Position numbers and translations under genes: made by a program
In this document: piece by piece, positions 1 through 37,297 of the stretch
Position numbering within the stretch: the stretch's first letter is position 1
Layout of the letters: each line of letters opens with the position of its first letter
Origin: Rhodospirillales bacterium
GTDB lineage: Bacteria > Pseudomonadota > Alphaproteobacteria > Azospirillales > Azospirillaceae
Assembly: GCA_003165295.1 (NCBI GenBank)
Contig: PLTC01000084.1
Location: 655 to 37,951 of the forward strand
Reading direction: 5' to 3'
DNA: 37,297 nt
Notes under the pieces: model-generated
Seen by the model: the letters and a program-made list of their open reading frames with translations, nothing else
Database searches by the model: none
What the model was told of the DNA's origin: nothing

Positions 1-73
1 CGCAAGCCTGGCCGATGACGATCGGTCCGGCGCCGATGATGGCGATGGTTTTGAGATCGGTGCGTTTGGGCAT
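1..73 (-). CDS. carB: Carbamoyl-phosphate synthase large subunit, N-terminal fragment
   Basis: Only the first 24 codons lie in the window; the gene continues past position 1. The visible peptide starts [20 protein letters not shown], which is the invariant beginning of CarB. It contains the glycine-rich [13 protein letters not shown] stretch of the first preATP-grasp domain. CarB makes carbamoyl phosphate from bicarbonate, ATP and the ammonia delivered by CarA, for pyrimidine and arginine synthesis. The ATG (complement of 71-73) is the family's usual start. carA is not directly upstream, because the next gene on this strand is a small exported protein. The identification is from a short but very characteristic sequence. 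Confidence 0.9.
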
Positions 74-108
74 GATGGCATGATTCTCTGGGGACGAGGC
101 ACGACAAA

Positions 109-136
109 CCCCCTCTTCCGTTGCCGGAAGAGGGGG
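109..136 (-). terminator. Hairpin between the small exported protein gene and carB
   Basis: A perfect 11-bp inverted repeat (109-119 with 126-136) encloses a 6-nt loop. The arms are ccccctcttcc and ggaagaggggg. It lies about 110 nt downstream of the small exported protein gene and just upstream of carB, both read leftwards. There is no clear T tract, so it may be a weak terminator, an mRNA-stabilising hairpin or a leader structure for carB. Confidence 0.5.
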
Positions 137-245
137 CGATTCCGTCCGGTCGCTGTCTTATAACGGCCCCTGGCCGTTTCGCCTAGCCCTGCCGTGCCAC
201 AGTCCTGCCGTGTCGCCGGGTGCCCGGCCCTTCAAGGTCTGCGCG

Positions 246-593
246 TCACTTGGGAGTCGTCACCCACTTGCCGAACAAACCGCCGCCGGCGGCGAAGAAG
301 TCGCTTCCGGCCCCGCCCGAGCCGACGATGTCGGCGACCAGCAGGCCCGCGAGAATGCCGACCCCGACCCCGAACAGCTGTTCGTCGTTCAGGCCGCTGG
401 CTTCCTTGGCATCGGCGAACAGGCCGCCGAGAAACTGGCGCGCCGTATTGAGCGCACCGCGCGCCTGGGTACGGACATCGTCAACATTCGCCTGGGGCTG
501 TTGGGCGTCGGCCCCCGACTGGGCCAGGGCGGTCTGTGCCGTGACCACCGGCATGCCAAGAAGCAGGACGAAAACCAAGGCCAGGATGCGCAT
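246..593 (-). CDS. Small exported glycine-rich protein of unknown function
   Basis: The 115-residue product is not recognised. The chosen start at 593 is preceded by GGGAG at about 8 nt and begins a clear Sec signal peptide: MRIL, a hydrophobic run, then an Ala-rich cleavage region near residue 25 (TALAQ-SG). A polar segment (about 26-70) is followed by a hydrophobic, glycine-rich stretch (about residues 75-105, including GVGVGILAGLLVADIVG). This could be a single transmembrane helix or an oligomerising segment. An upstream in-frame extension to 773 is unlikely because it would precede the signal peptide with a long polar, proline- and arginine-rich sequence. It may be a small membrane-anchored periplasmic protein. 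Its place before carB gives no functional hint. Confidence 0.7.
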   Translation of the reverse strand: MRILALVFVLLLGMPVVTAQTALAQSGADAQQPQANVDDVRTQARGALNTARQFLGGLFADAKEASGLNDEQLFGVGVGILAGLLVADIVGSGGAGSDFFAAGGGLFGKWVTTPK

Positions 594-852
594 TGTGGAA
601 TCTCCCATGGGAAACAGTGATACCGCTTTCTTAACACAGCATCCGGGGCGATTGCCAGCGCCGGCCGGAAGCCGGTCAGGGCAACCGGGGGCAGGGGACG
701 ATGGCGCCGCCCGGTGTTGCCGCCCGGGCACCCTCCTGGAGCGGTTTTTCCACGAGGGGCCACCGGTTGGCATCGCCGTTTGGCCACGCTAAGGTCCCGG
801 CCGGCGAAAGGGAGGATCGGTTGCCGGTACACGAACCGTTCCGGGAGGTGAG

Positions 853-2025
853 ATGAATTTGGAAACGAGCCTTTCGGCCCAGGCCAGCGTGCGGCGGGGC
901 GTTGCCGGGTTGCTGGATCCCACGTCCCGACGGTTCGGGTCGCGCCTTACCCGCGCCATCAACATTGCCTTCATCGCCGTGGGTCTGCTCGGGGTGATTC
1001 TGGCGTCCGATACCGGCGTGGTGCCGGGGCAGAGTTTGCTGGTGGCGGTGCCGCTGGCGGCATTCGTGGTCGAATATCTGGTCCGGCTGTGGGTGATCCC
1101 GGACATGTGGATCGGCCGGGGCGAATCGGCGTCCCGGGTGCGCTGGACCTGGGTTACGTCGGGCCGCGGGCTGGTGGACCTGATGGGCGCAATACTGATG
1201 CCGGCGGCCTGGGCGGCCGGTGTTCCCACCGCCGAGGCCGAGATGTTCGGGGTGCTGTGGGTGTTCAAGCTGGCCCGCTACTCTCAGGGTCTGGCGGTGC
1301 TGTGGCGGGTGATCCGGCTCGAGGCCGAACCGTTGGTGGGCGTCCTGTTCGCCTTTCTGGTGGTGCTGCTGTGTGCCGCGGTGCTCGCCCACCTGCTGGA
1401 GGGTGCGGCCCAACCCGCGGCCTTCGGCACGGTGCCCGAGGCGCTGTGGTGGACCATCGTCACCCTGACCACCACGGGCTACGGCGACGCGACGCCGGTC
1501 ACCTTGCCCGGGCGGATGCTGGCGGGACTGGTGATGATGTGCGGCATCATCGTGTTCGCGCTCTGGGCCGGTATTCTGGCCACCGGTTTTTCGCAGGAGA
1601 TGCGCAGGCGCGCCTTCCTCAAGACCTGGGATCTGGTGGCGCGGGTGCCGTTGTTTCAGAATGTCGGGGTCACCGTGATTGCCGATGTCGCCCAGCGCCT
1701 GCGGGTGCGCGAGGTTGGTGCCGGCAGTGTCGTGGTGCGGCGGGGGGAGGTCGGAGATTGCATGTATTTTATCGTCAACGGCGACGTCGAGGTCCAGGCG
1801 ACTCCCGCCACCAGCTTCCACCTCAAGGATGGCGACTTTTTTGGCGAACTGGCCCTGATCACCGGCGCGCCGCGCAGCGCCACGGTGGTTGCGACCACGG
1901 CAAGCCAGTTGCTGATGCTCGATATTGCCGACTTCCGCGATCTTGCCGCCCGCTACCCCGACCTGACCGCGGCCATCCACCGGGAGGCCGAACGGCGGAT
2001 GAGTCGTGGACCCGACAAGGACTGA
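853..2025 (+). CDS. Cyclic-nucleotide-gated potassium channel (MlotiK1-like)
   Basis: The 390-residue product has a six-helix channel core (about residues 33-255) and a C-terminal cyclic-nucleotide-binding domain (about 265-380). The pore loop carries the K+ selectivity filter TTGYGD at 207-212. The presumed S4 (around 138-157) holds only a few basic residues, which fits a ligand-gated rather than strongly voltage-gated channel. The binding domain contains a phosphate-binding cassette, FGELALITGAPRSATV at about 330-345, with the arginine that contacts the cyclic phosphate. MlotiK1 from Mesorhizobium (355 residues) is the closest well-studied architecture. The start has a good ribosome site (GGGAGGTGAG). 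The gene appears to stand alone, so which nucleotide gates it and what it is for cannot be read from context. Confidence 0.9.
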   Translation: MNLETSLSAQASVRRGVAGLLDPTSRRFGSRLTRAINIAFIAVGLLGVILASDTGVVPGQSLLVAVPLAAFVVEYLVRLWVIPDMWIGRGESASRVRWTWVTSGRGLVDLMGAILMPAAWAAGVPTAEAEMFGVLWVFKLARYSQGLAVLWRVIRLEAEPLVGVLFAFLVVLLCAAVLAHLLEGAAQPAAFGTVPEALWWTIVTLTTTGYGDATPVTLPGRMLAGLVMMCGIIVFALWAGILATGFSQEMRRRAFLKTWDLVARVPLFQNVGVTVIADVAQRLRVREVGAGSVVVRRGEVGDCMYFIVNGDVEVQATPATSFHLKDGDFFGELALITGAPRSATVVATTASQLLMLDIADFRDLAARYPDLTAAIHREAERRMSRGPDKD

Positions 2026-2142
2026 GGCCGGTGGCGAGCCCGATCGCCGCTTCCGGGCGTGCTAACGCTGTTCATTGGTGATACCTTGGCGGTCCCGTCT
2101 CGGAACCGCCGTCGAAGCGGCGGTTGTTGACGGTGGGTCTGT

Positions 2143-2193
2143 GGAATCGTGGCCTTTCTGGAATCGTGCTCCTTCTGGAACCGTGGCCCTCGT
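2143..2193 (+). repeat. Three tandem copies of a 17-bp repeat
   Basis: Units start at 2143, 2160 and 2177, each beginning ggaa(t/c)cgtg and ending in a pyrimidine-rich half. A partial fourth (ggaaaag) runs into the ribosome-binding region of the next gene. The period of 17 is not a multiple of three, so it is not a repeated peptide. This supports placing the downstream start at 2214 rather than at the earlier in-frame ATG at 2124. Confidence 0.75.
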
Positions 2194-2213
2194 GGAAAAG
2201 GCGCAATCCGCCC

Positions 2214-3809
2214 ATGACCGATAACGACGATTTGCTCTTCGAAGACGAGGCCCCTGAGGCGCCCCGGCCCAGCATCGCGCCTGCCGGCTGGAAAATGCTG
2301 GTGGTGGATGACGAGCCCGAGGTCCATTCGATTACGCGGTTGGTGTTGGCCGACTTCGCGTTTAAGGGGCGGACGACCCAGTTTTTCAGCGCCTACTCGG
2401 CGGCCGACGCCATCGCGATTCTCGAGCGGGAGCGGGACATCGCGGTGATCCTGCTCGATGTGGTGATGGAGACCGACGATGCCGGGTTGAAGCTGGTCCA
2501 TCACATTCGCGAAGTCATGGGCAATCGCCACGTTCGCATTATCCTGCGGACCGGCCAGCCGGGACAGGCACCCGAGCGCAGCGTGATCCTCGAATACGAC
2601 ATCAATGACTATAAGGCCAAGACCCAACTGACGGCCCAGCAGCTGTTTACCTGTACCGTGGCGGCCTTGCGCTCTTACGAGGATCTGATCACCATCGACG
2701 CCAATCGGCGGGGTCTGGAAAAGATTATCGAAGCGTCAAGCTCGCTTTCCAAGACAAGGTCGATGAAGCTGTTCGCGGCTGGGGTGCTGACCCAGCTCAG
2801 CGTCATCGTCGGCGCCGGCCCCGACGCCATCCTGTGCGTCAAGCGCGGCGATGTCCGTCGCCGCGACCGCAACGGCCTTTATGTGCTGGCCGGCTCCGGC
2901 CGCTTCGAGTCCCTGATCAACGAGCCGCTGGCGGCGGTGGTCGAAGCCGGGGTGGTCACCACGGTCAGCGACTGCCTGAACCAGCGCCGGAATGTCTTTG
3001 GCGAAGACCACTGTGCCCTGTACATCCAGACCCTGACGGACCGCGAGAATGTGGTCTACATGAGTTCGAACCGGCCGCTGAACCAGCTTGACCAGCGGCT
3101 GATCGCGCTGTTTTGCGATAAAATCGCAATTGGGTTCGAGAACATCTATCTTTACGAGCAGTTGCTCAAGGCCCAGGAGGCGACCGTCGCCACCCTGGCC
3201 GACATTGCCGAAACCGCCCAGGTGGATATCGATATTGCCACCGCCGCGTCCCTGGAGACCCGGTCCGAAAGTCTGCGCATTGCCGGGCTGGCCGAACGCA
3301 TCGCCCGCACCCTGCATGCCGGCCGTCAATTCCGCGACATCATCGACCAGTCGTTCCTGGAACTGATCGGTCTGGCCTCCATGCTCCATGATGTCGGCAA
3401 CATCACGGTGTCCGACCACATTCTGCGCAAGCCCGGCCCGCTGACCGGTGACGAGCGCCGGATCATGCAGCGGCATACGGTGCGCGGCCACGCCCTGCTG
3501 GTGCGCGCCTGCGGTATGGTCCAGGGCCTCACCTATCTGGAACTGGGCGCCGAGATCGCACTCGCCCATCACGAGAATTTCGACGGTTCTGGCTACCCCC
3601 ACGGTCTGGCCGGCAAGGCGATCCCGCTGGCCGCCCGCATTGCCGCCGTTGCCGACAGCTTTGACGCGCTGGTGTCGGAACGGCCCTACCGTCCGGCCAT
3701 TGCCCGGGATCAGGCCGTCACCATGATCGAGGCGATGGCCGGCAGCCGCTTTGATCCGGTGGTGGTCGCGGCCTTTCTCGAAGTGCAGGCCGCCGGTTCG
3801 GGTGCGTGA
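2214..3809 (+). CDS. Response regulator with REC, DUF3369 and HD-GYP domains
   Basis: The 531-residue product starts MTDNDDLLFEDEAPEAP and has three domains. The REC domain (about 27-155) has the acidic pair VDDE at 31-34 and phospho-acceptor D82 in ILLDVV. A DUF3369 middle region follows (about 165-345). The HD-GYP domain (about 355-525) has the HD pair H392-D393, HHE at 452-454 and the GYP loop. HD-GYP enzymes hydrolyse cyclic di-GMP, lowering it to favour motility. Two departures stand out. The usual HDxGK reads HDVGN. The histidine normally found in the preceding helix, in an ETGNH-like stretch, is replaced (ETRSESLRIAGLAERIAR), so one metal ligand may be missing. No cognate kinase is adjacent. 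The start at 2214 avoids translating the tandem repeat. The fold is clear but activity is uncertain. Confidence 0.88.
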   Translation: MTDNDDLLFEDEAPEAPRPSIAPAGWKMLVVDDEPEVHSITRLVLADFAFKGRTTQFFSAYSAADAIAILERERDIAVILLDVVMETDDAGLKLVHHIREVMGNRHVRIILRTGQPGQAPERSVILEYDINDYKAKTQLTAQQLFTCTVAALRSYEDLITIDANRRGLEKIIEASSSLSKTRSMKLFAAGVLTQLSVIVGAGPDAILCVKRGDVRRRDRNGLYVLAGSGRFESLINEPLAAVVEAGVVTTVSDCLNQRRNVFGEDHCALYIQTLTDRENVVYMSSNRPLNQLDQRLIALFCDKIAIGFENIYLYEQLLKAQEATVATLADIAETAQVDIDIATAASLETRSESLRIAGLAERIARTLHAGRQFRDIIDQSFLELIGLASMLHDVGNITVSDHILRKPGPLTGDERRIMQRHTVRGHALLVRACGMVQGLTYLELGAEIALAHHENFDGSGYPHGLAGKAIPLAARIAAVADSFDALVSERPYRPAIARDQAVTMIEAMAGSRFDPVVVAAFLEVQAAGSGA

Positions 3810-3883
3810 CGGCGCCGCCTGTGTTACGCCGGGCACCGCCCCGCACCCGTGAAGGAGATTCGCCTGCCCGACCTGAACGTCAC

Positions 3884-3930
3884 GGGTTCAAAGGGCCGAC
3901 CGGCCCTTTGCGGGTGTGGGCAGAGCCCAC
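3884..3930 (+). repeat. Dispersed intergenic double-hairpin element, copy A
   Basis: Two adjacent hairpins. The first has stem aaagggccg/cggcccttt (3890-3898 and 3901-3909). The second has stem gtgggc/gcccac around an AGA loop (3916-3930). The 47 bp match the inverted sequence at 6863-6908 at about 45 positions. It lies in the gap between the converging HD-GYP and pterin dehydratase genes. Confidence 0.8.
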
Positions 3931-3955
3931 TTGGGGCCAAGCCACCCCTTGACGC

Positions 3956-4261
3956 CTACCGGTCCGAGACGGTCACGGCCACGCGGTCGATCTGTTTGGC
4001 CAGTTCCAGATCGCGGCCGGTGACGCCCTCGGCGTCATGGGTGGTCAGGGTTATTTCGACGCGGTTGTAAACGTTGAACCATTCCGGGTGATGGCTAAGT
4101 TTCTCGGCGATCAGAGCGACCCGCGTCATGAATCCCCAGGCGGCATTGAAATCGGCGAAGTGATAACTCTTGCGGATGGCGTCGCGATCGGGAACTTCCG
4201 TCCACCCATGCAACTCCCGCAAGGCCGCCTGTCGTTTGGCTCCGACCAGTTTCTCCACCAT
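3956..4261 (-). CDS. phhB: 4a-hydroxytetrahydrobiopterin dehydratase (pterin-4a-carbinolamine dehydratase)
   Basis: The 101-residue product has the usual length and the family signature [20 protein letters not shown] at about residues 57-76, including the catalytic histidines. The enzyme dehydrates 4a-hydroxytetrahydrobiopterin, the by-product of aromatic amino acid hydroxylases, and so helps regenerate the pterin cofactor. No phenylalanine hydroxylase gene is next to it, so it may also serve another pterin-dependent process. Translation starts at 4261 ([11 protein letters not shown]), preceded by GGAG. It is transcribed leftwards, divergent from the metallopeptidase gene, and ends beside a dispersed hairpin element. 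The family assignment is firm; the physiological substrate here is inferred. Confidence 0.92.
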
Positions 4262-4458
4262 CTCCCGCTCCTTTTGTCTCGGGCGCGCCGTTGCCCGTGG
4301 AACCCGTCTCCGGTGCGATTCCGGTACAGTCCTGAAACGACTCCGCCCCCTGATCGTCCCGCCTCTGATCTCTTGCGGGGTCGGCCGGTCCGCTTGTTAT
4401 CATGGCCCATGTGGCGTCTGGGGACGCCAGGATCAAGCAGATAAGGAGGGCGGGACGC

Positions 4459-4893
4459 ATGGCGCAAAAGGGTGACGACGGGTGTCGGCGCTTTACCACC
4501 GCACCCACCGGGGCCGAACTGGAGGCGCTGGCCGATCAGGTGCTGGCCACCTTGCCGGCGGTATTCCTGGCCCGGATGGGCACCGTGGCGGTCCATGTGG
4601 TGGACTTTCCCGATGAGGAAACCGAAGAGGAAATGGACCTGGAGAGCCCGTTTGATCTGCTGGGCCTCTATCGGGGTGTCGACCTGCTCCACCAGAGCGT
4701 TTATGACGTCCGAACCAGCCTTGACACGATCTTTCTTTACCGCCGGCCGCTGCTCGACTACTGGTGCGATACGGGCGAGGACCTGGCCGGGATCGTCCGT
4801 CATGTGCTGATTCACGAGATCGGTCATCATTTCGGCTTCTCCGACGATGACATGGAGCGGATCGAGGCCGGGCCGCCGCCCGAGTCCGACTGA
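4459..4893 (+). CDS. Zincin-like metallopeptidase family protein
   Basis: The 144-residue product carries the zinc-binding signature HEIGHHFGFSDDDME near the C-terminus (about residues 118-132), with two zinc histidines and the catalytic glutamate in HEIGHH. It matches the small bacterial metallopeptidase family formerly called DUF1025. The acidic middle (PDEETEEEMDLESPFDLLGLYRG) is typical of that family. There is no signal peptide, so it should be cytoplasmic. A strong AAGGAGG at 4443-4449, 9 nt before the ATG at 4459, fixes the start; an earlier in-frame ATG at 4402 lacks one. A stem-loop directly follows the stop. The physiological substrate of this family is not established. Confidence 0.87.
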   Translation: MAQKGDDGCRRFTTAPTGAELEALADQVLATLPAVFLARMGTVAVHVVDFPDEETEEEMDLESPFDLLGLYRGVDLLHQSVYDVRTSLDTIFLYRRPLLDYWCDTGEDLAGIVRHVLIHEIGHHFGFSDDDMERIEAGPPPESD

Positions 4894-4895
4894 GC

Positions 4896-4931
4896 CCACC
4901 GGACGGGGCCCATCGGAGCGCCGTCCGGTGG
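4896..4931 (+). terminator. Stem-loop after the metallopeptidase gene
   Basis: A perfect 11-bp stem (ccaccggacgg at 4896-4906 with ccgtccggtgg at 4921-4931) encloses a 14-nt loop, starting 2 nt after the stop codon. There is no T run, so it is terminator-like rather than a canonical intrinsic terminator. Confidence 0.6.
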
Positions 4932-4996
4932 TGGTTGCGGGCGGCGGCAGGGCCTGCTACACGGCACCACACGCCGGACGGTCCTCGTCAGGCGGC

Positions 4997-5070
4997 GCGG
5001 AGCACCATCAACAACGCGCGGTGCGGAGCACCATCAACAACGCGCGGTGCGGAGCACCATCAACAACGCA
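4997..5070 (+). repeat. 26-bp tandem repeat, nearly three copies
   Basis: Units at 4997-5022 and 5023-5048 are identical, and 5049-5069 repeats the first 21 bases. The unit begins gcggagcaccatcaacaacg. A degenerate trace (aagaacaccatgaa) continues into the ribosome-binding region of the next gene. The array lies in the 5' region of the YqaA-like gene. There are no spacers, so it is not CRISPR. Confidence 0.9.
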
Positions 5071-5099
5071 ATGAAGAACACCATGAAAAGGACCGGGCG

Positions 5100-5681
5100 G
5101 TGATACGACCCCTTTACGACTGGACCATGCGTCAGGCCGGGCGCCGGAATGCGGTGTGGGCGCTGGCCGGCGTTTCCTTTATCGAAAGCTCGTTGTTTCC
5201 GATTCCGCCCGACGTTCTGCTGATTCCCATGGTTCTGGCCAACCGCCATCGCGCCTGGACGCTGGCAGCGGTCTGCACCCTGGCTTCGGTGATCGGCGGC
5301 TGGCTCGGTTACGCCATCGGCTATTATCTGTTCGAGACCCTGGGCCGGCAGATACTGACCTTCTATCACGCCATGGATCACTACGAGTCCCTGCGTGCCG
5401 GGTTCGACCAGTGGGGCATGTGGATCATCATCATCAAGGGGGCGACGCCGATTCCCTTCAAACTGGTGACCATCGCCTCCGGTGCCTTCAAGTTCAGCCT
5501 GCTGTGGTTTACCGTGGCCGCGGTGATCTCCCGTTCGATGCGTTTCTTTCTGGTGGCAGGTCTGCTCTGGACGTTCGGGGAGCCGATCCGCGCCTTCATC
5601 GAACGCCGGCTGACCCTTCTGACCAGTCTTTTCGTGATCCTGCTGGTCGGCGGTATCGTGGCGGTCAAGGTTCTGCTATAG
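5100..5681 (+). CDS. YqaA-type VTT/DedA-family membrane protein
   Basis: The 193-residue integral membrane protein has about four to five hydrophobic segments. It carries the YqaA/DedA hallmarks: an N-terminal FIESSLFPIPPDVLLIP re-entrant segment (about residues 28-44) and a second GATPIPFKLVTIASGAFKF motif (about 115-132). Members of the VTT superfamily are thought to move or scramble lipids or carrier lipids across the membrane. The best start is the GTG at 5100, giving VIRPLYDW and preceded by AAAGGA. The in-frame ATG at 4935 would translate the tandem repeat into a polar tail that relatives lack. The GTG overlaps the stop of a ten-codon frame starting at 5071 (overlap GTGA). dsbB follows 50 nt later, so the genes may be co-transcribed. 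Confidence 0.85.
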   Translation: MIRPLYDWTMRQAGRRNAVWALAGVSFIESSLFPIPPDVLLIPMVLANRHRAWTLAAVCTLASVIGGWLGYAIGYYLFETLGRQILTFYHAMDHYESLRAGFDQWGMWIIIIKGATPIPFKLVTIASGAFKFSLLWFTVAAVISRSMRFFLVAGLLWTFGEPIRAFIERRLTLLTSLFVILLVGGIVAVKVLL

Positions 5682-5731
5682 CCGGAGCCACGGCAGGCGA
5701 CGGCATCCGAACGGGATCGGGGGACTGACCC

Positions 5732-6259
5732 ATGGGTTTCTGGTTCGAACGCGCTCTCAGCGGCTGGCGGGCGCCGGCGGCGCTGGCGCTGGCGGCCATC
5801 GGCGCCCTGAACGGGGCGTTGTTCATGCAGTATGTGATCGGCGTCCAGCCCTGCATCCTGTGCCTTTATCAACGCTGGCCGTATGTCATCGTCGCGGCGC
5901 TGGCACTGCTGGCCCTGGCCTTTGGCCGCATCCGGCCGTTGCGTGTGGCGCTGCTGGCGCTGATCGGCCTCACTCTGCTGGCCGGTACCGGTATTGGGGT
6001 GTTTCAGGTGGGGGTCGAGCATCACTGGTGGGAAGGAACCTCGGGGTGCAGCGTACCGCCGTTGGAGGGCACCCTCGAGGAATTGCGCGCCAGCCTGATG
6101 GCGGCGCCGCTGGCGCGGTGCGACGAGGTTTCGTGGTCCCTGTTCGGGATTTCCCTTGCCGGCTATAATGTGGTTCTTACCTTGGTCCTGGCGGTGTTTG
6201 CCCTGCTGGCGGCGCGCCGGGCCGTGCTCAAGCCCGGAGGTCGAATCGATGCCGTCTGA
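5732..6259 (+). CDS. dsbB: Disulfide bond formation protein DsbB
   Basis: The 175-residue product has four predicted transmembrane helices and both redox pairs of the family. The first is a CxxC in QPCILCLYQRWP (C41 and C44); the second comprises C106 and C130 in the second periplasmic loop. DsbB reoxidises the periplasmic thiol oxidase DsbA and passes the electrons to ubiquinone. It starts at the ATG at 5732 (MGFWFERALS). It overlaps the next gene, coq7, by 11 nt. This overlap joins a quinone-using enzyme to a ubiquinone-biosynthesis enzyme in one transcript, a sensible but not diagnostic pairing. Confidence 0.93.
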   Translation: MGFWFERALSGWRAPAALALAAIGALNGALFMQYVIGVQPCILCLYQRWPYVIVAALALLALAFGRIRPLRVALLALIGLTLLAGTGIGVFQVGVEHHWWEGTSGCSVPPLEGTLEELRASLMAAPLARCDEVSWSLFGISLAGYNVVLTLVLAVFALLAARRAVLKPGGRIDAV

Positions 6260-6839
6260 CGCCCCGCCTGCGGACCCCGCCGCGCCGATTCTCCACACCG
6301 TTCAGGGGGCACTGCCCGGCAATCTCAACCGGCAGGCACTGCTGGACCGCATGATCCGCGTCGACCACGCGGGCGAGTTCGGTGCCCGCCGCATTTACCA
6401 GGGCCAGCTGGCGGTGTTACGCAACCACCGCAATACGCCGGTGATCCAGCGGATGCTGGAGCAGGAGGTTCGTCACGTCGAAATGTTCGAACAGATGATC
6501 GTCGACCGTCGGGTCCGACCGACGCTGCTTCAACCCCTGTGGCATGTGGCCGGCTTCGCTCTCGGCGCCGCCAGTGCCCTGCTCGGCGCGCGGGCGGCCA
6601 TGGCCTGCACGGTGGCGGTCGAGACGGTCATCGACGAGCACTACGCCGGTCAGGCGGCGCAACTCGGGGAGGATGAGGCGCCGCTCAAGGCGACCATCGA
6701 GGCGTTCCGGGCCGACGAGATCGAACACCGGGAGATCGGGCTGGCCCACGAAGCCGAGCAGACCCCGGGCTATCCGCTGCTCTCGGGGGCGATCAAGGCC
6801 GGGACCCGGGCCGCGATCTGGTTGTCGGAGCGCCTTTGA
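6249..6839 (+). CDS. coq7: Demethoxyubiquinone hydroxylase Coq7
   Basis: The 196-residue product is a di-iron carboxylate hydroxylase acting late in ubiquinone synthesis, hydroxylating C-6 of the demethoxyquinol ring. The ligand motifs are visible in order: DHAGEFGA, EQEVRHVE, the VETVIDEHY segment and DEIEHREIG. These supply the repeated E and ExxH ligands of the four-helix bundle. The start at 6249 lies inside the end of dsbB and has GGAGG at 6237-6241, giving likely translational coupling. The N-terminal 25 residues are a variable extension. Length and motifs fit the bacterial Coq7 family well. Confidence 0.94.
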   Translation: MPSDAPPADPAAPILHTVQGALPGNLNRQALLDRMIRVDHAGEFGARRIYQGQLAVLRNHRNTPVIQRMLEQEVRHVEMFEQMIVDRRVRPTLLQPLWHVAGFALGAASALLGARAAMACTVAVETVIDEHYAGQAAQLGEDEAPLKATIEAFRADEIEHREIGLAHEAEQTPGYPLLSGAIKAGTRAAIWLSERL

Positions 6840-6862
6840 TCGGGCCCGGGGGGCGTAATTTT

Positions 6863-6908
6863 GTGGGCTCTGCCCACGCCCGCAAAGGGCCGGCGGCCCT
6901 TTGAACCC
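6863..6908 (-). repeat. Dispersed intergenic double-hairpin element, copy B
   Basis: This is the inverted counterpart of the element at 3884-3930, differing by one substitution and one missing base. It contains hairpin gtgggc-tct-gcccac (6863-6877), which is the AGA-loop hairpin on the minus strand, and aaagggcc/ggcccttt. Confidence 0.8.
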
Positions 6909-6924
6909 ATGAGGTCATGAGGTC

Positions 6925-6965
6925 AAGGAGGCGCGCCTCCTTGCGGGTGCAGGGCAGAGCCCTGC
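6925..6965 (+). repeat. Palindrome plus AGA-loop hairpin upstream of bluB
   Basis: A perfect 18-bp palindrome (aaggaggcgcgcctcctt, 6925-6942) is followed by a hairpin gcagggc-aga-gccctgc (6949-6965). The second has the same GGGC-AGA-GCCC core as the elements at 3916, 6863 and 18618, but with different outer base pairs that still match. It belongs to the same intergenic repeat family. Confidence 0.7.
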
Positions 6966-7045
6966 AAAATCAGGACAAGTGCACTCTCCCGGCGCATATG
7001 GGGCGTCGCCCCCGGACTCCGGTACTCTCGATGGGCAAGGAAAAC

Positions 7046-7852
7046 ATGGCGGACTCGAAGGCTCCAGGGCTGTCGGCTGCCGATCGGGCCGGGCTCTACA
7101 AGACGATTTTTAACCGTCGCGATGTCCGGGGGCAGTTCCTGCCGGATCCGGTCCCTGAGGCCATGCTCGGCCGGCTGCTGACCGCGGCGCACTTCGCCCC
7201 GTCGGTGGGCTTCATGCAGCCCTGGAGCTTCGTCGTGGTCACCGACCCGGCGGTCAAGGCCCGGGTGCATGCGGATTTCGAAGAGGCCAACGAGGAGGCG
7301 GCGCAGCGTTTCGAAGGCGCCCGGCGCGAGGCTTACCGCCGGCTCCGGCTCCAGGGCATTCGCGAGGCGCCGGTCAATCTGTGCATCACCTGCGACCGCG
7401 ACCGTGCCGGGCCGGTGGTGCTGGGTCGGACCCATATTCCGACCATGGACCTCTACAGCACGGTGTGCGCCGTGCAGAATCTGTGGTTGGCCGCCCGGGC
7501 GGAAGGCCTGGGGGTGGGCTGGGTCAGCATTCTTCACCCGCGCCGGCTTCAGGATATTCTCGGCATTCCCAGGCGGGTGGTGCCGGTGGCCTATCTTTGC
7601 CTGGGCTTCGTCAGTCGGTTTTTGCCCCGCCCGGAATTGGAATCGGCGGGCTGGCGCGCCCGCCTGCCGCTCGACCAGTTGATCCATTTCGACGGCTGGG
7701 GCGGTGACGGTGGCAAGGGACCGCAGGCCACGCTGCTGCTGGACGAGGTGCGGCGGGCGATGGCCGAGGTTGAGGCCGCGGCCGCCGGCCCGCAGGCTCC
7801 CGGGACAACGGAACCGGTATCGGGGAACACACGGGAACAGGTGACCCGGTAA
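7046..7852 (+). CDS. bluB: 5,6-dimethylbenzimidazole synthase BluB
   Basis: The 268-residue product belongs to the nitroreductase-like flavoenzymes. It has the BluB signatures FNRRDVRGQF (about 22-31) and HFAPSVGFMQPWSFV (about 49-63), and a conserved GLGVGWVSIL segment. BluB cleaves reduced FMN with oxygen to make the lower ligand of vitamin B12. The start at 7046 has AAGGA 5 nt upstream; the ATG at 7031 lacks a ribosome site. The last 50 or so residues are an Ala/Pro/Thr-rich tail beyond the approximately 220-residue core. No other cobalamin genes are adjacent, and no B12-box-like sequence was seen in the upstream gap, which is occupied by palindromic repeats. Confidence 0.9.
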   Translation: MADSKAPGLSAADRAGLYKTIFNRRDVRGQFLPDPVPEAMLGRLLTAAHFAPSVGFMQPWSFVVVTDPAVKARVHADFEEANEEAAQRFEGARREAYRRLRLQGIREAPVNLCITCDRDRAGPVVLGRTHIPTMDLYSTVCAVQNLWLAARAEGLGVGWVSILHPRRLQDILGIPRRVVPVAYLCLGFVSRFLPRPELESAGWRARLPLDQLIHFDGWGGDGGKGPQATLLLDEVRRAMAEVEAAAAGPQAPGTTEPVSGNTREQVTR

Positions 7853-7862
7853 AAGCCGCTTG

Positions 7863-7879
7863 CCGGCAGAATCTGCCGG
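7863..7879 (+). terminator. Small stem-loop after bluB
   Basis: Stem ccggcag/ctgccgg with a 3-nt loop, 10 nt after the bluB stop. It is short and without a T tract, so it is a weak terminator candidate. Confidence 0.4.
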
Positions 7880-8064
7880 ATACTCTCCGGTCGCGGACCG
7901 CCGGCTGCCCGGCCTGGTCCGCCCGGTCCGTCATGTCGCGGAGGCTGTTGAGGGTTGGTCGTCTCGGGGGTATGATCACCAGGGACGCGAAAGAAAGCGC
8001 CGCCCCCGGCCCAGGCTCTGCCGGGACGGGAAAGGCGGCGGGCAGGTCGGCCTGTCGGCCCGAG

Positions 8065-8080
8065 TGGCGCGATTCTTGCT
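8065..8080 (+). promoter_or_regulatory. Sigma-54 promoter of the flagellar operon
   Basis: The sequence TGGCGCGATTCTTGCT matches the RpoN consensus TGGCACG-N4-TTGCW with one mismatch. The essential GG and GC dinucleotides are separated by exactly 10 nt (GG 8066-8067, GC 8078-8079). Transcription should begin near 8091, about 80 nt before flgB. This is the only strong promoter seen in the 320-nt gap 7853-8172, which otherwise shows only the small hairpin after bluB. Confidence 0.8.
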
Positions 8081-8172
8081 TTGAGTTTGGTTCAGCGTAA
8101 CGTGACCTCGGGATCGACGGGGCGATGCAAGGCTCCGGCGGGTGCGGAGCCGGTCAGGGACGGGCGGAAACC

Positions 8173-8580
8173 ATGGACCTTAATACCTTAGGGGTGTTCA
8201 AGCTCCTGAACAAGAAGATGGACTGGCTGAACCAGCGTCACGAGGTGCTGGCCCAGAACGTCGCCAACGTCGATACCCCCAATTACAAGTCCAGCGACCT
8301 CACGCCCTTTACCTTCAAGAGTGCGCTGGGCGAGGCCCACCGGCTGGCGCCGGTGCTGACCAATCCGGGCCATCAATTGCCGCCCGGATACACCGATGAG
8401 GTGGGCGAGGCGAAAAAGGACAAGACGCCTTACGAGACCAAGCCCGACGGCAACTCGGTGGTGGTCGAGGACCAGATGCTGAAAATGTCCCAGTCCGGTC
8501 AGGACTATACCATGATCACCAACCTTTACAAAAAGAACCTCAGCCTGCTGAAGCTGGCAATCCGCAGCGGCGGTTCGTGA
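8173..8580 (+). CDS. flgB: Flagellar basal-body rod protein FlgB
   Basis: The 135-residue product forms part of the proximal rod of the flagellum. The N-terminal helix followed by QRHEVLAQNVANVDTPNYKSSDL (about residues 21-43) is the rod/hook family signature. The C-terminal MITNLYKKNLSLLKLAIRSG helix is the partner in the coiled-coil rod packing. The start at 8173 (MDLNTLGVFKLLN) fits the family; an ATG at 8125 would add a glycine-rich leader. It is the first gene of a six-gene operon behind a sigma-54 promoter. The disordered middle (residues 65-100, with GEAKKDKTPYE) is normal for FlgB. Confidence 0.95.
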   Translation: MDLNTLGVFKLLNKKMDWLNQRHEVLAQNVANVDTPNYKSSDLTPFTFKSALGEAHRLAPVLTNPGHQLPPGYTDEVGEAKKDKTPYETKPDGNSVVVEDQMLKMSQSGQDYTMITNLYKKNLSLLKLAIRSGGS

Positions 8581-8615
8581 TCGGGCGGACCCGCGGGAAC
8601 GGAGGGAGGCGTACC

Positions 8616-9023
8616 ATGGACATTACCAAAGCGATGGCGGTTTCCGCCGCCGGCATGAAGGCACAGGGAACCCGGATCAAGGTTATTGCCGAGAATTTGG
8701 CCAACGCCGATTCGACGGCGGTAACACCGGGGGATCTGCCCTACCGGCGTCAGGTCGTGACCTTCAAGAACGCGCTGGACCGTCATCTTGGCGTGGACAC
8801 GGTTCGGGTCGCGGCCATCGGCGTCGACCGCAGCGACTTTCAGCGCCGGTACGAACCGGGCAATCCGGTGGCCGATGGCGATGGCTACGTGCTGACGCCC
8901 AACGTCAACGCGATCGTCGAAAACATGGACCTTCAGGAGGCCCAACGGTCCTACGATGCCAATCTTAATCTGATCGACACTGCCAAGACGATGCTGTCCC
9001 ACACCATCGGCCTGCTCCAGTAA
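8616..9023 (+). CDS. flgC: Flagellar basal-body rod protein FlgC
   Basis: The 135-residue rod protein has the N-terminal motif AAGMKAQGTRIKVIAENLANADST (about 10-33) and the C-terminal NVNAIVENMDLQEAQRSYDANLNLI typical of FlgC. It is secreted by the flagellar export apparatus and stacks with FlgB and FlgF in the proximal rod. A strong GGAGGG precedes the ATG at 8616 (MDITKAMAVSAAG). It follows flgB by 35 nt in the same operon. Confidence 0.95.
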   Translation: MDITKAMAVSAAGMKAQGTRIKVIAENLANADSTAVTPGDLPYRRQVVTFKNALDRHLGVDTVRVAAIGVDRSDFQRRYEPGNPVADGDGYVLTPNVNAIVENMDLQEAQRSYDANLNLIDTAKTMLSHTIGLLQ

Positions 9024-9072
9024 TCGTTGCACCGTTTGCGCGGCCGGGTCCTGCCGCGCCGGAGACACCGTC

Positions 9073-9387
9073 ATGGTCGCCAATGTCAGTGCTGCCCTTA
9101 ACGCCTATGCCAGCGCCGCCGCCCGCGCGGTTCAGCCCGGGCCGCCGGCCCTTGAAGACAGCGAGGGTGGCGGGTCGTTCGGGGCCATCCTCGAACAGAC
9201 GGCCAGGGGGGCCGTCGACACCTTGCGCAGCGGCGAGCAGATGTCGGCCAAGGCGGCCTTGGGCAAGGCCGACCTGACCGATGTGGTCTCGGCGGTGACC
9301 AACGCCGAGATGACCTTGCAAACCGTGACCGCGGTACGGGATAAAGTGGTGACGGCCTATCAGCAGATTCTGCAAATGCCGATCTGA
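9073..9387 (+). CDS. fliE: Flagellar hook-basal body protein FliE
   Basis: The 104-residue product links the MS ring to the rod. The C-terminal half (about 45-104) carries the conserved pattern of the family, SGEQMSAKAALGKADLTDVVSAVTNAEMTLQTV through VRDKVVTAYQQILQMPI. The N-terminal 40 residues are low-complexity and alanine-rich, as is common. GGAGAC precedes the ATG at 9073. It lies between flgC and fliQ, a conserved order in alphaproteobacteria. Confidence 0.94.
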   Translation: MVANVSAALNAYASAAARAVQPGPPALEDSEGGGSFGAILEQTARGAVDTLRSGEQMSAKAALGKADLTDVVSAVTNAEMTLQTVTAVRDKVVTAYQQILQMPI

Positions 9388-9445
9388 GCCCTTGTCGCCA
9401 AGGCCGGGACCAGAGCGGCGAGGTGCCGTTGCGGACACGAATGCC

Positions 9446-9718
9446 ATGACCGAAACCGATGCCATTGAGGTCTGCCGGGAAGCGATTCTCGCCATGATCT
9501 TCATCTCCGGGCCGATCCTGACCATCATGCTGGTGGTCGGTATCGTGATTTCGCTGTTCCAGGCGCTGACCCAGATTCAGGAACAGACCCTGACCTTCGT
9601 CCCCAAGATGCTGCTGGGATTCGCCGCGACCATCTTTCTCGCGCCGTTCATGGTCTCGCATCTGGTGACGTTTACCCAGCACATCGCCGACCGCATCGTC
9701 GCCATCGGCGCGCCATAG
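9446..9718 (+). CDS. fliQ: Flagellar export-gate protein FliQ
   Basis: The 90-residue product has two hydrophobic segments (about 17-40 and 55-78) and the conserved LFQALTQIQEQTLTFVPK loop. FliQ assembles with FliP and FliR into the pore of the flagellar type III export apparatus. The ATG at 9446 (MTETDAIEVCREA) gives the usual length. An in-frame TTG at 9392 would add 18 polar residues and is less likely. It ends 3 nt before the GTG of fliR, pointing to coupled translation. Confidence 0.95.
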   Translation: MTETDAIEVCREAILAMIFISGPILTIMLVVGIVISLFQALTQIQEQTLTFVPKMLLGFAATIFLAPFMVSHLVTFTQHIADRIVAIGAP

Positions 9719-9721
9719 CCT

Positions 9722-10492
9722 GTGGCCACCCTTCAGACCCTCATCGCCGGCCATCTGTTCGCCTGGCTGCTGGTGTTTACCCGGGTCGGCTCGGCGTTCA
9801 TGGTGATGCCGCTGTTCGGGGACCAGTTCGTGCCGGTTCGGGTGCGGCTGCTGCTGGCGCTGGTGATCAGCGTCATCGTGACCCCGGCCCTCGAAGACCG
9901 GTTGCCGCCCGAACCGGTGTCGCTGATGGCGCTGTTCCTGTTGCTCGGCAGCGAAGTCATGATCGGCGTCTTCATCGGTTCGCTGCCGCGCCTGATGTTC
10001 AGTGCCCTGGAAGTGGCGGGCATGATCATCGCGATGCAGACCGGGCTCTCCAACGCCTTCGTGTTCAACCCGGCGCTGGCCTCCCAGGGGTCGCTGCCGG
10101 GTTCGATGCTGTCCTGGCTGGCGCTGCTGCTGATCCTCATCACCAACATGCACCATATGCTGATCATGGCGGTGATCAACAGCTACGAGCTGTTTCAGCC
10201 CGGAACCGCACCGCCGGTCGATGACTTCGGGCGGATGGTGGTTCATATGGTGTCGGAAAGCTTCGCCATCGGCGTCGAGATGTCGGCGCCTTTCATCGCC
10301 ACCGGCCTGGTCTTCGCGCTGGCCTTGGGAGTGATGTCCCGGCTGGCGCCGCAGATGCAGGTCTTTACGGTGTTCATGGCTGCCCAGATCGGTTACGGTC
10401 TGATCCTGTTTTCGCTGACCTTGGGCGCGATGATGATCTTTTGGCTGCGCCATTTTGAATCCAACCTCGTGGATTTCGTGAATCCGGGTTGA
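9722..10492 (+). CDS. fliR: Flagellar export-gate protein FliR
   Basis: The 256-residue polytopic membrane protein has the family's FTRVGSAFMVMPLFGDQFVPVRVRLLLAL start (about 19-47). The middle AMQTGLSNAFVFNPA stretch and a C-terminal helix ending in FWLRHF are also typical. FliR completes the FliP5-Q4-R1 export gate. The start is a GTG at 9722, three bases after the fliQ stop, with no independent ribosome site, so translation probably depends on fliQ. Confidence 0.95.
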   Translation: MATLQTLIAGHLFAWLLVFTRVGSAFMVMPLFGDQFVPVRVRLLLALVISVIVTPALEDRLPPEPVSLMALFLLLGSEVMIGVFIGSLPRLMFSALEVAGMIIAMQTGLSNAFVFNPALASQGSLPGSMLSWLALLLILITNMHHMLIMAVINSYELFQPGTAPPVDDFGRMVVHMVSESFAIGVEMSAPFIATGLVFALALGVMSRLAPQMQVFTVFMAAQIGYGLILFSLTLGAMMIFWLRHFESNLVDFVNPG

Positions 10493-10519
10493 GCGGCCGG
10501 ACTCGGGCAGGAGAACGGC

Positions 10520-11596
10520 ATGTCGGAAGAAGATGAATCCTCTAAAACCGAAGAGGCAAGCGGCCGAAAGCTCGACAAGGCCCACGAGCAGGGACAATTC
10601 GCCAATAGCCGCGAGGTCAATCACCTGTTGGCCATGATCGGTATTCTGATCATCGTCGGTTGGTTGGCTTCTCCCATTGTCTCAAGAATCAAGAACGAGA
10701 TGATCCACTTCCTGTCCGAGGGCTACCAGATTCCCACCGACCAGGAGGGACTGAGAATCGTCCTGGCTGAGGTGATGATGGACGTGGTCTATTATGCCGC
10801 GTTGCCCTTACTGCTGCTAATGATCATGGGCATCCTGGCCACGGTCTTACAAATTGGATTTCGTTTTAGCTGGGCTTTGCTTAAGATCGACTTAAATAAA
10901 TTGAATCCGCTCACCGGCCTGAAGCGGATGTTTAAGCTCGACAAACAAGCGATCGAGATGGGCAAAAATCTTGGCAAACTGATCGCGATCGGTATGGTAG
11001 TTTATTTTATCCTGAAGCCGATGGTCGTAGGATTTGAGCACTTTATCGGGATGGACTTTGCCGATGTCCTGACCGAGGTTCACGATGTCGCATTTCGTAT
11101 GATGGCCGCGATTATCATCGTGGTGCTGGTGATTACGGTGGCTGATGTCGCTTACACTTACTTTACGTTTTACAAGCAACAGCGGATGACCAAGAAGGAG
11201 GTCAAGGACGAATACAAGCAGACCGAGGGCGATCCCCTGGTCAAGGGTAAAATTCGCAGTATGCGGGTGCAGCGTGCCCGCCAGCGCATGATGGCCGCGG
11301 TGCCCAAGGCCGACGTGGTCGTGACCAACCCGACTCATTTCGCGGTGGCCATGAAGTACGAGCCCGGCTCCAACCGGGCGCCGGTGGTCCTGGCCAAGGG
11401 CGCGGACTTCATCGCTGCAAATATCCGCAAACTTGCCGAAGAACACAAGATTCCCATCGTGCAGAACCCGCCCCTGGCCCGCGCCCTGTACGATACCGTC
11501 GAGATCGACCAGGAAGTTCCCGCCGAATATTATCGGGCGGTGGCCGAGGTCATTACCTTTGTGTTCAAACTGAAGGGCCGGTCGCTCCGGGGTTGA
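10520..11596 (+). CDS. flhB: Flagellar export switch protein FlhB
   Basis: The 358-residue product has an acidic, charged N-terminus (SEEDESSKTEEASGRKL), four transmembrane helices (about 35-210) and a cytoplasmic domain. That domain holds the autocleavage site NPTH at N270-H273. Cleavage between N and P switches export from rod/hook to filament substrates. The ribosome site is CAGGAGAACGGC. It is the last gene of the operon and converges on the ars operon with only 26 nt between. The central part (about 10840-11180) uses noticeably more A/T-rich codons than the rest of the operon, such as TTA, AAA and AAT. Confidence 0.95.
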   Translation: MSEEDESSKTEEASGRKLDKAHEQGQFANSREVNHLLAMIGILIIVGWLASPIVSRIKNEMIHFLSEGYQIPTDQEGLRIVLAEVMMDVVYYAALPLLLLMIMGILATVLQIGFRFSWALLKIDLNKLNPLTGLKRMFKLDKQAIEMGKNLGKLIAIGMVVYFILKPMVVGFEHFIGMDFADVLTEVHDVAFRMMAAIIIVVLVITVADVAYTYFTFYKQQRMTKKEVKDEYKQTEGDPLVKGKIRSMRVQRARQRMMAAVPKADVVVTNPTHFAVAMKYEPGSNRAPVVLAKGADFIAANIRKLAEEHKIPIVQNPPLARALYDTVEIDQEVPAEYYRAVAEVITFVFKLKGRSLRG

Positions 11597-11622
11597 GCCG
11601 GACGGCGCCGGTCCCGTATGGT

Positions 11623-12684
11623 TCAAGCGCGGCCCTGGTACCAGTCCCGCGACGAATTGACCAACCGCACCACCGACAGCATGACCGGCACTTCGATCAG
11701 GACGCCGACGACGGTGGCCAGCGCGGCTCCCGATTGAAGCCCGAACAGGCTGATGGCGGTGGCCACCGCCAGTTCGAAGAAGTTGCTGGCCCCGATCAGG
11801 GCCGACGGTCCGGCGACGCAGTGGGCGACCCCCAGCCAACGGTTGATCAGATAGGCCAGCCCGGCGTTGAAGTAGACCTGGATGAGGATGGGGACGGCCA
11901 ACAGCCCGATGACCAGCGGCTGCGCGACGATCTGCTCGCCCTGGAATCCGAACAGCAGAACCAGCGTGGCCAGCAGCGCGCCCAGCGACAGCGGTTGAAT
12001 CGCCGACAGGACCCGGGCAAGTGCCGCATCGCCGTGCCGGCGCAAGAGAGTATACCGCCAGCCTTGGGCGACGATCACCGGGACCACGATATAAAGCCCC
12101 ACCGACAGCACCAGGGTATCCCATGGTACGGTGATGGCCGACAGTCCCAGCAGCAGGCCGACGATGGGCGCGAAGGCGAACACCATGATGACGTCGTTCA
12201 GTGCCACCTGGCTCAGGGTAAAGTGCGGCTCACCGCGGCATAAATTCGACCACACGAAGACCATGGCGGTGCAGGGTGCCGCGGCCAGCAGGATCAACCC
12301 GGCGATGTAGCTGTCGATCTGGTCGGCGGGCAACCACGGGCGGAACAGGATGCCGATGAACAGCCAGCCCAAAGCCGCCATCGAAAACGGCTTGACCGCC
12401 CAGTTGATGAACAGGGTGGTGCCGATGCCGCGCCAGTGCCCGGCAACCGTGTGCAGGGCGCCGAAGTCGATTCTGATCAGCATGGGAATGATCATCAGCC
12501 AGACCAGCACCGCCACCGGCAGGTTGACGTGGCTGACCTCCGCCGCCGCAACCGCCGTAAATACGCCAGGGACGAGATGGCCAAGGGCAATTCCGGCCAC
12601 GATGCACAGGGCAACCCACAGGGTCAGGTAACGCTCGAACTGCCCGATGGCGGGCGGTTCTTCAGGGGACGGGGTATCGGTCAT
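11623..12684 (-). CDS. acr3: Arsenite efflux transporter Acr3
   Basis: The 353-residue membrane protein belongs to the bile/arsenite/riboflavin transporter superfamily and has about ten transmembrane helices. The ACR3 hallmarks are present: LAAAPCTAMVFVWSNL with the essential cysteine in the fourth helix (about residue 128), then TLSQVALNDVIMVFAFAPIV, and the glutamate in GASNFFELAVATAI. It exports arsenite using the proton-motive force. The ATG at 12684 overlaps the arsC stop (ATGA) and has GAGGTG upstream, so the two are translationally coupled. It is the last gene of arsR-arsC-acr3. Confidence 0.93.
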   Translation of the reverse strand: MTDTPSPEEPPAIGQFERYLTLWVALCIVAGIALGHLVPGVFTAVAAAEVSHVNLPVAVLVWLMIIPMLIRIDFGALHTVAGHWRGIGTTLFINWAVKPFSMAALGWLFIGILFRPWLPADQIDSYIAGLILLAAAPCTAMVFVWSNLCRGEPHFTLSQVALNDVIMVFAFAPIVGLLLGLSAITVPWDTLVLSVGLYIVVPVIVAQGWRYTLLRRHGDAALARVLSAIQPLSLGALLATLVLLFGFQGEQIVAQPLVIGLLAVPILIQVYFNAGLAYLINRWLGVAHCVAGPSALIGASNFFELAVATAISLFGLQSGAALATVVGVLIEVPVMLSVVRLVNSSRDWYQGRA

Positions 12685-13106
12685 GATTTCACCTCGACCT
12701 GAGCGGGCGCCACCGCCGGGCTGCCGTCTTCTTTGATGAAGGGCGTTAACTGTGGATGTTCCAGCAAGGACAGGACCGCCTCTGACGGACGGCATAATTT
12801 CACCCCCAGGCGGGTGATCACGATCGGCCGCTCGATCAGGATCGGGTGCTCCAGCATGGCGTCGATCAACTGGTCGTCGGTCAGCGTCGGGCTGTCCAGC
12901 CCCAGCGCCTCATAGGGCGTGCCCTTGCGACGCAGCAGCTCGCGCGGCCTCAGGCCCATGCGCCGGAGCAGCGTCAGCAGTTCCGGCCGGGACGGCGGAG
13001 TCCTGAGATATTCGATGACAGTCGGCTCTTCTCCCGCATTCCTGATCATCGCCAGTACGTTACGGGAGGTTCCGCACGCAGGGTTATGGTAGATGACGGT
13101 GGTCAT
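12681..13106 (-). CDS. arsC: Arsenate reductase ArsC (glutaredoxin-linked type)
   Basis: The 141-residue product has the catalytic cysteine C11 in HNPACGTSRNVL, the signature of the plasmid R773 ArsC family. Arginines of the arsenate site are present in the EYLRTPP and ERPIVITRLG segments. It reduces arsenate to arsenite with glutathione and glutaredoxin, creating the substrate for Acr3. Its product ends with an extra tail (about residues 125-141) rich in Ala, Pro and Val. It starts 4 nt after the arsR stop and overlaps acr3 by four bases. Confidence 0.93.
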   Translation of the reverse strand: MTTVIYHNPACGTSRNVLAMIRNAGEEPTVIEYLRTPPSRPELLTLLRRMGLRPRELLRRKGTPYEALGLDSPTLTDDQLIDAMLEHPILIERPIVITRLGVKLCRPSEAVLSLLEHPQLTPFIKEDGSPAVAPAQVEVKS

Positions 13107-13110
13107 GATT

Positions 13111-13521
13111 TTATAACTCCGGTATTCGGGGCGTCAGGGAAAGCCTAGGTTCGTCGGTTGGAATTGTGCCCGCGCACAACGCTTCGACCGGGATTTCCTT
13201 GATCTTGTTCAGCTTCCGGCGATCGGCGGCGATCACATCGTCCTCGCCGAGGATGCTTCGGATCAAGGTCAGCATCGCCGGAGCGTAAGGGTTTGGCGAG
13301 TGCCCGGCGAGACGATAGTAAACCCACCGTCCAGCCTTGCGCTGGACCAGCAGTCCGGCCTCGCGCAACAGTGACAGGTGCTTCGAGACGGTGGCGGGGG
13401 CAAGGTCAAGAACCGCGGTGATCTGGCACACGCACAATTCCTCAGGTTCCAGCAGTTTCAGGATACGGACACGGGTGGGGTCGCCGATGGCTTTTCCGAC
13501 CCGTTCGAATTGATCAAGCAT
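13111..13521 (-). CDS. arsR: ArsR-family arsenic-responsive repressor
   Basis: The 136-residue winged-helix repressor has the metal-binding motif ELCVCQI with C30 and C32. The DNA-recognition helix is in APATVSKHLSLLREAGLL. A further cysteine near residue 118 (EALCAG) could be the third arsenite ligand. Binding of arsenite releases the protein from its operator. The start at 13521 has GGAG 6 nt upstream. Earlier in-frame ATGs at 13533 and 13545 fall in or next to the 20-bp operator palindrome and are therefore unlikely. It is first in an operon with arsC and acr3. Confidence 0.93.
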   Translation of the reverse strand: MLDQFERVGKAIGDPTRVRILKLLEPEELCVCQITAVLDLAPATVSKHLSLLREAGLLVQRKAGRWVYYRLAGHSPNPYAPAMLTLIRSILGEDDVIAADRRKLNKIKEIPVEALCAGTIPTDEPRLSLTPRIPEL

Positions 13522-13535
13522 ACCACGCTCCATAT

Positions 13536-13555
13536 ATTTCGTCATATGACGAAAT
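13536..13555. promoter_or_regulatory. Candidate ArsR operator palindrome
   Basis: A perfect 20-bp palindrome with half-site atttcgtcat lies 15 nt upstream of the arsR start. A further direct half-site, cgaaat, begins about 7 nt away (13558-13563). ArsR-family repressors bind such dyads over their own promoter, so autoregulation of arsR-arsC-acr3 is expected. Confidence 0.75.
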
Positions 13556-13679
13556 AACGAAATTATGCAGAAAGGCTGCGAGGTCTCCGGCCGGAGCGGA
13601 CCGGGACCGCCGCGTTCCCCCAGGGGACGGCATCCCCCCTTCGGCGCCGGCGGTTCAGCAGTTGCAATCGGGTGCCATC

Positions 13680-13703
13680 CGTTATATTTCAGCCAGCATA
13701 GCG
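13680..13703 (+). promoter_or_regulatory. Possible ModE-type dyad upstream of modA
   Basis: CGTTATAT, an 8-nt spacer and GCATAGCG form an imperfect dyad resembling the molybdate-responsive ModE box, in which CGnTATAT-like half-sites are inverted. It lies 83 nt before modA and overlaps a weak -10-like TATATT. Two or three positions deviate, so this is tentative. Confidence 0.35.
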
Positions 13704-13786
13704 GTGGCTGGTGAAGCCGCCGGTGAGTGGAACGGCCACGTTCCCGGGCCGTGATGACCTTATCAAGGAATTCAGGAGGATACTCC

Positions 13787-14587
13787 ATGACCCGTCGCCT
13801 CTGTCCCCTGTCCTGGCGGGCGCCGCTGCTGGCGGCCATGCTGGTGGTTGCCGTCGGTCTGGTGCCGGCGCCGGCCGCGGCCCAGGACGTGCTGGTGTTC
13901 GCGGCCGCCAGCCTGAAGAATGCGCTGGATGATATCGGCGCGCTCTATCAGAAGGCCAGCGGCCACAAGGTGACGGCATCCTATGCCGCCTCGTCGGTGC
14001 TGGCAAAGCAGGTGGAGAACGGCGCGCCGGCCGACGTCTTTATTTCGGCGGATGTCGACTGGGTGGACTATCTGGACCAGCGCAAGCTGATCAAGCCCGA
14101 GACCCGGATCAATCTGCTGGGCAACCGGCTGGTGCTGGTCGCGCCCAAGGCCGAGGCGGCGCCGCTGGCCATCACCAACGGTTTCCCGTTGGCCCAACGG
14201 TTGGGGACCGGTCGGCTGGCGGTGGGCGATCCGGCCCACGTGCCGGCGGGCAAGTATGCCCGGGCGGCGCTGGAGCATCTGGGGGTGTGGTCCTCGGTGG
14301 CGGACAGGTTGGCGCCGGCAGCCTCGGTGCGCGAGGCGCTGGCCCTGGTGTCGCGTGGCGAGGCGCCGTTCGGCATCGTGTACCAGACCGATGCCGGGGT
14401 CGATCCGGGGGTGGCCATCGTCGGCACCTTTCCCGCCGACAGTTATCCGCCGGTGATCTATCCCGGGGCGATCGTGGCCGGCAGCGAGAACCCCAACGCC
14501 GTGACCTTCCTGGGCTTTCTCGGTGGGCCGAGCGCGAGGAGCGTGTTCGAGCATTACGGCTTCACGGTCCTGGCCACGCCGAAATAG
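13787..14587 (+). CDS. modA: Molybdate ABC transporter substrate-binding protein ModA
   Basis: The 266-residue periplasmic protein begins with a signal peptide (about 1-32, ending APAAAQ-DV). The mature chain starts with the ModA signature VLVFAAASLKNALDDI and includes ASSVLAKQVENGAPADVFISAD, whose serines bind the oxyanion. ModA captures molybdate or tungstate and delivers it to ModB. The ATG at 13787 is preceded by GGAGG; the earlier ATG at 13727 would put a charged stretch before the signal peptide. It is followed after 15 nt by modB. Confidence 0.94.
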   Translation: MTRRLCPLSWRAPLLAAMLVVAVGLVPAPAAAQDVLVFAAASLKNALDDIGALYQKASGHKVTASYAASSVLAKQVENGAPADVFISADVDWVDYLDQRKLIKPETRINLLGNRLVLVAPKAEAAPLAITNGFPLAQRLGTGRLAVGDPAHVPAGKYARAALEHLGVWSSVADRLAPAASVREALALVSRGEAPFGIVYQTDAGVDPGVAIVGTFPADSYPPVIYPGAIVAGSENPNAVTFLGFLGGPSARSVFEHYGFTVLATPK

Positions 14588-14602
14588 CCGCGACGCCGGC
14601 CG

Positions 14603-15310
14603 GTGTTCGACTACACTCCCGACGAGGTCACGGCGATTCTGCTCAGCCTGCGGGTGGCGCTGTGGGGCATGGCGGGCAGCCTGCCGCTGGCGCTGCTGAC
14701 CGCGTGGGTGCTGTCGCGCTGCCGGTTTCCCGGCAAGACCCTGGTGGATGGCGTGGTTTACCTGCCGCTGATCCTGCCGCCGGTGGTCACCGGCTACCTG
14801 TTGCTGCTGTTGCTTGGGCGGCACGGGCTGATCGGGGCCTGGCTCGACCATCGGTTCGGCATCGTGTTCGCCTTTCGCTGGACCGGGGCGGCGGTGGCGT
14901 CGGCGGTGATGGGGTTTCCGTTGTTGGTCCAGGCGATCCGGTTGTCCCTGGACGCGGTGGATCGGCGGCTCGAGGACGCCGCGCGGACGCTGGGGGCCAA
15001 CGGTGCCTGGGTGTTCGTGACGGTGACGCTGCCGCTGGTGCTGCCGGGCATTCTCACCGGCTGCATCCTGGCCTACGCCAAGAGTCTGGGCGAGTTCGGC
15101 GCCACCATCACCTTCGTTTCGAACATTCCGGGCCAGACCCAGACCCTGCCGCTCGCCATCTATACCTTTACGCAGGTTCCGGGGGGCGAGACCGGGGCCA
15201 TGCGCCTGACTCTCGTTTCGGTGGCGCTGGCGCTGGGCGCCATGGTGGCCTCGGGTCCGCTGTCCCGCCTGATCAGCCGCCGGGTTCAAGGCCGTGACGC
15301 TGGAAATTGA
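14603..15310 (+). CDS. modB: Molybdate ABC transporter permease ModB
   Basis: The 235-residue inner-membrane protein has about five to six helices and the ABC-permease EAA loop (LEDAARTLGANGAWVFVTVTLP, about residues 125-146). The GEFGATITF segment, typical of ModB, follows. It starts at a GTG (14603). Its 3' end overlaps modC by 17 nt, so the transporter subunits are made together. Confidence 0.94.
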   Translation: MFDYTPDEVTAILLSLRVALWGMAGSLPLALLTAWVLSRCRFPGKTLVDGVVYLPLILPPVVTGYLLLLLLGRHGLIGAWLDHRFGIVFAFRWTGAAVASAVMGFPLLVQAIRLSLDAVDRRLEDAARTLGANGAWVFVTVTLPLVLPGILTGCILAYAKSLGEFGATITFVSNIPGQTQTLPLAIYTFTQVPGGETGAMRLTLVSVALALGAMVASGPLSRLISRRVQGRDAGN

Positions 15311-16394
15311 CGTGGAAAAGGCCCTGGGCGACTTCCGGCTGCGGGCGCGGTTCAGCGCCGGGGCCGGCGTCACCGCCCTGTTTGGCCACTCGGGCGCCGG
15401 CAAGAGCACGCTGGTCAACCTGATCGCCGGGCTGGAGCGGCCGGATCGCGGGCGTATCGTGGCCGGCGGTGCCGTGCTGTTCGACGACCGGCGAGGGATC
15501 GACGTGGCCCCGGGCCGGCGCCGGATCGGTTACATCTTTCAGGAAGGCCGGCTGTTTCCCCATCTGACGGTGAGGCAAAACCTGCTCTACGGCCGCTGGT
15601 TCACCCGCCCGGCCGACCGTTATGTCACGCTGGCGCCGGTGGTGGACCTGCTGGGTCTTTCGTCGTTGCTGGATCGGCGGCCGGCGGCGCTGTCGGGGGG
15701 CGAAAAGCAACGGGTGGCGATTGGCCGGGCGCTGCTGACCAGCCCGCGCCTGCTGTTGATGGATGAACCGCTGGCGGCACTGGATCAGGCCCGCCGGGAT
15801 GAGATTCTGCCCTATGTCGAGCGTTTGCGCGACGAGTTGCGCCTGCCCATCGTCTATGTCAGCCATGCCATCGAGGAAGTGACCCGTCTGGCCACAACCC
15901 TGGTGCTGATTGCCGGCGGGACCGTGGCGGCGGCCGGGCCGGTGGACGAGATCACCAGCCGGTTGGACCTGCAAAACCTGATCGGTCGCTACGAGGCCGG
16001 CACGGTGATTGACGGCACCGTCACCGCCGTCGATGCCGCCTGGCACCTGGCCGAGGTCGGGTTCGGCGGCGGTCGCCTGCTGGTCCCCAATCTGGCCCTG
16101 CCGGTGGGCGCGACGGTACGGGTGCGCATCCGTGCCCGCGACATCGCGCTGGCCCTGCGACCGCCTGAAGACGTGAGCATCCTCAACGTCCTGCCCGGCC
16201 GGGTGGTCGCGCTGGGGAATGCCGACGGTGGGCTGATCGAGGTTCAGGTCCAGGCCGGCACGGTTTTGCTGGTGGCCCGCATCACCCGCAAGGCGCTGGA
16301 CGGGTTGGGGATCGTCCCGGGACAGGCCCTGTACCTGATGATCAAGAGCATTACCTTTGATCGCCACAGCCTGGGGCAGACAATGTCCGGATGA
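15294..16394 (+). CDS. modC: Molybdate ABC transporter ATP-binding protein ModC
   Basis: The 366-residue ATPase has Walker A GHSGAGKST (about 31-39), signature LSGGEKQR (about 133-140), Walker B LLLMDEP and the switch histidine in YVSHAIEE. The last 75 residues form a Mop-like molybdate-binding domain (LPGRVVALGNADGGLIEVQVQ), which in ModC is thought to allow substrate inhibition. The start is a GTG at 15294 inside modB. No modE gene is in the window. Confidence 0.94.
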   Translation: MTLEIDVEKALGDFRLRARFSAGAGVTALFGHSGAGKSTLVNLIAGLERPDRGRIVAGGAVLFDDRRGIDVAPGRRRIGYIFQEGRLFPHLTVRQNLLYGRWFTRPADRYVTLAPVVDLLGLSSLLDRRPAALSGGEKQRVAIGRALLTSPRLLLMDEPLAALDQARRDEILPYVERLRDELRLPIVYVSHAIEEVTRLATTLVLIAGGTVAAAGPVDEITSRLDLQNLIGRYEAGTVIDGTVTAVDAAWHLAEVGFGGGRLLVPNLALPVGATVRVRIRARDIALALRPPEDVSILNVLPGRVVALGNADGGLIEVQVQAGTVLLVARITRKALDGLGIVPGQALYLMIKSITFDRHSLGQTMSG

Positions 16395-16868
16395 CGCCTG
16401 CCGGGGGGGAGCGGCTGTCGCGCCTTTGTCACAGTCAATATCGGCTTTCTCGAATCGGCCCGGGCCGTGACCACGCCACAACAGTAGCCGGCACATCGGC
16501 AATGACCACAGCCACATGACCAGAGCCACAACTTGACAAGACCAACGACCGCGTCACATTATCCCGCGGCGTCCGGTGACAAGACGCCGGGTCAGGTCAT
16601 GGTGTCTCTTCGCCCTCGGTAATCCAGATACGCCACCTACGGTATGCACACCGCTTTCTGCGCCACGGTCAGAAGCTCCGGGGCCGGAGAATCGTGATGG
16701 TTGTTGCGAGCCGGACTTTAGGTCGCAAGGTGTCACGAGTGCCCTCGATTTGTGCGGTGGCAGCCGGGGCTGGCCGGGGCAGGTCCGTGGGACATTCAGA
16801 AAAGCGGCGTGATCTGTCCTGGCCTTTCGATTGTTACGGCGGTCCGTCATGCCCGAGGGGGGGCGTTC
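16395..16868 (+). other. Gene-free gap between modC and the membrane protein gene
   Basis: No convincing gene is present. The stretch 16470-16560 is poorer in G, with many CCAC motifs and a 14-bp tandem duplication (16502-16515 and 16516-16529, one mismatch). A sigma-70-like promoter, TTGACA at 16533-16538 and CATTAT at 16557-16562 with an 18-nt spacer, could serve the downstream gene. That would give a leader of about 300 nt. Confidence 0.4.
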
Positions 16869-18461
16869 ATGATCCAGCGGAAAGCGGGAATGGTTAAAGT
16901 CGGGGTGCTGGCAGCGCCCCTGGCGACGTCAAGGCTGTTGCTGCCGGTTCTTCTCGTGCTGGTGGCTGCCGCGGTAACCCCGGTGTTTTCGGTTCAGGTG
17001 CCGCCGCTGGAAGATTACATCAATCATCTGGCGCGGATGTACGTTCTCACCAACCTCGACCGCGACCCGTTGGTAACCAAATTTTACGGCATCGATTGGG
17101 AGATCATTCCCAATCTGGTTATGGATTTACTGGTTCCGCTGTTCGCCCGCTGGATGAATATCTATCTGGCCGGTCAGATGTTCGTGATCCTGACCCTGGT
17201 CCTGCTGGTCAGCGGCAGCTTCGCGCTTCATTATGCGGTCCATCGCCGCTGGTCGGCATGGCCTTTGGTCTCGTTTATGTTCCTTTACAATAACATTTTG
17301 TTGTTCGGGTTCATGAACTATCTGTTCGGTCTGGGCGTGGCGTTGTGGGGACTGGCGGCCTGGATTGTCCTGCGGCCCCGGCGGGCGCTGGTGCGCGCCG
17401 CGGTTTCCACCGTTTTCGTGCTGGTGCTGTTCACCTGTCACCTGTTTGACGTGGGCGTCTACGGCATGGGCCTGATGTGCTACGAGGTCTGGGTGCTGCG
17501 CAGCAGGCGGCGGAGCGAGGGCCGGTTCAGGCGCGCCACTCTGATCGGGGACGGTCTGGCCTTCGCGCTGCCGTTTGTGCCGCTGATCCCGTTGATGGCG
17601 ATCAGCCCGACCACCGGTTTGGCCACGGAGAATTACTGGGATTCCACCGGCAAGCTCGACGGCCTCTATTACATCTTTCAGAACTACTCCGACCTGTTCG
17701 ACCTGACGCTGGCGGCCCTGGTGATCGGGGCCACGGTGTGGGCGGCCAGGGCGCGGATGATTGCTCTTAATCCGGTCGGCTGGTACCTGCTGGGCTTGGC
17801 GCTGGTGGTCTACATGGTCATGCCCCGGATGTTCTTCGGCTCCTGGGTTGCGGATCAGCGATTGCCGATTGCCATAGCCTTTCTAATGATCGGTTTCGTC
17901 ACCTTCAAAGACGACAACCGTTGGGCGCGGTATTTCCTCTATACCTTCGTGCTCGGCGTGGCCTGTGCCCGGTTTGTCAGCGTCGTGCTGGTCTGGCAGC
18001 AAATCGACCATACCTACGCCGACTTCCGCCAGTCGGTGGCGATGATAGAGCCGGGCAGCACCATCCTGGTGGCCAATGCCGACGATCCCACCGGCACCGA
18101 CGCCTTCAACATGCCGTTGTCCCATGCCGCGTGCATGGCCATGATCGAGCGTTCGAGCTTGGTGTCGACCGCGTTCAGTGTTGCGGGCAAGCAAATTCTT
18201 TCGGTCAAGCCGGAGTATCGCGAACGGGTCGATACCGAAGACGGCGATCCGCCCACGGTCAGCCAGTTGATCGCGGCTGCCAATCAGGACCGCAACGCGC
18301 CTCCCGAGTTCTATTGGAGCCGCTGGACCGAACAGTTCGAGTATGTCTACGTCCTCTATACCGACGGGGCCGACAACCCGGCACCCGATCTGTTGAGTCT
18401 GGTCTATAACGGCAAGAACTTTCAGCTCTATAAGGTCAATCAGGCGACCGAAGAAGAGTGA
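16869..18461 (+). CDS. Large polytopic membrane protein, GT-C glycosyltransferase-like, function unknown
   Basis: The 530-residue product has a long hydrophobic region (about 20-378) with ten or more likely transmembrane helices. A soluble, probably periplasmic, C-terminal domain (about 380-530) follows. The first external loop contains VPPLEDYINHLARMYVL (E48, D49, H53). An acidic pair in that position, plus many helices and a soluble tail, is the layout of GT-C enzymes that use lipid-linked sugars, such as ArnT/PMT relatives. That is an analogy, not a proven homology. The start at 16869 follows a G-rich ribosome site; an ATG at 16890 is an alternative. It is monocistronic, with a good terminator after it. 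No sugar-nucleotide or lipid-carrier gene is adjacent. Confidence 0.6.
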   Translation: MIQRKAGMVKVGVLAAPLATSRLLLPVLLVLVAAAVTPVFSVQVPPLEDYINHLARMYVLTNLDRDPLVTKFYGIDWEIIPNLVMDLLVPLFARWMNIYLAGQMFVILTLVLLVSGSFALHYAVHRRWSAWPLVSFMFLYNNILLFGFMNYLFGLGVALWGLAAWIVLRPRRALVRAAVSTVFVLVLFTCHLFDVGVYGMGLMCYEVWVLRSRRRSEGRFRRATLIGDGLAFALPFVPLIPLMAISPTTGLATENYWDSTGKLDGLYYIFQNYSDLFDLTLAALVIGATVWAARARMIALNPVGWYLLGLALVVYMVMPRMFFGSWVADQRLPIAIAFLMIGFVTFKDDNRWARYFLYTFVLGVACARFVSVVLVWQQIDHTYADFRQSVAMIEPGSTILVANADDPTGTDAFNMPLSHAACMAMIERSSLVSTAFSVAGKQILSVKPEYRERVDTEDGDPPTVSQLIAAANQDRNAPPEFYWSRWTEQFEYVYVLYTDGADNPAPDLLSLVYNGKNFQLYKVNQATEEE

Positions 18462-18495
18462 CGCCCCGGGTAGGTTTCCTTGTGATTGATCTCCA

Positions 18496-18638
18496 TGGGG
18501 GCTTCGCCCCCAAGCCCCCGATCAGAGCTTTGCCCTGGACCCACTAAGGGCCGGCGGCCCCTGGACCTCAGGACTTAAGTCATGCGGGTCCAGGGGCGTC
18601 ACGCTCCTGGCGGGGGTCAAGGGGGCAGAGCCCCCTTG
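18496..18638 (+). terminator. Hairpin cluster ending in an intrinsic terminator; repeat copy C
   Basis: Three stem-loops follow the membrane protein gene. They are tgggggc-ttc-gccccca (18496-18512), an imperfect cctggacc/ggtccagg pairing (about 18559-18595), and caagggggc-aga-gcccccttg (18618-18638) followed by TTTT. The last is a good rho-independent terminator on the plus strand. It shares the GGGC-AGA-GCCC core and the aagggccggcggccc segment with the elements at 3884 and 6863. Confidence 0.7.
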
Positions 18639-18648
18639 TTTTCGGCAA

Positions 18649-20199
18649 TCAGCCGCTTCCGATCCGGTCGGGCGGGAAAGACAGGGTTACGGCGGTGCCG
18701 TCGCCGGGTTCGCTGTGGAGCGTGATCCCGCCGCCGTGGAGTTCAATCAGCGATCGGACGATCACCAGCCCCAGCCCGGTGCCTTCGGCCGGACGGGTGC
18801 GGGGATTGCCGGCCTGGCCGAACTCGGTGAACACCAGTTCCAGGTCTCCGGCCTCGATGCCCATGCCGCTGTCGGCGACGGTGATGTCAAGGCCGCCGGC
18901 ACCGTTCCGTCCGGCCGTGACCGTGACGCTGCCGCCCGGCTCGGTGAATTTGATGGCATTGGACAGCAGGTTGAACATCATCTGGCGCAGCGTTCGCTCG
19001 TCGCCGGTCAGCGGCGGCAGGTCGGGGGCGACGGCGTAACTCAGGGCCAGTTGCCGTTGCCGGGCGAGCGGACCGACCACATGGACCGATTCCCGGATCA
19101 CCACCGCCACCTCGATGCGATCGGAGGCCAGTTCGAAATGACCGGCCTCGATCTTCGACAGGTCCAGCACGTCGTTGATCAGGCGCAGCAAATGCACCCC
19201 GCTCTGGTGGATGTCATGGGCATAATCCACATAAATTTCCCGGCCGATGGGGCCGACCATCTGGTCGCGGATCATCTCGGCAAAGCCGATGATGCCGTGG
19301 AGCGGCGTGCGCAGATCGTGGCTCATGCGGGCCAGAAAATCGGATTTGGCAGAGTTGGCAACCTCGGCGGCCTCGCGTGCCCGTTCCAGGGTCGCAACCT
19401 TGGCATTCAGGGCGGCCAGCCCGGCTTCCAACTGACGGTTGCGTGCGGTCGCCTCGGCGAGTTGGCTCGCGGCCGACCGGCGCTCCGCCGCGGTGCGCTC
19501 CAAAAGCCGGTTCAGGGACTGGCCGATACTGTGGAGGTCGGCCAGCCAGAATGCCGGCGCCCGCGCCGCCGGGTCGCCGGCCGCGGCCGTCCTGGCCAAC
19601 AGCTGCAAACGGTGAAGCGGCTCCGCCCCCAGCCGCCACACCGTGACAAAGGCACCCAGGACCAGGATCAGCAACAACAGGGACGACAGCAGCGCCCGGT
19701 GCTCGATGGCGGTCCGCGCCTCAAGATACTGGCGCTCCCAGCCGGCCTCGACCACCAGCGCCACCGACGACGGCCCGCCGGGGCCGGGCAGCGGCTCTGC
19801 CGCCACCATTTCGGTGGCACTGCTGCCCGCGGCGTTCAGGGCCCGCCCCTGGGCGAGCGCCGCGGTTGCCAGGGGTAACTCCAGCCGGCCGCCCGGCTGA
19901 ATCTGCTGGCTGTCGGCCAGGATGGTTCCGTCGGCCGCCACCACCCGGTAGCGGACCCGCATGGGCTGGGGGGCCATCGCCCGCACCCGTTCCTGGACCG
20001 CCGACCAGTTGCCGGCCCGGGCGTCAAGCGCCACCGCCGCGGCCACGGCGTCGGCCGCCATCAGCACCGTCCGGGCCGAGGCCGCGCCGATCTGGTTCAC
20101 CTGATCAATGGTGCTGTAGACCACCATGCCGAGAACGGTGGTGACGCCTGCGGCAAAGGCGATCAGGTGCAACCACGACACCCGCCAGCGTCCGGTCAT
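18649..20199 (-). CDS. Membrane-bound sensor histidine kinase paired with a binding protein
   Basis: The 516-residue kinase has an N-terminal transmembrane helix (about 9-31) and a periplasmic sensor region of about 135 residues. A second helix near 170-190 (LLSSLLLLILVLGAFVTVW) leads into a HAMP-like linker and a coiled coil (about 230-285). The HisKA domain has the phospho-acceptor in ARMSHDLRTPLHGIIGF. The HATPase domain has N-box NLLSNAIKF, VADSGMGI and GTGLGL. It starts at 20199 with GAGGCGG upstream and overlaps the stop of the binding-protein gene by ATGA. The coupling suggests that the binding protein delivers the signal to the periplasmic domain. No response regulator is adjacent. 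Confidence 0.85.
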   Translation of the reverse strand: MTGRWRVSWLHLIAFAAGVTTVLGMVVYSTIDQVNQIGAASARTVLMAADAVAAAVALDARAGNWSAVQERVRAMAPQPMRVRYRVVAADGTILADSQQIQPGGRLELPLATAALAQGRALNAAGSSATEMVAAEPLPGPGGPSSVALVVEAGWERQYLEARTAIEHRALLSSLLLLILVLGAFVTVWRLGAEPLHRLQLLARTAAAGDPAARAPAFWLADLHSIGQSLNRLLERTAAERRSAASQLAEATARNRQLEAGLAALNAKVATLERAREAAEVANSAKSDFLARMSHDLRTPLHGIIGFAEMIRDQMVGPIGREIYVDYAHDIHQSGVHLLRLINDVLDLSKIEAGHFELASDRIEVAVVIRESVHVVGPLARQRQLALSYAVAPDLPPLTGDERTLRQMMFNLLSNAIKFTEPGGSVTVTAGRNGAGGLDITVADSGMGIEAGDLELVFTEFGQAGNPRTRPAEGTGLGLVIVRSLIELHGGGITLHSEPGDGTAVTLSFPPDRIGSG

Positions 20200-21182
20200 G
20201 GCCGTGCCGCCTCGCGAACCAGTGACGGATCCAGCCATGATTGGGTCGGGGGCAGCGGTGGCGCCTCCTGATGGCGGCCGGTCAAGGCCCGCACCGCCGC
20301 CAGCCGTTGGGCGAGCGGGGCGTCATGCCCACCCTCCAGCAACGCCTGATTGTCGGCCAGATCCAGCAGGCGCACCGACTCAAAGTCCTGGCGCCACGCC
20401 TCTGCCGACCGGCCGCTGGCCGCGGCCAGTTGCGCGAGGCAGTGGTCGGCGTTCTTCCGACAGTTTCCGACCGCGTCCGAAAGGGCGCGGAGCACGACCT
20501 TCAAGCCGTCACGCTGTTCGGGCCGCCGGCTTTCGTGGACCACCAGAACATGGCTGACCAGACCGGTCCGGTCTTGGGTCGAGGCCAGGAGGGTGGTTCG
20601 GGGAAGTCGTTGCACCTGGGCCAGCCGGGTCGGAGAGATCGCCACCGCCGCCGCCACCCACCCTGACCGGAGCGCCGCGGTCAGTTCGTCGGGGGCCAGC
20701 GGCACTATGGTTACATCTTGGGGAGCGATCCCGGCGTGGTCAAGCAAGGACAGCGCCAGCGGCAGCGCCGCGGTGCCGAAGTCCACCCCGATCCTGCGAC
20801 CGGCGAGGCCGGCGGCGGTGGTCACCCCCGGACCCGCCACCAACCCGGCGCCGCCCGTCACCTCGTCCACCGCGTAGATGACCCGGATGCCATCGGGGGT
20901 CAGTTCCGGCAGGCGGTCAAGGCCGACCATCACCGCATCGGCGAGGCCGGCACGGAACGCCTCCACCGGGTCGCGGGAGGGCGGCGCGCGGCGGACGTCG
21001 AGGGAAACCGGCACGCGCGGGTCGGGCAGCAAAGGCTCCATCAACGTGAACACCTGATCTCCCGGCCAGTCCGAAATCTGAATCGTGAAGGGTTGGGGCG
21101 GGCGCGGCGGCAATACCGCTTCCACCAAGGCGAACAGGGATCCGGAGAGCACCGCCGCAGTGATTACCTTGAGCCAGATCAT
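20196..21182 (-). CDS. NMT1/SsuA-type periplasmic substrate-binding protein
   Basis: The 328-residue product has an N-terminal hydrophobic segment (about 3-24), either a signal peptide or an anchor. The rest resembles periplasmic binding proteins of the NrtA/SsuA/TauA/THI5-like group. Examples are the opening ISDWPGDQVF, the DAVMVGLDRLPEL segment and AGRRIGVDFGTAALPLALSLLDHAGI followed by VTIVPLAPDEL. The ligand cannot be told from sequence; relatives bind nitrate, sulfonates or pyrimidine precursors. No permease or ATPase is present. Instead the gene is first in a two-gene unit with a histidine kinase, so it is more likely a sensory subunit than a transporter component. Confidence 0.75.
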   Translation of the reverse strand: MIWLKVITAAVLSGSLFALVEAVLPPRPPQPFTIQISDWPGDQVFTLMEPLLPDPRVPVSLDVRRAPPSRDPVEAFRAGLADAVMVGLDRLPELTPDGIRVIYAVDEVTGGAGLVAGPGVTTAAGLAGRRIGVDFGTAALPLALSLLDHAGIAPQDVTIVPLAPDELTAALRSGWVAAAVAISPTRLAQVQRLPRTTLLASTQDRTGLVSHVLVVHESRRPEQRDGLKVVLRALSDAVGNCRKNADHCLAQLAAASGRSAEAWRQDFESVRLLDLADNQALLEGGHDAPLAQRLAAVRALTGRHQEAPPLPPTQSWLDPSLVREAARP

Positions 21183-21392
21183 GCCACCGTCGCCCCCCGG
21201 ACCGTCCGGCTACGAAAGTGGGTCCATCCGGCCTTTAGAAAAAGTTAAGGACGATCACGCAACCGACAAAATTTAGCCGTCGCCGGGTTCACCCGGGCCT
21301 GCGCCGAATCCCCGTTTCATTTTGACGCCCCCGGCGCGGTTGCAACCCGGTATACTCCGGGTCCCCAGGCCCCGTTCCAGGACCGTCGTCCC

Positions 21393-23642
21393 ATGCCAGC
21401 ATCACCCGAGTCTGTTCCCGATGCCGCCCACCAGGCGGCGATTGAGTCTCTGGTGCGCGCCGAACACGCCGACCCGTTCAGTGTGTTGGGCATGCACCAG
21501 GAGCCGCCCGATGGGCCGGTGGTGGTGCGGACGCTGCTGCCCGGCGCGCGCACCGTCGAGGTGGTGGCGTGCGCTCCCGGCACCGTGCCGACGGTGGTGG
21601 CGCGGTTGGCCTGTTGCCATCCCGACGGGGTGTTCGCCGGGCCGGTGGCCGGTTGCCGTCACCGTTTTCGCTACCGCCTGCGCGTTACCTTCGATGAGGA
21701 CGTCCTGGAGTTCGAGGACGCCTATGCCTTCCCGCCGGTGCTGGGGGAACTGGACGTTCATCTGCTGGCCGAAGGCAGTCATCTGCAGGCTTACGAGCGG
21801 CTGGGGGCCCATCTTCGGGAGATCGACGGCGTCGCCGGCACCGCCTTCGCGGTCTGGGCGCCCAATGCCCGGCGGGTGAGTGTGGTCGGTGATTTCTGCG
21901 ATTGGGACGGTCGCCGTCTGCCAATGCGCAAGCTTCACGAGTGCGGGGTCTGGGAAATATTTGTTCCAGGAGTGGTTCCCGGCGACCGCTACAAGTTCGA
22001 GATCAAGGGGGCCTCGGGCGCGCTGCTGCCGCTCAAGTCCGATCCGATGGCGTTGGAAACCGAACGGCCGCCCCGCACCGCATCGGTGGTGTCGGCGCCC
22101 GATCGCTTCGCCTGGAGCGACGGGGCGTGGATGGGCCGGCAGGCGGTGGCCAACCACCATCGGGAGCCGGTTTCCATCTACGAGGTCCACCTGGGCTCGT
22201 GGCGGCGGCTTGCCGAAGCCGGTGGGCGACCGCTCAGCTATCGGGAACTGGCCGAACAACTGGTACCCTACGCCGTCGACATGGGATTCAGTCATCTGGA
22301 ACTGCTGCCGATCACCGAATTTCCTTTCGATGGTTCCTGGGGTTACCAGCCCATCGGGCTTTATGCCCCGACCAGTCGCCACGGTGGTCCCGATGACTTC
22401 CGGTTCTTCGTCGATGCCTGCCACCGGGCCGGCCTGGGCGTGCTGCTCGACTGGGTGCCCGGTCATTTTCCCAGCGATCCCAACGGCCTGAGCCGGTTTG
22501 ACGGCACCTGCCTTTACGAGCATGCCGACCCGCGCCAGGGCTATCAGCCCGATTGGCAGACCCTGATCTACAATTTCGGCCGGCGCGAGGTGGCGAACTT
22601 TTTGCTCGGCAGCGCGCTGTTCTGGCTGGATCGTTACCATCTTGACGGCATTCGGGTCGATGCCGTGGCTTCGATGCTGTATCTGGATTACAGCCGCAGC
22701 GACGGTGCGTGGATTCCCAACCGCTACGGCGGCAAGGAGAATCTCGAGGCCATCGCCTTTCTGCGCCGGCTGAACGAGCTGGCCTATGCCCGGCATCCCG
22801 GAGTCATGACCATTGCCGAGGAGTCCACCGCCTGGCCGGGGGTCTCGCGTCCGGTCTGGCTCGGCGGTCTCGGCTTCGGCTTCAAATGGAACATGGGCTG
22901 GATGCATGACGCCCTGCGCTATTTCGGCCGGGACACGCTGTTCCGTAGCTGGCACCACAACGACCTGACCTTTGCACTGCTTTACCAGTACAGCGAAAAT
23001 TTCATCCTGCCGATCAGTCATGACGAGGTGGTGCATGGCAAGGGCTCGTTGATCAGCCGGATGCCCGGCGACCGCTGGCAGCAATTCGCCAATTTACGGG
23101 CTTTTCTTGGCTATATGTTCTGTCATCCGGGCAAGAAACTGCTGTTCATGGGCTGTGAGTTTGGCCAGTGGGCCGAGTGGAACCACGATGCCAGCCTTGA
23201 CTGGCCGTTGTTGGATCTGCCCGAACATCAAGGCGTGCAGGGGCTGGTGCGCGATCTTAACCGGCTGTATCGTACCGAGCCGGCGCTGCATCAGGGCGAC
23301 TGCGATCCTGGCGGCTTTGAATGGATCGAGGCCAACGACACCACCAACAGCGTCCTGGCCTGGCTGCGCTGGCCGGTGGCAGCGGAGGACCAGGACCGGT
23401 TCCTGGTGTGTGTCGGCAATTTCACGCCCCAACCCCACCACGGCTACCGGGTGGGGGTGCCGGCGGGCGGGCGCTATCTGGAGCGACTCAACACCGATGC
23501 CGCCTGTTACGGCGGCAGCAATCTCGGCAATGCCGGCGGCGTCGATGCCGAAGCCCGGCCCTGGCACGGCCGCCCGTGGTCGCTGTCCCTGACCCTGCCG
23601 CCTTTGGCGGTCCTGGTGCTGGAGGGCCGATGGTCTGTTTAG
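21393..23642 (+). CDS. glgB: 1,4-alpha-glucan branching enzyme GlgB
   Basis: The 749-residue product introduces alpha-1,6 branches into glycogen. Order of domains: an N-terminal module (about 1-125), a carbohydrate-binding CBM48 region (about 135-235), the GH13 (beta/alpha)8 barrel and a C-terminal beta domain. Catalytic residues are nucleophile D423 ([12 protein letters not shown]), acid E476 (TIAEEST) and D544 ([13 protein letters not shown]). Each lies 18 positions after its Escherichia coli counterpart (405, 458, 526). The start at 21393 ([10 protein letters not shown]) has only a weak ribosome site. The other glycogen genes are not adjacent, so glgB is separate from any glg operon here. 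Confidence 0.95.
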
Positions 23643-23772
23643 CAGGAAATCCCGTTCGCGCCCCCGTTCGCCCGCTGGTATCCGATTGACGTCGTTTTCT
23701 CTTCCAGTCATGACTTGACCCGTGCTACCTGCCGCATGGCGGGTACTGCTGTCCGACGAGGAGGTCTTACCC

Positions 23773-24570
23773 GTGGCTCCCACCATTTCCGATACTGCGA
23801 TCAACCTGATCAAATCTTTCGAGGGCTGTGCGCCGAATCCCGAATGGCCGGGTGGCGACAGTGGCATTACCCTGGGGTACGGCTGCGATATCGGCGTCGA
23901 TCCTGACAGCCTTTCCGCCTGGACGGCCCATCTGTCGACCGGGGACATGGCCCGACTTCAGGCGGTGGCGGGCCTGACCGGCCAGGCCGCGCGGCGGGCG
24001 CTGCCATCGGTCAAGGCGATCACCATCCATGCGGATGATGCCGAGACGGTTTTCGCGAATTATACCTTACCCAACGAGATCGCCACGACTCTCAAGGCGT
24101 TCCAGGGCTCGGTGAACTTGCCGCCCGACAGCCTGGGTGCCCTGGTTTCGGTGGTTTATAACCGCGGTCCGGGCATGGACGGCGAACGGCGCAGCGAGAT
24201 GAGGGCGACCCGGGACGCCATCAAGGCCGGTCCCGCCCAATGGCCGGAGGTGGTGGTTCAAATCGCCAAAATGGTCCGGCTGTGGCCGGGCGAGCCGACC
24301 GCTTCCAATCTGACCGGGCGCCGGCTGGCCGAGGCGGCACTGTTTGCCCGCGGTTTGAGAGACAGACCCGGGCTGGGGTTGCTGACCGGTGCGTTGATCA
24401 AGGGGGATTCCAGTGATCCGGTCCGGGCGTTGCAGGGGGCGCTGCGGGTCGGGGCCGATGGCACGTTCGGGACCCGGACCATGGTTTCGGTCTGGGAGTA
24501 CCAGGAGGGCGCGGGCCTGCCGCCAACCGGTGTCGCCGATGCCGCGACCCGGACCAGGCTGGGCGTTTGA
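23773..24570 (+). CDS. Lysozyme-like muramidase with C-terminal peptidoglycan-binding domain
   Basis: The 265-residue product has an N-terminal lysozyme-like domain (about 1-200). Its probable catalytic glutamate is E17 in NLIKSFEGC. GITLGYGCDIG (31-41) resembles the GYG motif of T4-type and pesticin-type muramidases. Residues about 212-265 look like a PG_binding_1 repeat (VRALQGALRVGADGTFGTRTM). The start is a GTG at 23773 with GAGGAGG 8 nt upstream; the ATG at 23722 has no ribosome site. There is no signal peptide, as in holin-dependent phage endolysins, yet no holin, spanin or other phage gene is near. It could be a domesticated phage lysin, or an enzyme released by lysis or non-classical export. 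Confidence 0.7.
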   Translation: MAPTISDTAINLIKSFEGCAPNPEWPGGDSGITLGYGCDIGVDPDSLSAWTAHLSTGDMARLQAVAGLTGQAARRALPSVKAITIHADDAETVFANYTLPNEIATTLKAFQGSVNLPPDSLGALVSVVYNRGPGMDGERRSEMRATRDAIKAGPAQWPEVVVQIAKMVRLWPGEPTASNLTGRRLAEAALFARGLRDRPGLGLLTGALIKGDSSDPVRALQGALRVGADGTFGTRTMVSVWEYQEGAGLPPTGVADAATRTRLGV

Positions 24571-24970
24571 TCCGGCGGTTGGCCGGAGGGGATAACCGGA
24601 AAAGGCGAACGGTCAGGGGAGCCCGCGGGGGCTCCCCGGGCAGGGGGGCGTGATGCTCGATGTCCGGGATGGAACCACCATGCTGGCAAGCGATCTTCAG
24701 AACGGCTTTCCGGCCGATGACTTGCGTATTGCTGGTGGTCTATGTCGTTAATGAATTCTCGCCCTGGGACTTTCCCGCCAATCTCTTCCCCTGTCATCCC
24801 GCTGTTTGCTGACGCTTGGGCGTCCGGCGTTGGAGGCAGCGTCATCCAGGTGCCGGGCCTGCACTTCCCCAGGACCATCCGCAGCGGCCTTCAAGCGGGC
24901 GGGCACAAGCCGCCGTCATAAACTCGACGGAAGGTGGACAGCCCACATGCGTCACCGCACGCCACCGGAC
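24571..24970 (+). other. Gene-free gap between the converging lysozyme and beta-lactamase genes
   Basis: No credible gene was seen in these 400 bases. A 9-bp stem, ggggagccc (24616-24624) and gggctcccc (24629-24637), with a 4-nt loop lies 45 nt after the lysozyme stop and is the likely terminator. The rest is ordinary, slightly less GC-rich sequence; a 33-codon frame from the ATG near 24653 has no supporting features. Confidence 0.5.
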
Positions 24971-25783
24971 TCAGGGCGCGAGCGTTGCCAGGAATGCCGG
25001 TAGTTCGCTCAAAAAGGCGGTGCGGGCGCGTGGTCCGGCGCCGCCGGCCTCTTCCTTTTCGTCCTGGATGAGGCGGGCGAACACAAAAGTCCGGGGGCCG
25101 CGGGTCGCCCATCCGACGAACCAGCCATAAGCATGGGCGGCATCCCGCACGCCGGCCGGGGTCAGAGGAAAGCCAGTTCCGGTCTTGCCGTGAACCTCCC
25201 AGCCGTCGGGGAGCGGGGCGAGCTGCGTGATCTGGCTCGTCATGTCGAAGGCATGGGGGCTGACCGGCAGTTGCCGATTAACCAGCCTGGTCAGGAACGT
25301 CACTTCCTCCAAGGGCGAAATCGTCAATGACGAACCAAGCCAGGCCCGGGTCAGGCCATTATGCTGCCCGGGGTCGCCCGAGAGATCCCGGTTGCCATAG
25401 TCGAAGTCGTCTACATACTTCTGGAAGTGCGCTTCTCCAAGGGACTGGGTCACCTGTTGCGAAAACCAGACCACGGAATACTGAATCCACCGGGTCGGGT
25501 CGGTGGTCTGACGCCAGTCGGGACCCGCCCAATCGGCGTAGCCCTCGCGGAACGACAGGGCCGGCGCGTGGGCGTCCTTCAGGAAGCCGGAATCATAGCC
25601 CATCAGACTGATGGCGATCTTGAACGTCGATGCCGGAGTCACGCGCCCGCGGCACTCTCCGTCCTGCACCACCACTGTCCCGGTGGCGGCATCGGCGATG
25701 GCCGTACACACCGTCCGGGCTTGGGCGGTCGAGGTGGAAAACCCCGCCATCAGGCAGGCCAATGCCGCGCCTCGTAGATGCAT
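24971..25783 (-). CDS. Class D (OXA-type) beta-lactamase
   Basis: The 270-residue product starts with a signal peptide (about 1-22, ending STAQA). It carries all the class D motifs: S52-T-F-K55 (PASTFK), S103-V-V, Y129-G-N131 (FDYGNRDL) and K200-T-G (VHGKTGTG). The tryptophan at 148 (RAWLGSSL) corresponds to the residue that stabilises the carboxylated lysine in OXA enzymes. The serine acylates beta-lactams and the carbamylated K55 drives hydrolysis. The ATG at 25783 has GGAG upstream; an ATG at 25819 would add charged residues before the signal peptide. No insertion sequence or integron feature adjoins it, so it looks like a resident chromosomal gene. Its spectrum cannot be predicted. Confidence 0.92.
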   Translation of the reverse strand: MHLRGAALACLMAGFSTSTAQARTVCTAIADAATGTVVVQDGECRGRVTPASTFKIAISLMGYDSGFLKDAHAPALSFREGYADWAGPDWRQTTDPTRWIQYSVVWFSQQVTQSLGEAHFQKYVDDFDYGNRDLSGDPGQHNGLTRAWLGSSLTISPLEEVTFLTRLVNRQLPVSPHAFDMTSQITQLAPLPDGWEVHGKTGTGFPLTPAGVRDAAHAYGWFVGWATRGPRTFVFARLIQDEKEEAGGAGPRARTAFLSELPAFLATLAP

Positions 25784-26023
25784 GAACCGGTCTCCATGTC
25801 TCAGGTCCAGGTGGAACATTTTCCCCGCCGGGTGCCGGGAGGGGCGGGGGGCCGGAGGCGGTCCCGACCTGCCTCGGTGATACCAGAGTGCCCTGACCGG
25901 GAATCAGGATTTCGATGCGAAAGTATGATCGCATCATGGAAGTTTCATGCAACCGTCAGATCCATGTTGAGGCCGCCGGGCATGGTGGCAACGATGTCGG
26001 TGTCGTCGGATTTGGAGGGTTCA

Positions 26024-26788
26024 ATGTTCAGAAGCGCATTCTTGGCCGCCAGCGTTTTTGCGGCTCTTTTGGCGTCGCCCGCGTATGCGGATACCATCGT
26101 TCTCGAGGCGGATCAATGGTGCCCCTATACCTGCGAGGCCGGGTCGGACAAGCCCGGCTTCATGATCGAGGTTGCCAAGGCGGCGTTCGAAGCCAAAGGG
26201 CATCAGGTGGTTTATCGTTCGGTGCCGTGGGCCCGTGCCCTTGACGACGTGCGCCGCACCGGAACCGCCCAGGGGGCGGTCGGCGCGACCGATTCGGACC
26301 GGAGCGAGGCGACGGTGTTCCATGACGAGCCGCTGGGGCGTTCCGCCAACGTCTTCGTCACGCGGGCCGGCGATTCCTGGACGTTCAAGGACCTGTCATC
26401 CCTGAACGGCCGCACCCTCGGAGTGATCAAGGACTATACCTACGGCAGTCCGGTGGACGAGTGGATCGCCGCCAACGGTGGCGCCGTCCAGGCGGTGGCA
26501 GGCGACAGCCCGCTGGAACTCAATCTGACCAAACTGATCGCGGGTCGGATCGACGTGGTGGTCGACGACGCCGCGGTGATCGCCTATGAGGCGGCCAAGA
26601 CCGGAGTCGCCAACAAGCTCCGCACAGCCGGCGGCACCGAACCCGCCAGCGTCTACATTGCCTTCAGCAAGACCGGTTCCGGCCCCCAATACGCGGCCAT
26701 CCTTTCCGCGGGGATCATCGGTCTCCGGGCCGGCGGGAAACTGGCGGCCATCCTTGCCCGCTATGGTGTCGCAGACTGGCACCACTGA
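26024..26788 (+). CDS. Family-3 periplasmic solute-binding protein
   Basis: The 254-residue product has a clear signal peptide (MFRSAFLAASVFAALLASPAYA, cleaved about residue 22). An SBP_bac_3 domain follows, including WCPYTCEAGSDKPGFMIEV and YRSVPWARALDDVRRTG. Proteins of this group bind polar amino acids or other small solutes; some family members instead feed receptors. The two cysteines in QWCPYTCEAG (about C33 and C37) could form a disulfide, and similar WxPYxxE openings occur in amino-acid-binding relatives. GGAGGG precedes the ATG at 26024. No permease or ATPase genes are adjacent. A cytoplasmic chemoreceptor gene converges on it. It is divergent from the beta-lactamase gene. Confidence 0.82.
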   Translation: MFRSAFLAASVFAALLASPAYADTIVLEADQWCPYTCEAGSDKPGFMIEVAKAAFEAKGHQVVYRSVPWARALDDVRRTGTAQGAVGATDSDRSEATVFHDEPLGRSANVFVTRAGDSWTFKDLSSLNGRTLGVIKDYTYGSPVDEWIAANGGAVQAVAGDSPLELNLTKLIAGRIDVVVDDAAVIAYEAAKTGVANKLRTAGGTEPASVYIAFSKTGSGPQYAAILSAGIIGLRAGGKLAAILARYGVADWHH

Positions 26789-26804
26789 CCGGCCGACCGG
26801 CGGT

Positions 26805-28193
26805 TCAGTCCGAGAAGACCACCCGTAATGCGCCCCAGTGGCGACCGCGGACGAGGATCGGGACGCTGGCGTCTTTGAGCATGACGCTGGTGGTCCCCAT
26901 CTGGCGGTGGAAGGTTTGGAGCAGAAGCGGCTTGCGGTTGGTTGAGGCCGCGACGTTGGTCCGGTCGTCGAACTTGATCCGGTTGCGGCAATTGGCGGCG
27001 TTCCATGCCGGGTCGGGGCCCTGGGGTTTCGAGTAGGCCGGTTGGTGGGTCGGCAGGTAGCCGTTGCGGTCGACGGCGCAGACCGCGCGATAACGGGGGC
27101 TGCTGGCGGCGACCGGGTCCTGGATCGGCGGCAGCACCCGCTCGCAGAACTCGGTGAAGCGGGTCAGGTACTGGGGCGGATTGGTGCCGGGGCTCTGCCG
27201 GTAGTGGTCATCGAAAAGATCGGCCTCGGAAATCTCGCCACGGGCCAACGCCGCCTCGAAGGCGGCGGCGATTTTGGCGCCGGTTTCCTGGGCGGCCCGG
27301 ATAAACGGGGTGTCGGGGGTTTCAATCCCCAACTCGGCGGTGGACCCCAGCAGGCTTTCCCCCAGGTCCCGGACCAGCAGGATGCGTTCCCCGGCGCCGG
27401 TGAGCTTCTGGTCGGTCTGGGTGACCGAGGCCACCATGTCGGTCAGGCGGCCGGCGATGGCGGCGACGCTGCTGTCGATGGCGCCGGCATCCTGGCTGAT
27501 GCCGTCGGCCTGGGCGTCAACCCGGGCCATGGTGGCGCCGACGGTTTCGATCACCGCGGCGATGGCGTCGGTGCTCTCGGCGACCAACGCCGCCTTGGCG
27601 GTGCCGGCCGCGCTTTCGGCGATCAGCTTCTGGGCCTGTTCGGTCAGCACCCGGAGGGTGGCGTCGATCTCGGAGGTGGCCTCGGCGGTCTTGCGCGACA
27701 GTGCCTTGACCTCTCCCGCAACCACGGCAAAACCGCGTCCGGCCTCTCCGGCCCGCGCCGCCTCGATGGTGGCGTTCAGTGCCAGCAGGTTGGTCTGACC
27801 GGCGATGGCGCCGATTTCCTTGGCCACCCGGGCGACCCGGGCCAGCGCCGCGCGCAACCCCGAAAGCTGTTGTTCCATGCCGGTGACGGTGGCGGCAAGG
27901 TCGCGGATTTCCGTCAGGGATCGCTGGACCTGGAGTTGGGAACTGTCCACCGTGCGCCGGGCCTCGCCCACCACCCGCCGTGCGTCGGAGGCGGTGCCGG
28001 CAATGCGCCCGGAAATCCCTGCGACCTTATCGACGGCGTCCCTCACGCGCATGAAGTCGTCGGTCTGGTCATGCACATGCTCGGTCAGCTCCTGGACAAC
28101 ATCAATGACCTCGGCAAGGCCCAGGCTGAGTTGTCCGGCATTGGCCGCGATCTTTTGAATCAGGGGCTCGTTGGTGTGACCGGCCACGTTCAT
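26805..28193 (-). CDS. Cytoplasmic methyl-accepting chemotaxis protein with C-terminal sensor region
   Basis: The 462-residue product lacks transmembrane helices. The signalling domain (about 60-285) contains the invariant hairpin tip [20 protein letters not shown] and flanking heptad repeats where methylation would occur. The last 130 residues (about 330-462) form a separate globular domain, including [18 protein letters not shown] and [25 protein letters not shown]. This resembles the Cache/PAS-like C-terminal region of soluble alphaproteobacterial receptors. The receptor probably senses an internal signal and joins the CheA-CheW arrays. A good site (GGGAGAGATGGG) precedes the ATG at 28193. 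No che genes are adjacent. Confidence 0.85.
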
Positions 28194-28548
28194 CCCATCT
28201 CTCCCGCAGTTGGCCGGATCGGCGACCGGCGGCCTGGAGCCCGTCGCGAAGCGGCGACGGCATACGATCGCGGGGTCCGGCTCTCAGAACCATCCTTCGA
28301 TCATGTCTCTGAACGCGGTTCCGATCAATATGGAAATCCGGCAAGGGGCTTCCCGGTCGTTGCGGATCAAGGCCATCCTTGCCGACAGACTCGGGAACGC
28401 CGGGGGTTCCGACCGCCTGACCGGCGCGGCGCCGGGAAAGTGGGACTCCCGAAACACGCGCAACCCCAATCCCGGGTGGAGACGGGGTCACGACTCGGGG
28501 GGGCGTGCTGGTGCAGGCCCCCCCGGGTTAAGGAGCAGGAAGTGACGA
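28194..28548 (-). other. Gap between the chemoreceptor gene and phaB
   Basis: No gene with supporting features was found in these 355 bases. They should hold the chemoreceptor's leftward promoter near 28200-28300, but no clear -35/-10 pair was seen. At the phaB end lies the terminator at 28497-28524. Open frames here are short or lack ribosome sites. Confidence 0.5.
28497..28524 (-). terminator. Terminator hairpin after phaB
   Basis: An 8-bp perfect stem (gggggggc 28497-28504 with gccccccc 28517-28524) encloses a 12-nt loop, 24 nt past the phaB stop on the minus strand. It is strongly GC-rich, with no T tract. Confidence 0.6.
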
Positions 28549-29268
28549 TCAGGTGGTGAACTGGGCGCCGTTAATCGAGAAGGTCGCGCCGTTGACGAAC
28601 TGGGCCTCATCGGCAGCCAGGAACACCACGGTACGGGCGATTTCCTTGGGTTCGCCCAGACGGCCGGTCGGGATCTTGGCGACGATGGAGGCGAGCACCT
28701 TGGCGTCGATCTTTGCCACCATCTCGGTGTTGATGTAGCCGGGGCAGATGGCGTTGACGGTGATGCCCTTGGCTGCACCCTCTTGCGCCACGGCGCGGGT
28801 GAAACCCAGCACACCGGCCTTGGCCGCAGAGTAGTTGGCCTGACCGAACTGGCCGACCTGACCGTTGACCGAGCTGATATTGATGATCCGGCCAAAGCCG
28901 CTCGCCCGCATGCTCTCGATCACCTGGCGGGTCACGTTGAACATCGAGCTGAGGTTGACCTTGATCACCGCGTCCCACTGCTCGACGGTCATCTTGTGCA
29001 AAAAGGCGTCCCGGGTAATGCCGGCATTGTTGACCACGATCTCGATCGGGCCGTGGTCAGCGACGATCTTGGCAATGCCTTCCTTGGTGGCGTTAAAGTC
29101 GCTCACGTCGACCAGGTAGACGGGGATCCCGGACGCTTCGGTGAATTCCTTGCCCGTTTGTTCGTTCACGTCGACGGCGACGACGCGATAGCCTGCGTTC
29201 TTCAGAGCGATGGAGATCGCCGCGCCAAGACCGCGGGCGCCACCAGTAACCAATGCCAGGCGTGCCAT
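28549..29268 (-). CDS. phaB: Acetoacetyl-CoA reductase PhaB
   Basis: The 239-residue short-chain dehydrogenase has the cofactor motif TGGARGLGAA (about 8-17), NNAG near residue 80 and serine in NISSVNGQ. The catalytic YSAAK tetrad segment is at about 144-148. NVTRQVIESMRASGFGRIINISSVNGQ and AICPGYINTEMVAKI are typical of PhaB, which uses NADPH to make (R)-3-hydroxybutyryl-CoA for polyhydroxyalkanoate. FabG-type reductases are the main alternative, but the VNGQVGQFGQANYSAAKAG wording favours PhaB. The site CGGGAG precedes the ATG at 29268. phaA is not beside it, so this copy is apparently monocistronic. A TTGCA palindrome lies about 180 nt upstream. Confidence 0.9.
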   Translation of the reverse strand: MARLALVTGGARGLGAAISIALKNAGYRVVAVDVNEQTGKEFTEASGIPVYLVDVSDFNATKEGIAKIVADHGPIEIVVNNAGITRDAFLHKMTVEQWDAVIKVNLSSMFNVTRQVIESMRASGFGRIINISSVNGQVGQFGQANYSAAKAGVLGFTRAVAQEGAAKGITVNAICPGYINTEMVAKIDAKVLASIVAKIPTGRLGEPKEIARTVVFLAADEAQFVNGATFSINGAQFTT

Positions 29269-29882
29269 GGAGTTTTCTCCCGAATGTGTTTTGGAGGTTC
29301 AAGACCGTTACAGATTTGCTTTTACAGCCGGTGACGCCACCGGAACCGATCTGTCCGGCGGCCCCCGCCGGGACCGTATCGGCTGTTTTCATACTCGCAA
29401 CGACAGCCCCGGGCAACGGCCAACAAGACGTCCGACGTCGTTATTGCAGTGCAATAAAGTCAATGGCTTCGCTGCCCGACAGGTTGCGGCAACGGCGGTT
29501 CCGCGCGGCTGTCGGGATCAGGACGGAACGTTACCGTGAAGCCCCGCACGACGCAATTTCCCTCTTGATTATCAGCTATGCGCGAAATTTTACTACTGAA
29601 CGACTCCATGTCCGGGATTTGCGGTCGAAACCGGCGGCCGTGTGCCGGAGGTATGGCGCGAATAATTTTCGTGCCCGCAATGTATGGTCGGAACGGACCG
29701 GAAGCAGGTCTTATGGCGTAGGTGAGCACCGGGTTGGTCTGAACGGTCAGATTGAGACGGTATCCCCCGGAAGGTGTACGTCCCGGATTGCGCTTGTCCG
29801 GGCTGACGATTGCTGCCAGTTATTCCCGGGTGGCCCAAATGGGAACTGCGGCCATGCAAAGATGCCCGCGGAGAGGTCCGTC
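29269..29882. other. Long divergent gap between phaB and the ethylene-receptor-like kinase
   Basis: These 614 bases separate two divergent genes. They include the palindrome at 29441-29457 and an AT-richer stretch at 29550-29600, a plausible promoter zone though no clear hexamers were found. The kinase reading frame stays open through this region back to 29253 but overlaps the phaB start. Its translation shows no domain, so it is regarded as a by-product of composition. No small gene or RNA was recognised. Confidence 0.5.
29441..29457. promoter_or_regulatory. TTATTGCA-G-TGCAATAA palindrome, candidate PhaR operator
   Basis: A perfect inverted repeat of 8 bp with a 1-nt centre. TGC/GCA-rich palindromes of this kind are bound by PhaR, the regulator of polyhydroxyalkanoate genes in alphaproteobacteria such as Paracoccus. 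Its position about 175-190 nt upstream of phaB is compatible with that role. The match is by resemblance only. Confidence 0.5.
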
Positions 29883-31601
29883 ATGTTCGATGTCTTCGGG
29901 AACCTCCTGTCCAACGATGGCTTTACGCCCCACGGGTTTTGTCTGACCTGGCGGCCTGATGTGTTCTGGACAGAGGTGGCGGCCGATGGCGCCATCGCCC
30001 TTTCCTATTTTTCGATCCCTGCCGCGTTGGTTTACTTTTCCATCTATCGGCGCGATCTGAGTTTCCGCTGGGTCGTGGTCCTGTTCGGGGCCTTCATCGT
30101 GGCCTGCGGAACGACTCATGTTCTGAGCATCTGGACCATGTGGGTTCCGGACTACGGCATTGAGGCGCTGGTCAAGGCCGTAACCGCCGTGGTTTCGGTC
30201 GTGACCGCGGCGGTGCTGTGGCCGCTGATGCCCAGGGCACTGGCCATCCCGTCGCGTCTTGATCTGGAACGGGTGATTTCCGCGCTGACCCGCGAAACCG
30301 GCGAGCGGCAGCAGGCGCAACAGGCGCTGGAGCAACTCAACGCCGAGTTGGAGGCGCGTATCTGTGAGCGCACCCGCGATCTTGAGGTGGCCAATCAGCG
30401 ATTGCGTCGGGAGGTGGCGGAGCGCCAGCGGGCGGAAGAGTCGCTTCGTGAGCAGGTCGTCTTCATCGAACGGCTCCTGGAGACTATCCCGGCGCCGGTT
30501 TTTTACAAGGATGAGAGTAGCCGCACGAGCGGCTGCAACCCGGCTTTCGAGCGGTTCTTCGGGCTTACCCTCAACCATTCGGCCCGACAGGCCGGATATG
30601 ACTTTCTGCCGAAGGAATTCGGGGAGATTCACGTCAACCTTAACGACACCGCGTTGCCCGTGGGCAGCCCGCAGATTTGCGAAACCACGGTGCGTTCGGC
30701 CGACGGCGCGGCCCATGACGTGGTTCTTCATCGCGCCGTGTTGTGCCGCAGCGATGGCCGGGTCAGCGGTCTGGTGGGCGTCATCTGGGACATCACGGAC
30801 CGCAAGCGGAACGAAGCCGAACTGGAACGTGCCCGGCGTGCCGCAGAAAATGCCAACAAGGCAAAATCTTCCTTTCTGGCGGTCATGAGTCACGAGTTGC
30901 GCACGCCATTGAATGCCATCCTGGGGTTTTCGGAGATGCTCAAGATTGAGACAAGGTGTCCGGACCGGCTCCCAAATTGTAACGAGTACCTGGATTATAT
31001 TTCTTATTCCGGGGCCCATCTGCTCGATATTATTAACGATATTCTGGATGTTTCGAAAATGGAGGCCGGCGCGATGGAAATTTCGCGGTGTCCGGTGGAA
31101 GCCCGGTCGCTTCTCGACTCTGTTTACTGCCTGATTGTGGAGGAAGCCCGCAAACTCGGGGTTCGTCTGGATATCCGGTGTGACGCCGGCCAGATCTGGG
31201 TCGATCCCAAGGCGGTCAGGCGAATTCTGCTCAATCTGCTGTCCAATGCGATGAAGTTCACCAAAGCCGGCGGCTGCGTGCGGGCGAGAATGGTTCCGGT
31301 TGCAGGTGGGGTTGAACTTCAGGTCGCCGATACCGGCATCGGCATTCCGGCCGATCAGGTCGACCGGTTGGTCAGACCGTTCGAACAGATGGAAAGCCAA
31401 TATGCCCGAAGCCACGGCGGGACCGGCCTTGGTTTGTCGATTGTCCAGGGTCTGGTCCGGCTGCATGGCGGTCGCCTGAGCATCCAAAGCGAAGTGGGGG
31501 CCGGAACCACGGTCACGGTGTTTTTGCCGGAGGGGCCGGATGCCGTCGTCGCCGGCCGGTCGGCGACGGCACCGGCAAGGGAACCGAACCCGGTAAACTG
31601 A
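29883..31601 (+). CDS. Histidine kinase with ETR1-type ethylene-binding sensor domain
   Basis: The 572-residue kinase begins with three predicted helices (about 33-55, 61-83 and 95-117) that match the ethylene-binding domain of plant ETR1. D35, Y42, P46, I72, C75 and H79 equal ETR1 D25, Y32, P36, I62, C65 and H69, all at offset +10. C75 and H79 (ACGTTH) would hold the Cu(I) cofactor that binds ethylene. The coiled coil (about 130-175) leads to a PAS domain (about 175-295). The HisKA domain has H337 in VMSHELRTPL, and the HATPase domain has NLLSNAMKF, VADTGIGIP and GTGLGLS. There is no receiver domain and no adjacent regulator. GGAGAGG precedes the ATG. Similar domains occur in cyanobacteria (Synechocystis Etr1); ethylene binding here is inferred. 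Confidence 0.88.
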   Translation: MFDVFGNLLSNDGFTPHGFCLTWRPDVFWTEVAADGAIALSYFSIPAALVYFSIYRRDLSFRWVVVLFGAFIVACGTTHVLSIWTMWVPDYGIEALVKAVTAVVSVVTAAVLWPLMPRALAIPSRLDLERVISALTRETGERQQAQQALEQLNAELEARICERTRDLEVANQRLRREVAERQRAEESLREQVVFIERLLETIPAPVFYKDESSRTSGCNPAFERFFGLTLNHSARQAGYDFLPKEFGEIHVNLNDTALPVGSPQICETTVRSADGAAHDVVLHRAVLCRSDGRVSGLVGVIWDITDRKRNEAELERARRAAENANKAKSSFLAVMSHELRTPLNAILGFSEMLKIETRCPDRLPNCNEYLDYISYSGAHLLDIINDILDVSKMEAGAMEISRCPVEARSLLDSVYCLIVEEARKLGVRLDIRCDAGQIWVDPKAVRRILLNLLSNAMKFTKAGGCVRARMVPVAGGVELQVADTGIGIPADQVDRLVRPFEQMESQYARSHGGTGLGLSIVQGLVRLHGGRLSIQSEVGAGTTVTVFLPEGPDAVVAGRSATAPAREPNPVN

Positions 31602-31716
31602 ACCCGCCGGACTCTGCGCTGCGGGGGCTTCGGGATCCGGTGCGGTGACCGGTGCGGCGGTGCGGGCGGCGTTCTCGGTGCCGCTGACCCGGCGCGGCCC
31701 GTCATCTGACCCTGCT

Positions 31717-33399
31717 CTACGCCCGCAACGCCCGCATCAGGGTGCCGAGTTCGTGGACTAGGGCGTCGGCGGGCTTTGAGAGGTCATTGGCGGTCCAGAT
31801 CACCCGGATGGCCGAGGCGTAGGACGAGGCCGAGGCGCGGGCCACGGTGCTGAAGCGGGTGGTGAAGACCTCGGCGTCGCGGGCGATGTCCTGCACCCGG
31901 TTCAGGATGTCGGTGGTGGCGCCATCCTGCCGCGCCACCGAACCGGCCACGTCGGCGGCAATGTCCGACATGCTGGCGATGATCCGGGAAATCTGGCCGA
32001 TGGCTTCGGCGGCGTTCCTGGTCGCCTGCTGGATGGCCGCGACCTGGACCGAGATGTCTTCGGTGGCGCGGGCGGTCTGTCCGGCCAGGGTCTTGACCTC
32101 GTGGGCGACCACGGCAAAGCCTTTGCCGGCCTCTCCGGCACGGGCGGCCTCGATGGTCGCGTTGAGCGCCAGCAAATTGGTCTGGCTGGCGATGCTGGAA
32201 ATCAGCCCCACCACCTGACCGATGCGCTCCGCCGACTCCGACAGCCCGCCCACCTGGCGGTTGGTGGTCTCCGCCTGGGTCACGGCCTGATGGGAGATGG
32301 TGCTCGACTCCGCGACCCGGCGGCACACCGTGGCAAAGGACTCGCTTAACTTCTGCGTGTCTTCGGTCAGGGCCTTGATGCTGGCCACGGTCCGCCGGGA
32401 CACGGCGGCGGCGTTCATCGAGCGGTCGGACGAGGGGCCGGTCCTTTTGCCCATCTTGCCGGCGGTGGCCGCGATCCGCAGCGAATGGGTGCGGACCAGA
32501 TCGATAAGGGCTCGGGCATTGGCCTCGAAGCCGTCGGCCAGTCGGTGGCGGGCGAGGCGCCCGGCCTCGGCGGCGTCGCGCCTGACCCGTTCCTGCTCCA
32601 GCGCCAGGTGGTGCATCCTGACGGCGTTGCCTTTGAAGACCGACAGCGCCCGGCTCATGGCCCCCAGCTCGTCGGTGCGTCGCGGCGCGGGGATCGCCAC
32701 CTCCAGATCGCCCTCGGCCAGCCCGGCCATGACCTTGACCATCTCGTGAACCGGCCGGACGATGCTGCGGGCGACCAGCAGTGACAGGCCCGCCACCACA
32801 AGCATGACGGCCAGCACGATCCCCCCGATCAGCAGCGACTGATCACGAAAGAGGGTGTCGACGTCGTCCAGGTAGAGACCGGTTCCGACCAGCCACCCCC
32901 ACGGCTGAAAGCCTTTGACAAAGCTGATTTTCGGGACCGGCTGATCGTGGCCCGGCTTGGGCCACAGATAGTCCACGAAGCCGGCGCCCCGGGTCTGGAC
33001 GATCCTGACCATCTCCACGAACAGGGGCTTGCCGCCAGGGTCCCGGGTGCCGGTCAGGTCCCTGCCGATCAGCCCGACGGTGGGGTGCAGCAGCATCACC
33101 GGATGCTGGTCGGTCACAAAGAAATAGTCGTCGTTGCCGTCGCGAAGCGGCGCCAGGGTGGCCAGTGCCCGTCTTTGCGCGTCTTCGGCGGTGAGGGTGC
33201 CGGACCGGGCCTGAGCCTCGAGACCGGCCAGAATGCCATAGGCGGTTTCCACCAGTTGTCGGGCCTGGTTCTGGCGGTCCTGCAACAGGCTGGCGTGGAG
33301 CCGGTTCAGACTGATGGTTGCGACCGCGACCATTCCAATCACGGCTGCGGCCACGATCAAAAGAATACGACCACCCAGGGTCAGGGTTGGAACGGTCAT
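31717..33399 (-). CDS. Methyl-accepting chemotaxis protein with sCache-type sensor
   Basis: The 560-residue receptor has transmembrane helix 1 (about 11-31) and a periplasmic single-Cache domain (about 35-185, including [26 protein letters not shown] and [15 protein letters not shown]). Helix 2 lies at about 188-212, followed by a HAMP domain. The signalling domain has the hairpin tip [21 protein letters not shown] (about 395-415). sCache_2 domains usually bind small organic acids or related metabolites, so it likely guides taxis to such a compound. The ATG at 33399 has GGAGG about 11 nt upstream, rather far. It converges on the ethylene-receptor-like kinase and is divergent from prpE. The C-terminus lacks a CheR-binding pentapeptide. 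Confidence 0.9.
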
Positions 33400-33700
33400 G
33401 ATCGGCGGGTCCTCCGTGGGGGCGGTTCGGCCTGTCTGCGACGGCAGGCTCAGGGTTCACGCCCCGGTAACGTATTCTTCAACTTAATTTTTGGTTGGTT
33501 CGTTACGGATCATCTTATACGGGTGGCAGCGCACCGCAAACCGGTCATGATGTCGCGGGCCGGAGGTGACCCCAAGCGGGCGGCGCACAACGAATCAGGA
33601 TTTGCAATGGGTCACCGGTTTGTCGCACACTTGCCTGACGCGGGCCAAACGCCGCGATCAGCCAACGAATTCGTTCCGGGGAGCTCAAGAAGGGTACGCC
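33400..33700. other. Divergent promoter region between the chemoreceptor and prpE
   Basis: These 301 bases hold no gene. An AT-richer patch at 33465-33525 includes TTGGTT (33491-33496) and TTATAC (33515-33520) separated by 18 nt. This is a modest sigma-70-like candidate reading towards prpE, with a leader of about 170 nt. Confidence 0.35.
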
Positions 33701-35611
33701 ATGACCGATCTTTATGAACAAATGTTCGCGCGTTCCATCACTGATCCCGATGGTTTCTGGGGTGATGCTGCGGCCGGGGTGCATTGGGACAAAACCTGGG
33801 AGGCTGTTCTTGACCGGAGCCGTCCGCCGTTTTACCGTTGGTTCACGGGCGGAATGCTCAATACCTGTTACAATGCGATCGACCGTCATGTCGAGGGTGG
33901 GCGCGGTGATCAGGCGGCGATCATTTATGACAGTCCAGTTACCAGTTCCGGCGAAACCATCACTTATCGCCAGTTGCTCGACCGGGTCAGTCGCTTTGCC
34001 GGTCTGCTGAGTGAACTGGGGGTGGAGAAGGGCGACCGGGTGATCATCTACATGCCGATGATCCCGCAGGCGGTCGAAGCGATGCTGGGATGTGCCCGAA
34101 TCGGGGCCGTCCATTCGGTGGTGTTCGGCGGCTTCGCCCCCAGCGAATTGTCGACCCGGATCAACGACGCCAAACCCAAGGTCATTGTTTCGGCGTCGTG
34201 CGGCATTGAAGGCAAGAAGGTCCTGCCGTACAAGCCGATGCTCGACTCGGCGATCGAGATGTCGGCCCACAGGCCCGCGCACACGGTGATCTTCCAGCGG
34301 CCGCAGGAAACCGCGACCATGATTCCGGGGCGCGATGTGGACTGGGCCACCGGCACCGCGGCGGCTGAGCCGGCGGCGTGTGTTTCGGTCGCCGCCACCG
34401 ATCCGCTGTATATTCTCTATACCTCGGGCACCACCGGTCAGCCCAAGGGCATTGTCCGCGATAATGGCGGCCATGCCGTGGCGCTGACCTGGACCATGCG
34501 TTATATGTACAATATGCAGCCGGGAGAGGTGTTCTGGGCGGCTTCCGACGTGGGTTGGGTGGTTGGCCATTCCTATATCTGCTACGCGCCGCTGTTCTAC
34601 GGTTGCACCTCTCTGCTTTACGAGGGCAAACCGGTGGGCACGCCGGATGCCGGCGCCTTCTGGCGGGTGATCAGCGAGCATAAGGTGGCGACGCTGTTCA
34701 CTGCGCCCACCGCCTTTCGGGCGATCAAGCGCGAGGACCCCGAGGGTGTCCAGCTTGCCAAGTACGATCTGGGCGGCTTCCGCGCCCTGTTCCTGGCCGG
34801 CGAGCGTTCGGACCCCGACACGCTGCATTGGGCCGAGGACAAGCTCAAGGTGCCGGTGATCGACCACTGGTGGCAGACCGAAACCGGTTGGGCGATTTCG
34901 GGCAATCCGCTCGGCATCCAACTGTTCCCGATCAAGTACGGCTCGGCGACCAAGCCGCTGCCGGGCTGGGATGTCCGCATCGTCAATGCCGAGAACCAGG
35001 AGGTGCCGCACGGCGACATCGGCGCCATCGTGATCAGGCTGCCGCTGCCCCCGGGCTCGCTGCCCACCCTGTGGAACGCCGACGACCGTTTCGTCAAGTC
35101 GTACATGACCGAGTATCCCGGCTATTACCAGACCGGGGACGCCGGCTTCATCGACGACGACGGCTATATCAGCATCATGGCCCGGACCGACGACATCATC
35201 AATGTTGCCGGCCACCGGCTGTCCACCGGCGCCATGGAGGAGGTGCTGTCGTCCCACAAGGACGTGGCCGAATGCGCGGTGATCGGTGTCGCAGATCAGC
35301 TCAAGGGCCAGGTGCCGCTCGGTTTCCTGGTGCTGAAGGCCGGCGTCAGGCGTTCGGATGAGGAGATCGTCAAGGAGGTGGTTCAGTCGGTCCGCGACCA
35401 GATCGGCCCGGTCGCCGATTTCAAGCGCGCGGTGGTGGTGCAGCGGCTGCCCAAGACCCGCTCGGGCAAGATTCTCCGCGGCACCATGCAGAAGATCGCC
35501 GACAGTTCGCCGTTCAAGGCGCCGGCAACCATTGATGATCCGGCAATCCTGCCGGAAATCGCCGAGGCACTGCGGGCACTGGGTTACGCCAGGACCGCGG
35601 CTCAGGAGTAG
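33701..35611 (+). CDS. prpE: Propionyl-CoA synthetase PrpE
   Basis: The 636-residue AMP-forming acyl-CoA ligase joins propionate (or a similar short acid) to CoA via an acyl-adenylate. The P-loop-like motif is YTSGTTGQPKGIVRDNGGHAVAL; the RDNGGH ending separates PrpE from acetyl-CoA synthetase. WWQTETGW and YYQTGDAGFIDDDGYI form the adenylate pocket, and K590 in TRSGKILRG is the catalytic lysine that acetylation often controls. The start at 33701 (MTDLYEQMFARS) has AAGAAGGG upstream. The methylcitrate-cycle genes are not adjacent. Its product could feed methylmalonyl-CoA metabolism or odd-chain polyhydroxyalkanoate. Confidence 0.92.
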   Translation: MTDLYEQMFARSITDPDGFWGDAAAGVHWDKTWEAVLDRSRPPFYRWFTGGMLNTCYNAIDRHVEGGRGDQAAIIYDSPVTSSGETITYRQLLDRVSRFAGLLSELGVEKGDRVIIYMPMIPQAVEAMLGCARIGAVHSVVFGGFAPSELSTRINDAKPKVIVSASCGIEGKKVLPYKPMLDSAIEMSAHRPAHTVIFQRPQETATMIPGRDVDWATGTAAAEPAACVSVAATDPLYILYTSGTTGQPKGIVRDNGGHAVALTWTMRYMYNMQPGEVFWAASDVGWVVGHSYICYAPLFYGCTSLLYEGKPVGTPDAGAFWRVISEHKVATLFTAPTAFRAIKREDPEGVQLAKYDLGGFRALFLAGERSDPDTLHWAEDKLKVPVIDHWWQTETGWAISGNPLGIQLFPIKYGSATKPLPGWDVRIVNAENQEVPHGDIGAIVIRLPLPPGSLPTLWNADDRFVKSYMTEYPGYYQTGDAGFIDDDGYISIMARTDDIINVAGHRLSTGAMEEVLSSHKDVAECAVIGVADQLKGQVPLGFLVLKAGVRRSDEEIVKEVVQSVRDQIGPVADFKRAVVVQRLPKTRSGKILRGTMQKIADSSPFKAPATIDDPAILPEIAEALRALGYARTAAQE

Positions 35612-35621
35612 TCAGGCGGTG

Positions 35622-35649
35622 GCCGGAAGGGCAGGGATGCCCTTCCGGC
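35622..35649. terminator. Bidirectional terminator between prpE and the kinase gene
   Basis: A perfect 12-bp stem (gccggaagggca 35622-35633 with tgcccttccggc 35638-35649) with a GGGA loop lies 10 nt after the prpE stop and is followed by TTTA. It also directly follows the stop of the converging kinase gene, so it can serve both. Confidence 0.8.
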
Positions 35650-35650
35650 T

Positions 35651-37297
<1,647 letters not shown>

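Follow-up and report, generated by a model that had tools for sequence, protein, structure and literature searches.

We analysed a 37,297-nucleotide stretch of contig PLTC01000084.1 from an Azospirillaceae bacterium (hereafter the window). Its forward strand carries an ethylene-receptor-like histidine kinase gene with the following features, given in window positions:

29883..31601, +: ethylene-receptor-like histidine kinase gene, 572 aa (translation, Pfam)
29870..29876, +: probable ribosome-binding site GGAGAGG, 6 nt 5' of the ATG (sequence read)
29961..30248, +: ETR1_N ethylene-binding domain, residues 27-122 (PF25487, E 8e-38; AlphaFold helices)
30105..30119, +: candidate Cu(I) site C75-x3-H79, codons TGC ... 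CAT (sequence, translation, alignment)
30255..30455, +: long signalling helix or coiled coil, residues 125-191 (AlphaFold full-length model)
30462..30809, +: PAS domain, residues about 194-309 (Pfam PAS/PAS_4)
30861..31070, +: HisKA dimerisation/phosphoacceptor domain, H337 in SHELRTPL (Pfam, motif)
31203..31532, +: HATPase_c with N (NLLSNA), G1 (DTGIGI) and G2 (GGTGLGL) boxes (Pfam, motifs)

The gene starts with the ATG at 29883 and stops with the TGA at 31599-31601 (sequence read). A mechanically called ORF extends further 5', from 29253; its extra 210 codons have no Pfam match and no support from relatives, and we rejected this longer frame. Homology with relatives begins at or near the Met of 29883.

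Pfam places PAS at residues 195-304, HisKA at 327-396 and HATPase_c at 441-550, and found neither a GAF nor a receiver domain in the 572-aa protein. The transmitter is complete, with the H, N, G1 and G2 boxes all present (motifs and Pfam). The full-length AlphaFold model shows the helix of residues 125-191, followed by a PAS region of poor resolution and by the kinase core; the modelled helix would fit a coiled coil. Thus Pfam and AlphaFold agree with the initial annotation, which had described a fusion of the N-terminal domain to a coiled coil, PAS, HisKA and HATPase.

Genes around the receptor

The receptor gene has a divergent and a convergent neighbour, with further genes on either side:

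28549..29268, -: PhaB-type acetoacetyl-CoA reductase, divergent neighbour (TIGR01829, 331.9 bits, cut-off 302.1)
31717..33399, -: sCache_2-HAMP-MCP chemoreceptor, convergent neighbour (Pfam)
26805-28193, -: MCP-signal protein
33566-35611, +: PrpE/Acs-type CoA ligase
21393-23642, +: GlgB

The window also holds flagellar genes at 8125-11596 (+), namely a rod-protein match and FlhB, and a class D beta-lactamase gene at 24971-25819 (-) that scores above the NCBIfam bla_class_D_alt cut-off.

One explanation of this arrangement is that the receptor directly regulates the adjoining phaB/PHB storage and chemotaxis genes, with ethylene tuning carbon storage locally. phaB lies divergently upstream of the receptor gene both in the window and in a genome of the same genus (G001), and in Azospirillum brasilense ethylene raises PHB while lowering biofilm formation and root colonisation (PMC11819568). 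But among the loci searched the divergent pair was conserved in G001 only; it was absent from the others, including those of two same-genus genomes with the domain. Chemoreceptor and PrpE-type genes also occur near the receptor in G001, in a different arrangement. Thus the neighbourhood offers weak support for a storage or motility role. The intergenic DNA common to the window and G001 lies mainly on the phaB side, and position alone gives no local action to a kinase without a DNA-binding partner. We consider local regulation of these genes unlikely, and regard direct coupling of the receptor to phaB as equally doubtful.

In the intergenic region, towards phaB, lies a palindrome (TTGCAGTGCAA / TATTGCAGTGCAATA, 29442-29456) that is conserved in G001 and is a possible operator. 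Its core, TTGCANTGCAA, has just four sites in the genome. Apart from the one here, none adjoins PHB genes, and TTGCAGTGCAA is at most a weak candidate for a PHB operator. A sigma-54 promoter has been suggested for AzoEtr1, the A. brasilense receptor; in our search the count of sigma-54 matches was not above chance and no convincing match lay 5' of the receptor gene.

The initial annotation had proposed that the receptor might tune motility, adhesion or carbon storage. Such tuning is plausible, but with the phaB pair in a single congener its link to the neighbourhood is weak. The link to motility through the neighbouring chemoreceptors is weak as well, and disruption of AzoEtr1 left aerotaxis unaffected (PMC11819568).

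Elsewhere in the source genome, ACC deaminase gave only a sub-threshold match (253 versus 392 bits), and a photosystem reaction centre was searched for and was absent. Pieces of a nifH-like gene lie at contig ends (G000:C50:1-543 and G000:C297:2-139), and the organism may fix nitrogen.

The predicted ethylene-binding domain

The N-terminus matched ETR1_N at 129.1 bits (E 8e-38; curated cut-off of PF25487, 27 bits) over model positions 2-97 of 97. The same family search found nothing in 14 control genomes, so the match is far beyond chance. Another membrane sensor family as the identity of the N-terminus, which the initial annotation had named as a refuting outcome, was ruled out: ETR1_N matched full-length, was the sole Pfam match there and had no rival. 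AlphaFold modelled the domain as three long helices (25-55, 62-87 and 91-120; mean pLDDT 84.6, from an input that left out three rows from plasmid records), which are predicted to be transmembrane. In a Foldseek search of the PDB the best match had an E of 1.1 and none fell below 0.001; solved homologous folds thus neither contradict nor confirm an ETR1-type domain.

The seven ethylene-binding residues of ETR1, which we take to be D25, Y32, I35, P36, I62, C65 and H69, all have counterparts in the window protein, at ETR1+10: D35, Y42, I45, P46, I72, C75 and H79. According to the account in PMC11819568, Wang et al. found seven ETR1 residues to be needed for ethylene binding in Arabidopsis. The initial annotation had named six of the set at this offset; alignment confirmed all six and added I45, which it had missed. 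The output lysine, K98, is likewise retained at ETR1+10. Across an alignment of 27 sequences, Y42, I45, P46, C75, H79 and K98 never vary, and D35 and I72 hardly do.

The nearest orthologue, L068 of G001, shares 85% identity with the window protein over the ethylene domain, its most conserved long segment, compared with 65% for PAS, 69% for HisKA and 76% for HATPase. The domain has a dN of 0.07 and a dS of 1.22 (dN/dS about 0.06), which together with its identity indicates strong purifying selection on the sensor. A profile search also found Cu-exporting P-type ATPases encoded in the source genome; such ATPases scored above the cut-off in 13 of the 14 control genomes as well, and being near universal they prove little for ethylene binding.

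Not every ETR1_N homologue in the class retains its binding residues, and possession of the fold is therefore no guarantee of binding, although the window protein keeps all of them. L107 (G385, same class) has Gly in place of C75, whereas its genome also encodes L097, a copy that keeps the Cys; L107 is a possible non-binding paralogue. The divergent homologues L103 and L104 lack most binding residues and perhaps sense something else. Within the genus, the ethylene-domain kinase L075 (G002, 2977-4149, -) carries natural D35E and I72V changes. Natural variants of this kind in related genomes (D35E; C75G) could be used to test which residues matter.

An alternative is that the domain binds Cu(I) but responds physiologically to a different signal: copper itself, redox state, or another small olefin or gas. 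The copper-coordinating residues are all there, yet a sequence does not reveal which ligand is sensed, and the authors of the AzoEtr1 study note that such receptors in bacteria could do more than mediate responses to ethylene (PMC11819568). However, all seven ethylene-binding residues are retained, beyond the Cys and His, and ethylene binding has been demonstrated for the homologous domain of AzoEtr1, with which the window's shares 52% identity (PMC11819568). We find a non-ethylene signal improbable. The window protein very probably does bind ethylene, as its conserved residues suggest.

Kinase core, partner and distribution

The sensor is conserved, but the outputs behind it vary. The best profile matches of the window's kinase core are of the ArcB/TorS type, all far below equivalog cut-offs, and its kinase and DHp domains match the PDB structures of plant ETR1 (4pl9, 1.9e-10) and ERS1 (4mt8, 1.6e-9). 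The AzoEtr1 core matches FixL-like PDB chains, with ETR1 and ERS1 not among its matches. A quick kinase tree with several long branches separates the two cores by a branch of 99% SH-aLRT support.

A response regulator gene directly follows the receptor gene, mostly overlapping it, in 13 of 29 loci of relatives, A. brasilense included. No such gene lies beside the receptor at the window locus or at L068; in the window its place is taken by the sCache_2-HAMP-MCP gene on the opposite strand. We also looked for a cognate regulator in trans: among the genome's 73 receiver-like matches there was no clear orthologue of AzoRR, and the best match, at 37% identity, did not stand out from the remaining receivers. 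A strict AzoEtr1 orthologue with identical kinase-regulator wiring would share the family, the domain order and the sensor identity that are seen, but the tree, the different PDB matches and the missing adjacent regulator make it highly improbable.

Within the genus, the domain sits on at least three kinase architectures: EBD-coil-PAS-HK in the window and G001, a short EBD-HK in G002 and EBD-PAS-PAS-HK-REC-REC in G003; no ETR1_N domain was found in G004. These variants, with the differences from AzoEtr1, suggest that kinase modules have been swapped while the sensor stayed conserved.

ETR1_N was present in 24 of 35 sampled genomes of the window's family, and a spread sample of 385 genomes from the class yielded 28 with the domain. 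One genome of the sampled family (G027) matched the etr region of A. brasilense Sp7 at 93-97% over about 15.6 kb; as A. brasilense is a member of Azospirillaceae, the sampled family is very probably Azospirillaceae. Further matches lie on plasmid records from Azospirillum, Novosphingobium, Rhodovastum, Rhizobium and cyanobacteria. The conjugative plasmid p2 of Novosphingobium sp. ES2-1 carries an ethylene-domain kinase gene (L080, 7995-9462) that overlaps the gene of a response regulator, and a Cas9 gene lies about 0.8 kb away. As L080 sits on a conjugative plasmid, the ethylene sensor can move between bacteria. It is conceivable, if somewhat doubtful, that the ethylene domain is a mobile sensor module and that the window's version feeds a pathway distinct from that of AzoEtr1, perhaps with a connection to PHB synthesis or chemotaxis.

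Proposed mechanism and known systems

Taken together, these results suggest that the window protein is very probably a membrane ethylene receptor histidine kinase, copper-dependent, ethylene-inhibited and orphan. Judged by its residues, and like ETR1 and AzoEtr1, the protein would form a dimer whose three-helix membrane domain coordinates Cu(I) through C75 and H79 in helix 2, and ethylene would bind this copper. Binding would move helix 3, which carries K98, together with the 67-residue coiled coil; through PAS the movement would alter autophosphorylation of H337. The direction of the response is taken by analogy with ETR1, SynEtr1 and AzoEtr1, for which an inverse-agonist model has been discussed (PMC11819568): ethylene would lower kinase activity, and its inhibition of the window kinase is reasonably probable. 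Because no regulator lies at the locus, we infer that the response regulator receiving the phosphate would have its gene at another place in the genome. The output is the least certain step; it would most likely be an AzoEtr1-like change, and an effect of the receptor on attachment or carbon storage is a tentative proposal.

The window protein shares with plant ETR1/ERS1 the seven binding residues and detectably similar kinase and DHp domains; unlike them it has no GAF or receiver domain, and PAS follows its binding domain instead. Plant ethylene receptors reside in the ER, with CTR1 as their main signalling target. Among bacterial receptors, SynEtr1 (slr1212) of Synechocystis PCC 6803 is, by description, similar in joining an ETR1-type ethylene-binding domain to a histidine kinase, but it is cyanobacterial and signals to slr1213 (PMC11819568). 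Other ETR1_N proteins of Azospirillaceae and alphaproteobacteria have the same sensor domain as the window protein with varied outputs: HisKA, HisKA_2/HWE, a two-receiver hybrid or a short EBD-kinase.

The initial annotation held that the bacterial domain had been studied mainly in Synechocystis, a view now outdated by the 2025 work on A. brasilense AzoEtr1, termed the first receptor described in a proteobacterium (PMC11819568). AzoEtr1 is a 525-aa protein with an ethylene domain, PAS and kinase; it binds 14C-ethylene, with residues 1-130 sufficient when expressed in yeast, and its D35A and C75A versions fail to rescue the mutant (PMC11819568). Biofilm formation, the colonisation of roots and metabolism, PHB accumulation included, are under its control (PMC11819568). 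Proteins of this kind are thus already known, the demonstration coming from a proteobacterium in the window's own family, and the window receptor opens no new kind of system.

The window protein resembles A. brasilense AzoEtr1 in its residue numbering (D35, C75, H79 and K98; PMC11819568), its sensor domain (52% identity with that of strain Sp7) and its EBD-PAS-HisKA-HATPase order. It differs in its core, which is ArcB/TorS-like rather than FixL-like, and in its coiled-coil linker, which is longer; it also lacks a regulator next to it, whereas AzoEtr1 has the overlapping single-domain regulator gene AzoRRetr1. The different core and the orphan status are modestly interesting: the A. brasilense receptor-regulator pair is not the general wiring even inside the family, and the window adds a well-conserved Azospirillaceae ethylene receptor with a kinase type unlike that of AzoEtr1.
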